Origin: Chthoniobacterales bacterium | Lineage (GTDB): Bacteria; Verrucomicrobiota; Verrucomicrobiia; Chthoniobacterales; DASVRZ01 | Assembly: GCA_039930045.1 (NCBI GenBank) | Contig: JBDSQB010000006.1 | Coordinates: 62,001 to 126,000 of the forward strand | Direction: 5' to 3' | Length of the DNA: 64,000 nt | Part shown: piece after piece, positions 1 to 64,000 of the stretch | Position numbering within the stretch: the first letter of the stretch is position 1 | How the letters are laid out: every line of letters begins with the position of its first letter | Program-made: the position numbers and the translations under genes | The notes under the pieces: generated by a model | The model's input: the letters and a program-made list of their open reading frames with translations, nothing else | Databases searched by the model: none | Told to the model about the DNA's origin: nothing

Positions 1-827
1 ATGCGGTCGCAAACGGCGTCACTTTGATCCCGCAGATCGAGGCTGAGCTCGACTTTTCCGGGGATAACGTTGCTCGCTCCCGGATGCACTTCCACGATGC
101 CGACCGTGCCGAGAATGCCGCAATTTTCCACCGCCGTGATGAACTCCGCCGCGCCACACAATGCGTCGCGCCGCCCATGCATCGGAGTCGTGCCAGCATG
201 GCCGGCCTGCCCGGTGAAGGTGACTTTGACTCGCTTCTGACTCGCAATCGCCGTGACCACGCCGACGCCCAGATTTCTGGATTCGAGAACCGGCCCCTGC
301 TCGATATGGACCTCGGCGTAGGCGAGAAATTCACCAGCTTTGCGACGGGCTTTTTCGATGCCTTTCTCCTCGATCAGCGCGAGATCGGCTTTGGTTAGTT
401 TTCCGGCGAGGGCGCGGCTGCCGAGATAGGTCGTCTGATAACGCACGCCTTCCTCGTCGGAAAAACCCACGACCTCGATGTGAAAGGGCAATGCAACTCC
501 GCTCGTTTTCAGTTTCTCCACCGCCGCCAGCGCGACCAGCACGCCAAGCGGGCCGTCGTATTTTCCAGCATCGCGCACGGTGTCGAGGTGCGAACCTAAC
601 AATAAGGTTTTCGCCTTCGGATTCGCGCTGGACCAGCGACCGAAAAGATTGAAGGCCGCATCCTCCGAGACAGCGAGTCCGGCCTGGCGCATCCAGCCTC
701 CCACGAGCTTGTTGGCACGCTGCATCGCCGGCGAATGAAAGGTGCGGGTGATGCGCCCCGGCTCATCGGTGACGGCGGCGAGTTCGTCACACTGGACGAG
801 GACTTTTTTAGCGGAGTTAGGTTTCAT
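1..827 (-). CDS. allC: Allantoate amidohydrolase / N-carbamoyl-amino-acid hydrolase (M20 family), C-terminus cut off
   Basis: Zinc-dependent amidohydrolase that would hydrolyse the allantoate (or a related N-carbamoyl amino acid) formed downstream of urate oxidation. About 275 N-terminal residues are visible and the reading frame runs off the left edge. Metal-binding motifs of the family are present: GSHLDTV (His80) followed by DGPLGVL (Asp91), then SDEEGVRY and EVHIEQGP. The ATG start lies 1 base after the uraH stop, so the gene is the third of a uraD-uraH-amidohydrolase operon; that context favours allantoate as substrate over other carbamoyl compounds. The exact substrate (allantoate, ureidoglycolate or a carbamoyl amino acid) cannot be read from sequence. 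Confidence 0.85.
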   Translation of the reverse strand, partial: MKPNSAKKVLVQCDELAAVTDEPGRITRTFHSPAMQRANKLVGGWMRQAGLAVSEDAAFNLFGRWSSANPKAKTLLLGSHLDTVRDAGKYDGPLGVLVALAAVEKLKTSGVALPFHIEVVGFSDEEGVRYQTTYLGSRALAGKLTKADLALIEEKGIEKARRKAGEFLAYAEVHIEQGPVLESRNLGVGVVTAIASQKRVKVTFTGQAGHAGTTPMHGRRDALCGAAEFITAVENCGILGTVGIVEVHPGASNVIPGKVELSLDLRDQSDAVCDR

Positions 828-839
828 TCTAACTTCCGC
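811..839 (-). promoter_or_regulatory. Imperfect inverted repeat over the uraH stop / amidohydrolase start
   Basis: GCGGAGTTAG and CTAACTTCCGC are complementary apart from one bulged base and are separated by 8 bases that contain the amidohydrolase ATG. In mRNA this would form a short hairpin holding the start codon in or next to its loop. A role in tuning translation is inference only. Confidence 0.3.
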
Positions 840-1158
840 GATAGGTGCTGTAAGCCCAGGGGCTGCAGAGGAGCGGGACGTGGTAGCTGGCGTCGATGTC
901 GTCGATGATGAAACGGATCGGGACGAGGTCGAGGAAGCGCTTTTGTCCGAAGTAGTCGCCGACGAAAAAGGTGAGCTCGTAGGTTCCCTCCACCATTTTC
1001 GATCCTGCTAACAATGGACTGTCCGTGCGTCCGTCGATGTTAGTCGAAACAGATTTGACTAACATTCCACTGTCGAGCGAGCGGAGTTCGATTTTCATGC
1101 CCGGAGCGGGGCGTCCGATGACGGTGTCGAGGACGTGCGTGCTTAGTTTTCCACTCAT
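829..1158 (-). CDS. uraH: 5-hydroxyisourate hydrolase (transthyretin-like)
   Basis: Converts 5-hydroxyisourate, the product of urate oxidation, to OHCU. At 109 residues it is normal length. The N-terminal LSTHVLD (catalytic His7) and C-terminal STYRGS are visible; the C-terminal YRGS tetrapeptide is the hallmark separating this enzyme from vertebrate transthyretin. SYHVPLL carries a second active-site His. Its ATG overlaps the uraD stop by 3-4 bases, and the next gene starts 1 base after its stop, so it is translationally coupled on both sides. No urate oxidase gene lies inside the window. Confidence 0.95.
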
Positions 1159-1682
1159 GGAGAAATCAGGTCATTGATGCGGAGCAGGGCGATTTCAAAA
1201 ATCTCCTGGAGCGCGATTTTCTGTTCGAGTTCCAGTGTATTCTGGAGGCGTTTTGGAAAGGCGGCGAGGATGGCTTCCTTCTTGTTTTTGCGCGCGCAAA
1301 TCACAAACGGAAAATGGAAGCGCACCTTGTATTCGTGGTTGTATTTGTCAAAGGCCGCCACGTCCTCCGGGGTTAGATTCAACAGGCCGGCGGCGGTTTG
1401 CTCGCCCTGCGACTCGGCTGTTAGGACGACGCGGCCCACCAGATCTGGATGGGCGCGAATGAGGCTCATCTGTTCCTTCGCGGTGGCGCTTTCCACGATG
1501 TGCCGGAGCATGGTGTGGAGGTGTTTTTTGTTCTCAAACGGACGCGCCGCCCAGCCGCGCTCGGCGATCCAGGGAGAGTGCTCAAAAATAGGGCCCACGA
1601 TCTTGATGAATTCGTCGTGACTGAACTGGTTGATCTCGTCGATGGAGTAGCTCACGGGTGTTGTTAGAAATTCAGCCGCCAA
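1155..1682 (-). CDS. uraD: 2-oxo-4-hydroxy-4-carboxy-5-ureidoimidazoline (OHCU) decarboxylase
   Basis: Decarboxylates OHCU to S-allantoin. Family motifs [21 protein letters not shown] (catalytic His region) and the C-terminal AFPKRLQNT are present. The open frame begins with a TTG at the right end, overlapping the moaA stop by 11 bases; a GTG eight codons further in (around 1658, giving a start [10 protein letters not shown]) is an equally plausible start. No clear Shine-Dalgarno sequence decides between them. Operon with uraH and the amidohydrolase. Confidence 0.93.
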
Positions 1683-2655
1683 TGGCAGTCATCACGCGGC
1701 CCGGCTGATAATTTTCGCGAAACAAATGTTCCGCAGGCTTCGTCGCGAGCGTCTCGAGAAAGAGCCGGGTGAGCCACGCGCGGTCGATCACCGGGCGCAG
1801 CGCGGGAACCAGATCGGTCTCCTGGTGATTCCCCAGACAAGGCCGCAACTGGCCCTCGCAGGTGAGCCGCATTTTATTACAGCGCTCGCAGAAATGCAGG
1901 TCGGTCAGCGCGCCGATAAATCCCACGATGGCCTTGCGCCCGGCGAGCCGGAAATATTTCGCCGGCCCGGCTCCGTAACTGCGCTCGATGGGGATCAATT
2001 CGCCCAGACTCCGCCGCACTTCGGCGATGGGCAGGAAGTTCGATTCGTCGAGCATCTCTGTGAGACTCACTGGCATCAGCTCGATGAAGCGAATGAGAAC
2101 ATTCCGCGCCTCCGCGAAATCGATCAAACCCGGAATCTCGTTGTCGTTGCGACCACGGATCAGGACGGTGTTGAGCTTTACCGAAAACCCGGCAGCGAGC
2201 GCGGCGTCGATCCCGGCGAGCACCGAGGTGAGATGACCGCCGGTGATCTCGCGATAACGCTGTGGATTGAGCGCGTCGAGGCTGATGTTGAGTGAACTCA
2301 AACCCGCCTCGCGCAGCGGCTGGGCGAGGTCTTTTAGCCGGGTCGCATTGGTCGTCATGCTGACGTGCTCGACGCCGGGCAAGGCGGCCAGCGCGGCGAC
2401 GATTTCCACGATTTCCTTGCGCGCCGTGGGTTCGCCACCGGTCACGCGGAAACGCCGCACGCCCTGTTGCACGGCGACTTCGGCGACGGCTAGAATTTCC
2501 GGCACGGTGAGGACTTTTTCGCGCGGGAGCCAGTCGTGAAAATCCGCGGGCAGACAATACAGACACCGTTCGTTGCAGCGATCCGTGACCGAGATGCGCA
2601 GATAATCTACGCGTCGTCCCAGGGCATCGGTCGGTGTGGAAAATGGGTCGGTCAT
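1672..2655 (-). CDS. moaA: GTP 3',8-cyclase (radical SAM molybdenum cofactor enzyme)
   Basis: First step of molybdopterin synthesis. N-terminal radical-SAM motif CNERCLYC (CxxxCxxC) and C-terminal cluster site CERCNKMRLTCEG..C (CxxCx13C pattern) are both intact, and the protein ends in the conserved Gly-Gly. I start it at the ATG giving MTDPFSTPTDALGRR rather than 14 codons upstream, because the upstream extension is not family-like. It is the first gene of the urate cluster and overlaps uraD; molybdenum cofactor is needed by xanthine dehydrogenase, which would feed this pathway. Confidence 0.95.
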   Translation of the reverse strand: MTDPFSTPTDALGRRVDYLRISVTDRCNERCLYCLPADFHDWLPREKVLTVPEILAVAEVAVQQGVRRFRVTGGEPTARKEIVEIVAALAALPGVEHVSMTTNATRLKDLAQPLREAGLSSLNISLDALNPQRYREITGGHLTSVLAGIDAALAAGFSVKLNTVLIRGRNDNEIPGLIDFAEARNVLIRFIELMPVSLTEMLDESNFLPIAEVRRSLGELIPIERSYGAGPAKYFRLAGRKAIVGFIGALTDLHFCERCNKMRLTCEGQLRPCLGNHQETDLVPALRPVIDRAWLTRLFLETLATKPAEHLFRENYQPGRVMTAIGG

Positions 2656-2724
2656 GGTCGGAAAACTGCGCCTAAGTTCGCTCAAAGTCGGCCACATTCA
2701 AACGCGGGCGGAGTTCCATTTCCA

Positions 2725-3771
2725 TCAGCGCTTTTCCTCGATCAACTGCCGGTAAAGCGCGAGGTAATTTTCCATCATCTGCTCGCAGCCGAAACGCAGC
2801 CGCGCACAGTGCCGCACCTGCCTCCGGTCTAGGGCCATCGTGGCGGGCAGCAGCTCGATCAGTTCCTCCACCGTCGTGCCGGTGAATCCAGTCACACCCG
2901 GCTCGATGATTTCTGGAACGGCGCCCCGGTTCATCGCAAGAACGGGCGTGCCGCAGGCCATCGACTCGATGATGACGAGCCCGAACGGCTCCTCCCATTG
3001 AATCGGAAAAAGGAGCGCGGCGGCGTTGCGCAGCAGCTCGACTTTTCGCGGGTGATCGACCAGGCCGAGCCAGCGGACGCGTTCGCCGTCGATGAGCGGT
3101 TTCACTTGTTCCTCGAAATAACGTTTCTCCTTGTGATCCTGCGGAATGCCGGCGAGCACGATGGGCAAATCGATGGCGGCGGCCATGCGAATGGCGTCGA
3201 GCGGGTTTTTTTCCGGCGACATGCGGCCGAGAAACGCCAGATAGGGACCGGACTCGAATGCGGCGTCATAGGCATCAAAGTCGATTCCGTTGTGAATGAC
3301 CGGTAATTCGCGCCGGATCTGCTGTCGAATCGGGGCGCATTGGGCTTCGCTGATCGCCGCCACGGGATTTTCGCGGTAACGATCCAGCGCCCAGAGATCA
3401 TCGACATGGACGCTGGTGTGCAGGGTGAAGAGGCACGGCTGGCGCGACAACGACGCGAGCGGCATCCAGGCCAGCGGCACGTGCGCGTGAAAAATATCAA
3501 ACTCGTCCTGCCGCCGCAGCGCATCGGCCAGCACGGCGCTCGTGTAATATTCCGAGGTGTAGGCCGTGGCGTCGCCCATCATTTCGCCAAGATTTTTCGG
3601 GATCGTGGCGTGAACTTTTGCCCGCGTCTGGCAGTCGCCGCTGGCGAAAAGTGTGACGTCGTGACCCAATGCAATGAGGCCGTCGCAGAGCAGGCCGAGG
3701 ATGAGCTCGATCCCGCCATATTGCACCGGCGGCACAGGAGCCCAGAGTGGAGCGATGAACGCGATACGCAT
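2725..3771 (-). CDS. Glycosyltransferase family 4
   Basis: 348-residue GT-B fold retaining glycosyltransferase. The N-terminal domain starts MRIAFIAPLWAPVPP with the YGGIE motif typical of the family; the C-terminal donor-binding half has FLGRMSPEKNP and the EX7E motif in EEPFGLVIIE followed by SMACGTPVLA. Acceptor and sugar donor cannot be inferred. It stands alone between moaA and a terminator, so it could act on surface polysaccharide or a stress sugar. Confidence 0.88.
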   Translation of the reverse strand: MRIAFIAPLWAPVPPVQYGGIELILGLLCDGLIALGHDVTLFASGDCQTRAKVHATIPKNLGEMMGDATAYTSEYYTSAVLADALRRQDEFDIFHAHVPLAWMPLASLSRQPCLFTLHTSVHVDDLWALDRYRENPVAAISEAQCAPIRQQIRRELPVIHNGIDFDAYDAAFESGPYLAFLGRMSPEKNPLDAIRMAAAIDLPIVLAGIPQDHKEKRYFEEQVKPLIDGERVRWLGLVDHPRKVELLRNAAALLFPIQWEEPFGLVIIESMACGTPVLAMNRGAVPEIIEPGVTGFTGTTVEELIELLPATMALDRRQVRHCARLRFGCEQMMENYLALYRQLIEEKR

Positions 3772-3842
3772 GGAAGGTCGGCTGTCTTTGAAAACAAAAG
3801 GGACACGCTATGTGTCCCGACATTTGACTCAGACTGCAATGT

Positions 3843-3880
3843 AAAAAAATGGCCCTGACGACAGGTGTCATCAGGGCCAT
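3843..3880 (-). terminator. Rho-independent terminator
   Basis: Perfect 10-bp stem ATGGCCCTGA / TCAGGGCCAT with a 12-base loop that can itself partly pair. On the minus strand it is followed by a run of seven T. It lies 20 bases after the stop of the ferritin-like gene, and separates it from the glycosyltransferase gene. Confidence 0.85.
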
Positions 3881-3899
3881 GAGATTTCAATCGAAGCCG

Positions 3900-4391
3900 T
3901 TACTTCATTGCTGCCACATTGATGGCGGTAGTGGCCAGTTGAGTGAGCTTTTTATCGGTGGCGCCTTCTTCGTCGAGAGTCTGTTGCAGAAGTTTGGAGC
4001 CTTCTTTTTCACCCAGCAATTCTGCATAGGTGCGTGCACAGCCATAGCCAGCCATCTCGTAATGTTCGACGCGTTGCGCAGCGGCAATCAACCCGGCGTC
4101 GCGCACTTCTTCGTCGGCTTCTTCCTCGATCATTTCCTCGCCTTCTTTCAGAACGCCTTCCATGCCTTTGCACTTGGGTCCGCGAGTGGTCTGGCCTAGA
4201 TCGGAAAGGATTTTTTCCAGTCGTTGAGCATGCACCTTGGTTTCTTCGAGATGTTGTTTGAAGCCTGCGGCGAGTTGCTCGTTGGAGGCGGCTTTGATCA
4301 TTTTCGGCAGTGCCTTGATGATTTGTTTTTCGGCACTGTAGAGGTCTTTGAGTTCCACAATGTAGAGGTCTTTGAGTGTGTTGAGTTCCAT
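3900..4391 (-). CDS. Ferritin-like DUF892 (YciE/YciF) protein
   Basis: 163 residues, all-helical, starting MELNTLKDLYIVELKDLYSAEKQI, which matches the DUF892 family of ferritin-like diiron-fold stress proteins. Glutamates and histidines spaced along the helices (HLEETKVHAQRLE, RVEHYEMAGYGCA, LDEEGATDKKL) fit that fold. Family members are general-stress or desiccation-associated, with no defined enzymatic role. Monocistronic: own terminator downstream and an 18-bp palindrome upstream. Confidence 0.9.
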   Translation of the reverse strand: MELNTLKDLYIVELKDLYSAEKQIIKALPKMIKAASNEQLAAGFKQHLEETKVHAQRLEKILSDLGQTTRGPKCKGMEGVLKEGEEMIEEEADEEVRDAGLIAAAQRVEHYEMAGYGCARTYAELLGEKEGSKLLQQTLDEEGATDKKLTQLATTAINVAAMK

Positions 4392-4409
4392 AGTAATGAA
4401 TAAATCGCG

Positions 4410-4427
4410 ATCCAGAAAATTCTGGAT
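4410..4427. promoter_or_regulatory. Perfect 18-bp palindrome upstream of the DUF892 gene
   Basis: ATCCAGAA-AA-TTCTGGAT, located 19-36 bases upstream of the DUF892 start codon. The position suits an operator near its promoter; it could also be a weak hairpin at the end of the ABC ATPase gene. No protein can be assigned. Confidence 0.3.
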
Positions 4428-4477
4428 GGATTTTTCCTAACTAGTGGAGATGCGTGGTGTTGTCCTAACACCGCTTC

Positions 4478-5626
<1,149 letters not shown>

Positions 5627-5630
5627 AAAG

Positions 5631-6401
5631 CTAGCTCACGAGATGCGCCTGAAGGTAGTCGAAGCTCTGTTTCACCGAGGCAAACGGATCGCCGGGACAC
5701 ACATCCTGCTCGACGATAAACCATTTGCAGCCGCTTTTTTCCGCTGCGGCGATGACGGTCGCGAAGTCGATATTTCCCGAGCCGACTTCAGCCATCACCG
5801 GCTGGTTGTTCAGGCCAAAAGCGTAGTCCTTCAGATGCAACAGCGGGAGCCGGCCCAGCAATTTCTCGCACCACGCCGCCGGATTTGCGCCGCCGTATTG
5901 CACCCAATAAGTATCTAACTCCGCTTGTAAATTTTCGGGATTCGTCTCCGCGTAAATCGTCTCCAGAATCGTGCTTTTGCCGTGGCGCGCCAGCTCGATG
6001 GCGTGATTGTGATAGCACAGTTGGATGCCCGCCGCGTGCAGCATGGCTCCGGCGGCATCGAGGCTGCGGGCGAGCTGGCGAACGGCGTCAGCGCAGGTAA
6101 AATCGACGTCCTGCGGAAATGGGTAAGCCGTGTATTGGCAGCGCAGTTTTTGCAGACGCTCGACCACAGCGGCGGGGTGGTTGAGGAGCTCTTTCGCTGG
6201 CTCATGCGTGGCGCAGCAGAGCAAACCTTCCCCGGCCAGGATGTTATCTAACTCCGCCGCCGGGATGGGCCCCACACCCGCCAGCTCCACCGCCCGGTAT
6301 CCCATCGCCCGGATGCGTTTCAGAGTCGCCGCCAAGTCCGCCGCCGTCTGGCAATGGTCGCGCAAGGTGTAAAGCTGAAGGGCGACTTGGGACAGCTTCA
6401 T
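5631..6401 (-). CDS. Sugar phosphate isomerase/epimerase (xylose isomerase-like TIM barrel)
   Basis: 256 residues of the AP-endonuclease-2/xylose isomerase-like superfamily. Likely metal ligands sit in CYHNHAIE, AELDTYWVQYGG, LLHLKDYA and FIVEQDVCPGDP. The start overlaps the uxaC stop by 4 bases, placing it in a hexuronate or keto-sugar catabolic operon. Substrate unknown; members act on inositol or keto-sugar derivatives and are common next to Gfo/Idh/MocA and ThuA genes. Confidence 0.85.
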   Translation of the reverse strand: MKLSQVALQLYTLRDHCQTAADLAATLKRIRAMGYRAVELAGVGPIPAAELDNILAGEGLLCCATHEPAKELLNHPAAVVERLQKLRCQYTAYPFPQDVDFTCADAVRQLARSLDAAGAMLHAAGIQLCYHNHAIELARHGKSTILETIYAETNPENLQAELDTYWVQYGGANPAAWCEKLLGRLPLLHLKDYAFGLNNQPVMAEVGSGNIDFATVIAAAEKSGCKWFIVEQDVCPGDPFASVKQSFDYLQAHLVS

Positions 6402-7804
6402 CGGAAGCGAAAATAGGTCGCGGCATTATCGTGGCAGATGTCCGTGACGAGACGTTCCAAGCGTTTCGAGTCGCGCGGAATCAGCCCCGCCTCGACGTCG
6501 CGCCCGAGGAGATTGCAGAGAATCCGGCGAAAATATTCGTGCCGCGGATACGACAGAAACGAGCGCGAGTCGGTCGTCATGCCGACGAAACGCGAGAGCA
6601 GGCCGAGATTGGAAAGCGCGTTGAGCTGCCACTCGATGGCCTCTTTTTGATCGAGAAACCACCAGCCGGAACCGAGTTGGATTTTGCCGCGCACCGGACC
6701 TTCGTTGAAGTTCGCGGCCATCGATGCAAAGGCGTAATTATCCGCCGGATTGAGGTTGTAGAGAATCGTCTGCGGTAGTTCTGCCGTGGCGTCGAGCGCA
6801 TCGAGAAACGCGCCGAGCCGCTCCATTTGCGGCCAGTCGCCGATGGAGTCGTAGCCCGCATCGCGGCCGAGGGCGCGCAATTTTCGGGAGCTGTTGTTGC
6901 GCAGCGCGCCGAGGTGGAGTTGCATCGTCCAGCCTTTTTCGGCGTTCCAGCGGGCGACTTCCATAAGAATGCGAGTCGCCAGTTTTTCGGCGTCGGGAGT
7001 GGTTGGTTTTTGGCCCGAGCGCGCTGCACGAAAGATCGTCGCCAGTTCCGCATCAGTCGCGGTGGCCGAGGGGCATAAAGCCAGCCCGTGATCCGTGAGA
7101 CGGCAGCCCAGTTCTCCAAAAAAATCGTGCCGCCGCCGCAGTGCCGAGAGTAGATCGGTGAAATCCTCGATCACGCAGCCGCTGATTTTCGCCAATTGAT
7201 CGATCCACGGATTCCACGTTTCCAAGTCGGCCACGGCCATCGCTTTGTCCGGGCGAAATGTCGGAACGACCCGGGTGGAAATGCCCGACGCGCGGATCGC
7301 CTGATGCCATTCGAGGGAGTCGGTTGGATCGTCGGTCGTGCCGATGACCTCGACTTGGAATCGAGTTAGAATCGAATGCACCGAGAACTCCGGCGCCTGC
7401 AACTGCTGGTTCGCCTCCTTCCAAACGTCCTCTGCGTTTGTCTCGTCGAGCAGCGTGTCGATCCCGAAATACCGGCTGAGTTCCATCTGACTCCAATGGA
7501 AAAGCGGGTTGCGCCACGTCTCGGGCAGCGTCTCGGCCCAGGCCTGGAGTTTTTCGCGGGGTGAGGCGTCGCCGGTGATCCGATTTTCGGCCACGCCATT
7601 GGCCCGGAGGGCGCGCCATTTGTAGTGATCGCCCTCCAGCCAGATCTCGTGCAGGTTGGCGAAACGCCGGTTTTCCGCGATCTCGCGCGGAGGCAGATGG
7701 CAATGGTAGTCGATGATCGGCAGCGTCTCCGCGACCTCGTGAAACAGATGCCGCGCAGTGTCGTTTTCGAGGAGAAAATCGGGGGAGATAAACGGCGCAG
7801 TCAT
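6398..7804 (-). CDS. uxaC: Glucuronate isomerase
   Basis: 468 residues, the usual length for uronate isomerase, an amidohydrolase-superfamily enzyme converting D-glucuronate to D-fructuronate (or galacturonate to tagaturonate). The N-terminal metal motif DYHCHLPPREIAENRRF is clear, as are WHQAIRASGI, QLHLGALRNN and GSGWWFLDQKEAIEWQL. It shows the organism can use plant or algal uronic acids. Next gene downstream is the isomerase, overlapping by 4 bases. Confidence 0.95.
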   Translation of the reverse strand: MTAPFISPDFLLENDTARHLFHEVAETLPIIDYHCHLPPREIAENRRFANLHEIWLEGDHYKWRALRANGVAENRITGDASPREKLQAWAETLPETWRNPLFHWSQMELSRYFGIDTLLDETNAEDVWKEANQQLQAPEFSVHSILTRFQVEVIGTTDDPTDSLEWHQAIRASGISTRVVPTFRPDKAMAVADLETWNPWIDQLAKISGCVIEDFTDLLSALRRRHDFFGELGCRLTDHGLALCPSATATDAELATIFRAARSGQKPTTPDAEKLATRILMEVARWNAEKGWTMQLHLGALRNNSSRKLRALGRDAGYDSIGDWPQMERLGAFLDALDATAELPQTILYNLNPADNYAFASMAANFNEGPVRGKIQLGSGWWFLDQKEAIEWQLNALSNLGLLSRFVGMTTDSRSFLSYPRHEYFRRILCNLLGRDVEAGLIPRDSKRLERLVTDICHDNAATYFRFR

Positions 7805-7817
7805 CCTGGCACTCTGG

Positions 7818-9395
7818 CTAGAAACCCGGCTGGCCGACAGGCAAATTTACCCGACGTTTGAGGAAGGCGACGAGGTTTTCGGCGAGTCGCGGTCCAATGC
7901 CTTCGATGGCGGCGATTTGTTCGACGCTGGCTTTGCGCAGGCGTTTCACGGAGCCAAACCTGGCCAGCAAGAGGTTTTTCCGATTCTGGCTAATGCCGGG
8001 GCAATCGTCCAAAATGCTCTCGCCGATGCGGCGTTTCATGAGGAGCTGATGGTAGCCGTTGGCGAAGCGATGCGCCTCGTCGCGGATGCGTTGCAAGAGC
8101 CGGATCGCACCCGAATCATGCGGCAGAACGAGCGGGAGCGGCTTGCTCGGGCGATAGATCTCCTCGTTCTCCTTGGCGAGCCCGATGATAGGCAATTCGT
8201 GCAACCCGAGGCGCTGGAGTTCCTTGCAAGCGGAGGAGAGCTGCCCGCGCCCGCCATCGACGATAATGAGGTCGGGCAGGCGAACGGGGGAGGGGGCAGT
8301 TGAGAGCCGCTCCAGGGCGTCTTGAGGATTTTCCTGGGAGAACTCGGCGGCATCCGAGTGTAACTCCCGGCCTTCCAATAACACCCGCGAATACCGCCTC
8401 CTCACCACCTCGGCCATGCTCGCGAAATCGTTCTGGCCCTTCACGGTTTTGATGCGGTAACGGCGGTAGTTGGATTTGTCGGGGACGCCGTTGCGGAAGC
8501 TCACCATGCTGGCGACGATGTGGGTGGTGGAGATGTTGGAAATGTCGAAGCACTCCATCACCATCGGCGGACGGTCGAGTTGCAGGGCATCCTTCAAGAC
8601 GAGCAAATCGTCCTGCGGGTTCACCTGGCTCGGCAGCGTATGGCGGGTGAAACGTTTCGTAGGCGCGGTCGTGCGGCGTAGGTCGTCGAGCATGTTGCGG
8701 AGTTCCGCAGCGCGCTCGAAGTCGAGTTTGGCCGCAGCTTTTTCCATTTCTTCGACCAGCGGCGCGAGTAATTCCTTGGATTGTCCGGTGAAAAAATCGC
8801 AGGCCTGCTCCACGCGCTCGCGGTATTGCGGGGCGGAAATGTCGGCGAGCTTCATCGGCACCTGATAGGTCGAAGACTTCAGCTCGCGCTCGGTCGGCGT
8901 GCCGCGTCCGAAAGTGAGAACGCCAAACTTTTTCCGCATAAACGCCAGCGTCTGCCGCAGTGCGCCTGCATGGGCAAACGGTCCGTAATAACGCGCGCCG
9001 TCGTCCTTTTTTTGCCGCGACAAACGGAAGCGCGGCCACTCCTCATTTACGTCCACTTTGACGAGGAGGAAGTGTTTGTCGTCGCGGAAACTGATGTTGT
9101 ATTTCGGGCGGTATTCCTTGATCAGCTTGCCTTCCAGCAGGAGCGACTCGGGCTCGCTTTTTACCGTGTGCACCTCGAAATCCCAGACCGTGTCGAGCAG
9201 CGCACGCGTCTTCGCATCGGCAGTCATTTTGCGCGACGGCATGAAATATTGCCCAACTCGTTTGCGCAAATCCTTCGCCTTCCCCACGTAGATCACGCGG
9301 TTCAGCCGGTCGCGCATCAGATACACTCCGGGCCGGTGCGGCACGTCGTGGAGTTTTTTATTGAGGTCGGGTCGTTCGCGGAGGATTTCGGCCAT
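7818..9395 (-). CDS. uvrC: Excinuclease ABC subunit C (UvrC), cysteine cluster absent
   Basis: Nucleotide excision repair endonuclease. Residues 20-100 hold the GIY-YIG nuclease (RPGVYLMRD, VIYVGKAKDLRKRVGQYF), a UVR motif follows (KLDFERAAELRNMLDDL), then the RNase H-like nuclease (ECFDISNIS, IIVDGGRGQ, DEAHRFA) and paired helix-hairpin-helix motifs. I start it at MAEILRERPD; the 63-codon upstream extension overlaps the phosphoesterase gene and is not UvrC-like. At 525 residues it is shorter than the common ~600. The region between the GIY-YIG and UVR parts, which in E. coli UvrC carries four [4Fe-4S] cysteines, has no cysteines at all here. Confidence 0.93.
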   Translation of the reverse strand: MAEILRERPDLNKKLHDVPHRPGVYLMRDRLNRVIYVGKAKDLRKRVGQYFMPSRKMTADAKTRALLDTVWDFEVHTVKSEPESLLLEGKLIKEYRPKYNISFRDDKHFLLVKVDVNEEWPRFRLSRQKKDDGARYYGPFAHAGALRQTLAFMRKKFGVLTFGRGTPTERELKSSTYQVPMKLADISAPQYRERVEQACDFFTGQSKELLAPLVEEMEKAAAKLDFERAAELRNMLDDLRRTTAPTKRFTRHTLPSQVNPQDDLLVLKDALQLDRPPMVMECFDISNISTTHIVASMVSFRNGVPDKSNYRRYRIKTVKGQNDFASMAEVVRRRYSRVLLEGRELHSDAAEFSQENPQDALERLSTAPSPVRLPDLIIVDGGRGQLSSACKELQRLGLHELPIIGLAKENEEIYRPSKPLPLVLPHDSGAIRLLQRIRDEAHRFANGYHQLLMKRRIGESILDDCPGISQNRKNLLLARFGSVKRLRKASVEQIAAIEGIGPRLAENLVAFLKRRVNLPVGQPGF

Positions 9396-9397
9396 GG

Positions 9398-10243
9398 TTA
9401 GCTGGCTTGGGTGGGAGCCAGCGTAATCTCCGTGATTTCCGGCAGACTGCCAACTCGCATGGGCACGCCGATAGTGCCGATCCCGCGATTCGTGTAGAGC
9501 TGGGTTTGCTTGAGCTGGCGGAGGCCTTTCCAGTATTTTTTGCCCCAATCCGGCAGGACAAGCGCACCGACCAGAGGCAGGCAAATTTGACCTCCATGCG
9601 AATGGCCGGAGAGCTGCAGCGAGATGCCGGATGAAATGGGAATGCGGTCCGCATAATCCGGCTCATGCGCGAGCAGGATCGTGGTCTGGTCAAACGGGCG
9701 TCCCACGAGGGCGTCGTTTAGATGCGGATACGCGCCGTCGCCGCCGCAGATGGAATCCACCCCTGCGAGGTAAATGCTGGCACCTTCGTGGGTGAGGGCG
9801 CGGCCTTGGTTGCGGAGCATTTCGATTCCAGCCTGGCGCAGCGCGGCGGTGATGGCGTTCGCTCCGGAAGCCTGGTCGTGGTTGCCAAGAACGCCCGTGA
9901 TTCCGTGGCGCGCCTGGAGTTTCATTAAAATGGGCGTGAGTTCGTCAATGTGTTCGTGCCCTTCGGTGACAAAATCCCCGGTGATGACGACCAAGTCGGG
10001 TTGCAGTCGATTCGTAAGATCGACGACGTGGGCGATCTGCCGAAGCGTGGTGTAAGGCCGGTAATGCAGGTCGCTCAGTTGCACGATTTTGAAGCCCGCA
10101 AACGCCGGCGGCAGTCTTCGCAGACGGACGGTGATTTTTTCCACCGCCACGCGCCACGGCTCGGCCAGCGCCGGGGAAACGACGCCAGCGCCGACCGCCG
10201 CACCGATGGTCGTCCTGAGAAAAGCGCGCCTGGAGATCCGCAT
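9398..10243 (-). CDS. Tat-exported metallophosphoesterase
   Basis: 281 residues from a start giving MRISRRAFLRTTIGAAVGAG, a twin-arginine signal with RRAFL followed by a hydrophobic stretch and an Ala-x-Ala cleavage region. Calcineurin-like metal motifs follow in order: QLSDLHYRP, VITGDFV, GNHDQAS and GHSHGGQICLP. This resembles the YaeI/YkuE family of membrane-associated phosphodiesterases that act on lipids outside the cytoplasm. Its stop is 2 bases before the uvrC start, so the two genes are probably cotranscribed. Confidence 0.9.
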   Translation of the reverse strand: MRISRRAFLRTTIGAAVGAGVVSPALAEPWRVAVEKITVRLRRLPPAFAGFKIVQLSDLHYRPYTTLRQIAHVVDLTNRLQPDLVVITGDFVTEGHEHIDELTPILMKLQARHGITGVLGNHDQASGANAITAALRQAGIEMLRNQGRALTHEGASIYLAGVDSICGGDGAYPHLNDALVGRPFDQTTILLAHEPDYADRIPISSGISLQLSGHSHGGQICLPLVGALVLPDWGKKYWKGLRQLKQTQLYTNRGIGTIGVPMRVGSLPEITEITLAPTQAS

Positions 10244-10337
10244 CGGCGTCGAGACTAGCACAGAAATGGAGGCTCGTCGCTCGTGCTGAAACTGTGCCGA
10301 ATTTGAAAACCGGACCCGGCATGGTAACGTCCCGGCC

Positions 10338-10952
10338 ATGAAAACGGCACCAGAACGCCCCTTCCTCAGCCTGGTGGAGGAATGCCAGCGCGTCGTGCGG
10401 GTGGCGAACCCGGCTTTGGTCGCTATGGCGGCGGTGACCTATTACCCCGGATTTCGCGCGGTGGACGACCGGTTTTCCGTCTGGCTGCACGGGATTTTTC
10501 AGCAGGAAATCCTTCCCGGCTTGCTGGAGGCGGTGCGTCTCGGCAGCGATGAAAAAGGCCGCGAGCTGATCGAGTGCGACTCCGGGATTTTGCGCAACGC
10601 CTCCGAGTTGCTGCGCAATGGCAGCGGACGCGCCGGACGCCTGCTCCTGCGCGAAGGCGTGCCGGCGGGAGTAAAATGCCTTTCGCGTCTGCGGCAGGCG
10701 GTCGATGAAGGCGGGGCCGAGGCGCATCTGGCGACGATTTTTGGCGCGCGCTGCGGCGTCTTTGCCATCGGTCAGCGGTCCGCCGCGCTGGCTTACATTT
10801 ATATGGAACTCCGCTGTGGTGCGCCCGACTGGCACGACGGGCATTTCCAGGAAAAACTGGCGGACGCGGGTGAGGTGATCGGGGAATTTTTGCAGAGAAA
10901 AATGGTTTCACATCGGGCAAATGGAGCGATTCTGGGGAGATCGCATGGCTGA
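10338..10952 (+). CDS. Conserved hypothetical protein upstream of clpS
   Basis: 204 residues, predicted cytoplasmic and mostly helical, without a signal peptide or membrane segment. I do not recognise the family. It has three cysteines (residues about 79, 114 and 138) and a region FAIGQRSAALAYIYMELRCG. Its last 8 bases overlap the clpS start, so it is likely translated together with ClpS and the DUF2017 protein; a link to protein quality control is inference from position only. Confidence 0.7.
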   Translation: MKTAPERPFLSLVEECQRVVRVANPALVAMAAVTYYPGFRAVDDRFSVWLHGIFQQEILPGLLEAVRLGSDEKGRELIECDSGILRNASELLRNGSGRAGRLLLREGVPAGVKCLSRLRQAVDEGGAEAHLATIFGARCGVFAIGQRSAALAYIYMELRCGAPDWHDGHFQEKLADAGEVIGEFLQRKMVSHRANGAILGRSHG

Positions 10953-11223
10953 CACCCTCACCCAGGAAAAAACGCGCACCGAGGAATCAGTCGCACGGCC
11001 TTGGAATGTGGTGGTGCACAACGATCCGGTGAATCTGATGAGCTATGTGACGATGGTTTTCCAGCGCGTGCTCGGGTTTGATCGCAAGCGAGCCGAGAAG
11101 CACATGATGGAGGTCCACAAGGCGGGTCGCTCGGTGGTCTGGACGGGTGAACGTGAAAAAGGCGAGATGATCGTGCAGCAACTTCACGGATTTCTCCTGC
11201 TGGCGACGATTGAGAAGGATTAG
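10945..11223 (+). CDS. clpS: ATP-dependent Clp protease adaptor ClpS
   Basis: 92 residues from MADTLTQEK. The N-degron binding core PWNVVVHNDPVNLMSYVTMVF and the downstream AEKHMMEVHKAGRSVVWTG match ClpS, which delivers N-end-rule substrates to ClpAP. The start at 10945 (rather than a frame-extending ATG 24 bases earlier) fits the family's flexible N-terminal tail. It sits in a three-gene unit with the unknown upstream gene and a DUF2017 gene 5 bases downstream. No clpA is in the window. Confidence 0.95.
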   Translation: MADTLTQEKTRTEESVARPWNVVVHNDPVNLMSYVTMVFQRVLGFDRKRAEKHMMEVHKAGRSVVWTGEREKGEMIVQQLHGFLLLATIEKD

Positions 11224-11228
11224 CCACG

Positions 11229-11723
11229 ATGAAATTTTACCGACACGGCAGCCAATACGCGGAATTTCTCGGGATCGATCCCTTTCTGGCCGAGCTGATC
11301 CGCCAGATTCCGCAGGCGGCGGACGCCGAGGACAGCGCGCTGGCGCAAGGCCGGATTTTTTCCTCGCCCAGCCCGGATAATGCGGAGCTGGCCGCCGACT
11401 GGAAGGAGTTGGTGGTACCGGAATTAAAAACGCAATTTCGCTCCGCTGTCTCCCTCGTCGAGCACGATCTGGCGGAGAATCTCTGCGAGTCCGATGGCGA
11501 CGACGATTTCCCGTTTCGCCTCCAGATTCCACTGGAACACACCGATGCCTGGCTGAGCGCGTTGAATCAAGCCCGACTCGTCCTGACGTCGCGCTACGAG
11601 TTCAGCGACGAGGAACTGAACGAGCGTTTTCCGCCCCAGCTCAAGTCGTTGCGCGAGCTCGTGCTTTATCAAATCACGATCTACGGCTGGATGCAGGAAT
11701 TGCTCCTAACCACCTTGCCCTAG
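11229..11723 (+). CDS. DUF2017-family protein, ClpS partner by position
   Basis: 164 residues starting MKFYRHGSQYAEFLGID and ending in YQITIYGWMQELLLTTLP. The helical layout and the C-terminal aromatic-rich W-x-Q-E-x-L ending match DUF2017, which is known as the gene directly after clpS in Actinobacteria. Function unknown. The 5-base spacing to clpS suggests a common transcript and a role tied to ClpS or Clp proteolysis (inference). Confidence 0.75.
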   Translation: MKFYRHGSQYAEFLGIDPFLAELIRQIPQAADAEDSALAQGRIFSSPSPDNAELAADWKELVVPELKTQFRSAVSLVEHDLAENLCESDGDDDFPFRLQIPLEHTDAWLSALNQARLVLTSRYEFSDEELNERFPPQLKSLRELVLYQITIYGWMQELLLTTLP

Positions 11724-11749
11724 CTCCGGCACTTTCCCGAAAATAATCG

Positions 11750-11777
11750 TTGCTGGTCGTCGTTTTCGACCTAAAAT
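11750..11777 (+). promoter_or_regulatory. Probable sigma-70 promoter of tRNA-Asp
   Basis: TTGCTG (-35, 4 of 6 consensus bases) and TAAAAT (-10, 5 of 6) separated by 16 bases; the -10 ends 20 bases before the mature tRNA. Position and match make this the likely promoter. Confidence 0.5.
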
Positions 11778-11797
11778 GACCGCTCTCCAAAATTTTT

Positions 11798-11871
11798 GGA
11801 GTCGTAGCTCAATCGGTTAGAGCGCCGCCCTGTCACGGCGGAGGTTGCGGGTTCGAGCCCCGTCGACTCCG
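11798..11871 (+). tRNA. tRNA-Asp (anticodon GTC)
   Basis: 74 bases. Acceptor GGAGTCG pairs with CGACTCC; D arm GCTC..GAGC; anticodon stem CCGCC/GGCGG with loop CTGTCAC (anticodon GTC at 11832-11834); T arm GCGGG-TTCGAGC-CCCGT. The 3' CCA is not encoded. Confidence 0.97.
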
Positions 11872-11894
11872 TATCTTCTCTCGGAAGATGCGAG

Positions 11895-12938
11895 TTAGAC
11901 CTTCTTCGGCAGCGTCTTGCCATCGACCCAGTCGCCCTCGACCAAAATCTGCCGCGAAATCTTCGGAACTCCCCGGTCGTTGTCATGGATCAGCGACACC
12001 AGCGATAACAATGCGACTCGCCCGATTTCCTCGGGATTTTGATAAATGCCCGAGTCCGCCGTGGCGTCCAAGACACTCGTCACGGCCAATCCCACATCAT
12101 CGGGCACGCGGCAGCCAACCTTCTCCAGCAGCGGCAGGAGATTTCTAATGTCGGTAAAAATGGCGTCCGGTTTTTCCTTTTTAAACCACTGCCGCGTGGT
12201 TTGCAGGGAGAGCATCGGATTCACCTCGTCCACCTCTAGAATCGGCAGCCGCAGGGAGGGCTCGACGAAGCGCTGCGCGAGCAGAAATCCACCTTGGAAA
12301 AGCATTCCGCGACTGGCCGACTGGCCGGTGATAAAGCCGACCCGCTCGTAGCCGCGCGCCCGGATTTCGTCAAAGGCCAGAAGGGTGTTCGACACCTGGT
12401 CGGCGCTCACCAGATTCACGTCTGGCTGCGGCACCGAACGGCCAAATTTCACCACCGAGTAGTCATTCCAATGGAAGTCGCCCCAGTCGATGGGATGGCT
12501 GCCGTGCGGCGGAATAAGGATGCCGGTAATGCCGCGGGCGTGGAGGATTTGCTCGATGCGTGGCACGGGCATTTTTTCGTTGCAGATAAATTCTTCGAGG
12601 TGAAACCCCAGTTTCTCCGCGTAAACTTTTGCGCCCTGCCAATAAAGATCAAACTCGGCATACGACCGCAGTTTCTCCGGCTGCGGCCAGAAATTCAACC
12701 AGGCCAGCGCAGCCGAAACCGGGACGACCTTGGAGTTTTGCTTAAAATGCGCCAGCGCCGCCGCCATCGGATTGGGCTGATAATTCATCTCCTCCGCGCG
12801 CGCCTTGATGGCCGCCCGCCGCGCCTCGGTGATCTTCGGGCTGTTGCGCAGGGCGAGGGAGACGGTGACATGCGACACGCCGAGCGTCTTGGCGACATCG
12901 CGCAGAGTCACGCGGGAGGGAGGTTGATAGCTTTTCAT
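11895..12938 (-). CDS. LacI-family transcriptional regulator
   Basis: 347 residues. N-terminal LacI helix-turn-helix: [23 protein letters not shown] followed by the hinge helix region [11 protein letters not shown]. The remaining ~280 residues are a periplasmic-binding-protein-like effector domain ([40 protein letters not shown]). These regulators usually respond to a sugar and bind an operator near their targets; no sugar operon adjoins it, so its targets are not evident. Monocistronic, converging on tRNA-Asp. Confidence 0.93.
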
Positions 12939-13091
12939 GGGAGGAAAGAGCGGCCAGCCATGAGACTACACGCAATAACCGGGTAAACGACAGAAATTTC
13001 AGCCGAGGCTGGAACACGTTTTCGTGGTGACTCACTCGAGTTAGTAGGCCCCGCAAGCGGCGATTCGAGCGGACTGATGCTATCATTTCTG

Positions 13092-14540
13092 ATGCACCAG
13101 CTCACTGTTCTGCCGAATTTTGCCAGTTGGCAGAAATTGGCGCGATCAGCGCTCGCTTCGGGGTGGCCGCCGGAGGAAATCGTCTGGGCGGAATGGGGGA
13201 GCGGGGAGCCGGAGCTGGCGATCTTCGATGAATCGGATGCAACTCCGCCCACAGCGACGGCGTTTCGCGTGCCGAAGGCGTTTCTCGATCTGGCGCAGAC
13301 GGTGGCGTGTCATCGGTCGGCGCAACGCTGGGCGCTGCTCTATCGCGTGCTCTGGCGGCTGACGCATGGGGAGCCGAATTTGCTGAAAATCCTCGTCGAT
13401 GCGGACGTTTACGAGTTGCTCGCGATGGAGAAAAGCATCCGGCACGATGTCCACAAAATGCGGGCGTTCGTCCGGTTTCGGGAGATCAAACGCGACGGAG
13501 CCGACTCGTGGTTCGTCGCGTGGTTCGTCGCGTGGTTCGTCGCGTGGTTCGAGCCGGAGCATCACATCGTCGAGCGCAATGCGAAGTTTTTCGTGGATCG
13601 TTTCGCCTCGATGAAATGGTCGATCCTCACGCCGGATCGTTGCGCGCATTGGGATGGAATCCGGCTCACGTTTACCGATGGCGTGACGAAGGATCAGGCT
13701 CCGACGGACGACACGGTCGAGCCGCTTTGGCTGACGTATTACGCCCATATTTTCAATCCGGCGCGGGTGAAGGAAACGATGATGCAAAGTGAGATGGCGA
13801 AGAAATATTGGAAAAATCTTCCCGAGGCGGCGCTCATTCCCGAGTTGCTGGCCGAGGCTCCGCGACGCGTGGCGAAGATGAACGCCGCCAGTGCCGCGAA
13901 GGAAATTCCAGTCGAGTTTGATCCGATTCAGCTGCCCGATTCGCACGACATCGAGGTCATCCGCGAGGCGGCGAGGGGATGTCAGGCCTGCCCGCTTTAT
14001 CGCAATGCCACGCAGACCGTTTTTGGCGAAGGGCCCACCTTGGGAAAAACCAAAGCGCGCGTCGTTTTCGTCGGCGAACAACCCGGCGATCAGGAAGACC
14101 GCTCTGGCCGTCCCTTCGTCGGACCCGCCGGAGCCCTCTTCGACCGCGCCCTCGCCGAGATCGGGCTGGATCGCTCGCTGGCCTACGTCACCAACGCGGT
14201 GAAACATTTCAAATGGGAGCCGCGCGGCAAACGGCGCATCCACCAGAAGCCGACTTCCAAGGAAATCGCCGCCTGCCGCCCTTGGGTCGAGCGCGAATTG
14301 CAGATCATCCAACCCGAACTCCTCGTCTGCCTAGGCGCCACCGCCGCGCAAAGCCTCCTCGGCAATCAAATCAAACTCACCCGCGACCGCGGCCAATGGC
14401 TGGAGTCGCAGTGGACTTCCAAAACCATGGTCACCTTCCACCCCAGCGCCCTCCTCCGCGCCCCCGATGAAGAGATGCGGAAACAAAACTACGTGCTGTT
14501 TGTGAGTGATCTACGGATGGTGGTGGAGGCGCTGGGCTAG
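13092..14540 (+). CDS. DUF4130 domain fused to UdgX-type uracil-DNA glycosylase
   Basis: 482 residues from MHQLTVLPNF. The first ~250 residues are a DUF4130 region (HDVHKMRAFVRFRE, EPEHHIVERNAKFF, MKWSILTPDRCAHWDG), a domain long paired with radical-SAM or UDG proteins. The rest is a family 4/UdgX glycosylase: GCQACP and two later Cys for a 4Fe-4S cluster, motif GEQPGDQED, TFHPSALLRA, and the R-loop KRRIH. In mycobacterial UdgX that His forms a covalent bond to the uracil site, so this protein likely traps uracil-DNA. A 12-bp repeat lengthens the DUF4130 part. Confidence 0.9.
   Translation: MHQLTVLPNFASWQKLARSALASGWPPEEIVWAEWGSGEPELAIFDESDATPPTATAFRVPKAFLDLAQTVACHRSAQRWALLYRVLWRLTHGEPNLLKILVDADVYELLAMEKSIRHDVHKMRAFVRFREIKRDGADSWFVAWFVAWFVAWFEPEHHIVERNAKFFVDRFASMKWSILTPDRCAHWDGIRLTFTDGVTKDQAPTDDTVEPLWLTYYAHIFNPARVKETMMQSEMAKKYWKNLPEAALIPELLAEAPRRVAKMNAASAAKEIPVEFDPIQLPDSHDIEVIREAARGCQACPLYRNATQTVFGEGPTLGKTKARVVFVGEQPGDQEDRSGRPFVGPAGALFDRALAEIGLDRSLAYVTNAVKHFKWEPRGKRRIHQKPTSKEIAACRPWVERELQIIQPELLVCLGATAAQSLLGNQIKLTRDRGQWLESQWTSKTMVTFHPSALLRAPDEEMRKQNYVLFVSDLRMVVEALG
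13509..13550 (+). repeat. In-frame 12-bp tandem repeat (TGGTTCGTCGCG x3 plus half unit)
   Basis: Three exact copies followed by TGGTTC, encoding Trp-Phe-Val-Ala three times then Trp-Phe. Exact identity between units points to recent expansion by slippage within the DUF4130 region. Confidence 0.95.
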
Positions 14541-15484
14541 GTGGCGGGCACCGGCTTTTTCAACAGCGCGTCGAGTTGCATCTGTATCTCGGCGGATTTT
14601 TTAAGGGCTTCCTCCATGGGCAGGCCGGTCTGCATGCCGGGGCGCAGGTGTTTGGTGGAGGTCAGCCATGCGTCCTTGAGCATGTCTTCGCGCTGACGCA
14701 CAAGGGCGAGAATGGGCAGCCCATTGGGGTTGTCGGCCAGCATTTGGGAGACGTCTTCGGCCTTCTCCAAGTCTTTGGCTCCGAGAAAAAGCAGGATTTG
14801 TTTGGCCATGATCCAGTGCCCGAGATCATTGGGATGAACGCCGTCGGTGGCGTAGGCGAAGGTGGGTTCCGTTTTCCGTTTCTCCTCGATGAAGGCGGTC
14901 ATCGGGCCATGAATATCCGCCACCTTCCATTGCTGGGCGCGCTGATCGAGGAGCCATTGCGAGTAGCGGTCGAGGGTGTCTGCATACGCGGGGTTGTTCT
15001 TTTTCCGAGCGTCGTAGTAAGGCGGAGTGAGATGAATGACCTGGGCATGGACGGCGAGCACGGCGTTGTGAACATCGTGAATGCCTTTCTTGAACGCGTC
15101 GAAACGCTTTTCATCGAAGGGCAGATTGATGCCATCGTTCATGCCGTAGCAGACGAAGACGAGGTCGGGCTGGGTGGCGGCGAGGACACGGGCGAGGCGC
15201 TCATGGAGGTCTGGCCGGGGAAAGGCACCGCCCGCGTGCCCCGGCTCCGACAATCCTGAAACGGTCTCGCTCGGCAGTCCGACATTGATGAATTCAATCC
15301 TCTGCCCCGGATGCCGTGTGACGTAGTAAGCCTCCACAAAAGCGGTGTATTGGCCCGCGTAGGTGATGCTGTCGCCGAGGAAGACGACCCGTTTGACGTT
15401 CATTGGCAGTTGCGCGACTGCTGGCGTGAGCGCGGGAGCGTTGCCCAGAAAGGCGAGGAAAAGGACGAGGAGGATGCGAATCAT
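14537..15484 (-). CDS. Secreted SGNH/GDSL hydrolase
   Basis: 315 residues with an N-terminal signal peptide (MIRILLVLFLAFLGNAPALTP). Catalytic blocks: GDSITYAGQY (Ser), INVGLPSETVSG (Gly), YGMNDG (Asn) and DGVHPND (Asp-His). Such secreted SGNH enzymes in Verrucomicrobiota and Planctomycetes are carbohydrate or lipid esterases, often deacetylating polysaccharides; the substrate is not visible. Converges on the UdgX gene with a 4-base overlap. Confidence 0.88.
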   Translation of the reverse strand: MIRILLVLFLAFLGNAPALTPAVAQLPMNVKRVVFLGDSITYAGQYTAFVEAYYVTRHPGQRIEFINVGLPSETVSGLSEPGHAGGAFPRPDLHERLARVLAATQPDLVFVCYGMNDGINLPFDEKRFDAFKKGIHDVHNAVLAVHAQVIHLTPPYYDARKKNNPAYADTLDRYSQWLLDQRAQQWKVADIHGPMTAFIEEKRKTEPTFAYATDGVHPNDLGHWIMAKQILLFLGAKDLEKAEDVSQMLADNPNGLPILALVRQREDMLKDAWLTSTKHLRPGMQTGLPMEEALKKSAEIQMQLDALLKKPVPAT

Positions 15485-15496
15485 GACATGGGAAAT

Positions 15497-16276
15497 CTAC
15501 TGAATCCGCCGCACGGCGCCACTCATGTCCACTCGGACGATGATTTCCTTGTGGCTCCGCGTGTATTTGTCGCGCAAGAGGACGGTATCTCCCGGACTGC
15601 TTTCGGTGAGGCCGGGAGTGTATTCATAGCTGACCTCGGATTTATCCGTCGCGAAGGCGGAGGTGAGCACGGAATGGTTGGGCAGATATTCCGGGACCAA
15701 CACTTCCAAGTTAGGAGGGAAATGGCCGTTGTGATCTTGAGCCCACAGCTTGCAGGCCAGTCCAATGTGTTTGGCATTACCCAGATCCTGAGTGAGCCTG
15801 GCATTTTCCTGCACCTTGGAAATGACCGGGAAAGCAATGCCAGCCATGATGCCCAACATGAATATCGCCACAAAGAAGTAACCCATCACCAAGCCGGCAA
15901 TCGCCATGCCTCGGCCGGTGAGTGCGCCATCGGAACGCTTGATGCGGCCCAAAGCCAGGTGACCGCAGATGATCGCAGGCAAAAAAGGGATAAGGAAGAT
16001 AAAGGCAAGAATGCCCAGGACCAGGCTCCAGACGGCGAGTCTGGAGTTGACCGCCGGTGTCGCCGGGAGAACGGGCGGCGGCACAGACACAGGCATCGGC
16101 GGCGGCACGTTCCCCGTGGCAAACGTGACCAGCGAGCTGATCGGCTGCCAGTCGGCAATGCCCTCGTGCCAGCACAAATCCGTGACGCGAAACGTGCCGG
16201 ATCTCACGAGTTGTTCGAGCTCGGCGAGTGGATACGGGCCGAATTGCTGCCCGTCTTTGGCGACATGGATGTTCAT
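15497..16276 (-). CDS. GYF/DUF4190 membrane protein with pseudopilin-like tail
   Basis: 259 residues from MNIHVAKDGQQFGPYPLAEL. Order of parts: a GYF_2 domain (residues 1-60, with QQFGPYPLAELEQLVRSG and DLCWHEGIADWQPI), a proline-rich linker, a DUF4190-type two-helix membrane segment (AVWSLVLGILAFIFLIPFLP, then GMAIAGLVMGYFFVAIFMLG), and a C-terminal globular part that resembles pseudopilins (VISKVQENARLTQDLGNAK). The combination is typical of Verrucomicrobiota and Planctomycetes; role unknown. The start 13 codons further upstream is less likely. Confidence 0.8.
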   Translation of the reverse strand: MNIHVAKDGQQFGPYPLAELEQLVRSGTFRVTDLCWHEGIADWQPISSLVTFATGNVPPPMPVSVPPPVLPATPAVNSRLAVWSLVLGILAFIFLIPFLPAIICGHLALGRIKRSDGALTGRGMAIAGLVMGYFFVAIFMLGIMAGIAFPVISKVQENARLTQDLGNAKHIGLACKLWAQDHNGHFPPNLEVLVPEYLPNHSVLTSAFATDKSEVSYEYTPGLTESSPGDTVLLRDKYTRSHKEIIVRVDMSGAVRRIQ

Positions 16277-16434
16277 AAATGGGAGAGGTAGTTGCCCGGA
16301 GTTCTCGGGAAACAAAGCTAGCTCTATCGATTTCTCCGAGCGTCGGCCAACTCAATCGAGACATGCTCTGGAAAATGTCGGCAGCCCAAGGAAGGCCACT
16401 GGATTTTTCAGGAACTTTCCGTTATCTCAGGGCC

Positions 16435-17040
16435 ATGCAATTCATTCGGGCTCCCTTCTTTCTCGCGGTCGCACTGGCGTTTTCGGCTTGTGAAACGCCG
16501 TTGGCGGATTCCTGGAATAACACCGTGACCCGTCTCTCGCCGAAGCACGAGGACGACAGCGATGCCAGATACGGGTTGAACTCAAATGGGCCGTCGCAGC
16601 CGCAGCGCCGCTCGATTGATTCCGACACGGTGTATCTCGGGCCGAAGCCGACGCCGGTGGCGGAAAGAAATCTGGAGCGTCGGTCGGATGCGCCCGCTGG
16701 CAATGTGCGGTTGAAGCCATTTCGCAGTTCGGCGGCAGCCTCGGGTCCGGTGGTGAAACACGAGACGGCGCCGCATGTTTCCCCGACTCCGAAGCCTTCG
16801 CCAAAGCCGACTCCGAAAGTGAAAGCCTCTCCCACGCCGAAGCCGGTCACCGAGGCGACTCCCAAGCCGACGCCTGCGGAATCGAACGAACCGCCGCCCT
16901 TTGCCTCGCCGGTGCCTGGGAAGAAGGGTTATGTGACGAGTCCGTTTAGCCCCGGAGCGGGTTTCATCGATGTCACGGGATTGCCCCCCGGCTCGCTGGC
17001 GAAGGACCCGTATAGCGGCAAGGCGTTTCGCGTGCCGTAA
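16435..17040 (+). CDS. Proline-rich lipoprotein
   Basis: 201 residues from MQFIRAPFFLAVALAFSACETP, a signal peptide ending in a lipobox with Cys18 (FSAC). The middle is disordered, including a Pro/Thr/Lys-rich stretch of SPTPKP-type repeats that could span the periplasm or bind peptidoglycan. The end (GYVTSPFSPGAGFIDV..GLPPGS) looks like a conserved short motif. No known function. I chose this ATG because it directly precedes the signal peptide. Confidence 0.75.
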   Translation: MQFIRAPFFLAVALAFSACETPLADSWNNTVTRLSPKHEDDSDARYGLNSNGPSQPQRRSIDSDTVYLGPKPTPVAERNLERRSDAPAGNVRLKPFRSSAAASGPVVKHETAPHVSPTPKPSPKPTPKVKASPTPKPVTEATPKPTPAESNEPPPFASPVPGKKGYVTSPFSPGAGFIDVTGLPPGSLAKDPYSGKAFRVP

Positions 17041-17045
17041 TGTCT

Positions 17046-17078
17046 CCGGGAGCGCACGCGTCTCGCGTGCGCTCCCGG
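17046..17078. repeat. Stem-loop repeat A, minimal copy
   Basis: CCGGGAGCGCACGCG pairs perfectly (15 bp) with its complement across the loop TCT. It occupies the whole gap between convergent genes (lipoprotein and sua5) and shares its arm sequence with the longer copies at 46288-46394 and 55917-56020. It could act as a bidirectional terminator, though there is no T tract. Confidence 0.85.
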
Positions 17079-17082
17079 GGAA

Positions 17083-18033
17083 TTAGCGTTTGGCGGACGC
17101 TCTTTTTAGGCGGTCCATGATGGCACGTCCGAGGCCGAGTTCGGGGATTATTTCGGCGTAGATCGTCTGGATGGGAGCCGCGTCGAGCCGGTGCAGCGCG
17201 GCGAAAAGATTAGCGGCGGCTTCCACCAGATTGCCGCTTGGGGAGAGGACTTCACTGGCGCTGAATCCGATGGAACTCGACTGAAAACCGAGGAAGCCGT
17301 TTCCGGTCGCGTCCTGCACATCGGCGGCGGAATCGACGAGGATGAGCGGTTTGCGCGGGGCGTAATGCGAGGCGATCTGGCCCGGAGCGGCGGCGTTTCT
17401 TTGATGCTGGATCGGTCCGAAGGCGGCGAGTTCTTCCATTGGAATCGGGCCGTCGCGCAGGATGTGCAGCGTGCCGTTTTCCGGATAAACGATGGTGGAC
17501 TCCAGCCCGTGCTGGCAGTTTCCAGAGTCGAGTAGGAGTGGAATGCGACCGCCCAAACCGTCGAGAACATGACGCGCCTCCGTCGGGCTGATCTGCCCAA
17601 ATGGATTCGCACTCGGCGCGGCGATAGGACTTCCATACGACTGCAACACGGCTCGAAAAACCGGATGCGCGGGCATTCGCACGGCGACGAACGGACTGCC
17701 CGCCGTGACCAGATCGGAGATGATGGCGCGCTTCGGCAGGAGGATCGTGAGCGGGCCGGGCCAGTATTTTTCCGCGAGCCGGGCGACGAGCGGATCATCG
17801 GCGATGGCGACGGTTTCCAGCATCGCGAAGTCGGCGACATGGACGATGAGCGGATCGAAGTGCGGGCGGTTCTTCGCCTCGAAAATGCGGGCGACAGCGA
17901 GCGGATTCAGGGCGTCACCGGCGAGCCCATAAACCGTCTCGGTCGGCAGCGCGACGACTTCGCCGCTTCGCAAAACCGCCACGGCCTGCGCGATGGCCCT
18001 GGCGTCCGCCGCATCGAGCACGGTCGTTTGCAT
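17083..18033 (-). CDS. tsaC: Threonylcarbamoyl-AMP synthase (Sua5/YrdC)
   Basis: 316 residues. Makes threonylcarbamoyl-AMP for the universal t6A37 tRNA modification. The YrdC domain is clear (LPTETVYGLAGDALNP, KNRPHFDPLIVHV, VRMPAHPVFRAVL, AAPSANPFGQISPT, LDSGNCQHGLEST), followed by a C-terminal Sua5 domain (residues about 220-316), so this is the long Sua5 form. The start codon directly follows the purE stop with no gap. Confidence 0.95.
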   Translation of the reverse strand: MQTTVLDAADARAIAQAVAVLRSGEVVALPTETVYGLAGDALNPLAVARIFEAKNRPHFDPLIVHVADFAMLETVAIADDPLVARLAEKYWPGPLTILLPKRAIISDLVTAGSPFVAVRMPAHPVFRAVLQSYGSPIAAPSANPFGQISPTEARHVLDGLGGRIPLLLDSGNCQHGLESTIVYPENGTLHILRDGPIPMEELAAFGPIQHQRNAAAPGQIASHYAPRKPLILVDSAADVQDATGNGFLGFQSSSIGFSASEVLSPSGNLVEAAANLFAALHRLDAAPIQTIYAEIIPELGLGRAIMDRLKRASAKR

Positions 18034-18531
18034 TTACAAATGGGGAAGTTCCTGCGCGAGCACGGTGTCCGTCTGGTTTTTGCGGAAATCTTGCAGGCGC
18101 GCGGCCAGTTCCGGGTCGTTGCCAGCGAGCAGGGCGACGGCGAAAAGCGCGGCATTGATCGCGCCCGCCTTGCCAATCGCGAATGTCGCCACCGGGATGC
18201 CGGCGGGCATTTGCACGATGGAAAGGAGCGAATCGACTCCTCGCAAAACGGCGCTCTCGACCGGCACGCCGAGCACAGGCACGGTGGTGTGCGCGGCGAT
18301 CATGCCCGGTAAATGCGCGGCGCCGCCCGCTCCGGCGATGATGGCTGCGATGCCTTTTTGGGCGGCATTTTTCGCAAACTCTGCCAGCAAATCCGGCGTG
18401 CGATGCGCCGAGACGACCTGGGTGTGGACGTCGATGTCGAAGGCGCGGAGTTGTTCGACGGCGTGACGGAGCGTTTCCCAGTCGGACTTCGATCCCATGA
18501 CGACGGCAACGGTTTTACGATTGGCTGGCAT
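18034..18531 (-). CDS. purE: N5-carboxyaminoimidazole ribonucleotide mutase
   Basis: Purine synthesis, converting N5-CAIR to CAIR. 165 residues from [20 protein letters not shown]; motifs [27 protein letters not shown] and [24 protein letters not shown] are typical. A second ATG seven codons upstream (18552) is possible; the longer open frame beyond it crosses the cspA region and is not real. Upstream is a divergent promoter region shared with cspA. No purK is adjacent. Confidence 0.95.
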
Positions 18532-18627
18532 CTTTCCATTCAAGGTGCGCATCTGCCCGGTTGTAAAGAGCGTAAATGTTGCAAAGAACCCTCCAGATGG
18601 AGCGTTCGCAACCAGGATGTAGATGTT

Positions 18628-18834
18628 ATGCCGACAGGAACTGTGAAGTGGTTTAATGAGAAAAAAGGCTTTGGGTTTATCACGAACCCCGAGTTCGCCG
18701 AGGACATCTTTGTCCATTTCAGTGAAATCCGGACGGAGGGCTTCAAAACTCTCATGGAAGGGGAGCACGTGGATTACGAGATTTTTCGCGACGACAAGGG
18801 CGCAAAAGCTCGCAATGTGACCCGCAAGACGTAA
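18628..18834 (+). CDS. Cold-shock domain protein (CspA family)
   Basis: 68-residue OB-fold nucleic-acid chaperone beginning [18 protein letters not shown] (RNP1-like KGFGFI) with the RNP2-like DIFVHFSEI. The sequence is typical of CspA, which melts RNA structure. It has a leader of up to ~75 bases containing paired segments, as is common for csp mRNAs. Followed 11 bases later by aroK. Confidence 0.96.
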
Positions 18835-18845
18835 GTTCTCGGGCC

Positions 18846-19379
18846 ATGCCGGCCCCAGCGCGCAACATTCTTCTCGTCGGTTTCATGGGAACGGGAAAAA
18901 GTTCCCTGGCCCGCATTCTCGCGCGCAAAACCGGCTGTCTGCTCGTCGATACGGACGCCGCGATTGAAAAGAAAGCGGGCGAGCCGATCTCCGCCATCTT
19001 CGCCGGGCGCGGGGAAAACGTCTTTCGCGAGATTGAAACCGAAGTCCTCCGCAGCCATCTCGGCCAGAGCGGCTGCATCATTTCCACCGGCGGCGGAATG
19101 GTGGTGCGCGAGGAAAACCGCCGACTCCTGCCGCAGATCGGACTCGTCGTCTGGCTGCGAGCGTCGGAGGAGGTGATCTTCGAGCGCGTCTCACGCAACA
19201 ACCGCCGCCCGCTCCTGCAAACGCCCGATCCGCGCGGGACGCTGCATGATTTATTGGTCTTGCGTGAGCCGTGGTATCGCGAGGTGGCGCAGCTCGAGAT
19301 CGACACGGGCAAGGTGAGTCGCGGACAGGCGGTGAGCACGGTTCTCGAGGCCGCCGGATGGTCATGCAAGCCGAACTGA
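18846..19379 (+). CDS. aroK: Shikimate kinase
   Basis: 177 residues. Phosphorylates shikimate on the path to chorismate. Walker [16 protein letters not shown], shikimate-binding [14 protein letters not shown] and [16 protein letters not shown], and the lid [12 protein letters not shown] are present. It starts at [12 protein letters not shown]. The final codons overlap the queG start, so the two genes are transcribed together. Confidence 0.95.
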
Positions 19380-20395
19380 AAAACGAACTCACCGCGCGTG
19401 CGCGCAGAGTCGGGTTTGATCTTTGTCGCGTGACCACCGCCGAGGCCGCGCCGCACGCGGCAGACTTCCGCCGCTGGCTGGCCGAGGGAAAACACGCCAC
19501 GATGGATTGGTTAGTACGAGGTGCGGACAAACGCGGTGACTTGGAACTAGTCCTTCCGGGTGTGAGATCGATCATCGTGCTGGCGACGAACTATTTCCAA
19601 GGAAACGAATCCACTCGTGCCCGTGGAAAAATCGCCCGTTACGCATGGGGAAAAGATTACCACGACACCATCGAGCCTCGCCTCGCCTCGCTTAACGATT
19701 TCCTAACCTCGCAGGGCGGACGCCAGCGGAGTTACACCGATACCGGGCCGGTATTGGAGCGCGATTTCGCCGCCCGCGCCGGTATCGGCTGGCATGGCAA
19801 AAGCACGATGATACTCAACCGCGAACTGGGCACGTGGTTTTTCCTGAGCGTGATCCTCACCACATTGGAGTTTGAGCCGGATGTGCCGGCGACCGGCCAT
19901 TGCGGGTCCTGCACGCGCTGCATGACGGCGTGCCCGACGAATGCGATCATCGCGCCGCAACAGCTCGACGCTCGGCGCTGCGTTTCCTATCTAACTATCG
20001 AGAACAAAGGCTCCATTCCGCTGGAGTTTCGGCGCGCCATCGGTGATCGCGTTTACGGCTGCGACGATTGCCTCACCGCCTGCCCGTGGAATCGGTTTGC
20101 GGCGACTTCCAATGATATCACGTTTCAAGCGACCGAGGCGACGGGCACAGTCGAGTTACGCGATTATCTCACTTGGAACGACGACGAATTTCGCGCGCGC
20201 TTTCGCGGTTCGCCGATCAAGCGCATCAAGCGGCGCGGCTTTCTCCGCAACGTCTGCGTCGCTCTCGGAAACATCGGAACGCCCGACGATTTGCCCACGC
20301 TGCGGAATGTTAGCCACGACCCCGAGCCGCTCATCGCCGAGCACGCGCAGTGGGCCATCGCCGAGATCGAAGCGCGGGAGGTTAGTCGAGTTTGA
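19358..20395 (+). CDS. queG: Epoxyqueuosine reductase
   Basis: Final step of queuosine tRNA modification, a cobalamin and two-[4Fe-4S] enzyme. Start at [21 protein letters not shown] (an ATG two codons later is possible), overlapping aroK by 22 bases. Visible: active-site TDTGPVLERDFAARAGIGW, first ferredoxin-type motif CGSCTRCMTACPTNAI, second CDDCLTACPWN, and a C-terminal HEAT-like segment with GNIGTPDDLPTLRN. Length (345 residues) fits the family. Confidence 0.96.
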   Translation: MVMQAELKNELTARARRVGFDLCRVTTAEAAPHAADFRRWLAEGKHATMDWLVRGADKRGDLELVLPGVRSIIVLATNYFQGNESTRARGKIARYAWGKDYHDTIEPRLASLNDFLTSQGGRQRSYTDTGPVLERDFAARAGIGWHGKSTMILNRELGTWFFLSVILTTLEFEPDVPATGHCGSCTRCMTACPTNAIIAPQQLDARRCVSYLTIENKGSIPLEFRRAIGDRVYGCDDCLTACPWNRFAATSNDITFQATEATGTVELRDYLTWNDDEFRARFRGSPIKRIKRRGFLRNVCVALGNIGTPDDLPTLRNVSHDPEPLIAEHAQWAIAEIEAREVSRV

Positions 20396-20885
20396 TTTCC
20401 TCGCCGTGGTTCGTGCTCCAGGCCTTCTCGGCGCTGGACATGAGCTTGCGGATGTCGTCTTTCGATTCCACGCGATACTCGACCGTGTGCGCGTGAGTCG
20501 TGGAGGGATAAATCTTCGTCACCTTTTTCCAGATGCCGGCGTCGCCGCTGACTGTGTTAGCCGCCTCCTCAGCTTTCTCCTTCACCAGATCCACCGCAGA
20601 CTGGCCGAGACCCATCGGAGTCTGCGGTGTTAGTATTTCCAGGTAATAGAAACGCGTGACGACCGCGCCGCCGGTGTCGATGGTGAGTTCGGTCACGCGT
20701 GTGAGCGGCTCGATGGTGTATTCGTGAGTACTAACAGACTGAATGCGATCCAGCCGGACCCGGAAAACGCCACCCGGCAGCACCGCACGCCAGAATCCTT
20801 GGCGCGGCAAGGTCTCGGGCGATGGGCTGGGCGTCTGCGCGGAGGCAAGGCCGATCATGGCTAGAAGGACGAGGAATATTTTCAT
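20382..20885 (-). CDS. Secreted hypothetical protein
   Basis: 167 residues with a short signal peptide (MKIFLVLLAMIGLASAQTPS). The rest is mixed alpha/beta; not recognised. The stretch AVDLVKEKAEEAANTVSG is a charged helix. It converges with queG, overlapping by 14 bases, and its start overlaps the oxidoreductase stop by 4 bases, making it the last gene of the oxidoreductase unit. Confidence 0.7.
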   Translation of the reverse strand: MKIFLVLLAMIGLASAQTPSPSPETLPRQGFWRAVLPGGVFRVRLDRIQSVSTHEYTIEPLTRVTELTIDTGGAVVTRFYYLEILTPQTPMGLGQSAVDLVKEKAEEAANTVSGDAGIWKKVTKIYPSTTHAHTVEYRVESKDDIRKLMSSAEKAWSTNHGEEIKLD

Positions 20886-22000
20886 TGGGAAACGGGTTCT
20901 ATTTCACCGGGAATCAGGTTCAATGGCAATGCCGCAGGCCGCTCCACAGTGGACTGCAACTCGTAATAGCGCCCGGAATCCGAGGAAAGATGGAAGGCGT
21001 GCATCAGTTCCAGCACATGCAAAGCCAGCTCGCCGCTGGCGCGGTGGGGACGTCCTAAACTTGTGGCCACGGCCATGTCGGCGACGCCAATTCCACGGCT
21101 GTTTTCCGCGTAACCGTGTGTGTGCGGGATGACTTGGAATTCCGTTTCACCCGCGCGCCGCAGCTTCACTGGATCGCCAAACATGTTAGGATCGGGCACG
21201 GCGAGGGTGCCTTCGCTGCCGTAGATTTCGATCCACGGAAGCTGGTGCGACTGCACGTCGAAACTGGTGACCATCGTGGCGATGACGCCGGAGGCGAACT
21301 GCAAATTTCCCGCGACATGCGTGGGGATGTGCACCGGGATTTTTTGATCCTTTTTCGGGCCTTTGCCAACGGTGCGCTCGGAGTAAGATTGCGATGTTAG
21401 TCCAGCCACGCGGGCGACGGGTCCTAACATCGTGACGAGCGCAGTGAGATAGTACGGCCCCATGTCGAACATTGGGCCGCCACCGATTTGATAGAAAAAT
21501 TCCGGGTCCGGGTGCCAGCGTTCCGGACCGGCGCTGAGCATGAATGCCGTGGCGGCTAGCGGACGTCCGATGGCTCCGTCGTCGATGAGTTTCCGGCAGG
21601 TTTGCAAACCCGCTCCGAGAAATGTGTCGGGCGCGCATCCGAGTCGCAGTCCTTTCTCGCGGGCGAGCGCGACTAACCTTTGGCCGTCTTCCAGCGAAAC
21701 GCCGAGCGGCTTCTCGTTGTAAGCCGATTTGCCCGACTCCAGAATGCGGGTCGCGACTGCCGCGTGAGCCGCGGGAATGGTGAGGTTAACAATGATCTCG
21801 ATCTCCGGGTCGGCGAGGATTTCCTCCACGCTGAGAGCCTTGGGAATCTGAAATTCGGCCGCCCTGGCTTGCGCGCGAGTGAGATCGATATCTGCGACGG
21901 CCACGAGGCGGAGGTCGTGAAATGTGGCGCACGCCTTCGCATACGCGCCGCTGATGTTGCCACAGCCGATGATCCCGATGGGAGTGGGGGATGCGAACAT
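20882..22000 (-). CDS. Gfo/Idh/MocA family oxidoreductase
   Basis: 372 residues. N-terminal Rossmann fold GIIGCGNISGAYAKA binds NAD(P); the catalytic motif is YNEKPLGVSLEDG (EKP), with a C-terminal alpha/beta domain containing GPYYLTALVTMLGP. Members oxidise or epimerise sugars and inositols. Clustered with a ThuA-domain gene just upstream, a pairing common in saccharide-degrading Verrucomicrobiota and Planctomycetes, suggesting a joint keto-sugar pathway. Substrate unknown. Confidence 0.93.
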   Translation of the reverse strand: MFASPTPIGIIGCGNISGAYAKACATFHDLRLVAVADIDLTRAQARAAEFQIPKALSVEEILADPEIEIIVNLTIPAAHAAVATRILESGKSAYNEKPLGVSLEDGQRLVALAREKGLRLGCAPDTFLGAGLQTCRKLIDDGAIGRPLAATAFMLSAGPERWHPDPEFFYQIGGGPMFDMGPYYLTALVTMLGPVARVAGLTSQSYSERTVGKGPKKDQKIPVHIPTHVAGNLQFASGVIATMVTSFDVQSHQLPWIEIYGSEGTLAVPDPNMFGDPVKLRRAGETEFQVIPHTHGYAENSRGIGVADMAVATSLGRPHRASGELALHVLELMHAFHLSSDSGRYYELQSTVERPAALPLNLIPGEIEPVSQ

Positions 22001-22008
22001 GATGTTAG

Positions 22009-22653
22009 TTAGCGCGCGGCCCAGAGCATTCCGCGAAGCATGATTTCGCGCGCCTCGGTGACGCCAAAATCATCCGCCACGTGGCCGAGCGAGGAGTAGA
22101 AGACGTTCCCATTTCCCCATTGCCGCTTCCAGACGACGGGCATGACGGTGCCGCTGATGTGCGGGTAGAGCGGGCTCTCGAAAGTGGTCGTGGCCAGCAC
22201 CTCGTTCGATGGATCGACGTGCATGTAATATTGCTCGCTGTGCATCTCAAAATCCTCAATCCCTGCCATGATCGGATCCTCGGGCTCGGTGATTTCCACG
22301 AGGTAGTCGATGATGTTTCCCGGATGCGCTACCCACTGGCCGCCGACCATGAACTGGTATTCCGTCGCGGTGCGAAACGAGTCGGCCATGCCACCGTGCC
22401 AGCCGGCCAGTCCGGTGCCGCGCTCGATGGCGGTGAGCAGGCCCTTGAGCTGCTCGGAGGTGATGCTGCCCATGGTCCAGATGGGAACGATGAGGTCGAG
22501 CGACTGCATTTTTTTCGTGTCGAGATAGCAGTCGAGCGTGAGGCTGATTTCCACCTCGAAACCGGCCAGTTCCAGCAGCGGGGCAAAAATCTCGGCGCAC
22601 TGGACGGGTTGATGTCCCTCCCAGCCACCGGCAACAAACAAGGCGCGTTTCAT
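22009..22653 (-). CDS. ThuA-domain protein (trehalose utilisation family)
   Basis: 214 residues from [22 protein letters not shown], a class I glutamine amidotransferase-like fold. GWEGHQP and [15 protein letters not shown] are diagnostic. ThuA proteins act in disaccharide or keto-sugar catabolism, though the precise reaction is uncertain. Nine codons upstream another ATG exists, but the family starts here. Precedes the Gfo/Idh/MocA gene by 8 bases. Confidence 0.9.
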
Positions 22654-22704
22654 AATGGAATTTTTTGCGAAACTAACCAAGCGCCCTGCGAAAGCAAAGC
22701 GATT

Positions 22705-23778
22705 CTATTTCGCTGGAGCGCCGAGGGTCGCATCGAGCATCGCGGCCAACCGCCAACCGGCTTTGGGGAGTTCCTTTTCCACGGTTTTCGACGCCCAGAT
22801 GCTGTAACTGTCCGAGCCGATGTGCGGCGCCTCGATGGCGGTCCAATGCAGGACGGAGGTGCCGTCGCGGTTCTTCGCAAACTCCTCCTGCGGGAGAAAT
22901 TTAAGCCGGTTGTGCGCTTCCAATGCGAGCGGCAGAACGTCGTTCGCCCAAGCTTCGGCCCAGGTTTCGGGAGAGGAACCGGCGGCGGGCTTCCAGTTGA
23001 TGGGTTCCTTTTTTGCGAGTTCCATCGCGAAGTCGCGTGGCTGATATTGCTCGGTCAATTTTCCCAGCGTCCGGCGGCGATAAGTGAGGCAGGATTCGAC
23101 GGCGTCGTAATCCCAATACGCGTGCAGGCTGGTGCCGCCGAAGTTAATGTCGTTGCCGCCGCGATCCTCAAGGGCGGCAGGGTCGGAGTTAGGGTCGAGT
23201 CTGTCGCCGTTTTTGTTGAGGTAAATCGCGCCGACATGGAGCGGTTGATGAATGTCGCCGACGTAATGCGTGAGCAAAACCAGCGCGACCGCCGGGGTGA
23301 TTTTCAGCGAATTATCAGGCTTTTCCTTTCCCTCCAAAACGCGGGCGCAGAAGGTAATCATGTGAACGATGTCCCATTGCGAAGTGCCGCGTTTCGTGGC
23401 GGAATAACTCGCGGATTGGATGGGAACGTCGGTGTAATGAAACCAGTGATGCGACGGCGGAATGCGGTTGAGGTCGTCGTAGCTCGGCGGATTGGCGGTG
23501 CGAAAAGCGAGCAACTCGGACTGCAGCGCAGGATTTTCCGGGAGCGTGAAAGTGCCCTTCGCGCGATCCTCTCCGCGCAATTCATCGGGCAGGGTCGAGG
23601 CACGTTCGAGAGTGACGGAGCCGAGGAGTTTTTTCACGGCATCGCCCGTGGGTTTGCCGGCGATCAACTGATCCGCCACGGCTCCGACGACGCGGTGGCC
23701 AGCCTCGGAATAAGCCAGCACGGTGTTGAGGTGGAGGAGTTGCAGCGCAATGCAGAGGGCGGCGAGGGGAAGCTTCAT
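22705..23778 (-). CDS. Secreted S1/P1-type nuclease
   Basis: 357 residues with a signal peptide (MKLPLAALCIALQLLHLNTV). Zinc ligands and fold motifs of the S1/P1 family: EAGHRVVGAVAD, SHHWFHYTDVP, LTHYVGDIHQPLHVG and NFGGTSLHAYWD. In P1 nuclease the mature protein begins with Trp; here the equivalent residue appears to be Tyr after the cleavage site (LAYSEAGH). Predicted to degrade single-stranded nucleic acids outside the cell or in the periplasm, as nutrient scavenging. Confidence 0.92.
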   Translation of the reverse strand: MKLPLAALCIALQLLHLNTVLAYSEAGHRVVGAVADQLIAGKPTGDAVKKLLGSVTLERASTLPDELRGEDRAKGTFTLPENPALQSELLAFRTANPPSYDDLNRIPPSHHWFHYTDVPIQSASYSATKRGTSQWDIVHMITFCARVLEGKEKPDNSLKITPAVALVLLTHYVGDIHQPLHVGAIYLNKNGDRLDPNSDPAALEDRGGNDINFGGTSLHAYWDYDAVESCLTYRRRTLGKLTEQYQPRDFAMELAKKEPINWKPAAGSSPETWAEAWANDVLPLALEAHNRLKFLPQEEFAKNRDGTSVLHWTAIEAPHIGSDSYSIWASKTVEKELPKAGWRLAAMLDATLGAPAK

Positions 23779-23869
23779 CTGCCCAACCTCAGACGAATGC
23801 GACGCGTTGGCCAGCCGGAAAATAGTGAACCCCGCAAAGCGCCGGGCGTGAGTCGGGCTCCATAATTAT

Positions 23870-23900
23870 CTAACTCCGCCGCATCGGTGGCACGAGTTAG
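23870..23900. promoter_or_regulatory. Inverted repeat upstream of the response regulator
   Basis: CTAACTC and GAGTTAG, 17 bases apart with an inner GCC..GGC pairing, 24 bases before the response regulator start and in the divergent region with the S1/P1 nuclease gene. It may be an operator or a leader hairpin. Confidence 0.25.
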
Positions 23901-23923
23901 GCTGCAAATGAGGCCAAACCCTC

Positions 23924-24291
23924 ATGCGAATCCTCATTGCCGAAGACCAACGAAACGTCGCCCAAGTTCTCGCCAAAATGGTGGCGAGTTGCGATCACGA
24001 AACCGTCGGCACTGTGACCACGGGCGGCCTCGATGTCATTGCCGCTTACGACAAACTGATGCCCGATGTGGTCATTATGGATATCCAGATGCCACGCCTC
24101 AACGGGCTGACGGCGTGTCACATTCTCATGACGCGAACGCCGACGCCGAAGGTGATTTTTTTCAGCGGCAATTACGATTCCGCGCACCCTTTCGTGCAGC
24201 GTTCCGGCGCGAGCGGCTTTCTGGCCAAACCCGCGACGGTGGATCAACTGCGCGTCGCCCTCGACGACCTCGGTTTGGCAGCGAACGCCGT

Positions 24292-24295
<4 letters not shown>
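23924..24295 (+). CDS. Single-domain response regulator (CheY-like)
   Basis: 123 residues, receiver domain only. Acidic pocket ILIAEDQRNV, phospho-acceptor Asp in VVIMDIQMPRLNG, Ser/Thr in VIFFSGN and the conserved Lys in FLAKPATVDQL are all present, so it should be phosphorylated. No output domain and no kinase nearby. It converges on typA, overlapping by 4 bases. Confidence 0.9.
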
Positions 24296-26112
<1,817 letters not shown>

Positions 26113-26304
26113 AATGATGCGTGCTTTATCCCGGTTGGGTGAATGATTTCCCCGGTGGGAAAAGGGGCGCGAATATGGACTCGGACCCACGGGGCGTCAA
26201 CGAGCCATTTCACGATTTTGGCCCTGATGCGCGCCGAAAGCCGTCATTTTTTTATCGGAGTTCGATTTATATCACCGCTCAGCCGGGGAGAAACGTAATC
26301 CCTA

Positions 26305-26931
26305 GTGAGCATGGAGACGCCCTTGGAAATACCGAATGAGATACCGATCATCGTCCTGCCGCAGGCGGTCTTGTTTCCCAATTCGCTGCTGCCGCTGCAC
26401 ATTTTCGAGCCGCGCTACCGCGCCATGCTGGCGGCGTCGCTCGGCGGCCCGCGCATCTTCGGCGTCGCGCAAACCCTTGAATGGGCCGACCCCGCGCTGC
26501 CTGTGCCCGACCTCGCCGAAATCATGGGCATCGGCGTCATTCGAGCCTGCGTGGAGCGTCTGGAGGGAACGTCGGACCTCATTTTGCAGGGTCTCACCCG
26601 CGTCCAAATCATCGGAGAAACGCAGTCGGAGCCGTTTCGAGTCGTCGAGATCGAGAGCGTCAGCACCGACGTCACCGATAGCGTTCAGACTCGCCTCCTG
26701 GCCGCCCAACTCCGCGAGCAAAGCCGGGCCTTGCGCCAGCGCGGCTACCAGATGCCGCCGAAGATGGATCAATATCTCGACAGCATCGAGGACCCGGAAG
26801 TCGTCGGCGATCTGATGGCCGCCGCGTTTGTCGAGGAGCCGGATATTCGCCAGGAAATTCTGGAGACATCCGACTTGGAGTCGCGTCTGGAAATCGTCCT
26901 TGCCGCGATGCGAAAAATGACGGCGACCTAG
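26305..26931 (+). CDS. Lon N-terminal (LON substrate-binding) domain protein
   Basis: 208 residues; a GTG start gives MSMETPLEIPNEIPIIVLPQ, with an ATG two codons later. IPIIVLPQAVLFPNSLLPLHIFEPRYRAML is a typical LON/PUA-like domain, here standing without the AAA+ protease parts, as in the YcaL/XAC3035-type family. Function unclear, perhaps substrate binding for proteolysis. Converges with yggS, 4-base overlap. Confidence 0.88.
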   Translation: MSMETPLEIPNEIPIIVLPQAVLFPNSLLPLHIFEPRYRAMLAASLGGPRIFGVAQTLEWADPALPVPDLAEIMGIGVIRACVERLEGTSDLILQGLTRVQIIGETQSEPFRVVEIESVSTDVTDSVQTRLLAAQLREQSRALRQRGYQMPPKMDQYLDSIEDPEVVGDLMAAAFVEEPDIRQEILETSDLESRLEIVLAAMRKMTAT

Positions 26932-27650
26932 TCCGCCTGGCGCAGTGTTTTTGCGTAACTCCGTGCGCCGAAAATCGCTGTGCCGACTCGAATCAAAGTC
27001 GCGCCTTCCTCGATCGCCACCTCAAAATCGCCGCTCATGCCCATGCTCAAGTGCGTGAGGGGAATGGCCATTTCACCTGCAAGCCGGTCGCGAAGCTCGC
27101 GGAGTTGCCGGAAAAACGGACGCGATTCTTCCGGTTCCTCGGCGTAGGGCGCGATGGTCATGAGCCCGTCGATTTGCAGGCGCGGCAGCGCCAGCAGCGG
27201 CTCCATTTGAGTCAGAAGCTGATCGGGCTGGAATCCGAATTTCGACGATTCGCCTGCCACATTTACTTCCAGCAGCACCTTTGGAAACAAGCCGAGTTCC
27301 ATCGCAATGCGGTCGATTTGTGTGGCGAGTTCGAGTGAATCAACGCTGTGAATCAGCTCAAAGAGCGGCAGCGCGTGCCGGATTTTGTTGCTCTGCAAAT
27401 GACCGATCAGATGCCAGCGTAAATCCGATGGAGCGTCGGGGATTTTCGCCCGCGCCTCCTGCACTTTGTTCTCGCCGAAAAGCCGCAATCCACAGTCCCG
27501 CGCCTCGCGAATCGCCTGCAGCGGATGCGTTTTCGAGACTGCGATGAGTTCGATGGAACTCCGCTCACGCCCGGCCCGTTGCGCGGTGGCACAGATGCGA
27601 CTTTCAATCGAATCAACCGCGTCGGCCATGCTGGAAAAAGACGTGCTCAT
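26928..27650 (-). CDS. YggS-family pyridoxal-phosphate homeostasis protein
   Basis: 240 residues, alanine-racemase-like barrel that binds PLP through Lys in IAVSKTHPLQA. Other motifs: LFGENKVQEA, WHLIGHLQSNKIRHAL, HSVDS, LEVNVAGESSKFGF, LMTIAPYAE, LSMGMSGDFEVAIEEGAT, VRVGTAIFG. A PLP carrier and homeostasis protein rather than an enzyme. Divergent from the LysR-type regulator downstream. Confidence 0.95.
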   Translation of the reverse strand: MSTSFSSMADAVDSIESRICATAQRAGRERSSIELIAVSKTHPLQAIREARDCGLRLFGENKVQEARAKIPDAPSDLRWHLIGHLQSNKIRHALPLFELIHSVDSLELATQIDRIAMELGLFPKVLLEVNVAGESSKFGFQPDQLLTQMEPLLALPRLQIDGLMTIAPYAEEPEESRPFFRQLRELRDRLAGEMAIPLTHLSMGMSGDFEVAIEEGATLIRVGTAIFGARSYAKTLRQAD

Positions 27651-27686
27651 TGGTTAGAAATGATCATAGTCTGCCGGAGTTCGCCG

Positions 27687-28577
27687 ATGCAAATTGAGAC
27701 TTTCCAGATTTTTTTTGATTTGGTCGATACCGCCAGCTTTTCGCGTGCGGCGGAAATGCACGGAATCACGCAGAGCGCGGTCAGCCAGCAAATCCGTGCG
27801 CTGGAACAGAAGTTCCAAGTGACGCTGATCGAGCGGGGGAAGAAAAATTTCTCCGTGACCGAAGAGGGCCGCGCAATGCTGTTGGCGGCAGGCGATATTT
27901 TAAAAATTTACGACTCGCTCAGTCAGCGGCTGGAGGAGTTGAAGACGCAAGTCGCGGGCACCATCCAGATCGCGGCGGTACACAGCATCGGCCTGCACGA
28001 GCTGCCGCCGTATCTGAAGGAATTCAAAAACAAATACCGCGAAGTGGATATCCGGCTGGAGTTTTTGCGCTCGGCGCAGGTCTATCAAGCCGTGCTCGAT
28101 GGACGCGTCGATCTCGGTCTGGTGGCATTTCCAGCGGCGCGGAGAGGCATCGAAGTCGAATCGTTTTGGAAGGACAAGCTGGTCCTGATCTGCCCGCCGT
28201 CGCACCGCTTCGCCAGTCGCGAACGCGTCCGTTTGCGCGACTTGGACGGCGAGAAATTTGTTTCCTTCAGCTACGATCAACCGACGCGCAAAGCCATCGA
28301 CCAGATGATTGCGAAGGCAGGCATTCGCATCCAGATCGCGATGGAACTCGACAATATCGAGACGGTGAAACGCGTCGTCGCCATCGAGAGCGGCATCGCG
28401 CTTGTGCCCCGCGTCACGGTGAAAGACGAAGTGCGTGCAGGTACGTTGAGTGCTGTGGAAGTGGTCGGGGCCGACATGTGGCGCCCGCTCGGGTTGCTCA
28501 AGAAAAAGAAAAAAGCCCTCACCGCCGCACAATTGGCCTTCATCGAACTCCTGCGCCACACCAAACAGAATTGGTAA
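27687..28577 (+). CDS. LysR-family transcriptional regulator
   Basis: 296 residues from MQIETFQIFFDLVDTASFSR. N-terminal HTH with AAEMHGITQSAVSQQIRALE, followed by a type-2 periplasmic-binding effector domain (GTIQIAAVHSIGLHEL, LDGRVDLGLVAFPA, GIALVPRV). Starts at the ATG next to the HTH; the frame continues upstream but is not family-like. Divergent from yggS; its targets may include that gene or the following vapBC chain. Confidence 0.93.
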   Translation: MQIETFQIFFDLVDTASFSRAAEMHGITQSAVSQQIRALEQKFQVTLIERGKKNFSVTEEGRAMLLAAGDILKIYDSLSQRLEELKTQVAGTIQIAAVHSIGLHELPPYLKEFKNKYREVDIRLEFLRSAQVYQAVLDGRVDLGLVAFPAARRGIEVESFWKDKLVLICPPSHRFASRERVRLRDLDGEKFVSFSYDQPTRKAIDQMIAKAGIRIQIAMELDNIETVKRVVAIESGIALVPRVTVKDEVRAGTLSAVEVVGADMWRPLGLLKKKKKALTAAQLAFIELLRHTKQNW

Positions 28578-28617
28578 ATGGGTTGTTTCGGAAGCAGATT
28601 TGAGTTACATCGGAATC

Positions 28618-28839
28618 ATGAAAACCACGATTGATATTCCAGAAAGCGATCTTTCGGATGCCATGCGCCTGACCGGAGCCAAAACGAAGCGCGATGCCAT
28701 CGTCACCGCCGTGCAGGATTTTAACCGTCGGAAGAAGATGGCGGAGTTGGTGAAATATTTTGGGACTTTTGAGTCGCTCATGACCAATGACGAAATCGAA
28801 GCGTTGAATGATTTGGACGATCACAACAACGTCCCGTGA
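28618..28839 (+). CDS. vapB: VapB-type antitoxin
   Basis: 73 residues, beginning MKTTIDIPESDLSDAMRLTGAKTKRDAI, a ribbon-helix-helix-like antitoxin of the VapB family (the DIP..L motif is typical). Binds and inhibits the PIN-domain toxin encoded next. The stop overlaps the vapC GTG start in GTGA. RBS is weak. First gene of a six-gene run with 4-base overlaps. Confidence 0.88.
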   Translation: MKTTIDIPESDLSDAMRLTGAKTKRDAIVTAVQDFNRRKKMAELVKYFGTFESLMTNDEIEALNDLDDHNNVP

Positions 28840-29213
28840 AGTTGATCGACACGACTTTTTGGGTGCAGGCCATGCGCCGAAAAGGTGACGCGAACATCCG
28901 GCAAAGAATGACATTTTTGGTCGAATCCGGTCAGGCCGCCTGGTGCGCGCCGGTGCGATTGGAATTATGGGCGGGAATCGGCCCCGGCGCTGAAAGATCG
29001 ATGCTGCGGCAGTTTGAGCAGGTCATCCCGGAACTGCCGATCACCGATGAAGTCTGGCAACTCGCCTGCGACTTGGCCGATCTTGGTCGCGCCACTGGCC
29101 GAACATTCCCCAGCAACGACTTGCTCATCGCCGCGTGCGCCCTGTTTCACAAAGTGGAACTGGAGCACGCCGACCAGCATTTTGACGAAATCCTGAAACT
29201 CAAAAAATCATGA
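28836..29213 (+). CDS. vapC: VapC-type PIN-domain toxin ribonuclease
   Basis: 125 residues. PIN-fold acidic residues lie in KLIDTTFWVQA (Asp4), the RLELWAGI region (Glu), and FPSNDLLIAACALFHKVELEHAD (Asp). GTG start overlaps vapB by 4 bases; the stop overlaps mtnP by 4 bases. VapC toxins cut initiator tRNA or rRNA; the target of this one is unknown. Pairing with vapB is a standard type II toxin-antitoxin arrangement. Confidence 0.88.
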   Translation: MKLIDTTFWVQAMRRKGDANIRQRMTFLVESGQAAWCAPVRLELWAGIGPGAERSMLRQFEQVIPELPITDEVWQLACDLADLGRATGRTFPSNDLLIAACALFHKVELEHADQHFDEILKLKKS

Positions 29214-30082
29214 GCACACCAGCCATCGGCATCATCGGCGGGAGCGGTCTTTACCAGATCGAAGGCATCACCGAATCGGAAGAAATCACCGTCGAAACGC
29301 CCTTTGGAGCGCCGAGTGATACGATTGTCACTGGAATGCTCGCCGGTCGCCGGGTGTATTTTCTCCCGCGCCACGGCAAGGGCCACCGCATTCTCCCGCA
29401 GGAAATCAATCACCGCGCCAACATCTACGCGCTGAAATCACTCGGAGTCGCCTGGATCATCTGCGTGACGGCCGTCGGCAGTTTGAAGGAGGAATTTCCG
29501 CCGCGTCATATCGTTTTGCCGGACCAATATTTCGACCGCACGACGCATCGCGAGGGCCACACGTTTTTTGGCAAAGGCATCGTCGCGCATGTGGGTTTCG
29601 CCGATCCGACTTCCAGTGAATTGCGAAAATTGCTCTCCGCCGCGCTGAATGAAATGGAACTCGACCACACCAACGGCGGCACTTACGTGAACATGGACGG
29701 CCCGGCATTTTCCACCCGCGCCGAGTCCAACGTTCACCGGCAGCTCGGTTTCGACGTCGTCGGCATGACAAATCTGCCCGAGGCCAAGCTCGCTCGCGAG
29801 GCCGAGATCGCCCTCGCCACCATCGCCATGATCACCGATTACGATTGCTGGAAAGTGGACGAGGAACCAGTAAGCCTCACGATGGTCATCGGCCATCTCC
29901 TCGCCAATGCCGAGACCGCCAAATCCGTCCTCGCCCGCGTCATTCCGCAGATACCTCTGCAACCCAACTGGCCGGAGCACACGGCATTGGACACGGCCAT
30001 CGTCACGCCGCGCCCATTGTGGCCGGAAGAAACTAGTCGCAAACTCGAAGCCATCCTCTATCGTTTTCTCCAGCAAAAATGA
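29210..30082 (+). CDS. mtnP: S-methyl-5'-thioadenosine phosphorylase
   Basis: 290 residues. Phosphorolysis of methylthioadenosine to adenine and methylthioribose-1-phosphate, first step of methionine salvage. Phosphate-binding GIIGGSGLYQ, PRHGKGHRILP, NHRANIYALK, and the nucleoside site GPAFSTRAES with MTNLPEAKLAREAEI are present. It directly follows vapC (ATGA overlap) and precedes the deacetylase gene (ATGA overlap). Confidence 0.95.
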   Translation: MSTPAIGIIGGSGLYQIEGITESEEITVETPFGAPSDTIVTGMLAGRRVYFLPRHGKGHRILPQEINHRANIYALKSLGVAWIICVTAVGSLKEEFPPRHIVLPDQYFDRTTHREGHTFFGKGIVAHVGFADPTSSELRKLLSAALNEMELDHTNGGTYVNMDGPAFSTRAESNVHRQLGFDVVGMTNLPEAKLAREAEIALATIAMITDYDCWKVDEEPVSLTMVIGHLLANAETAKSVLARVIPQIPLQPNWPEHTALDTAIVTPRPLWPEETSRKLEAILYRFLQQK

Positions 30083-30993
30083 AGGTCCGCATTTCTCTCT
30101 TACTCGTCTCACTTTTGGGCCTCGGCCTGCAAACCGGTTGCGCCCAGGACGCGCTTCCCACCCCGCGCCAGCTCGATTCGACTCCCACTCCGGCGGCTTC
30201 TTTGCCCACTCCAAAACCCCTCGTCAACGAGGCTGCACCGCTCTCCCCTGATCCCGAGATTTCCATGGCCAATTTCACCCCCGGCAAAGCCAACACGTAT
30301 GCCGAGGTTCACATTAAGGGGCCGTATCTCGCGATGACTTTTGACGACGGTCCGAGTAGCGAATACACCCCGACTCTCCTCGACGAACTCAAGAAGCGGA
30401 ACATCAAAGCCACCTTCTTTCTCGTCGGCCAAAACGTAGCGGAATACCCCGATCTGGTGAAACGCATGGTCGCCGAGGGCCACGAAGTCGCCAACCACTC
30501 GTGGTCGCATCCGGCTTTCGCCAAAATGAGCGATGCCGCCGTGCGCAACGAAATCCAGAAAACCCAGGACGCCATCGTTGCCGCCTGTGGTGTGAAACCG
30601 ACCCTGCTGCGCCCGCCTTACGGCTCCGTCACGCAGTCGCAGAAAAAATGGATCCCTGCGGAATTTGGCACGCAGATCATCCTCTGGTCCGTCGATCCGC
30701 TGGACTGGAAACGACCCGGCGAAAGCGTGGTTCGTTCCCGGATTCTGAGCGGCGCGGCGGACGGCGCGATCATTCTGGCGCACGACATTCACGGCGGCAC
30801 GGTGAAGGCGATGCCCGAGACATTCGACCAATTGATCGCGAAAGGTTACAAGTTTGCCACCGTCTCCGAACTGCTCGCCATGGAACAGCCGAAGCCCTCG
30901 CCCACTCCCCGAGTGCTCGCCAAAGCGCCGGTAACCAAGCCAGAAGGCGAGCCGGAGAGCACACCCAAACTCCACTCTAAAAAAGCCCAGTGA
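30079..30993 (+). CDS. Polysaccharide deacetylase lipoprotein
   Basis: 304 residues. Signal peptide with lipobox LQTGC (Cys22), a Thr/Pro-rich spacer, then a NodB deacetylase domain: TFDDGPSSEYTP (catalytic Asp pair), HEVANHSWSHPAF (His-x3-His), LLRPPYGSVT, WSVDPLDW and ILAHDIHGGT. Likely acts on peptidoglycan or surface glycans at the outer membrane or periplasm. Proline-rich C-terminus. Confidence 0.9.
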   Translation: MKVRISLLLVSLLGLGLQTGCAQDALPTPRQLDSTPTPAASLPTPKPLVNEAAPLSPDPEISMANFTPGKANTYAEVHIKGPYLAMTFDDGPSSEYTPTLLDELKKRNIKATFFLVGQNVAEYPDLVKRMVAEGHEVANHSWSHPAFAKMSDAAVRNEIQKTQDAIVAACGVKPTLLRPPYGSVTQSQKKWIPAEFGTQIILWSVDPLDWKRPGESVVRSRILSGAADGAIILAHDIHGGTVKAMPETFDQLIAKGYKFATVSELLAMEQPKPSPTPRVLAKAPVTKPEGEPESTPKLHSKKAQ

Positions 30994-32681
30994 AACTCGG
31001 GGCGGACTACCTGCAAGCCCGCGCCGCCCTGCAAAATGCGCTGGCCGAATTGGCCGATCTCGCCCGCGCCAGCAAGGCGGAAAATGACACCCTCGCCACC
31101 GTGGCCTCGCTGGGCCAGCAACTCAGCGAGCCGTTTCTTTTCGTCGTTGCCGGTGAGGTCAAAGCCGGAAAATCCTCCTTGCTCAACGCCCTCTTCGGAC
31201 AGGAATTTTGCCGCGTCGATGTCCTGCCCGCGACCGACCGCATTTACCTCTTCAAACACGGCGAGACCGCCGAGGACGTGGACATCAACGCCCACTTCGC
31301 CGAGCTGCACCGGCCCATCGAGTTTCTGCGCGACTTCAACATCGTCGATACGCCCGGCACGAACTCGATCATCGCCGAGCACCAGGAAATCACCGAGCGC
31401 TTCGTCCCGCTGGCCGACCTGATTTTATTCGTCTTCAGCGTCACCAATCCGTGGGGCGCGTCGGCGTGGGAATTCATGGCGTTTATCCAGCAGAAATGGC
31501 TGAAAAAAGTCGCCTTCGTCGTGCAGCAAGCCGACCTGCGTTCGCCATCGGACTTGGAGCGGATTGAAAGTCACCTGCGCCAGACTTCGCTGCAAAAACT
31601 GGGCGTCGAGTGTCCCGTTTTCTCCGTTTCCGCCAGGCTCGCGCTCGAATCGCGGCAAACCGGCGACCCATTGAAATGGAACTCGAGTCAGTTTCAAAAA
31701 CTGGAAGACTTCATCAATCAGTCCGTCGCCGGCGGCGAATTGCGTCAGGAGAAACTCGCGTCCATTCGCCGGACAGCGGGCGTCGTTCTCCGCGATTTGC
31801 AGCAGAAAACACAGAACGCGCTCGCCATTATCGAGCAGGATTTCGTTCGCCTCACCGAGCTGAAAACCATCCTCGCGCAACGCCGCGAACAATCGCTGCG
31901 CCAGATCGGCGGCTTCCTGCGAACCGTCGAGCAAGCCTGCGACAAATGCCGCATTCGAGGCGAGGAAGTCTTGCGCGAACGGCTCACCCTCATGGGCACC
32001 TTCAAGCTCATGCTGCATAAGGGCGAATGGCAGCAGGATTTCCAGAAACGGGTCGAAAGCGACTTGCAGGAAGCCGTTCAGCGGGAGATCAAACGTGGCC
32101 TCGACCTCATCGAAGGCGACCTGAAATCCCTCTGGCAATCGCTCCACGAGAGCCTGCAACGCGGCTTCACCGGCGAAAGCGCAGATCGGCTGCAGGCCGC
32201 GCGACTCTTCCTCGATCAACGCGCCGAGGTCGTCCGCAAACTCGACCTCACTTTGCTGGAACAGATGTCGGATCGACGCATTGAAACCCAACTCCAATCC
32301 CTTTTCGGCGAAACCGCTGCCTGGCTGCGCGTCCCCGGAGCCATCACGGCCGTCGGCGGAGTCGCTACCGTCATCGCCGCCCTCACGCACGTCGCCATAT
32401 TGGATGTCACCGGCACCGTCGCCGCCGTGGGAGCCGTGGGCGGAACCATTGTGGCCGTCTTCAAACGCGGTCAAATCCTCCGCGAATACGCCCAGCAAAT
32501 GTCCAAAAAACGCGACGCTCTGGTCACCGCCCTCGACGATCAACTGAAACACGCCATCGCGCTCTTTTACCAGGATCTCGCCGCGACCTTTGCCCCATTG
32601 GAAGACTTCTGTAACGCCGAAAAAGCCCGTTTCGAGCCCCTCGTCCAGAGTGCGATGGAACTCGAATCCAAATTGCTATGA
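30990..32681 (+). CDS. Bacterial dynamin-like GTPase
   Basis: 563 residues, GTG start in a GTGA overlap with the deacetylase gene. GTPase domain: P-loop GEVKAGKSSLLNAL (about residues 55-63), G2 region LPATDR, G3 DTPGTNSI (Asp120), G4-like VVQQADL where TKxD/NKxD has become QQAD. Long helical stalk follows, with a hydrophobic segment at about 450-491 that would insert in or pass through the membrane. Such proteins remodel membranes; the specific role is unknown. Confidence 0.88.
   Translation: MKLGADYLQARAALQNALAELADLARASKAENDTLATVASLGQQLSEPFLFVVAGEVKAGKSSLLNALFGQEFCRVDVLPATDRIYLFKHGETAEDVDINAHFAELHRPIEFLRDFNIVDTPGTNSIIAEHQEITERFVPLADLILFVFSVTNPWGASAWEFMAFIQQKWLKKVAFVVQQADLRSPSDLERIESHLRQTSLQKLGVECPVFSVSARLALESRQTGDPLKWNSSQFQKLEDFINQSVAGGELRQEKLASIRRTAGVVLRDLQQKTQNALAIIEQDFVRLTELKTILAQRREQSLRQIGGFLRTVEQACDKCRIRGEEVLRERLTLMGTFKLMLHKGEWQQDFQKRVESDLQEAVQREIKRGLDLIEGDLKSLWQSLHESLQRGFTGESADRLQAARLFLDQRAEVVRKLDLTLLEQMSDRRIETQLQSLFGETAAWLRVPGAITAVGGVATVIAALTHVAILDVTGTVAAVGAVGGTIVAVFKRGQILREYAQQMSKKRDALVTALDDQLKHAIALFYQDLAATFAPLEDFCNAEKARFEPLVQSAMELESKLL
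32650..32669 (+). repeat. 20-bp direct repeat, left copy
   Basis: GTGCGATGGAACTCGAATCC inside the last codons of the dynamin-like gene; the same 20 bases recur exactly at 33228-33247, the other side of the pseudopilin-like gene. Confidence 0.9.
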
Positions 32682-33226
32682 ACTGGGTCGGCAAAGTCGC
32701 TCTCGGTGTTTTTGCCGCAGTGGTGATTTTAGGAATTTTTTTCCCGATGGTTGAAGATAGGCCCACGTTCTGTGCAAAGCCCGCGGCTCATAATGATGTC
32801 CAACAACTCACAAACGCACTCAAAGCCTTCTACACGGAATACGGTCATTACCCTGAAATCTCTCGTGAATGCGTTCCGTCCGATGGTCGGCTGATGTCCA
32901 TCTTGAAAGGCGAAGACCACGAGCAAAACCCTCGCAAAGTTGTCTTCATCGAAGTTCAGGAGGCTAGGAAAAAAAGCGGACGCTGGATCAATGGAATCCA
33001 TCCACAAACAGGCGCATGGCTCGATCCCTATGGAGCTCCGTTTTGGGTGAAAATCGACACGGACTACAACGGAATTATTCCAAATCCCTACTCCGATGCC
33101 AAAGCTGGCCCCCGCGAAATCAATGCAGGCGTAATCGTCTGGTCAGCGGGCAAAGACGGCATCTTCGGTAATCCGAACGCGCACGGCCAATTCCAAAACT
33201 CCGACGACGTTCTTTCTTGGCAATAG
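32678..33226 (+). CDS. Pseudopilin-like (GspG-type) membrane-anchored protein
   Basis: 182 residues. An N-terminal single membrane helix (KVALGVFAAVVILGIFFPMV) is followed by a globular domain with NDVQQLTNALKAFYTEYGHYPE and a GspG-like end containing LDPYGAPFWVKIDTDYNG and WSAGKDGIFG. This is the layout of type II secretion major pseudopilin-related proteins, without a clear prepilin-peptidase glycine cut site. Overlaps the dynamin-like gene by 4 bases; flanked by a 20-bp direct repeat. Confidence 0.8.
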   Translation: MNWVGKVALGVFAAVVILGIFFPMVEDRPTFCAKPAAHNDVQQLTNALKAFYTEYGHYPEISRECVPSDGRLMSILKGEDHEQNPRKVVFIEVQEARKKSGRWINGIHPQTGAWLDPYGAPFWVKIDTDYNGIIPNPYSDAKAGPREINAGVIVWSAGKDGIFGNPNAHGQFQNSDDVLSWQ

Positions 33227-33227
33227 G

Positions 33228-33247
33228 GTGCGATGGAACTCGAATCC
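33228..33247 (+). repeat. 20-bp direct repeat, right copy
   Basis: Exact copy of the left repeat, just after the pseudopilin-like gene's stop codon, in otherwise non-coding sequence. Confidence 0.9.
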
Positions 33248-33303
33248 CCCGCCATTTGCGAGGGCTCAAGAACCGTGCGCAAGTTGTTGATTCAAGACAG
33301 TTT

Positions 33304-33492
33304 GCAGCAATTGCCAGCCCGGAAACACTGAAAGTTAGCGCGAAAACATTGAAGATTAGCGCTGCAACATTTCCCATTAAGACCGCGACGTTTCAAATTA
33401 AGGCTGCAACATCTCCGATTAGTCCCGCAACGTCGTTCGCTCCGCTGAAAACAGCTTCCATTTCACTCTCAACGTCCCCGATGGGAGTTTCA
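33304..33492. repeat. 21-bp-period array 1
   Basis: Eight clear units of exactly 21 bases from 33325, plus a less similar unit before them. Each begins AC[A/G] and most carry ATTA at positions 10-13 and CGCA or TGCA at the end. One frame would encode a heptad repeat (T-x-x-I-x-x-A), but no start, RBS or family supports a protein. It fills most of the 340-base gap before the rpsI terminator; that gap holds nothing else recognisable. Confidence 0.85.
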
Positions 33493-33512
33493 GCGGACTC
33501 ACCGCCCAACAA

Positions 33513-33542
33513 AACAGCCGCAAACTGACGTTTGCGGCTGTT
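33513..33542 (-). terminator. Terminator of the rplM-rpsI operon
   Basis: Perfect 13-bp stem (AACAGCCGCAAAC with its complement) and a 4-base loop, 25 bases after the rpsI stop; the minus strand continues TTTTGTTG. A strong, intrinsic-type terminator. Confidence 0.8.
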
Positions 33543-33566
33543 CGATAAAGAAATCGTCTCGGCGGA

Positions 33567-33962
33567 TTAGCGCTTGGAGAACTGGAAGCGCTTGCGGGCG
33601 CCGGGCTGACCCGATTTTTTGCGTTCCTTCATGCGCGGGTCGCGGGTGAGGAGTCCTTCCTCTTTCAAAGTGCCACGAAGAGCGGGGTCAAATTGCAGCA
33701 AAGCGCGGGAAACAGCGAGCTTGATGGCTCCAGCCTGGCCATTGACGCCGCCGCCGGAGGTGTTTACGCGGAGATCAAATTGATTGATCGTTTTGGCGGT
33801 GTGGAAAGCGTGCAAAACGGTGTTTTGCAGGTTCAAGGTCGGGAAATAGTCTTCGAAGGACTTGCCGTTGACTTCGATTTTTCCGGTGCCGGAGATGAGG
33901 CGGATGCGGGCGACGGCGGTTTTGCGACGGCCAGTGGCGATGTATTCCTGTGTGGTGGACAT
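33567..33962 (-). CDS. rpsI: 30S ribosomal protein S9
   Basis: 131 residues from MSTTQEYIATGRRKTAVARI. S9 hallmarks GRRKTAVARIRL, VNTSGGGVNGQAGAIKLAVSRAL and the basic tail GARKRFQFSKR are present. The tail contacts P-site tRNA. The upstream in-frame ATG is ignored because it falls in the rplM coding end. Four bases separate it from rplM. Confidence 0.97.
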   Translation of the reverse strand: MSTTQEYIATGRRKTAVARIRLISGTGKIEVNGKSFEDYFPTLNLQNTVLHAFHTAKTINQFDLRVNTSGGGVNGQAGAIKLAVSRALLQFDPALRGTLKEEGLLTRDPRMKERKKSGQPGARKRFQFSKR

Positions 33963-33966
33963 AAAA

Positions 33967-34398
33967 TTAGGCGAGGGCGATGGCGGCTGGATTCTGCGCT
34001 TCGTGCGGATGCTCGGCTCCGGCATACACCTTGAGTTTCGTGTAAGTGGAACGTCCGAGGCGGTTATGGGGAATCATTCCGCGAACAGCGCGCTCGATGA
34101 GCAACTCGGGATGACGCGCCTGACGGGCCTTGAAAGTCTCGGATTTATGGCCGCCGACGAAGCCGGAGAAGCTCATGTATTCCTTGGCGACTTCTTTTTT
34201 GCCGAGGACTTTGACTTCCTTGGCGTTGATCACGACGACGAAATCGCCGGTGTCCACGTGCGGGGTGTAGATGGCTTTGTGTTTGCCACGAAGCAGGGTG
34301 GCGGCGCGCTCGGCGACGCGGCCGAGGACTTGATCCTTGGCGTCGATGATCCACCATTTGCGGGTGACTTCGTTGGCTTTAGCTGAAAATGTGCTCAT
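33967..34398 (-). CDS. rplM: 50S ribosomal protein L13
   Basis: 143 residues from MSTFSAKANEVTRKWWIIDA. Typical L13 features: RKWWIIDAKDQVLGRVA, GDFVVVINAKEV, SETFKARQARHPELLIERAVRGMIPHN. First gene of the conserved rplM-rpsI operon. Start chosen at the family's usual N-terminus, nine codons after an upstream ATG. Confidence 0.97.
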   Translation of the reverse strand: MSTFSAKANEVTRKWWIIDAKDQVLGRVAERAATLLRGKHKAIYTPHVDTGDFVVVINAKEVKVLGKKEVAKEYMSFSGFVGGHKSETFKARQARHPELLIERAVRGMIPHNRLGRSTYTKLKVYAGAEHPHEAQNPAAIALA

Positions 34399-34477
34399 AA
34401 ATGCGGTTTCCCGAGACTTCTGCAAGGGGCGGTGAAATTAGGGAATGCTCCGTGGGTTGTCAAACGGAATTCCATGG

Positions 34478-35251
34478 TTATTTGGCGGATTTTGTATTCC
34501 GGCGGATAAATTCCCCGGCGAGGGCGGTGTAGGCAAAGGCGCCGAGGCTGCTCGGGTCGTATTCGATGATCGGTTTTCCGAAGCTGGGAGCTTCGCCGAG
34601 TCGGACGGAGCGGGGGATCATCGTGTCGTAGAGCACCTCGGGAAAATGCGCTCTAACTTCGGCGACGACCTGCTGATTGAGGTTCGTCCGCTTGTCGTAC
34701 ATCGTGATGACGATCCCCTCGACCTTCAGGCCGGGGTTTACGGAATTGAGTTGCTCGGTGACTTGCATGATGCGGGTGAGGCCTTCGAGGGCAAAATATT
34801 CCGATTGCAACGGCACCAGCACCAGGTCGGCGGCGGCGAGTGCGTTGGTCATCAAAATTCCGAGCGACGGAGGGCAATCGAGGAGGATGAAATCGTAGGG
34901 CGACTTCTTGCGCATCGGAGCGAGCGCGGCTTTCAGGCGAACGAGGTGGTCGTCGAGCCGGGCGACTTCGACTTCCACGCCAGCCAGATCGAGATCGGCG
35001 GGGACGAGCGACAGATTTTCGTAACGCGTTTCCACCACGTTGTCGGTCAGCTTGGACTCGCCGAGGAGCGGGCCGTAGCAGCTCTTGTCTTTGGTCTCGC
35101 TCATGCCGAGGGCGCTGGTGGCGTTGCCCTGTGGGTCGAGGTCAACGAGGAGAATTTTGCGTCCCATGAGAGCGAGACACGCCGCCAGATTGACGGAGGT
35201 GGTGGTTTTTCCAACACCGCCTTTTTGATTGGCAACAGCGACGATCTTCAT
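34478..35251 (-). CDS. ParA/Soj-type ATPase
   Basis: 257 residues from MKIVAVANQKGGVGKTTTSV. Deviant Walker A KGGVGKTT, Walker A' LVDLDPQGNATSAL and Walker B FILLDCPPSLG, matching Soj/ParA chromosome segregation ATPases. ParB is not beside it, which is unusual since parA and parB are normally neighbours; it could be chromosomal Soj with parB elsewhere or an orphan positioning ATPase. Divergent from the CruF-like gene. The extension upstream of this ATG is not family-like. Confidence 0.9.
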   Translation of the reverse strand: MKIVAVANQKGGVGKTTTSVNLAACLALMGRKILLVDLDPQGNATSALGMSETKDKSCYGPLLGESKLTDNVVETRYENLSLVPADLDLAGVEVEVARLDDHLVRLKAALAPMRKKSPYDFILLDCPPSLGILMTNALAAADLVLVPLQSEYFALEGLTRIMQVTEQLNSVNPGLKVEGIVITMYDKRTNLNQQVVAEVRAHFPEVLYDTMIPRSVRLGEAPSFGKPIIEYDPSSLGAFAYTALAGEFIRRNTKSAK

Positions 35252-35347
35252 GCGGTCGGCGAGTAAACCGCAGTTCCTGCGCGCCGACAAACCTATTTCG
35301 CCACCCGCGTGCTTCTGTATAGAGTCGCGGATGGAAAATCGCGTCCG

Positions 35348-36076
35348 ATGAGAACTGAAACGCTGCATCGCTGGCTCTGGCGGACGTTCCTTTTCTGGAC
35401 ACTGGTCGAGGGCGTCGTGCTGACGTTCGACATCGGCGCGGCGCAGGCGAAAAACGGAGCGCCTTCCGGTCTCCAATCGACTTGCATCGCCCTCTTGCGA
35501 GCCACCGACGCCATCTGGATCGTGCTGGCGGCGGCGTTTGTTTACATCGACCTCATCCGCCGCGAAGGCCTCCCGGTCGCCCGCCGCGCCGCGATTGCGA
35601 TCTTACTCGGCTCTGGGCTGGTCGCCGGTCTTGGGGCGAAAACGGGATTTCCTTTTGGCCCATTCATTTTTACCGGCCAGATGGGCGCGAAAATTGCGGG
35701 CGTTCCCTTTGCCGTTCCCTTACTCTGGATGGTGATTCTGGTGGCATCCCGCTACACCGTCCTGCATTTCTGGGAACACGCCCGGCGCTGGCAAATCGCT
35801 GTCGGTACCGGACTTCTGGCCGTCGCCACCGATGCGAGTCTGGAGTGGATCGCCTGGAAAATTCGCGCTTGGTGGCTCTGGTATTTCCCGCTGGCCAACA
35901 CGCCAAACTGGCCGCCGTTGCAAAACTTTCCGAGCTGGTTTTGCCTCGCCGCGCTGCTGGCGTGGTTCGCGTTTCCGGCGTCGCGACCGGTCGGACGTCA
36001 TATCCAACCGGTGATTTTGCTCGGGCTCCTGAACCTCGTTTTCTGGGTCACGCTGGCTGTGCGCTGGCCGCGATAA
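35348..36076 (+). CDS. Carotenoid biosynthesis protein (CruF/DUF422-like)
   Basis: 242 residues, about seven membrane helices. FPFGPFIFTGQMGAKIAGVPFAVP matches the CruF / bisanhydrobacterioruberin hydratase family signature, and the end NTPNWPPLQNFPSWFCLA is typical. CruF hydrates the psi end of a carotenoid. No other carotenoid gene is in the window. The ATG at 35348 is preferred over an upstream frame extension. Confidence 0.83.
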   Translation: MRTETLHRWLWRTFLFWTLVEGVVLTFDIGAAQAKNGAPSGLQSTCIALLRATDAIWIVLAAAFVYIDLIRREGLPVARRAAIAILLGSGLVAGLGAKTGFPFGPFIFTGQMGAKIAGVPFAVPLLWMVILVASRYTVLHFWEHARRWQIAVGTGLLAVATDASLEWIAWKIRAWWLWYFPLANTPNWPPLQNFPSWFCLAALLAWFAFPASRPVGRHIQPVILLGLLNLVFWVTLAVRWPR

Positions 36077-36079
36077 CAC

Positions 36080-37306
36080 TCAAACTCGACTTGCCGCCAG
36101 CAGGATGCCTGCGGCTTTGTCGAGCGTTTCTTGGTATTCGCGAGCCGGATCGGAGTCGGCCACGATTCCCGCACCGACCGCGAAACTGACTTGGTCGCCT
36201 TGCTGGCAAATCGTCCGGATCGCGATGCTAAACTGGCTCTCTCCGTTGTAGCCAAAATACCCGATCGCGCCCGTGTAAATGCCGCGCTCGCGCTGCTCCA
36301 GTTCGCGAATAATTTCCCGGGCTCGATGCTTCGGCGCACCCGTGATCGAGCCTCCGGGAAAGCAGGCCGCGAGAGCCGCGACGTGGCTGACATTCGACCG
36401 CAACTCACCTTCGACCGTCGAGACGAGATGGAAGACTTGCTCGTAGCGCTCCAGTTTCAAAAGCTCGGTCACGCGCACACTGCCATACTCGCAAATCTGC
36501 CCGAGATCGTTGCGCTCCAGGTCGGTGATCATGACCAGCTCCGACACTTCCTTCGGCGATGTGATCAGCTCGTAAGCGGCCAGCTCGTCGCGTTCCTGGT
36601 CGGCGGCGCGGGGCCGGGTGCCCTTGATCGGACGCGTGACGATGTGGCGTCCGCTTATTTTTAGAAACAACTCCGGCGACGAGGAAATGATCTGGGTTCC
36701 ATTCAAATCGAGGAACGCCGAATACGGCGCAGGCGAGTAGTGTCGCAACAGCTCGAACAACGCAAAACCCTCGCCGCTCCAAGTCGCCTCAAACTCGTGC
36801 GTGACGTTGACCTGATAAATGTCGCCCGCCGCGATCCAGTCCTTCGCCAGCGCGACTTGCCGGCAATATTCGTCGCCGGAAAGCGTGGCGCGGAAGTGGA
36901 GTTTCTCATTCGCATGGAACTCGACTGGAGCCGCGATTTTTTCTACCAGTCGGCTGCTGCCAAACCAGCGCTGCTGCCCGTGATCGTAAACCAGCAGATC
37001 GTCGTAGAAGCCGAAGCAAAATTTTCCCTCGTAGCTGACGAACCCGATTGCCGCGCCGACAGGCCAGCCCTGGTCGGACGTCACGCGCTGACGTTTCGCG
37101 ACCTCAGCCTCCAGTTCAGGAAAATCCGTTCCCTCCAGAACGCAGTCGGGTTCGACTCCGATGATCGAGATCTGACCCGCCGCTGCCGTCACGGAATCCA
37201 GAAACACGAACCCGGCGCAGGTTCGCAACCCCGCGGCCACTTCCCACGGCGTGAGGTCCAGGGCGAGCGACGAAAAAGCGGAAATGGTGGGCGGGTGCGT
37301 CGCCAT
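36080..37306 (-). CDS. pabB: Aminodeoxychorismate synthase component I
   Basis: 408 residues from MATHPPTISAFSSLALDL. Chorismate-utilising fold with the catalytic Lys in TRPIKGTRPR, which distinguishes PabB from TrpE (PIAGT). Also TDLERNDLGQ, FPGGSITGAPK and IYTGAIGYFG. Makes aminodeoxychorismate for p-aminobenzoate and folate. The partner PabA is not nearby. Converges with the CruF-like gene, 3 bases apart. Confidence 0.93.
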   Translation of the reverse strand: MATHPPTISAFSSLALDLTPWEVAAGLRTCAGFVFLDSVTAAAGQISIIGVEPDCVLEGTDFPELEAEVAKRQRVTSDQGWPVGAAIGFVSYEGKFCFGFYDDLLVYDHGQQRWFGSSRLVEKIAAPVEFHANEKLHFRATLSGDEYCRQVALAKDWIAAGDIYQVNVTHEFEATWSGEGFALFELLRHYSPAPYSAFLDLNGTQIISSSPELFLKISGRHIVTRPIKGTRPRAADQERDELAAYELITSPKEVSELVMITDLERNDLGQICEYGSVRVTELLKLERYEQVFHLVSTVEGELRSNVSHVAALAACFPGGSITGAPKHRAREIIRELEQRERGIYTGAIGYFGYNGESQFSIAIRTICQQGDQVSFAVGAGIVADSDPAREYQETLDKAAGILLAASRV

Positions 37307-37383
37307 GAGCGAGTTTTGGCAGCGGGCTGAAATGGGTGCAAACGCATTCTTTGCAAACGGCGCGAATTTGTTACCTTGGCCTC

Positions 37384-37998
37384 GTGAAGACACCACTTAT
37401 CGCCCTCGCCGCCTGCTGCGCATTCACTTTGGCCCAGGCCCTCAGCCCGAAGCCGAAGGACGATTCCACCGCCGCCACGCAGGAGGCCACCGAGCAATCT
37501 GTTCTCCCCGAGGAACCGCTTCTCAGCACGCCCACACCCGAGCCGAGCCCGGATCTGAGCGGCATGGCTGTCCAGCCATTGCCCTCGGGCGGCATCATTC
37601 CGCTGAGCGGCCCGACCGTGGATGAGCAACGCAAACTCGCGGAGGCTTTCCGATCGGCCAAGACCGAGGCGGAGGAAAATTTTACCCTCGCCGACATCAA
37701 GCTGCGGGCCTTTGCCGCGCCGACGGAACGTGAGAAACGCGCCCTGCTGCGTGAGTATTATCAGGCCATCGAGACGCACATCAGCCAGACCTCGCCCGCG
37801 CTCAAGACGCAGGCGCAGGCATGGTCGTTTGCCCAGCAAAACCGCCTCGCCCGCATTCGCACCGAGCCCGATTACAAGGCTCCCACCAAACCGGCGGCCC
37901 TGGTTCAGACAAAGTCCGAGGGCGCGGACAGCCCCGACAGCGAGGCCAAGGCCCCGACCGGCGAACGATCCGACCTCCAGCCGTCTCTGGAGAATTGA
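37384..37998 (+). CDS. Exported hypothetical protein, Pro/Glu-rich
   Basis: 204 residues with a GTG start giving VKTPLIALAACCAFTLAQALS, a signal peptide. A Pro/Glu-rich disordered stretch precedes a helical charged domain (AEAFRSAKTEAEENFTLADI, EREKRALLREYYQAIETHI), and the end is again disordered. No family recognised. It is divergent from pabB with about 77 bases between starts. Confidence 0.75.
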   Translation: MKTPLIALAACCAFTLAQALSPKPKDDSTAATQEATEQSVLPEEPLLSTPTPEPSPDLSGMAVQPLPSGGIIPLSGPTVDEQRKLAEAFRSAKTEAEENFTLADIKLRAFAAPTEREKRALLREYYQAIETHISQTSPALKTQAQAWSFAQQNRLARIRTEPDYKAPTKPAALVQTKSEGADSPDSEAKAPTGERSDLQPSLEN

Positions 37999-38045
37999 AA
38001 ATTTTAAGGGTCGAGTTGCATCGCAATCTGGGCGCGGTTTGCCGC

Positions 38046-38073
38046 TTGTCATTCCGATTTTCGCGATTATTCT
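38046..38073 (+). promoter_or_regulatory. Probable promoter of tRNA-Glu
   Basis: TTGTCA (-35, 5 of 6) and TATTCT (-10, 4 of 6), 16 bases apart, with the -10 ending 14 bases before the tRNA. Confidence 0.45.
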
Positions 38074-38087
38074 ACAACCCACCAAAC

Positions 38088-38160
38088 GGCGCATTCGACT
38101 AGTCGGTTAGGTCACAGCCCTCTCAAGGCTGGTGGACGGGTTCGAGTCCCGTATGCGCTA
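38088..38160 (+). tRNA. tRNA-Glu (anticodon CTC)
   Basis: 73 bases. Acceptor GGCGCAT pairs with ATGCGCT, with the first pair G-T; D arm GACT/GGTC; anticodon stem CAGCC/GGCTG with loop CTCTCAA (anticodon CTC); T arm ACGGG-TTCGAGT-CCCGT. No encoded CCA. The G-T first pair and A38 are less typical for tRNA-Glu. Confidence 0.85.
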
Positions 38161-38184
38161 CTTTTTTCCATTGCCGGATCATCT

Positions 38185-38259
38185 GGCGGGGTAGCCAAGT
38201 GGTAAGGCAGGGCTCTGCAAAAGCCCTATTCGGGGGTTCGATTCCCCCCCCCGCCTCCA
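38185..38259 (+). tRNA. tRNA-Cys (anticodon GCA)
   Basis: Acceptor GGCGGGG/CCCCGCC, D arm GCCA..AGGC, anticodon stem GGGCT/AGCCC with loop CTGCAAA, T arm GGGGG-TTCGATT-CCCCC; CCA is encoded as the last three bases. 24 bases after tRNA-Glu, likely cotranscribed. Confidence 0.96.
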
Positions 38260-38291
38260 AGTTCCATCTTAATCAGCGTGAGATATCGCTC

Positions 38292-38810
38292 TTACTCTAC
38301 TGCGAGCAGCTGCTGGTAAATCTGCAGGTCGCGTGTCGAGAAACAGCAGAAAATAATCTCCCGCAGCGAAGTCGTTGTTTGGAGAAAATCTCTCGCCGTC
38401 GTCACCGCAATCTGCGCCGCCGCTTCCACCGGATAGCCGTAGATTCCAGTGCTAATCGCCGGAAACGCGATCGAGGTCAGGTTGTTTGCAGCCGCGATTT
38501 CCAACGAGCGGCGATAGCACGAGGCGAGCAATTCCGCCTCGCCCCCGGCGCCTTGGGTGCCGCCATTCCAGACAGGGCCGACCGTGTGGATGACATATTT
38601 CGCCGGCAGCCGGTGACCGCGGGTGAGTTTGGCATCGCCTGTCTGGCAGCCGGCGAGCGTACGACATTCCTCCAGCAGTGCAGGACCCGCTGCACGATGA
38701 ATCGCGCCATCCACGCCGCCGCCACCGAGCAGAGAGGAATTGGCCGCATTGACAACCGCATCGACCGCCAGCGTAGTGATGTCGGCCTGCATTGCACTCA
38801 AAGTCGCCAT
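38292..38810 (-). CDS. Macro-domain protein (ADP-ribose hydrolase type)
   Basis: 172 residues, YmdB-like macro domain. Binding loop [22 protein letters not shown] and [10 protein letters not shown], with the second loop [17 protein letters not shown]. These enzymes remove O-acetyl- or ADP-ribose groups; many are ADP-ribosylation signal erasers. The start fits ([12 protein letters not shown]). Two tRNA genes converge on it. Confidence 0.93.
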
Positions 38811-38857
38811 GCTGGAAAAACGCGCCTCCCCGTCATCCCGGATGCCGGGTCAGTCTT

Positions 38858-40471
38858 CTAGGCCGCCGCCGCCACCATCGGGCGCGCATAATAACGCCAG
38901 TCCACCGTCGGGAAAAGATTGTCGCGCTCCTCGCAGAAAACCAGAAACGCCTCGTCGATCTTTCCCGCCTGCAACTGCTCGTGCAACCGCGTGAAACGCA
39001 GCACGTGATCCTTCGTTCGCTTGCTCGCGTACTCGCTCGCCGTGCCCGTCTTCATCAGAAACGCCCAGTCGCTGCTCTGCGCCAGGAGAAGCTCCCGGGC
39101 CATCTGGCTGAGCGCCCGATTTTTCAACCCATCCGCCTCACCGAAATACTCCGTCGCCGTCGCGATCATCCGCTCCGCCGCCACGTGCAGGTGCGGGTAA
39201 ATCCACGCATTGCTCTGGTCGAGCCAGACCTCCCAATAACCCTTGTGACCCCAACTCGAGGCCGAGGGAATAATCATCTGCTGAGTGGAATGCGACTCCA
39301 GATAACGCTCGGGCGTGGTCAACTCAAATACCGACTGATCGCACGCCGCCTTGCGCAGAAACAGATTCAAAAACTCCGGGCCCTCGTGCCACCAGTGACC
39401 AAATAACTCCGCGTCGAATGGCGTCACCACGATCGGCTCGATATTCGTGCCCGCCAGCAGCTTCTCAAACTGCGCAATGCGATGCTGCAGGAAATCTCCC
39501 GCGTGCGCATCGGCGGCCGCCATCGCCCAGTCGCGATGATACAGATCCTTGTGCGGCGTGCGGCCCGTGATGCGGTGATACTTGATCCCCGTGTTCTTCC
39601 GCTCGCCGTTCGCCGGCAGGTAGGGGCGCAAATAATCCAGCGACAGATCGTGCCCGATGTCGCGGTAGAAATCCCGATACGCCGGGTCGCCGGGATAACC
39701 CTCCTCCGCGCTCCAGACCTGGCGCGACGAATCGCGATCCCGCGCCAGCACCGCCGGACCCGCCGGCGTGTAACACGGCGAGTAGATCGCATAGCGCGGC
39801 CGCGGTTGGCCAAACATCAGCCCATGCGAATCGATCACAAACCACCGGATATTCGCCTCCTGCAACACCTGCTCGATGCCTTGAATGTAGCCACATTCCG
39901 GCAGCCAGATACCGCGCGGGTCGCGTCCGAAACACTCCCGATACGAGTCGCGCGCGATCAGAATCTGCGCCCGCACCGCTTCGGGATAGGAATGCATCAA
40001 CGGCAGAAACCCATGGGTCGCCGCGCAGGTGATGATTTCAATGGAACCCCGGTTCTGCAAACCCGCGAATTGCTGCACCAGGTCGCAGTCCCACTTCAAA
40101 AACAGATCGCGGCATTCCACAAAATGCGCGTGATAACGCTCCGCCTCCGCATGCACCAGCGGATCGGCGATCGTGCGATGCGTCTCCTGCCGCGCCAGGC
40201 CGATCAGCCGCTCGATGTGCCGCACATAACGCCGTTGCAGCAGCGGATCGCGCAACATCGCGCAGAGCGTCGGCGTGAGCGACATCGTCATGCGGAAGCG
40301 AATCCCATCCGCCTCCAACCCGTGAAACAGCTTCAGGAGCGGCACATACGTCTCCGAGATCGCCTCGTAGAGCCAATCCTCCTCGAGGAAATCGGCATGC
40401 TCCGGGTGCCGCACAAACGGCAGATGAGCGTGCAGAATCAGAGCGAGATGTCCTTTGCGAAGGTTCGGCAT
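38858..40471 (-). CDS. GH57 1,4-alpha-glucan branching enzyme-like protein
   Basis: 537 residues. N-terminal HLALILHAHLPFVRHPEHADFLEE, nucleophile Glu192 in GIWLPECGYIQGIE, general acid Asp353 in VVTPFDAELFGHWWHEGPEFL; these match positions of GH57 branching enzymes, which make alpha-1,6 branches in glycogen. A C-terminal helical region follows. Could be an inactive or differently specific GH57/DUF1957 protein, but the catalytic pair is intact. Not clustered with other glycogen genes. Confidence 0.88.
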   Translation of the reverse strand: MPNLRKGHLALILHAHLPFVRHPEHADFLEEDWLYEAISETYVPLLKLFHGLEADGIRFRMTMSLTPTLCAMLRDPLLQRRYVRHIERLIGLARQETHRTIADPLVHAEAERYHAHFVECRDLFLKWDCDLVQQFAGLQNRGSIEIITCAATHGFLPLMHSYPEAVRAQILIARDSYRECFGRDPRGIWLPECGYIQGIEQVLQEANIRWFVIDSHGLMFGQPRPRYAIYSPCYTPAGPAVLARDRDSSRQVWSAEEGYPGDPAYRDFYRDIGHDLSLDYLRPYLPANGERKNTGIKYHRITGRTPHKDLYHRDWAMAAADAHAGDFLQHRIAQFEKLLAGTNIEPIVVTPFDAELFGHWWHEGPEFLNLFLRKAACDQSVFELTTPERYLESHSTQQMIIPSASSWGHKGYWEVWLDQSNAWIYPHLHVAAERMIATATEYFGEADGLKNRALSQMARELLLAQSSDWAFLMKTGTASEYASKRTKDHVLRFTRLHEQLQAGKIDEAFLVFCEERDNLFPTVDWRYYARPMVAAAA

Positions 40472-40578
40472 ACGGCGACACCTGTAAGCCGAAAGAAGGA
40501 ATCAGGAAATCAAGAAAATCGGATAACGCAGGAAAGTCACAAACGTCGCCCTGCATCCGTTTTCAGACGGTCAAGGTT

Positions 40579-40725
40579 CCCCTCGTTACCAAGCTCCAGC
40601 TTGGTAACGTAATTGTCCTCGAAGCTCCCGCTTCGTGAGGCGTCATGGTCCACACCGCGAGCCAGCGTCCAGGAAGCTAAGCTTCCAAGACAAGCGCGTC
40701 CCCAAGCTCAGCTTGGGAACGAGGG
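40579..40725. repeat. Hairpin-repeat cluster B, copy 1
   Basis: Four hairpins in sequence: CGTTACCAAGCT/AGCTTGGTAACG, CTCGAAGC/GCTTCGtGAG, GGAAGCT/AGCTTCC, and CCCAAGCT/AGCTTGGG. The outer ends (CCCTCGTT and AACGAGGG) are also complementary, closing the whole element. It fills most of the 317-base gap between the GH57 gene and a small membrane protein gene; the rest of the gap shows no further signal. Confidence 0.85.
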
Positions 40726-40788
40726 AAAGCGGATTATTCCGTCATTCGACTCAGACTCGGCTCTGCCTCGTGACGTGGTTCGTCTTCC

Positions 40789-41061
40789 TCAGTCTGGAAT
40801 CTTATCCACATGTCTAAAGATAACCCACGCGCCGACTCCGAAAATGAGCGCGATGCCAGCTAAACCCAAGATTTGCGACTGCCAGATTTCTTTGCAAGCG
40901 TTGTAGGTGTGCTCTGAACGGAACATTGTCTGCCATGCGATGTGCTGAAACCGGATGAATTGCCTGAGAAAGACAATGACAGCCAGCGTCAACAGCAAGG
41001 CCATGACAGCTAATCCAATCCCCGCCAGTTTTAACTCCGTTCTCGGCTTGAGTTTCATCAT
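40789..41061 (-). CDS. Small two-helix membrane protein
   Basis: 90 residues with two membrane segments (LKLAGIGLAVMALLLTLAVIV and ILGLAGIALIFGVGAWVIF) and a short charged N-terminus. No recognised family. Upstream of it (its left neighbour on the map) is the hairpin cluster; 16 bases separate it from the next gene. The start could be at either of two adjacent Met codons. Confidence 0.6.
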   Translation of the reverse strand: MMKLKPRTELKLAGIGLAVMALLLTLAVIVFLRQFIRFQHIAWQTMFRSEHTYNACKEIWQSQILGLAGIALIFGVGAWVIFRHVDKIPD

Positions 41062-41077
41062 GAGGCGGTGAATACGC

Positions 41078-41770
41078 CTATCCCACCGGCGGCACGGGTG
41101 GTTTGGCAGTGGGAGGCGTGTAAGTCGTGGGGATGGTGCTGCGGATCATGTCGCCGTGCGGGGTGCCGGCCACGAAGACGCGGCAGACGTCGGCATACCA
41201 AGCTTCGTTGATGTCCTCCATGTCGCGGGCGAGGGCGGCGAGCGTGTTGGTTTCGTCGCGCAGATCGCTCTGCTTCGCTGCGTAATGGGTCTTCAGGTCG
41301 CCCGCGCATTGATCGCGCAACGCCTCAAACGCCACCAGCGTATTCGCGGGCAGTGGAGCCCAACTCGGATCGAGTTTTTTCCAGGCCGTCTGCCATTCCA
41401 GCGCCTCCGCGAGCGTTTCCTCACGGCTAGAACCGACCGCCGTCAGTCCGTCGAGCTTGGCAAACTGCAGCGGCTGGTTGCGATACTTGATGCGAGCCAT
41501 GCCGAGGCCTTGCGTCGTCCAGAGATGCAACTGGTCGAGCCCGGCATCCCAGGCAATGCGCGAGCCGAGCATGGTTTGCTGAGCGGTGGCCACGATTTCC
41601 TCCTGCCCGACGACGGGCGGAGTCGCATCGGTATCGCCGATGATGCCGTGCAACTGCGTTTGCATTTCTGCGGGGGATTTCTCCGGCCAGACCCAGTCTG
41701 CGGCGACTTGATTCGCTGCGCTGATGGTTTTCACGGCCCGATTTTTGATAAATTCGACGCTTTCGCTCAT
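41078..41770 (-). CDS. Hypothetical protein, helical
   Basis: 230 residues from MSESVEFIKNRAVKTISAAN; a frame continues upstream into repeat-rich DNA but is low-complexity and not protein-like, so I start here. Predicted mostly helical, no signal peptide. Charged segments around DLRDETNTLAALARDMEDINE, and a proline-rich end (TPPTAKPPVPPVG). Not recognised. Its RBS is AAGGAG about 9 bases before the ATG. Confidence 0.65.
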   Translation of the reverse strand: MSESVEFIKNRAVKTISAANQVAADWVWPEKSPAEMQTQLHGIIGDTDATPPVVGQEEIVATAQQTMLGSRIAWDAGLDQLHLWTTQGLGMARIKYRNQPLQFAKLDGLTAVGSSREETLAEALEWQTAWKKLDPSWAPLPANTLVAFEALRDQCAGDLKTHYAAKQSDLRDETNTLAALARDMEDINEAWYADVCRVFVAGTPHGDMIRSTIPTTYTPPTAKPPVPPVG

Positions 41771-41882
41771 AATGATGACTCCTTGTGGTTGGTTGTTGCC
41801 GCCGATAGGGCCCTTTTCGCAGGGAAAAGTCAATTCAATCCAAGTCAAATCGTAAAAAACTTCCCCGCGCCGTCCGCTGGGG

Positions 41883-42282
41883 CCTCCTGGCAGGAGATGC
41901 CGGCCTCCTCGCGATAGGATGGAGCCTCCTCGCGGTGCGTCGGGACCTCCTCCGGGCATTTTATCACCTCCTCGCGGCCCACTTTCGTATCCTCGCGGCA
42001 TTCTGACGGCCCCAAGATGCCAGGAGGATGCCCAAGTGAGCCAGGAGGATGGCCAAGTGGGCCAATAGGAGACTCCAACCCGTCGCAAGGAGAGGAAAGT
42101 GAACCTCTTCTCGTTCCCAAACTCCAGTTTGGGAACGCACTTGCTCGGGAAACTTTGTTTCCTTCTGCCGAAGTCTCCCGGAGGAAACGGAGTTTCGGGG
42201 ACAAGGCATTCCCAAACGGAGTTTGGGAACGAGGAGGAGGCTGCAACCTGTCGCGAGGAGAGAAAAGTGGGCCGCCAGGAGG
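41883..42282. repeat. 21-bp-period array 2 with CCTCCT / AGGAGG core
   Basis: CCTCCT occurs at 41883, 41904, 41925, 41946 and 41967 (TATCCT at 41988): exactly 21 bases apart. Then, in reverse orientation, AGGAGG at 42022 and 42043 and again at 42235, 42256 (AGGAGA) and 42277, also 21 apart, with hairpin cluster B between. Fills the 528-base gap between two genes; no RNA gene or ORF with a known family seen in it. Confidence 0.85.
42110..42232. repeat. Hairpin-repeat cluster B, copy 2
   Basis: CGTTCCCAAACT/AGTTTGGGAACG hairpin at the left, GGGAAACTTTGTTTCC and GAAACGGAGTTTC in the middle, CATTCCCAAAC/GTTTGGGAACG at the right. The outermost ends CTCGTTCCCAAACTCC and GGAGTTTGGGAACGAG are complementary, as in copy 1. 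It sits inside the 21-bp array. Confidence 0.85.
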
Positions 42283-42298
42283 CTCGGACGCGCCGCGC

Positions 42299-43033
42299 CT
42301 ACTGGTGCAGATGCACGGGCGCTGACTTTTTCTTCATCCGCAGGTTCAGCATTTCCACGGCGACGGAGAAGGCCATGGCGAAGTAGATGTAGCCCTTTGG
42401 AATGTGTTGTCCGCAGCCTTCGGCGACGAGGACGAAGCCGATGAGGAGCAGGAAGCTGAGCGCGAGCATTTTGACAGTGGGATGTTTTTCCACAAAGGCG
42501 CTGATGCCGCCCGAGGCTGCGATCATGACGAAGAGGGCGATGACGACGGCGGCGATCATCACGTAGATGTTTTGCCCCATGCCGACGGCGGTGATGACGG
42601 AGTCGAGCGAGAAGACGATGTCGATGAGGAGGATCTGGATGACGACGGACTTAAAGGTGGCGTGGGTCTTGCCGGTGGCGTGCTCTTCCTCGGCGCCCTC
42701 GAGTTTGTTATGAATCTCGTGAATGGATTTCCAGATGAGGAAGAGGCCGCCGAGCAGGAGGATGAGGTCTTTTCCCGAGACGCCGTGGCCGAGGACGTGC
42801 ATGAACGGGTGGTCCATCGCCATGAGCCAGGAGATGCTGAGGAGGAGCAGGACGCGGGTGACGAGGGCGAGGGCGAGGCCGGTGGTGCGGGCGCGGGCGC
42901 GTTGGTCGGGCGGGACTTTGCCCGAGAGGATGGAGATGAAGACGAGGTTGTCGATGCCGAGCACGATCTCCAGAAAGGTGAGCGTGAGCAGGCTGATCCA
43001 GATTTGTGAGTCGCTGATCCAGTGGAAATCCAT
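42299..43033 (-). CDS. TerC-family integral membrane protein
   Basis: 244 residues, about seven membrane helices. EIVLGIDNLVFISILSGKVP and the later VFSLDSVITAVGMGQ each carry the acidic membrane motif of TerC. These proteins are linked to tellurite resistance, manganese export or co-translational metal loading. The C-terminal basic tail (LRMKKKSAPVHLHQ) is cytoplasmic. Stands alone; a 9-base gap to the next gene. Confidence 0.92.
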   Translation of the reverse strand: MDFHWISDSQIWISLLTLTFLEIVLGIDNLVFISILSGKVPPDQRARARTTGLALALVTRVLLLLSISWLMAMDHPFMHVLGHGVSGKDLILLLGGLFLIWKSIHEIHNKLEGAEEEHATGKTHATFKSVVIQILLIDIVFSLDSVITAVGMGQNIYVMIAAVVIALFVMIAASGGISAFVEKHPTVKMLALSFLLLIGFVLVAEGCGQHIPKGYIYFAMAFSVAVEMLNLRMKKKSAPVHLHQ

Positions 43034-43042
43034 GGCTGTGCT

Positions 43043-44203
43043 TTAGCCTGCGGCTCCGTCGCGAACAAGCGGAGAATCGGGTTCGTGACGGGCCGGGCGG
43101 TGCGCGAGGCGGTTGCCAATTTTCACGCCAGCGACTTCCAGGCAGCGGCAACTGACCCACGCGAGGACGAGGAGCAGGGGCACGATGAGGAGATTGAGCG
43201 CGGCATACATGGGCCACGGCTGCCGAATCCAGGGGGCAAACATTTTCACGGCCAGATCGAGCAGGGGCAGGTGCCAGAGGTAGAGTGAGTAAGAGACGAC
43301 TCCGACTCCGCTCAGCCAGCGGCAGACCGGCCAGCGCGAGAGGCGTCCGCCGGATTGTTCCCAGAGGAGGAGGCGTTCCATGATGCTGGCGGCGATGAGC
43401 GAGGCGAGGGTGAATTTCCAAAAAGCGGTCCAGGGTGAGAGGTCGGCCAGCAGCCAGAGGAGGACGAGCGGCCAGAGCGCCCAACGACGAAGGGCGGGTT
43501 CGCGGCGGAAGATTTTCTCGGCCAGATACGCGCCGATGGCCCAGTCGAACCAATGGAGCAGGGTGGCATCCATGAGGAAAAGGCGGATTTTTCCCCGGTC
43601 ATCGAAGGCCCACGGGAGCAGGACGAGTCGCAGGACATTGGCGAGGAGGAAGAGCCCGGCGACGGTTTTGCCGAGGCCGAAGCGGCGGCGCAACGCGAGC
43701 AGCGGCAGATAGAGCGCGTAGAGTTGCACCTCGATGGCGAGGGTCCAGAAGGCGCCGTTGTAGGATTTGAAGAACTTCCCGTCGAGATTGTGGAAGAGGA
43801 GCAGGTGCGAGGAGATATTCCAGCCGTGCTTCGACCAGCGGATCGGCCAGCCGGTTTTCAGGAGGATGAAGCAGACCAAGGCCACGAGGTAGGCCGGGTA
43901 GAGTCGCCAGAAACGACGCCAGAAGAAACGTCCGGCGCTCCACGACTTTGAGCGCAACCACGACCAATGAATGCAAAAACCGCTGATCACAAAAAACAGC
44001 GGGATGCGGATGGAACTGAAGGTCAGCGGGAAGAGCCAGTGCTCCGCACTCCACGGCTCGGTAAAGAACTCGCGCAGCCCAATCGGCGGCACCCGAAACG
44101 CCGGATAGATGCAGTGGTAAAAGACCACCCCGAGAATGGCGAGCCCGCGGAGCAGATCGATGCATTCCCAGTTTCGAGGGAAGGCCGCCGGCGCTGTGTT
44201 CAC
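43043..44203 (-). CDS. Acyltransferase 3 (OafA-like) membrane protein
   Basis: 386 residues with ~10 membrane helices. N-terminal ECIDLLRGLAILGVVFYHCIYPAF contains the catalytic His (FYHC), and RIPLFFVISGFCIHWSWLRS is typical of the family. Transfers acyl groups to surface carbohydrates. Its start overlaps ymdB's stop by 4 bases. Confidence 0.9.
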   Translation of the reverse strand: MNTAPAAFPRNWECIDLLRGLAILGVVFYHCIYPAFRVPPIGLREFFTEPWSAEHWLFPLTFSSIRIPLFFVISGFCIHWSWLRSKSWSAGRFFWRRFWRLYPAYLVALVCFILLKTGWPIRWSKHGWNISSHLLLFHNLDGKFFKSYNGAFWTLAIEVQLYALYLPLLALRRRFGLGKTVAGLFLLANVLRLVLLPWAFDDRGKIRLFLMDATLLHWFDWAIGAYLAEKIFRREPALRRWALWPLVLLWLLADLSPWTAFWKFTLASLIAASIMERLLLWEQSGGRLSRWPVCRWLSGVGVVSYSLYLWHLPLLDLAVKMFAPWIRQPWPMYAALNLLIVPLLLVLAWVSCRCLEVAGVKIGNRLAHRPARHEPDSPLVRDGAAG

Positions 44204-45009
44204 TCGACCGGGGCTGCCAGTGATGCGGCGTGGGTGCGGACGAAACGGCTGACGGCCAGGGCGTGGCCGGTGGTTTCATCAATATCGACGAGCATCCCGT
44301 GCAGCCGGACTTCGCCCTCGGCGACGGGGAAATTGACGGGCATATTCGTGATGAACCGGCTGACGATCGGCCCGATCTCACGACCCAAGATGGATTCCAC
44401 GGGGCCGCACATGCCGGCGTCGCAGAGAAATGCCGTGCCGCCGGGGAAGATCTGGTCGTCGGCGGTCTGCGTGTGGGTGTGCGTGCCGCAAACGGCGGAA
44501 ACCTGGCCGTCGAGGAAGCGGCCCATGGCGATCTTTTCGCTGGTCGTTTCGGCGTGGACATCGACGAAGATGACTTTCGTTTCCTCGCGCATACGGAGGA
44601 CTTCGGCTTCGATGGCGAGAAACGGATTTTCCAGAATCGGCTGCATGAAGGTGCGGCCCTGGACGTTGATGACGCCGACTTTGCCCTTGGCCGTCTCGAG
44701 AACGATGGAACCCGTCCCCGGCGTGTCGGCGGGGTAGTTGATCGGACGCAGCAAACGCGGCTCGGTAACGATGTAACCGGCAGTCTCCTTTTGGTCCCAG
44801 ACATGGTCGCCGGTGGTGATGACCGCGACTCCGGCCCGCAGCAGGTCGATGGAGATTTTACCCGTGATCCCGCGACCGGCGGCGGCGTTTTCGCCATTCA
44901 CAATCACGAAATCCAGCGCCAGTTCCTCGCGCAAGTCGGGGAGCATTTCGATCACTGCGCGGCGGCCCGGTGAGCCCACGATATCGCCTAAAAAAAGTAT
45001 CCGTAACAT
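44200..45009 (-). CDS. YmdB-family metallophosphoesterase
   Basis: 269 residues. Motifs LGDIVGSPGRRAVIEM, NGENAAAGRGIT, TTGDHVWDQKE, FVDVHAETTSEKIAMG, and AVCGTHTHTQTADD define the family of 2',3'-cyclic phosphodiesterases that affect sporulation and biofilm genes in Bacillus. Divergent from the amidase gene 26 bases away. Translationally coupled to the acyltransferase gene. Confidence 0.93.
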   Translation of the reverse strand: MLRILFLGDIVGSPGRRAVIEMLPDLREELALDFVIVNGENAAAGRGITGKISIDLLRAGVAVITTGDHVWDQKETAGYIVTEPRLLRPINYPADTPGTGSIVLETAKGKVGVINVQGRTFMQPILENPFLAIEAEVLRMREETKVIFVDVHAETTSEKIAMGRFLDGQVSAVCGTHTHTQTADDQIFPGGTAFLCDAGMCGPVESILGREIGPIVSRFITNMPVNFPVAEGEVRLHGMLVDIDETTGHALAVSRFVRTHAASLAAPVE

Positions 45010-45035
45010 CAGGCCGTGGTTTATACTCCGGCCCC

Positions 45036-46277
45036 ATGAGCGAGCGCAAAGTAATCTGGGTGGTGGCGGCGTTTTTTCTGCTCATCGGCAGTGTGGAAGC
45101 GAGGGTGAGCGTGATGGCGCGCCCGCCGGATTGGTCGCGGCTGGACAAGTTTCAAAAGACGATCACGCGGGATAATTTCGCGAGGTTGCTGCGGGAGATT
45201 TATGCGCCGAATGGAGCGGCGGCGGACCAGATTCGCATCGACACCGATCACGCGTTGATCCGGCGAGGCTCGGGCGACGAGGGGTTTTATCAGCTCGATT
45301 TCGCCGAAAGCGAGGAGCTGAAACGTGAGGTGCCGGTCACCTGGAAGCCGGTCGTTCCCGGTTCGCTCATCGGCAAACGCATCGCCATCGACCCCGGCCA
45401 CATCGGCGGCGACTGGGCAAAAATGGAGGAGCGCTGGTTTAAGGTCGGCGACACCACTCCCGTCGCGGAGGGCGACATGACGCTGCTCGTGGCCCGGAAG
45501 ATTGCGGCCCAACTCCGCTCTGCCGGTGCCCTCGTGGCGCTCGTTCGCGACGACAACCAGCCGCTGACGCCGATTCGACCCGAGATTCTCACCGAGGAAG
45601 CGACCGAATCGCTCCAGCTCAAAGGCGTGAAGGACATCCATCCGACTTACAGTGGAATCAGCGATTCGCAGAAGCAAAACTCCATTCAATGGGAAGCCGA
45701 GCGGCTGTTTTATCGCGTGAATGAGATTCGCGCCCGGGCCAAGCGCAACAACGAGGTGCTAAAGCCCGACCTCACGATCTGCATTCATTTCAACGCCGAG
45801 GCCTGGGGCGACCCGACGCTGCCATCGTTTGTGGAAAAGAATCACCTGCATTTGCTGGTCAATGGCCAGTATGGAGCCGACGAACTGGCCTACGACGACG
45901 TGCGGCTGGAAATGCTCGAGAAATTGCTCAGTCAGACGATTAATACCGAACTCGCCCTCTCGGCCACGGTCGCCCGCAGTCTCGCCGTGGCCACGCGCCT
46001 GCCGCCCTACGAATACACCACGCCCAACGCCCTCAAAGTGCCCGGCAGCGACTACGTCTGGTATCGCAACCTCCTCGCGAACCGCCTTTACCGGAACCCG
46101 ACGCTCTACCTGGAGCCCTATGTGATGAACAATTTGGACACGTTTGACCGCATCCAGATGGGCGATTACGAAGGCACCCGCGACGTGAATGGCGTCCAGC
46201 GCAAAAGCATTTTCAACGAATACGCCGATGCCGTGGCCGATGCGTTGAAGGGCGTGCCAGCCACACCGCCGGAGTAG
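45036..46277 (+). CDS. N-acetylmuramoyl-L-alanine amidase (Amidase_3)
   Basis: 413 residues from MSERKVIWVVAAFFLLIGSV, a signal peptide. A helical N-terminal part of ~115 residues precedes the amidase_3 domain: RIAIDPGHIGGDWAKMEERWF (first His/Glu ligands) and LTICIHFNAEAWGD (His). Cleaves stem peptides from peptidoglycan, presumably during division or remodelling. N-terminal part of unknown function. Ends against repeat A copy 2. Confidence 0.88.
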   Translation: MSERKVIWVVAAFFLLIGSVEARVSVMARPPDWSRLDKFQKTITRDNFARLLREIYAPNGAAADQIRIDTDHALIRRGSGDEGFYQLDFAESEELKREVPVTWKPVVPGSLIGKRIAIDPGHIGGDWAKMEERWFKVGDTTPVAEGDMTLLVARKIAAQLRSAGALVALVRDDNQPLTPIRPEILTEEATESLQLKGVKDIHPTYSGISDSQKQNSIQWEAERLFYRVNEIRARAKRNNEVLKPDLTICIHFNAEAWGDPTLPSFVEKNHLHLLVNGQYGADELAYDDVRLEMLEKLLSQTINTELALSATVARSLAVATRLPPYEYTTPNALKVPGSDYVWYRNLLANRLYRNPTLYLEPYVMNNLDTFDRIQMGDYEGTRDVNGVQRKSIFNEYADAVADALKGVPATPPE

Positions 46278-46287
46278 GCGTACTCAG

Positions 46288-46394
46288 TCGGGAGCGCACG
46301 CGTCTCGCGTGTTCCAGCGGACGTCTCGTCCGATGGCGAGAACCGCCCTTTCGCGAGACGCAAAAGGGAACACGCGAGACGCGTGCTCTCCCGA
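46288..46394. repeat. Stem-loop repeat A, long copy 1
   Basis: Outer arms of 28 bases (46288-46315 and 46367-46394) pair with one mismatch; the core is GGGAGCGCACGCG. Inside are hairpins GGACG-TCT-CGTCC and CCCTTT-c-GCG-AGA-CGC-a-AAAGGG. Lies between the convergent amidase and carboxypeptidase genes. Same family as 17046-17078 and 55917-56020. Confidence 0.9.
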
Positions 46395-46406
46395 AAACGT
46401 CCCCGA

Positions 46407-47888
46407 TCAGAGATATTTCGCCCGCAGGTAGGCCAGATGATACTTCGGATTCGTCGTCTCCCCAGTCGCGGCCTGCATGATTTCCGGAGCGAGCAACGTC
46501 TGCCCATGACGATGAATATTCTGCCGCAGCCATTGCAGGAGCGGGTCGTAATTACCCAGAGTCAGCTCGTCTTGGAGGTGAGGGATTTTCGTTTCCGCCG
46601 TGGCCATGAGTTGCGAGGCGTTCAGATTTCCGAGGGTGTAAGTCGGGAAATAGCCAAACCCGGCGAAGCTCCAATGGACGTCTTGCAGGCAGCCGCGGGC
46701 GGCGTCGGGCACGCGGAGTCCGAGCGATTTCTGGAAAAGTTCGTTCCATGCGGATGGAAGTCCGGCCACCTCGAGGTCGCCGCGCAGAAGGGCCGTTTCG
46801 AGGGTAAACCGCAGCATGATGTGCAGGTCGTAGGTCATTTCGTCGGCCTCCACTCGAATGAAACTCGGCTGCACCGACTGCGTCGCCGCGGTGATGTCCT
46901 CCGGCTCGAAGTCGCGCAAATCGGGAAACCGCGCGAGGGCGTCGTCGGTCCAGCGCTGCCAAAACGTGCTGGAGCGACCGATGTGATTTTCCCACAACCG
47001 CGACTGGCTTTCGTGGATTCCATTGGAACTCGCCGTGCCGCTGGGCAGGCCAAATTGGTCCTGCGGCAGCCCGAGTTCGTAGAGCGCGTGGCCGGTTTCG
47101 TGGAGCACGCTATATAAAGAGGAGAGAAAGTCCGACTCGTCGTAGCGCGTGGTGATGCGGATGTCGCGCGGCCCGGCGGTGAGGCAAAATGGGTGCGCCG
47201 TGACGTCGATGCGACCTGCATTGAAATCATACCCGAGCGCCTCCGCCACATCGCGGGCAAAGGCGGCTTGGTCAGCGGCGGGAAACGTGCCATCGAGGCG
47301 CTGGAGCGGGCGGTGCTGGTTTTTCCGTTCGTTAAGCAGGGCGATCAGCGGCGGGCGCAACTCGGCAAACAAACTCGTGAGCTGGGCCGTGGTGATGCCG
47401 GGTTCGTAGGATTCGAGGAGCGCGTCGTAGCGTTCGCCGTCGGAGGAATAACCCCAGAAATCGGCCAAGGTGCGCGAGTGGTCGAGGAGTCGGGTCAGGC
47501 TCGGCTGGAAGAGGGAGAAATCGTTTTTCTGCCGGGCCTCGACCCAGGTGACGTGGCCGCGGGATTTCTCACGTTCCAACGTCTCGACAAACTCGACTGG
47601 AACCCGCGTGGCGCGTTCGTAACGTCGCTGCCAGCGGGCGATGTTCGCGAGTTCAATGGAACCCGACTCGTAGCCGTGGTCGGCGGCGGCTTTCAACCAG
47701 TCGCCGACTTCGGGCGCAATGAAAAGCCGGTGCGATTGCCCAGTCAGGTAGGCGAGTTGCTGCCCGCGATAATCGGCGGCGGACTTGGGAAGAACCGTCT
47801 CCTGGTCCCATTGCAGGACGTTGGAGGTGTTGTCGATCAGAGCGATCTCGCGGGCGCGTTCAGCGAGTTTTTCGTAGGCGTTCGGCAT
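46407..47888 (-). CDS. Carboxypeptidase Taq (M32 metallopeptidase)
   Basis: 493 residues from MPNAYEKLAERAREIALIDN. Zinc motif SVLHETGHALYELG (HEXXH) with the downstream Glu in NGIHESQSRLWEN, plus LQWDQETVLP and FPTYTLGNL typical of the family. A broad-specificity cytoplasmic carboxypeptidase. A further 13 codons extend upstream but are not conserved. Monocistronic. Confidence 0.95.
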   Translation of the reverse strand: MPNAYEKLAERAREIALIDNTSNVLQWDQETVLPKSAADYRGQQLAYLTGQSHRLFIAPEVGDWLKAAADHGYESGSIELANIARWQRRYERATRVPVEFVETLEREKSRGHVTWVEARQKNDFSLFQPSLTRLLDHSRTLADFWGYSSDGERYDALLESYEPGITTAQLTSLFAELRPPLIALLNERKNQHRPLQRLDGTFPAADQAAFARDVAEALGYDFNAGRIDVTAHPFCLTAGPRDIRITTRYDESDFLSSLYSVLHETGHALYELGLPQDQFGLPSGTASSNGIHESQSRLWENHIGRSSTFWQRWTDDALARFPDLRDFEPEDITAATQSVQPSFIRVEADEMTYDLHIMLRFTLETALLRGDLEVAGLPSAWNELFQKSLGLRVPDAARGCLQDVHWSFAGFGYFPTYTLGNLNASQLMATAETKIPHLQDELTLGNYDPLLQWLRQNIHRHGQTLLAPEIMQAATGETTNPKYHLAYLRAKYL

Positions 47889-47976
47889 GGGCGGCAGTGG
47901 TGTTTTTAGAATAAAAAGCTGCCGCACGGTCGGGGACGACCGTTTTCAGATGGGGGCTGAATCTTGCCGGCGCGGC

Positions 47977-48324
47977 TTACTTTCCGGCGAGAAGTTCTTT
48001 TTCGGCCTGAATCCAATCACTGGCGGAATCGCCGGGCAGGCCGTTTGCGATGCGGCGCTGTGCGACGAAGTAGGCCTGTGTCTGGATTTCCGCGTGAGTC
48101 GGAGCTTTCTTGGCGGCAGGCTTCGCCTTGGGAGCGGAGACGGCGGCCTTGGCGGCAACGACTTTGGCAGCGACCGGTTTCTTGGCGACCACTTCCTTCA
48201 CAGGAGCGACTGGTGCCACGGCTTTGGCTGCTGATTTCACGGCCGGCTTCGCGACTGGCGCAGCGGCTTTGGTAACGGCCTTTACAGGCTCGACGACGGC
48301 TGGTTTAACGATTTTTTTTCCCAT
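47977..48324 (-). CDS. Lys/Ala-rich histone-like protein with DUF2934 tail
   Basis: 115 residues from MGKKIVKPAVVEPVKAVTKA. The first ~75 residues are Lys/Ala/Val/Pro-rich repeats like eukaryotic H1 C-terminal tails and bacterial AlgP, likely a DNA-binding disordered arm. The end THAEIQTQAYFVAQRRIANG..DWIQAEKELL is a DUF2934 domain. Probably a nucleoid-associated protein; inference from composition. Confidence 0.8.
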   Translation of the reverse strand: MGKKIVKPAVVEPVKAVTKAAAPVAKPAVKSAAKAVAPVAPVKEVVAKKPVAAKVVAAKAAVSAPKAKPAAKKAPTHAEIQTQAYFVAQRRIANGLPGDSASDWIQAEKELLAGK

Positions 48325-48456
48325 AATACGACTTTCTTCTTTCTGTTTGAGGGTCCACCCAAAGGACCACACGCGTTGTCTTATATCTGAAAACGCCGGG
48401 GACGGAAGAAAAAAGATTCCCGCTTGGTTTCAAGGTGGGCTGGGCTACTTTCCGCC

Positions 48457-48876
48457 ATGAAATCGTTCTTCCTGCGCTGGATGGTGACGGCGGTGTCCGT
48501 GCTGGTCGCGGCCCAACTCCTCGACGGGATTACCTACACGAGTTGGGTGGCATTGTTATTGGCGGCGCTGGTTTTGGGGCTGCTGAATGCGCTGGTGCGT
48601 CCGGTGCTGCTGCTTTTGAGCCTGCCGTTCATTCTCGTGACGATGGGCCTTTTTATCCTAATCGTAAACGCGGCGGTGCTAAAGCTGACCAGCGGACTGA
48701 CGCCAGGTTTTCAAGTGACCGGGTTTTGGACGACGGTTTTCGGTTCCATTATTATCAGCACGGTGTCGTGGTTGTTAAGTGCGCTGTTTCAGGATGAAAA
48801 CAAACGGGTGCGAGTGATGACGAACGCGTCGCAAATCCGCGGGATGAAGCAAGCGCAGGGGCGGGTGATCGAGTGA
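48457..48876 (+). CDS. Four-helix membrane protein (phage holin 4_2 / DUF360-like)
   Basis: 139 residues from MKSFFLRWMVTAVSVLVAAQ. Four membrane segments, the second AALVLGLLNALVRPVLLLLSL with the family N-A-x-x-R-P motif, match PF04020. Chromosomal members are widespread and not linked to phage. Short basic C-terminus. The stop overlaps trpF in GTGA. Confidence 0.88.
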   Translation: MKSFFLRWMVTAVSVLVAAQLLDGITYTSWVALLLAALVLGLLNALVRPVLLLLSLPFILVTMGLFILIVNAAVLKLTSGLTPGFQVTGFWTTVFGSIIISTVSWLLSALFQDENKRVRVMTNASQIRGMKQAQGRVIE

Positions 48877-49535
48877 GGACGCCCTTTGAGCGGCTCGCGC
48901 CCGGAGCGGTCGGAGTGAAAATTTGCGGGATTACCAATGCGGCAGACGCGGGCATGGCGATCGAGGCGGGCGCGGACGCGTTGGGGTTTAATTTCTATGC
49001 GGACTCGAAGCGATTCGTGGCATTGGAAACGGAGCGTCACTGGCTGGAAAAGGTGCCAGATTCTGTGCTTCGCGTAGCCGTCGTGGTGAATCCGACCCGC
49101 GACGAGGCGATGCGTCTGCTAGAGGAGCCGTTCCTCGACGCGATCCAGTTGCATGGCGATGAAACGGTCGATTTTGCGAAAGCTCTCTCATCCGCGAGTG
49201 AGAAAATGGTGATCAAGGCTCTGCGCGTGCAAAATGCCGAATCTTTGCGCGCCGTGGCGGACTTTGAGGAATTTCCAGTGTTGCTCGACGCGTTTGCCGG
49301 AAATGAACGAGGCGGAACCGGGCATACATTTGATTGGAACTGGATTCAGGCCGCCCCGGAAACCGAACGGCTGCTGCTTTCTGGAGGGTTGACTCCGGAG
49401 AATGTGGCCACGGCTTTGCGACTCACAAAATTGCGATACGTCGATGTGGCGAGCGGAGTTGAGGAAAATCCCCGGCAAAAAAGCGCCGGGGAAGTGCGGC
49501 AATTCGTCGCCGAAGTGCGGAAATCAGCGAGTTAG
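48873..49535 (+). CDS. trpF: Phosphoribosylanthranilate isomerase
   Basis: 220 residues, GTG start overlapping the membrane protein gene. TIM barrel of tryptophan synthesis: VKICGITNAADAGMA (active Cys), IQLHGDET, LLDAF, LLSGGLTPENVATAL and VDVASGVEE. No other trp gene is near. A normal-length enzyme. Confidence 0.95.
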   Translation: MRTPFERLAPGAVGVKICGITNAADAGMAIEAGADALGFNFYADSKRFVALETERHWLEKVPDSVLRVAVVVNPTRDEAMRLLEEPFLDAIQLHGDETVDFAKALSSASEKMVIKALRVQNAESLRAVADFEEFPVLLDAFAGNERGGTGHTFDWNWIQAAPETERLLLSGGLTPENVATALRLTKLRYVDVASGVEENPRQKSAGEVRQFVAEVRKSAS

Positions 49536-49694
49536 GCCCGACTCGCATCTCTTTTCTGCGAAAGAAACCGCCCAATTCGGGGCTTTATTCGCAAATGCAA
49601 GAGGCTGCAATTTCTTCTGACTCCGGGAACAGGGTTGGTCTGCTTTCTGCTTAAAAGGATTGTGCAAACCGCAAACCTTAGAAAGCAGCACGCC

Positions 49695-51599
49695 ATGTTT
49701 ACCCGAATCCGAAATATCTCCACACTGGGCGCCTTCAGTTCCCTGTGCCTGTTGTTCCCCCTCATCACTTCAGCCCAGGAAGTCGCCTCGCCGACCGCTT
49801 CACCGAAGCTCGTCTCTGGCCTCCTCCAGCCGAAAACTCCCCAAGCACCTACACCCACCGCTCCGGTGCCCACGCCGCCAGCGGCTCCCGAGCCGAGCCT
49901 CACTCCGGCCATTCCCACGACTGCGGAAGCGCCTGCGACTTTGCAGGCTCCGGCTCCTGTGGATGTGCCCAATAACGAAATTCCCGCAGCCATCGAGCCT
50001 CCCATTGGCGGAGCTGCCTCCGACATGGCTCCAGATACGGCTGCAACTCCTGCCGGAGAAGCAGGTCTTCCCCCGCTGAGTACGAGCGAAACATCGACCG
50101 TCGCTTCCGGCGGGGCCAAGCCTCGTGAGTTCCAAGGCGATGAACTCGGTCAGGTGCTGCGTTTGCTTGCCCGCCAGGCCAAGATCGATCTCGTGGTTGG
50201 CGAGAGCATTCAAGGAACAGTGACGATGCGCCTCGAGAACAAGACGGCGATGCAAGCCATCCAGATCATCGTCCAAGACAAGGGCCTCTATATGTATGAG
50301 ACCGACGGCACGTTTTTCATCAAGACCGAGGCAGAGAAGAAAAAAGAGCCGACCGACGCTGGTTTCTACACCTTCAGCTACGGCCGCGCCGATGCGTCTG
50401 CCGCGCTGCTCCAAGCGCAAATCCTGAGCGGCATCCCGCCGCAGATCGATCCTCGCACGAACACGATTTTCTACCGGGAATTTAAGTCGAACATGGCCAC
50501 CATTGCAGCGTTTCTCCAGCTCATCGATAAGCCCACCCGCCAAGTGATGATCGAAGCGCGCCTCGTGGAAGTCACTGCTAATCCGAAGCAAGCCTACGGA
50601 GTCAACTGGGGCGGCGTTTTTGGTAGTTCATCCCAAGCTCAGACCCTTCGCTACGGTGGTGTAACACCTGGCACATCCAAGTATGATCCAACCGGAACCT
50701 TTCTTGTTGGTGACAAGCCGCCCACATTGACTACTGCTGATGGCAAATTTCAACCTACAGACTTCTATGAGGCCGCAGGTTTGGGTAGCAACAAGTTCAA
50801 TTCCATTGGCAATCAGTTTGCGATTTTGAGTATTCCGTCCATGTCCCTGACGATGCGCCTTTTGAACGAGGATCAGGATGCCGAGTTCCTCGCCAACCCT
50901 CGGATCGTCACTGCTGACAACCAGGAAGCCACGATCAAAATTGTCCGCAGCCAACCGGTTCCTCAACTGAACTTCAACGAGCAGACGGCGACTGCGGTCT
51001 TCGGTGGATTTGAAGAAAAGGAATACGGCAACAAGCTGGTCGTGAAACCCTCCATCAATAAAGACGACTTTGTGACTCTCTCGGTCAAACCCGAGATCAG
51101 CAACAAAGTCTCCGACGCTCAATTCACCATCAGCGGTGCCACGGTGTTCAGCCCGATCATCGATACACGCACCTTGGAATCGAATGTTCTTATCAAGAGC
51201 GGCGATACACTGGCCATCGGCGGTCTCTTACAGGATGAAAGTAGCAAACAGCGCTCGAAGGTTCCAGTCTTGGGCGACATTCCCGGCTTAGGCTACCTCT
51301 TCCAAGAGAAGATTAATTCCAAGACCAAGCGCAACCTGCTCGTCTTCGTTACTCCCACGATCATTCAGCAGGGCTACGGCACCGGATTGGAAGACCAGGT
51401 TTCTGGCCTGAGCAACAGCGGCGAGGAATTCGCCGATCCAAATGGCTGGAGAAACAACGCCAAAGGCTCGATCCGCATCCTCCCGACTTCCAATCGGACC
51501 GCCGCAGCTAGCATTCCGGCCCCGGGCATTCCCAAGCAGCCGAAGCGGGTCAAATCCAGTTCGACCACCATCACCACGACGAATTATCGCGGGAAATAA
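49695..51599 (+). CDS. Secretin (type II secretion / type IV pilus outer-membrane channel)
   Basis: 634 residues from MFTRIRNISTLGAFSSLCLL, a signal peptide. A ~90-residue Pro/Ala-rich linker, an STN-like domain (DELGQVLRLLARQAKIDLVV), a NolW-like N1 domain (DKPTRQVMIEARLVEV) and the C-terminal secretin domain (LGDIPGLGYLFQEK, LLVFVTPTII). The lack of gsp or pil neighbours leaves T2SS versus T4P unresolved. Ends in a strong terminator; 159 bases upstream hold no obvious gene. Confidence 0.93.
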   Translation: MFTRIRNISTLGAFSSLCLLFPLITSAQEVASPTASPKLVSGLLQPKTPQAPTPTAPVPTPPAAPEPSLTPAIPTTAEAPATLQAPAPVDVPNNEIPAAIEPPIGGAASDMAPDTAATPAGEAGLPPLSTSETSTVASGGAKPREFQGDELGQVLRLLARQAKIDLVVGESIQGTVTMRLENKTAMQAIQIIVQDKGLYMYETDGTFFIKTEAEKKKEPTDAGFYTFSYGRADASAALLQAQILSGIPPQIDPRTNTIFYREFKSNMATIAAFLQLIDKPTRQVMIEARLVEVTANPKQAYGVNWGGVFGSSSQAQTLRYGGVTPGTSKYDPTGTFLVGDKPPTLTTADGKFQPTDFYEAAGLGSNKFNSIGNQFAILSIPSMSLTMRLLNEDQDAEFLANPRIVTADNQEATIKIVRSQPVPQLNFNEQTATAVFGGFEEKEYGNKLVVKPSINKDDFVTLSVKPEISNKVSDAQFTISGATVFSPIIDTRTLESNVLIKSGDTLAIGGLLQDESSKQRSKVPVLGDIPGLGYLFQEKINSKTKRNLLVFVTPTIIQQGYGTGLEDQVSGLSNSGEEFADPNGWRNNAKGSIRILPTSNRTAAASIPAPGIPKQPKRVKSSSTTITTTNYRGK

Positions 51600-51622
51600 T
51601 TGATCGACAGACTCCGCTCTGA

Positions 51623-52783
<1,161 letters not shown>

Positions 52784-52791
52784 AAAAATTT

Positions 52792-52877
52792 CACACGGAG
52801 GCACGGAGCTCACGGAGAAAAAGAGGGAATAAAAGCGCCTCATTTCCTCCTCCGTGAACTCCGTGTTTCTCCGTGCG
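52792..52877. repeat. CACGGAG inverted repeat
   Basis: Three CACGGAG/ACGGAG words on the left match CTCCGTG words on the right, in the same spacing, forming an imperfect long stem-loop. Lies between leuB and the small ORF. Could terminate leuB transcripts; there is no clear T tract. Confidence 0.7.
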
Positions 52878-52925
52878 ACCTCAAACCTCTTGCTGCTGCC
52901 TTGCAACCGGAGTAGTGCTTGCCCC

Positions 52926-53147
52926 ATGCAACCGATTGTTAATTGCGAAGAATTCATCGGCAAAACGGTTGGCCGCAGGAATCCCTCTGGTGTTTTGCAG
53001 GCAAAACGCTCCGAAACCGAAGCCAATAAACAATGGCAAAACGCAGGCATCGGTCTGCGTGTGAAGAGAGGCGTCTATCGTTTCAAAAGCCATGAGGAGG
53101 CTGACCAATGGCTGATGGACCATTTGACCCGGATACCGGCGAACTGA
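52926..53147 (+). CDS. Small protein upstream of a nucleotidyltransferase (antitoxin-like)
   Basis: 73 residues from MQPIVNCEEFIGKTVGRRNP; basic, with a C-terminal helix SHEEADQWLMDHL. No recognised family. Its 40-base overlap with the nucleotidyltransferase gene implies translational coupling, like toxin-antitoxin or small regulator/effector pairs. Start chosen at the ATG after CCCC. Confidence 0.55.
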   Translation: MQPIVNCEEFIGKTVGRRNPSGVLQAKRSETEANKQWQNAGIGLRVKRGVYRFKSHEEADQWLMDHLTRIPAN

Positions 53148-53632
53148 TTCCTCGCGATCCTTCATTGGAGGATCTGGCGGCGCTCTGCCGGGAGCTAACT
53201 TCCCAAGGAGCCACTTACATCGTCGTAGGCGGATTTGCCATTCGTGCCAACGGCTACCCTCGGCACACCGGCGATGTGGACCTCCTCATCGACGCCAGTC
53301 TGGAAAACGAAGCCCGCGTTTTCGCCGCTCTCGCCACTCTGCCCGACGGCTGCGTGCGCGAACTCGATCCCGGCGATGTGGCTAAATTTACCGTCGTGCG
53401 TGTGGCCGACGAAATCCTCATTGACCTCATGGCCAGCGCCTCGGGCATCGACTACGCCGAAGCCTCCAAAAGCGTCGTCATTCACGAGATCGACGGCGTA
53501 GCGATTCCCTTTGCCAGCCCGGAACTGCTGTGGCGCATGAAATCGCGCACCGGACGCGAAAAAGACCGGGGCGATCTGTATTTTCTCCGCCAATGGTTCG
53601 CCGCGCGCGGCCAGACGCCGCCAGAAGTCTAG
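53108..53632 (+). CDS. Nucleotidyltransferase-fold protein (DUF6036/AbiEii/MNT-like)
   Basis: 174 residues. The nucleotidyltransferase signature VVGGFAIRANGYPRHTGDVDLLID (GG..D-x-D) is intact, followed by a ligand region DEILIDLMASASG. Related proteins are toxins of type IV/VII modules (AbiEii, MNT). Coupled to the small ORF upstream, which may be its antitoxin or partner. Function inferred from fold only. Confidence 0.7.
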   Translation: MADGPFDPDTGELIPRDPSLEDLAALCRELTSQGATYIVVGGFAIRANGYPRHTGDVDLLIDASLENEARVFAALATLPDGCVRELDPGDVAKFTVVRVADEILIDLMASASGIDYAEASKSVVIHEIDGVAIPFASPELLWRMKSRTGREKDRGDLYFLRQWFAARGQTPPEV

Positions 53633-54342
53633 GTTTTTAACCGCCAGATGTCCCAGAGCATCTGCAGGCTGTCGTGGATGATGTGGACTTTGCTCGCGGT
53701 CGAGTTGCGCCATTCCACAGGAAGATCAGCCATGCGGTAGCCGCGTTGGCGGGCGAGCAGGAGAATTTCCACATCGAAGGCGAATCCATCGATCGTCTGC
53801 GCTGCAAAAAGATCCCGCGCCGCCTTGCGCCGAAACGCCTTGAACCCGCACTGCGTGTCGCGCAGCGGAATCCGCGACATCATTCGCACGAGGTGATTGA
53901 ACGTCTGCCCCATCGAACGCCGCAGCCAGCCTTGCGCCGCCACGATGTCGCTCCCGGCGTGCTGCCGGTTGCCGACCAAAATGTCGATCTCCCGATTCGA
54001 CTCAAACTCCGCTGCAAACACCTCCACCGTCGCCACCGGCACGCTCAGATCCGCGTCCATGAAAAACACGATTTTGCCCTGCGCCGCGAGCATCCCGCGT
54101 TTCACGGCGTAACCTTTGCCGCGTTGCACGTCATTCGCCAGCACGCGAAATTGAGGGTGCTTTTTCGCAAACGACTCCGCCAGCGCCAGCGTCGCGTCGG
54201 TGCTTTTTTCAACGGCCAGAATCACTTCCGCACTTTTCCCAGCGACAAACTCCGCCAGCACCGCCAGCGTCCCCGGCAGCCGCGATTCCTCATTAAAAGC
54301 CGGAATCACAATGGACAAACTGGGGTGATTTTCCGGTAACAT
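53629..54342 (-). CDS. Glycosyltransferase family 2 (dolichyl-phosphate mannosyltransferase-like)
   Basis: 237 residues from MLPENHPSLSIVIPAFNEES. GT-A fold: SIVIPAFNEESRLPG, RGKGYAVKRGMLAAQGK, FFMDADLSVP (DxD), and DTQCGFKAFRRKAARDLF. Likely makes a polyprenyl-phosphate sugar used by the neighbouring GT-C protein. Overlaps the next gene's start, divergently (CATG); frame upstream of this ATG is antisense to that gene. Converges on the nucleotidyltransferase gene. Confidence 0.88.
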   Translation of the reverse strand: MLPENHPSLSIVIPAFNEESRLPGTLAVLAEFVAGKSAEVILAVEKSTDATLALAESFAKKHPQFRVLANDVQRGKGYAVKRGMLAAQGKIVFFMDADLSVPVATVEVFAAEFESNREIDILVGNRQHAGSDIVAAQGWLRRSMGQTFNHLVRMMSRIPLRDTQCGFKAFRRKAARDLFAAQTIDGFAFDVEILLLARQRGYRMADLPVEWRNSTASKVHIIHDSLQMLWDIWRLKT

Positions 54343-55909
54343 GCGCGAGATGCCACTAGTAGCCAACGACTCTGCCAAGTCCAAAGAAAATGTCGTCCCG
54401 CGCTGGATTCCGTGGGTCATCCTGCTTGTGGCCGCGTTCTTCCGCATCGCCTGGCTCGACATTAAACCGGCCCATTTCGACGAGGGCATCAATGGCTGGT
54501 TTTGCGATCAGATGACGAAAAATGGCTGCTATCAATACGATCCGACCAACTACCACGGGCCGCTCCATTTCTACGTCGAGTTTCTGTCGCTGACCATGTT
54601 CGGACGCAACCTCTGGGCGCTGCGAATACCCGTTGTGTTAGTCGGCCTGCTAACCATCTGGATGGCCTGGGCGTTTCGCCGACACTTCGGAGATCGGGCG
54701 GCGGCCATCGCTGCGGCGGGCCTGGCCGTCTCTCCGGGGTTTGTCTTTTATCAGCGCTACGCCATTCACGAAACGTGGCTCGTCCTCTTTCTCATGCAAC
54801 TCACCTGGGGCATCCTGGAAATGGTTAGTCGAGGGAGCCCTCGTGGGATGTTGGCAGTCGTGATCGGCGCGACGGGTTGCATCCTAACCAAGGAAACTTA
54901 CGCCATCCATTTCGTCGCCATCGGACTTGCATTTCTATCTTACTCGATCTGGCAACGCGCCATTCCAGTGAGACCCGAATGGGAAACATCGCGACAACAC
55001 TGGAGTCGGGATCAATTCTGGAAATACCTAGCCTTCGCCGTCTTTGCGGTGATTTTTTTCTACTCCGGCAACTTCTTCTACTGGAAAGGATTGAAAGGAA
55101 TCTTCAGCACTTTCCTCACTTGGACCCACACTGGCATGGACAGCGCCGGCCACGCCAAAAAGGATCAGCAAATCGGCCCATTCAACTACTACTGGCTCTG
55201 GCTCGGATGGAAGTTTGAGCCGCTAATGTTAGCTGGTGTGGCAGCGAGTCTGGTCACACTCTGGCGCTCGACCGGCCCGGCCCGCTGGCTGGCGCTCTAT
55301 GCATTGGCCGCGCTCTGCGGCTACTCGATCATCGCCTACAAAACGCCGTGGTGCGTGATCTCCATTGCCTGGCCGTTTTATCTGCTGAGCGGAATCGGAC
55401 TCGACTGGATTTTGCGCCTGCGCTGGACGTTTCTAACCTGCGTGCTAACCACAGCCGCCTTTAGTTTTTCCGTCGCGAGAACTATCGAACTCAACTACCG
55501 CAAGTTTGACGACGACAAGCTGCCCTATGTTTACGTGCAGACTTATCGCGATGTTAACAAAGTGCTGGAACCCATCGACTCCCTGCTGCGGCGCGATCCG
55601 TCGCGAATGAACATGCGCGGGCAGATGCATCTCGATAGTTACTATCCGCTGCCGTGGTATTTCGGCGGCTTGAACCACGTGTATTGTCCGAAACCGGGCG
55701 TGTATCAGGCGGATGAAGATTCGGAATTTCTCATCTGCGACTCCGACAAAGTGGACGAGCTCGCCGGGCATTTGCAGGAAGCCTACTACCTCGTGCCTTT
55801 CCGTTTGCGCTCGGGTCAGGAGCCGTGCACCGCGCTTTTCAACGCTGCGGTGTTTGGTCCAGAGTTTGGGGATCGCGAGCCGGATCTGACGGCGAAGGAA
55901 GCGGAGTAA
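54341..55909 (+). CDS. Agl23-like (TIGR03663) membrane glycosyltransferase
   Basis: 522 residues (an ATG three codons later is possible). About ten membrane helices; the first periplasmic loop has the acidic motif AHFDEGINGWFCDQM of GT-C enzymes. Matches TIGR03663, flippase-associated Agl23 found in archaeal surface glycosylation clusters. Probably moves or uses polyprenyl-linked sugars. Ends against repeat A copy 3. Substrate unknown. Confidence 0.82.
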   Translation: MREMPLVANDSAKSKENVVPRWIPWVILLVAAFFRIAWLDIKPAHFDEGINGWFCDQMTKNGCYQYDPTNYHGPLHFYVEFLSLTMFGRNLWALRIPVVLVGLLTIWMAWAFRRHFGDRAAAIAAAGLAVSPGFVFYQRYAIHETWLVLFLMQLTWGILEMVSRGSPRGMLAVVIGATGCILTKETYAIHFVAIGLAFLSYSIWQRAIPVRPEWETSRQHWSRDQFWKYLAFAVFAVIFFYSGNFFYWKGLKGIFSTFLTWTHTGMDSAGHAKKDQQIGPFNYYWLWLGWKFEPLMLAGVAASLVTLWRSTGPARWLALYALAALCGYSIIAYKTPWCVISIAWPFYLLSGIGLDWILRLRWTFLTCVLTTAAFSFSVARTIELNYRKFDDDKLPYVYVQTYRDVNKVLEPIDSLLRRDPSRMNMRGQMHLDSYYPLPWYFGGLNHVYCPKPGVYQADEDSEFLICDSDKVDELAGHLQEAYYLVPFRLRSGQEPCTALFNAAVFGPEFGDREPDLTAKEAE

Positions 55910-55916
55910 ATTCCCC

Positions 55917-56020
55917 GGGAGCGCACGCGTCTCGCGTGTCCCAGCGGACGTCTCGTCCGATGGCCTGGAACAGCTTTGAGGCGAGACACCTCAAAGATCA
56001 CGCGAGACGCGTGCGCTCCC
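55917..56020. repeat. Stem-loop repeat A, long copy 2
   Basis: Outer arms of 22 bases (55917-55938 and 55999-56020) are perfectly complementary, starting GGGAGCGCACGCG. Inside: hairpin GGACG-TCT-CGTCC, identical to the other long copy, and CTTTGAGG/CCTCAAAG around CGAGACA, where the equivalent stem of the other copy is CCCTTT/AAAGGG. Between convergent genes. Confidence 0.92.
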
Positions 56021-56035
56021 TAAAAACTTCCGCTG

Positions 56036-57754
56036 CTACGGGAGCTTGTAGATTTCGCCCCAGTCCTCTGTGGCGATCAACTCGCTGGTTAGCACCCATG
56101 GTTTCTCGCTGGCGGGCCAGGTCTTTTCCTCTTCCAAGCCCCAGAAGATGTAGTGGACACCGAGAAATTTGGCGGCGTCCTGCCAGTCGTCGGCGCCGGT
56201 CATGAGACGATCCATGGCGCGTTTCTCGGCCTCGTAGGGAATGCCGTGGCCGACCATGTGACCGTGGTAGCCGAGAGCGAGCCGACGACCGGCGAAGACA
56301 AGCGGATGCGCGTAACCGGGGGCGGAGGCAAAGGTTTCCAGGATGGGAATGTCTTCCACGGCTTGCGCGACGCTGAGGACGACAGATTGATCGGCGATGT
56401 CGTAGCCTTTCTCGGTGGAGGCCAATCCGCCGCAGAGTGAAATGAAACCCGAACCAAAAAAAAGCAGGCAAACGGGCACTCGGACTAACATCGGCGTTCT
56501 CACCAGAAGCGAAGTCCAGAGATAGGGCAGGAGCACGATGAGACTCCACATCATGAGCTTCGTGTTGTCCCATTCCCACGGGGAGAATTGGACGAACAAT
56601 GTCGCGACTAACATCCCCAGCGCCGGTCCCACGAAGAGCCAGGCCGCGCGGTCGGGGCGGCGGACTAACATGACGATCAAACCCGCGATGAGAAATGGGA
56701 GCGCGCCGAAATTCTCCAGCCAGTATGTCGCGGAAAAGTGTGCGCCCTGCATCCAGCCGGGGTGCCAGGCGAGCCCACCTGCGGCGTGGAAATTATCGGT
56801 GAGCTTCAGCATCAGAAGCGTCGCGGGGAGAAACGCGGCGGCGATCAGCCACCAGAACCGGCGGCGGTTTTTTCCAAAGACGGCAAGGCTGGCTAACATC
56901 GCGGAGAGAAAAAGAAACGTGTGGATGTGAAAGAGTGGCATCGTGGAATAGATGAGACATTCCAGCCAGAGCGGCAGCGGATTTTTGAGCGGAGTTTCAT
57001 TCGACTCAGCGGACTGCGTTTGCCGCCAGTGGGTTAGCAAAAGCAGGCCGGCGGGCAGGGCGTAGAGGAAGCCGCGCTGGGTGACGAAGAGCGCGAGCGG
57101 GAGGCTTTTCCAATCGAGGTCTTGCTGGTAGTCGAGCCATTTGCCGGTGGTGAAAATGGCGAACCCGGCGACGCTGCCATTGAAGAGAAACCCGGCGACG
57201 CCGAACGCGCGTCCCCAGCGATAGAGCGCGATGCCGGTCGCGAGCGCCCCGGCGAGTCCGGTGACGATGAGGGCGTTGAAGAGCGGGACGCCGAGGACAT
57301 CGAGCAGGGCGTTGAAGTAATCGATGCCAAACGGGTAGCCGATCGAGGAGTGCGCGTGGATCGGGTTCACCGGCCAGAGCGGCGCGCCGTGGGAGAAAAA
57401 ACGGATGTATTGGATGTGCAACGGGAGGTCGCCTAGGTTGTTGCGCGAGAGGACGGCGATCTGGTCGCCTTTGAGAAAGATGAGCCAGAGGAAGGCGCGC
57501 AGGGCAAAGAGGACGAAGGCGATGGCGGCGGCGCTTTTCCAGAGCCAGAAGTCGTTGGATGTGGGGCTGAGGGAGCGGAGGTTGGTTTTCCAGAGGGTGA
57601 GGCCGGTGGCGACGGAGCCGAGGGCGAGCGCGATGGCGGCATTCGAGGCATGGAGGCCGGAGATCGAGAGCGAAAGGGCGATGAGGGTGCTGAATGCGAT
57701 GAAGCTCACCGTGGCGACCCAGTAGTTTTCGAGAATGTGGCGGACGAGACGCAT
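56036..57754 (-). CDS. Multi-spanning membrane protein, GT-C-like
   Basis: 572 residues with ~11 membrane helices and an extracytoplasmic C-terminal domain. The first loop contains LSRNNLGDLPLHIQYIRFF, where GT-C enzymes carry their acidic motif; the fit is not exact. Not matched to a named family. With the neighbouring GT2 and Agl23-like genes it suggests a surface glycan or glycolipid locus. Could instead be a transporter-like protein. Confidence 0.65.
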   Translation of the reverse strand: MRLVRHILENYWVATVSFIAFSTLIALSLSISGLHASNAAIALALGSVATGLTLWKTNLRSLSPTSNDFWLWKSAAAIAFVLFALRAFLWLIFLKGDQIAVLSRNNLGDLPLHIQYIRFFSHGAPLWPVNPIHAHSSIGYPFGIDYFNALLDVLGVPLFNALIVTGLAGALATGIALYRWGRAFGVAGFLFNGSVAGFAIFTTGKWLDYQQDLDWKSLPLALFVTQRGFLYALPAGLLLLTHWRQTQSAESNETPLKNPLPLWLECLIYSTMPLFHIHTFLFLSAMLASLAVFGKNRRRFWWLIAAAFLPATLLMLKLTDNFHAAGGLAWHPGWMQGAHFSATYWLENFGALPFLIAGLIVMLVRRPDRAAWLFVGPALGMLVATLFVQFSPWEWDNTKLMMWSLIVLLPYLWTSLLVRTPMLVRVPVCLLFFGSGFISLCGGLASTEKGYDIADQSVVLSVAQAVEDIPILETFASAPGYAHPLVFAGRRLALGYHGHMVGHGIPYEAEKRAMDRLMTGADDWQDAAKFLGVHYIFWGLEEEKTWPASEKPWVLTSELIATEDWGEIYKLP

Positions 57755-57844
57755 ATCGGCGCAAGGTATCGCAAGTTGGTCGGCGTTTGGCGCGAGGAAA
57801 ATGCAACTCGACTCGTGGCGGCGCGCGTTTTTTTATTGGACCCC

Positions 57845-58222
57845 ATGCGACGCTTCCTCCTGACGATTCTCCCGCTGTTCCTGTTGATGAATGTCCTCTG
57901 CGCCCGCGACGCGCGGGAGGATCAGCGGATCGAGTATTTGCTGCAATCGGTCGCGTCGATGAAGGGCGGCGTCTTCATTCGCAATGGCTCGGAATACAGC
58001 GCGTCGGAGGCGGTGGCGCACCTGAAATTAAAGCTCAGCAAGGGCGGCGAGCGGGTGAAAACGGCGGAGGATTTCATCGCCGGGTGCGCCAGCAAGTCGT
58101 CGTTCAGCGGGACGCCTTACCAGATTCGGCTGCCGGATGGAAAGACGGTGGAAACCGGCCCGTATTTCCTAGGAAAACTGCGGGAGTTTGATCGGGATCA
58201 CCCGAAGCAGGCGGCAAAATAG
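57845..58222 (+). CDS. DUF5329-family secreted protein
   Basis: 125 residues with a signal peptide (MRRFLLTILPLFLLMNVLC). YLLQSVASMKGGVFIRNGSEYSASEAV, AHLKLKL, AEDFIAGCASKSSFSGTPY match DUF5329, a small family of unknown function. Starts at the ATG after CCCC. Divergent from the GT-C-like gene. Followed by a 21-bp array. Confidence 0.82.
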   Translation: MRRFLLTILPLFLLMNVLCARDAREDQRIEYLLQSVASMKGGVFIRNGSEYSASEAVAHLKLKLSKGGERVKTAEDFIAGCASKSSFSGTPYQIRLPDGKTVETGPYFLGKLREFDRDHPKQAAK

Positions 58223-58236
58223 CGAGCCAATCACCA

Positions 58237-58375
58237 GGAACTGCGCGGAGCATTGTGGAAAGTCGCAGTGGCATTTGCGGGACTGCGCGGCGCATTGTGG
58301 AAAGTTGCAATGGCATTTGCGGGACTGCGCGGAGCATTGCGGAAAGTCGCAATGGCATTTGCAGGGCTGCGTGAG
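58237..58375. repeat. 21-bp-period array 3
   Basis: GCATT recurs at 58250, 58271, 58292, 58313, 58334 and 58355, exactly 21 bases apart. Two 21-base types alternate (GCATTGTGGAAAGT.. and GCATTTGCGGGACT..), so the visible higher unit is 42 bases. Takes up most of the 223-base gap between a DUF5329 gene and argH. Rest of the gap has no signal I recognise. Confidence 0.92.
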
Positions 58376-58445
58376 ACCTGGTGGGTTTTTGCGAAGCCGA
58401 TCCGGCCCCAATGATCGAGCGCCTGTGAAGGCCTCAGAGCGTCAG

Positions 58446-59813
58446 TTATGCCGCCAAAAGCTCATTCCAGCGCGTGAGCTCGCTCTGGATGTTCTCCGGC
58501 GACGGTGCGCCAATGCCTTGGCGGGCGGCGAGGGAGGCTTGGGGGTTGAGGATGGTGTAAATGTCTTCCTCGAAGGCACTGGAACTCGACTGAAAATCGG
58601 CCAGCGAGAGGTCGGCTAGGCCGCAATTGCGTTCGTTGCAGAGGGCAACCAACCCGCCCACGATCTCGTGCGAATGACGAAACGGGACGCCACGTTTCAC
58701 CAAATAATCGGCCAGATCGGTGGCGATGAGGTTCCAATCGTCGGCGGCAGCGGCCATGCGGGCGGTGTTGACGCGCGCCTCGGACATCATGCCGGCGAAG
58801 ACTTCGAGGGCGTTTTTGACGGTATCGATGGAGTCGAAGATGGGCTCCTTGTCCTCCTGCATGTCGCGATTGTAGGTCATCGGGAGGCCCTTCAACGTGG
58901 TGAGGAGGGAGAGGAGATTGCCGTAGAGTCGGCCGGTTTTGCCCCGAGTCAGCTCGGCGACGTCGGGGTTTTTTTTCTGCGGCATGAGGCTGGAGCCGGT
59001 GGTGTAGGCGTCGCTGAGGGTGACGTAGCCAAACTCGGCGCTGGCCCAGAGAATGACGTCCTCGCTGAGGCGCGAAAGATGCATGCCGATGAGGGCGAGG
59101 GCGTTGAGGAGTTCGACGGCGAAATCGCGGTCGCTGACGGCGTCCATGCTGTTGTGGGTGACGCTGTCGAAGCCGAGCAAGTTGGCGATGTAAGTCCGGT
59201 CGAGGACGATGGTGGAACCCGCGATCGCGCCGGAGCCGAGCGGGAGCGAATTCATCCGACGAGCCGTGTCAGTGAGCCGGGAGTCGTCACGCGAAAACAT
59301 CTCGATGTAAGCCAACAAATGATGCGCAAAATAAACGGGCTGGGCGCGTTGCAGGTGGGTGTAGCCGGGGAGGATGGCGTCGGCGTTTTTTCCGGCGAGT
59401 GCTAATAGACTCTGCTGCAAGGTGCGGAGTGCGGCTTGAATGTGGACGATCTCGTCGCGCAGATAGAGCCGCAAGTCGGTCGCGACCTGGTCGTTGCGGG
59501 AACGCGCGGTGTGGAGTTTCGCGCCCGCCGAGCCGATGCGCCGGGTGAGCTCGGCCTCAATGTTCATGTGGACGTCTTCGAGGGCGGTATCCCATTGGAA
59601 ATGTCCCGCGTCGATGTCGGCCTCGATGCCGAGCAGGCCGTCCTTGATTTGCTGCAACTCTGCAGGCGTCAGGAGTCCGGCTTTTTCCAACGCCGAAGCG
59701 TGCGCGATGGACCCCTGAATGTCGTGACGATACAACCGCCAGTCGAAGGAGATGGATTCCGAGAAAGTGCGGAGAGAATCCGCCGTCGATTGCTTAAAAC
59801 GTCCGCGCCACAT
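58446..59813 (-). CDS. argH: Argininosuccinate lyase
   Basis: 455 residues from MWRGRFKQSTADSLRTFSES. Catalytic loop GSSLMPQKKNPDVAEL, HTARSRNDQVATDL, and GYTHLQRAQPVYFAHH define the enzyme that releases arginine and fumarate. Another 12 codons upstream are not family-like. It follows the Fur-family gene by 8 bases and is likely cotranscribed with it. Confidence 0.96.
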   Translation of the reverse strand: MWRGRFKQSTADSLRTFSESISFDWRLYRHDIQGSIAHASALEKAGLLTPAELQQIKDGLLGIEADIDAGHFQWDTALEDVHMNIEAELTRRIGSAGAKLHTARSRNDQVATDLRLYLRDEIVHIQAALRTLQQSLLALAGKNADAILPGYTHLQRAQPVYFAHHLLAYIEMFSRDDSRLTDTARRMNSLPLGSGAIAGSTIVLDRTYIANLLGFDSVTHNSMDAVSDRDFAVELLNALALIGMHLSRLSEDVILWASAEFGYVTLSDAYTTGSSLMPQKKNPDVAELTRGKTGRLYGNLLSLLTTLKGLPMTYNRDMQEDKEPIFDSIDTVKNALEVFAGMMSEARVNTARMAAAADDWNLIATDLADYLVKRGVPFRHSHEIVGGLVALCNERNCGLADLSLADFQSSSSAFEEDIYTILNPQASLAARQGIGAPSPENIQSELTRWNELLAA

Positions 59814-59821
59814 GACCGGAG

Positions 59822-60289
59822 TTAGGCAGGAATGAGGCGCTTCTGGCAAGTGCCGACGCGTTGCAACTCGTCGCAGTGCGCTTCGATGCGGATCATTTTT
59901 GCCTCGGGCGAGAAGCCGAGCCGCTTCGAGATGCAGTCTTCCATGGTGTTGATCCCGATGTCTTCAAACTCGACGATGCGGTCGCAATCGACGCAGATGA
60001 GGTGATTGTGATGCGGGTGATCGACGAAATTCGGGTCGTAGTATTTGAAGTCGCGGCCAAAGTCCATTTCGCGAAGCATTCCGCTCTGCACGAGGATCGG
60101 GAGGGTGCGGTAAACGGTGGCGCGGGAGACGGATTTGTCGAGTTTGCGCGCCATGAGGAGGAGATCCTCGGCGGTGTAATGTTCGTTGGTGGAAAACGCC
60201 GCCTCGACGATGGCATCGCGCTGGGTGGTGCGGCGGAAGCCTTTTTCCTTGAGGAAAGCCTCCATACGTTCACGAGTCAGCGGGTCCAT
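59822..60289 (-). CDS. Fur-family metalloregulator
   Basis: 155 residues. Winged helix with RRTTQRDAIVEAAF and SRATVYRTLPILVQSGML; metal site PHHNHLICVDCDRIVEFED (HHxH and CxxC). The usual C-terminal CxxC is replaced by two Cys eight positions apart (HCDELQRVGTCQK). Whether it is Fur, PerR or Zur is uncertain. First gene of an operon with argH, divergent from ilvB. Confidence 0.93.
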   Translation of the reverse strand: MDPLTRERMEAFLKEKGFRRTTQRDAIVEAAFSTNEHYTAEDLLLMARKLDKSVSRATVYRTLPILVQSGMLREMDFGRDFKYYDPNFVDHPHHNHLICVDCDRIVEFEDIGINTMEDCISKRLGFSPEAKMIRIEAHCDELQRVGTCQKRLIPA

Positions 60290-60437
60290 TGTTTGCGACT
60301 ATAATTTACGAGAGAATCGAGTCAACCACGGACGCCCGTCTCCTGTGAGGGGACTGGAACTCGAATGAAAACCGTCGCCTTTCGGCTTGTTCGCGCGCCG
60401 TTTTTAGGCTAGATACTTCGCCCTCTTCAAAAAACTT

Positions 60438-62252
60438 ATGAGCACGACCCCTGCCGCAGACATTATTCATTCCATTAGCATGGCCGCCGAGCGCGGTGAA
60501 GTCATGAACGGGGCGGAAATCCTCGTCGCCTGCATGGAACGCGAAGGCGTGGACACCATTTTTGCCTATCCGGGCGGCGCTTCCATGCCGATCCACCAGG
60601 CGCTGACGAAATCGACTAAGATTCGGACCTTGCTCCCGCGTCACGAGCAGGGCGGCGTGTTTGCGGCGGGCGGTTATGCGCGGGCGACGGGTCGCGCGGG
60701 TGTCTGCATGGCGACCTCGGGACCGGGCGCGACGAACCTCGTTACGGGCATCGCGGATGCGTTCATGGATTCGATTCCGCTGATCGCGATTACGGGTCAA
60801 GTGCCTCAGGCGATGATTGGGCGCGGGGCGTTTCAGGAGACGGATGTCTTTGGAATGACGCTGCCCATCGTGAAGCACAATTACCTCGTTTGGGACGTGA
60901 ATGAGATCCCGCGCATAGTAAAGGAGGCGTTTTACATTGCCCAAAGCGGTCGTCCGGGTCCGGTTTTGATTGATGTTCCAAAAAACATCCAGAACTCCCG
61001 CACGCAGCCGGTTTTCCCGGTGAATATCGATCTGCGCGGTTATCAGCCGAGTCCGAAGGCGGACGATCTGGCTTTGAACGAAGTCATCGGCATGATCGCC
61101 GCGGCCAAGCATCCGATGATCTATTGCGGCGGTGGAATTATTTCCGGCGAAGCGTCGGCGGAGTTGCTGGAATTTGTTGAGCGTTCGCAAATCCCAGTCG
61201 CGACGACTTTGATGGGTATCGGCGGTTTTCCCGAAACGCATGAGCTGTCGCTGAAATGGCTGGGCATGCACGGGACGGTTTACGCGAACAACGCGGTGAA
61301 CGAGGCCGACTTGCTGCTGGCTATCGGCGTGCGTTTTGACGACCGCGTGACGGGCAAAATCGAGACGTTTGCCGAGCACGGCACGATTGTTCACATCGAC
61401 ATCGACAACTCGGAGATCAACAAAAACAAAGTCGTGCGCCTGCCGATCTTGAGCGACGTGAAGTACGCCCTGACTCGACTGAACGAGTTGCTCGCCAAGA
61501 GCGGTCGCGAGAGGGTAAAAACCGGTTTTACCGCGTTCCCAGACTGGTATATCCAGATCAACTCTTGGAGAAAAGAATTCCCGTTTTGTTTCAAAGACAC
61601 CGAGGAACTCATCCAGCCGCAATATCCGATTCAACTCCTTTGCGAGATGACCAAGGGCGAGGCGATCATCACGACCGGCGTGGGTCAGCATCAAATGTGG
61701 GCCGCGCAACATTACGACTACGATAAACCCCGGACTTTGATCACCTCCGCCGGCCTCGGCACGATGGGCTTCGGCCTGCCCGCCGCCATTGGAGCCAAAG
61801 TCGCGTTTCCCGACAAGGAAGTCATCGACATCGACGGCGACGGCTCGTTTTTGATGAACGTTCAGGAGCTGGCCCTCGCTCATATCGAGAAGATCGCCGC
61901 CAAAGTCATCATTCTAAACAACCAATACCTCGGCATGGTCGTGCAATGGGAAGACCGCTTCTACAAGAGCAACCGCGGCCACACTTTCCTCGGCGACCCG
62001 GACGATTTGGAGCGCATTTATCCCGATTACCCGACGATGTGCGCCGGGTTTGGCGTCACTTGCGAGCGCGTCATTCACAAGAAAGACCTCCGCGCCGCCA
62101 TCCAGCGGATGCTCGATTCCAAGGAATGTTACGTCCTCGACGTCATGGTTCCCTACACCGAGCACGTGTTGCCGATGATTCCGAGCGGCGGGAGCTACAA
62201 GGACGTCATCACTGAGGGCCGCGACACGTTGCAGGCCGGTTCGGGTTTGTAA
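60438..62252 (+). CDS. ilvB: Acetolactate synthase large subunit
   Basis: 604 residues. First common step of branched-chain amino acid synthesis, TPP- and FAD-dependent. Glu in [39 protein letters not shown] motif [19 protein letters not shown], and [10 protein letters not shown]. The N-terminus has ~30 extra residues before [15 protein letters not shown]. The regulatory small subunit is not adjacent. A 148-base divergent gap upstream carries one TGGAACTCGA. Confidence 0.95.
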
Positions 62253-62279
62253 AACCGCGCCCCGGCGGCCTTCGTGATT

Positions 62280-64000
62280 CTAAAGGGCGTCCAGAACGAG
62301 TTGGGGAGTAATGACTTCAGGCAGCACTCGAGGAGACAGGGTGCGGTCAGCAGGGTAGATGATGTAGAGAGGCACGCCCGCGCGTCCGTAGTGTTTGAGG
62401 ACTTTGGTAATGGCGGGATCGCCGCTGGTCCAGTCGGCTTCAAGAAAGAAGATGTGGCGGTCACGAAAAGCAGACTGAACGGCAGCGGAGTCGATGGTGA
62501 GACGTTTATTCGTTTTGCAGGAGAGGCACCAATCGGCGGTGAAATCGACGAAAACGGTCTGATCGGTGGCCAGTGCGGCGGCGAGTTGCGCGTCGAAACT
62601 AAGGGTGGATTTCGCAATTTCCCGCTTGGGTTGGAACCAGATGCAAGTGGAGGCGATGAGTCCGAGGACGATGACGAGAGCTATCGCACCAAAGCGTTTC
62701 AAGCCTGTTTTCACAGCAGGAGCCAGGAAGGTGCCGTAAATCCAAGCTCCCAAGCCGCAAAGGAGGAGTAGAGTGCCGAGAAAAGCGACGGCGTTGACGC
62801 CTAGTTGACGCCCTACGATCCAGATGAACCAGACGAGAGTGGCCAATAGTAGGAAGCCCATGAATTCCTTGAGGTGAACCATCCACATTCCGGGTCTAGG
62901 CAGGAAGCGCAGCCAGCGGGGATTTGCACAAATGAGCAGGTAGGGCGAGCTCATGCCGAGAGCGATGGCAGCAAAGACGGCAAGGAGTGACAGCGGGGGC
63001 TGGGTAAGGGCAAAAGCCAGTGTGGTTCCCAAGTAAGGCGCGGTACAGGGAGTGCCAAGGATGGTGGCAAACATGCCTTGAAAGAAAGCTCCACCATAGC
63101 CGTCGTTTCCGGCGGTATTGTCGAGTTTGGTAATGGTAGAGCTCGGCAATGTGATCTCGAAGACGCCAAGTAAATTCAGAGCGAAGAGAAAGATGAGAAT
63201 GCAGAGGCCGATATTAAACCAAGGGTTTTGGAATTGCTGAGCCCAGACGATTTCACGTCCGGTAGAGCGAAGAATAAGTAGAACAACGGCGATACCCAGG
63301 AACCAGGCAAACATGCCTGCCGCAAAGGCGAGGCCAAGCCGCATAATCCGCTGCCGCGATTCCCCGGCTTGCTTAACGAAAGAAAACATCTTCAGCGAAA
63401 TCACGGGAAGAACACAGGGCATGAGATTCAGGATCAACCCGCCGATAAAACCGAAGAGCAAGGCAGGGAGAAGAGTAAGGTTGGAGGTCGGCGGAACGGA
63501 GGGGGCGGTAATGACCTTGTTAGGAACAAGCGTCTTGTAGTGGGCAAAAAAAACATTATCGGGACTACTAAATACCTTGCCTGTGGTGAGATGAAGAGTG
63601 AGGTCCGCCTTGCCGGGCACACACATGTTTTTGCAGACTAGCCAGCTCGCTTGAGCGCCGATAGTGATCCCACTCTCGGGCAGCTTGGCGGGCGGAGTGA
63701 CCGTGGCAAAGAGAAGGACTTCACCACTGTAAACATTTACTTGGAGATTGCCCTCTTCTTTAACAACATGATGCGCAGGCCACTGCAGATCACCGACTTG
63801 AAATCCAGCAGGCAGTGTCCAATCGATTTTTGTCGGCAAACCGGTGTCGCCGGGCAACCGCCAGTAGATGTGCCAACCGGGTGCCATAGTTAAAAGGACG
63901 CCGACTTGGAATGACTTTCCCGAAGCTATGCTGGTGGTGTCGGAAATGAGACGTGCATTAACTAGTGTTTGTCCTTCATAGATTTGGGTAGAAGCGCTGG
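62280..64000 (-). CDS. DsbD-family thiol:disulfide interchange protein, N-terminus cut off
   Basis: At least 573 residues; the frame is open to the right edge, so the start lies beyond. Visible: an N-terminal DsbD/ScsB-like domain (MAPGWHIYWRLPGDTGLPTK, LVCKNMCVPGKADL), eight membrane helices (cytochrome c biogenesis-type core with LNLMPCVLPVISLK and TPCTAPYLGTTLAF Cys pair), and a C-terminal thioredoxin domain with FTADWCLSCK (CxxC). Passes electrons from cytoplasm to periplasmic disulfides. Confidence 0.93.
   Translation of the reverse strand, partial: SASTQIYEGQTLVNARLISDTTSIASGKSFQVGVLLTMAPGWHIYWRLPGDTGLPTKIDWTLPAGFQVGDLQWPAHHVVKEEGNLQVNVYSGEVLLFATVTPPAKLPESGITIGAQASWLVCKNMCVPGKADLTLHLTTGKVFSSPDNVFFAHYKTLVPNKVITAPSVPPTSNLTLLPALLFGFIGGLILNLMPCVLPVISLKMFSFVKQAGESRQRIMRLGLAFAAGMFAWFLGIAVVLLILRSTGREIVWAQQFQNPWFNIGLCILIFLFALNLLGVFEITLPSSTITKLDNTAGNDGYGGAFFQGMFATILGTPCTAPYLGTTLAFALTQPPLSLLAVFAAIALGMSSPYLLICANPRWLRFLPRPGMWMVHLKEFMGFLLLATLVWFIWIVGRQLGVNAVAFLGTLLLLCGLGAWIYGTFLAPAVKTGLKRFGAIALVIVLGLIASTCIWFQPKREIAKSTLSFDAQLAAALATDQTVFVDFTADWCLSCKTNKRLTIDSAAVQSAFRDRHIFFLEADWTSGDPAITKVLKHYGRAGVPLYIIYPADRTLSPRVLPEVITPQLVLDAL

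Follow-up and report, generated by a model that had tools for sequence, protein, structure and literature searches.

REPINs and BIMEs are, in the parts of the literature on which we draw, inverted pairs of REPs that are mobilised in trans by RAYTs (Bertels & Rainey 2011, PMC3116915; Di Nocera et al. 2013, PMC3733652). In the same partial reading of the sources, TnpA_REP has been called the first domesticated prokaryotic transposase (PMC8266576), and REPtrons do not appear to move as a unit (PMC6006769). TIRYTs and TIRtrons are described as RAYT-like genes with 'double palindromic TIRs', and the double repeats of P. putida and P. fluorescens as unrelated stem-loops attached to degenerate GTAG-1 units (PMC3733652, in part). 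TnpA_REP subclass 2.6, which corresponds to Bertels RAYT group 5, is characterised by NH.H, WQ and Y-x-H-[QN]NP motifs and a median length of 179 aa, with 'atypical secondary structures' lacking GTAG beside the gene and copies of them elsewhere in the genome (PMC6006769, in part). Here we analysed a 64,000-nt stretch of a Chthoniobacterales genome, referred to as the window, in which two hairpin clusters, copies A and B, are on sequence grounds very probably non-autonomous, REPIN/MITE-like derivatives of a RAYT transposon with twin-hairpin ends.

Both clusters were found where an earlier note on this DNA had placed them (Table 1), and its count of three to four hairpins per cluster resolved to exactly four in each copy. 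Each copy runs from CTCG through an outer hairpin, a 10-nt linker and an inner hairpin to a core, and then through the mirror image to CGAG, with AAGC/GCTT at the tips of the copy A hairpins and AAAC/GTTT at those of copy B. One position of the left outer stem in copy A carries an A-T pair that is C-G in most copies, and the two halves of copy B differ, one reading ACG-CACTTG and the other ATG-C-CTTG. The ends CTCGTT and AACGAG are complementary, as the note had claimed, and the same bases also form the base of each outer hairpin, so that a closing helix would have to compete with the local hairpins for them. The multi-branched fold proposed there did not come out as the preferred structure: in both copies the minimum-energy fold was a single long rod, left half paired with right half, at −78.1 kcal/mol (z −8.7) for copy A and −84.6 kcal/mol (z −9.5) for copy B, with 0 of 200 shuffles as stable in either case. 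With RNA parameters, the four local hairpins reached −44.0 versus −76.9 kcal/mol for the rod in copy A and −35.1 versus −82.5 kcal/mol in copy B, while DNA parameters gave −41.5 kcal/mol for the whole element versus −30.1 for the four local hairpins in copy A and −45.7 versus −25.9 in copy B. Hairpins were not enriched in number in the window (13 versus 9–17 in 10 Markov shuffles), and the unusual feature is the repeated sequence, not the hairpin number.

Table 1. Positions of the hairpin elements, neighbouring genes and the RecG-embedded RAYT (window positions unless another sequence is named).
Feature	Position	Strand	Remarks
Copy A, complete, putatively non-autonomous element	40582-40723		142 bp; CTCG...CGAG; 'AGC'-tip subtype
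Copy A left outer hairpin	40584-40609	+	CGTTACCAAGCT/AGCTTGGTAACG
Copy A left inner hairpin	40620-40635	+	CGAAGC...GCTTCG
Copy A right inner hairpin	40672-40686	-	GGAAGC...GCTTCC
Copy A right outer hairpin	40697-40721	-	perfect part 40701-40717
Copy B, complete, putatively non-autonomous element	42110-42233		124 bp; CTCG...CGAG; 'AAC'-tip subtype
Copy B left outer hairpin	42112-42137	+	
Copy B left inner hairpin	42148-42162	+	GGAAAC...GTTTCC
Copy B right inner hairpin	42184-42196	-	GAAAC...GTTTC
Copy B right outer hairpin	42207-42231	-	perfect part 42209-42229
GH57 glucan branching enzyme	38858-40471	-	
TerC	42299-43033	-	
RecG-embedded RAYT	L016:112-2925		G000:C1 ~49.4-50.0 kb

Palindrome CGTTCCCAARCTNNAGYTTGGGAACG, allowing up to two mismatches, occurred 30 times in the 3.52-Mb genome, compared with 0 times for the reversed control pattern. 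We then built a covariance model from 36 half-elements (alignment A2), picked by eye for having an inner hairpin and a foot equal or close to CTCG. Its genome scan scored 150 of 1651 first-look candidates, so that the element catalogue is a lower bound. At least 98 matches were obtained at E≤1, and at E≤0.01 at least 61 covered the model in full; in two cases a pair of these 61 represents the two strands of a single palindrome, which leaves 59 places, each with a half-element or a lone palindrome. Of the 61 full-model matches, 60 went into the pairing script (all but the opposite-strand match of the lone palindrome C17:123487), which returned 23 facing pairs; one of these, of 805 bp, reuses half of a shorter pair, leaving 22. 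These closed pairs take up 44 of the 59 places, the other 15 being unpaired, and are spread over 12 of 23 contigs, 21 of them measuring 115–209 bp and one 412 bp; within the window, the covariance model found full halves in copies A and B only. The note's view that the element deserved a catalogue was right, and the genome-wide search gave a mixed answer on whether elements elsewhere are single hairpins without closing ends, to which the 15 lone places conform and the 22 closed pairs do not. Two inverted palindromes about 100 bp apart, the arrangement expected of a REPIN or BIME, are present in these 22 pairs.

The hairpins had also been described as varying in sequence while keeping their pairing, and a covariation test on the 36 halves agrees. 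Standard pairs filled 93.3% of pair cells versus 87.7% in shuffles, changes on both sides affected 7 of 17 pairs versus 3.2 in shuffles (27 cells versus 5.7), and pair conservation was well above that of slid partners too. As the halves are related and were found by their palindromes, this covariation demonstrates that pairing was kept, not why. Among 16 elements examined, 10 had one half of an ...AACG-CACTTG-like type and the other of an ...AATG-C-CTTG-like type; four AGC-tip elements and two others carried the same letter on both sides. Given the 10 with unlike halves, most of the examined elements seem to stem from an ancestral element whose left and right ends already differed, and not from chance pairing of equal palindromes. 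At the 32 ends of these elements, CGTT is preceded by T in 32 and by C in 31, making the foot CTCG and none of GTAG, GTGG or CGTC; one more C, in 25, extends its conservation outward to CCTCG, and it fades beyond.

The surroundings of the copies raise the possibility of a host RNA element, transcribed between genes on the same strand, whose rod serves to stabilise or terminate mRNA. The ORFs that flank the two copies are all on the minus strand, among them 90-aa and 230-aa frames without a Pfam match; both have strong folds; and G-U pairs occupy 14 of 36 and 11 of 36 cells at two pairs of the stems. We nevertheless consider an RNA element quite improbable, as an Rfam scan of the window at gathering scores yielded tRNAs and no other family, no T run follows either copy on either strand by eye, and the copies are scattered and share their ends with a transposase gene described below. 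The G-U cells at pair 6-30 come from ends of the ATG type, of which 10 of the 16 elements have one each, and are an end asymmetry rather than random wobble. Other repeats were seen in the window: copy B sits inside a stretch (41867-42298) in which CCTCCTCGCGG/CCAGGAGG recurs imperfectly, in direct and in inverted orientation, with outer arms that also pair, and perfect hairpins with 13-bp stems at 33513-33542 and 51630-51660 belong by sequence to neither palindrome family, the latter followed by TTTTCATTTT and possibly a terminator candidate.

To place the clusters among related genomes, we made the comparison at order level, the genus and family being represented by the window's genome alone, with 213 genomes in the palindrome survey and 210 in the transposase survey. 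The oriented palindrome, at up to one mismatch, occurred in 19 of the 213. We searched 11 genomes with Pfam Y1_Tnp, of which eight carry the palindrome and three do not, and were directed to G038 and G040, where a single short gene is framed by a twin-hairpin end on either side (L128 1151-1819, 669 bp, and L129 1184-1860, 677 bp, respectively). The same ends flank a transposase gene, and mobile DNA is the aspect missing from the earlier note. This putative autonomous form measures ~670 bp and encodes a transposase of ~176 aa; P0001, the protein of such a gene, has 19 relatives at 57–69% identity. A transposase match at E≤1e-20 was present in 14 of 210 genomes (the next best was 4.6e-13); 10 of the 14 also had the strict palindrome, and the other four (G037, G041, G123 and G126) had variant twin hairpins in the flanks. 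Conversely, 9 of the 19 palindrome-bearing genomes had no transposase match at E≤1e-20, of which perhaps one is among the three palindrome-survey genomes outside the transposase survey. With the 210 genomes treated as independent, co-occurrence of transposase and palindrome gave p 2e-9 in a Fisher test.

The window's own genome retains an open-frame, full-length copy at C10:149705-150232, 61% identical to the P0001 query, with a degraded left end (covariance model E 0.16) and a complete small element on the other side; with its flanks in this state, the copy may not itself move. An N-terminal transposase remnant (C10:52168-52470) lies inside the 412-bp element C10:52139-52550, which is a half-deleted copy, the intermediate deletion form expected if MITEs derive from a RAYT transposon. 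In G040, two copies on contig C466 align at 92.5% identity along 683 columns, starting with TCCTCG and stopping with CGAG, and show no homology beyond those points, which fits transposition of the whole gene-bearing unit; the copies stand 0.9 kb apart, and local duplication followed by change outside is an alternative. Six other same-genome pairs in six genomes and the remaining two pairs in G040 are 64–72% identical and are taken to be separate lineages. Ends were not clear at L145 of G019, L173 and L174 are broken copies with poor or no ends, and a further copy, in G145, is broken too; an empty-site comparison of a single element, L097 of G146, found the upstream side not orthologous in four congeners. 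Some elements are readable in frame (L134:539-2851 in G019 and frames across L128 and L129), and yield recurrent peptides, LVPKLQLGNA and SSFPSSSLGT among them.

Scanning genome contigs with the 20-protein alignment gave 231 encoded relatives, of which the best 80 were kept and joined by L176, the own copy, to make 81 loci. By record titles, the best 80 of 231 come from ~15 phyla, many from metagenome bins whose labels may be wrong, and in every one of these phyla one locus or more is flanked on both sides by the outer palindrome. Over the 81 loci, the outer palindrome was found upstream in 71, downstream in 67, on both sides in 64, on at least one side in 74 and on neither in 7, and was therefore missing from one or both sides in 17; all four hairpins were present at 49. 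Shuffled flank pairs had it on both sides in 0 of 1620 cases, and control stretches 780–1000 bp away had 0 upstream and 1 downstream, flanks that were too short being skipped. The rule for the outer hairpin demands TCC-N-A, so that GTTACC-type ends, such as those of the own open-frame copy, in which the strict rule detects no outer palindrome, are missed. Where the left outer hairpin was present, the inner one was too in 59 of 71 cases, versus 23% in shuffles. A cognate RAYT gene between the same palindromes, a further mark of the REPIN/BIME arrangement, is seen in G038 and G040 and at these 64 of 81 loci.

Several lines of evidence identify the encoded protein. All 20 members matched the NCBIfam model REP_Tyr_transpos (NF047646) at E≤1, the best at 1.8e-33, and P0001 scored 113 bits against its cut-off of 80, within the RAYT family; 17 of the 20 also matched Pfam Y1_Tnp at E≤1, the best at 2.9e-5, and the NCBIfam IS200 model gave P0001 16.1 bits against a cut-off of 55. 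The best PDB sequence match was 4er8 TnpA_REP (E 1.5e-8), the structure of a REP-associated tyrosine transposase in complex with a REP hairpin. The AlphaFold model (pLDDT 93.9) had the same entry as its best fold match (E 5.2e-9, TM 0.67/0.71), which places it in the TnpA_REP fold, followed by ISDra2 and IS608. H60, H62 and Y137, that is, the HUH motif and the tyrosine, are invariant in the 20 sequences and in the 42 of alignment A3 (which started from a hand-picked 45 of the 80 and lost L249, L251 and L253, with L227 and L246 shortened by one codon), and from its place in a Y-x-x-NP motif Y137 would be the catalytic tyrosine. Taken at the level of sequence and predicted fold, the transposase is a single-domain HUH/Y1 protein of the TnpA_REP/RAYT family.

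The elements resemble MITEs in their long terminal inverted repeats, short non-coding body and asymmetric ends, and they might instead derive from an ordinary DDE transposon whose ends are read as double-stranded DNA, the RAYT genes being passengers. This we find barely credible: the gene encodes a Y1 transposase fold whose solved relatives bind hairpins, and pairing covaries within each hairpin, which a double-strand site would not need. The loci compared were themselves chosen by a Y1 transposase and so leave room for another gene between such ends elsewhere. A more substantial alternative, still unlikely in our judgement, is that only fossils remain of a domesticated or dead system, the copies having spread long ago with nothing moving now. 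Divergence among the copies (mean column identity 79% over the halves), the 15 of 59 orphaned places and the damaged end of the own transposase copy would agree with it, whereas the open frames and unvarying catalytic residues of the transposases in many genomes, and the 92.5% identical full copies in G040, do not.

Outer and inner hairpins of the same end tend to be alike. At left ends, their tip triplets were the same in 39 of 59 cases, versus a shuffle mean of 18.1, and their middle loop base in 47 of 59 (25.1); at right ends, the counts were 35 of 54 (14.5) for the triplets and 41 of 54 (25.3) for the loop base, with 0 of 10000 shuffles reaching these values in each test. The commonest mismatch was outer AGT with inner AGC (9 left, 7 right), followed by outer ATC with inner AAC (3 left, 2 right). 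On the protein tree, outer tips changed at least 22 times and inner tips at least 18 times, and tip agreement was clumped; a tree test of G versus not-G in the middle rested on 2 independent pairs on starred branches, or 4 on all branches, and was not significant. With only two to four independent pairs, shared descent can explain much of the agreement. That each end is two copies of one recognition hairpin, with the tip triplet and loop as a specificity code and the transposase and both hairpins changing together, is a tentative idea to which we give a little less than even weight.

In the derivation of the clusters from a twin-hairpin RAYT transposon that we favour, the hairpins at the ends would, by analogy with TnpA_REP and IS200/IS605, fold when the strand is single, as at a replication fork, and the transposase would bind them and cut beside the CTCG foot with Tyr137. 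The cut piece would then be joined elsewhere, and the transposase could act in trans on gene-less copies. The frequent match of tip and loop between outer and inner hairpins makes it probable that a single protein surface recognises both, and the presence of a similar pair at each end would point to two protomers, or two contacts, there. Effects on neighbouring genes we take to be a by-product. A clade holding gene-bearing and gene-less copies with the same sharp ends gives an opportunity to study how REPINs arise from transposons, and the natural variation of tips and loops offers ready-made pairs for testing how a Y1 protein reads a hairpin.

The sole Pfam Y1_Tnp match in the window's genome (E 9e-4) belongs to another RAYT, one embedded in frame within RecG (Table 1). 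In this 938-aa frame the RAYT is surrounded by the RecG wedge, DEAD, Helicase_C and RecG domain 3, the Y1 part falling below the E 0.001 threshold in the Pfam domain scan of that frame. As the cognate gene of the clusters it was rejected, its terminal repeats being different: a 23-bp repeat, CGGGAGCGCACGCGTNNCGCGTG, occurs at both insert ends and has 91 matches in the genome (up to three mismatches, both strands) versus 0 for the control. This family is commoner than the cluster palindrome, with many copies in facing pairs ~83 bp apart, and has copies in the window at 17046-17078, 46289-46393 and 55916-56021. The Y1 part of the insert was matched at E≤1e-12 in 100 of 210 genomes, and 74 of the best 82 matches (E≤1.1e-45) lay in frames of at least 450 aa. 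Of the best 30 loci, inspected by eye, 19 from 19 genomes share one fixed position in RecG, four are short frames standing on their own and two are unclear, and the rest had Pfam domains of AlaS (two), ThrS (one) or MetH (two); at other loci, Pfam recognised RecG (five ORFs including the own, two of them among the 19 besides the own), CarB (three) and MetH (one). The relatives covered are L288-L296 and L309-L338. RAYTs within housekeeping proteins across the order are arguably stranger than the clusters, and possibly represent a captive, intein-like way of life. The part of PMC3733652 available to us notes REPs inside genes, many of them for replication and repair, and there reports no whole RAYT gene inside another gene; our literature text search found no paper on RAYTs inside such housekeeping genes. 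A free-text search for the letters of the cluster palindrome returned only unrelated subjects among the matches listed.

The closest described systems each share part of this organisation, insofar as the portions of the sources that we cite describe them. As in REPINs and BIMEs, short inverted palindrome pairs are dispersed and the cognate RAYT gene is flanked by the same palindromes; unlike them, the elements have a CTCG foot in place of GTAG, GTGG or CGTC, two hairpins per end that tend to share tip and loop, and, in most elements examined, ends that differ in type. TIRYTs and TIRtrons likewise hold RAYT-like genes in long inverted repeats, some with two palindromes and some with dispersed copies (PMC3733652), but the two hairpins here resemble each other, a distinction drawn from descriptions and not from sequences. 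NHFH, WQ and Y-x-HNNP and the protein length agree with subclass 2.6 by its Table 1 motifs rather than its HMM (PMC6006769), and that subclass is mostly from Bacteroidetes (PMC6006769), whereas the proteins here come from the window's order and from records of ~14 other phyla. IS200/IS605 elements such as IS608 and ISDra2 share the Y1 HUH fold, hairpin ends and a gene inside the unit, but here the ends are inverted copies with two hairpins each and the IS200 model scores far below its cut-off. The repeated unit includes the gene, and in this it departs from REPs as those sources describe them.
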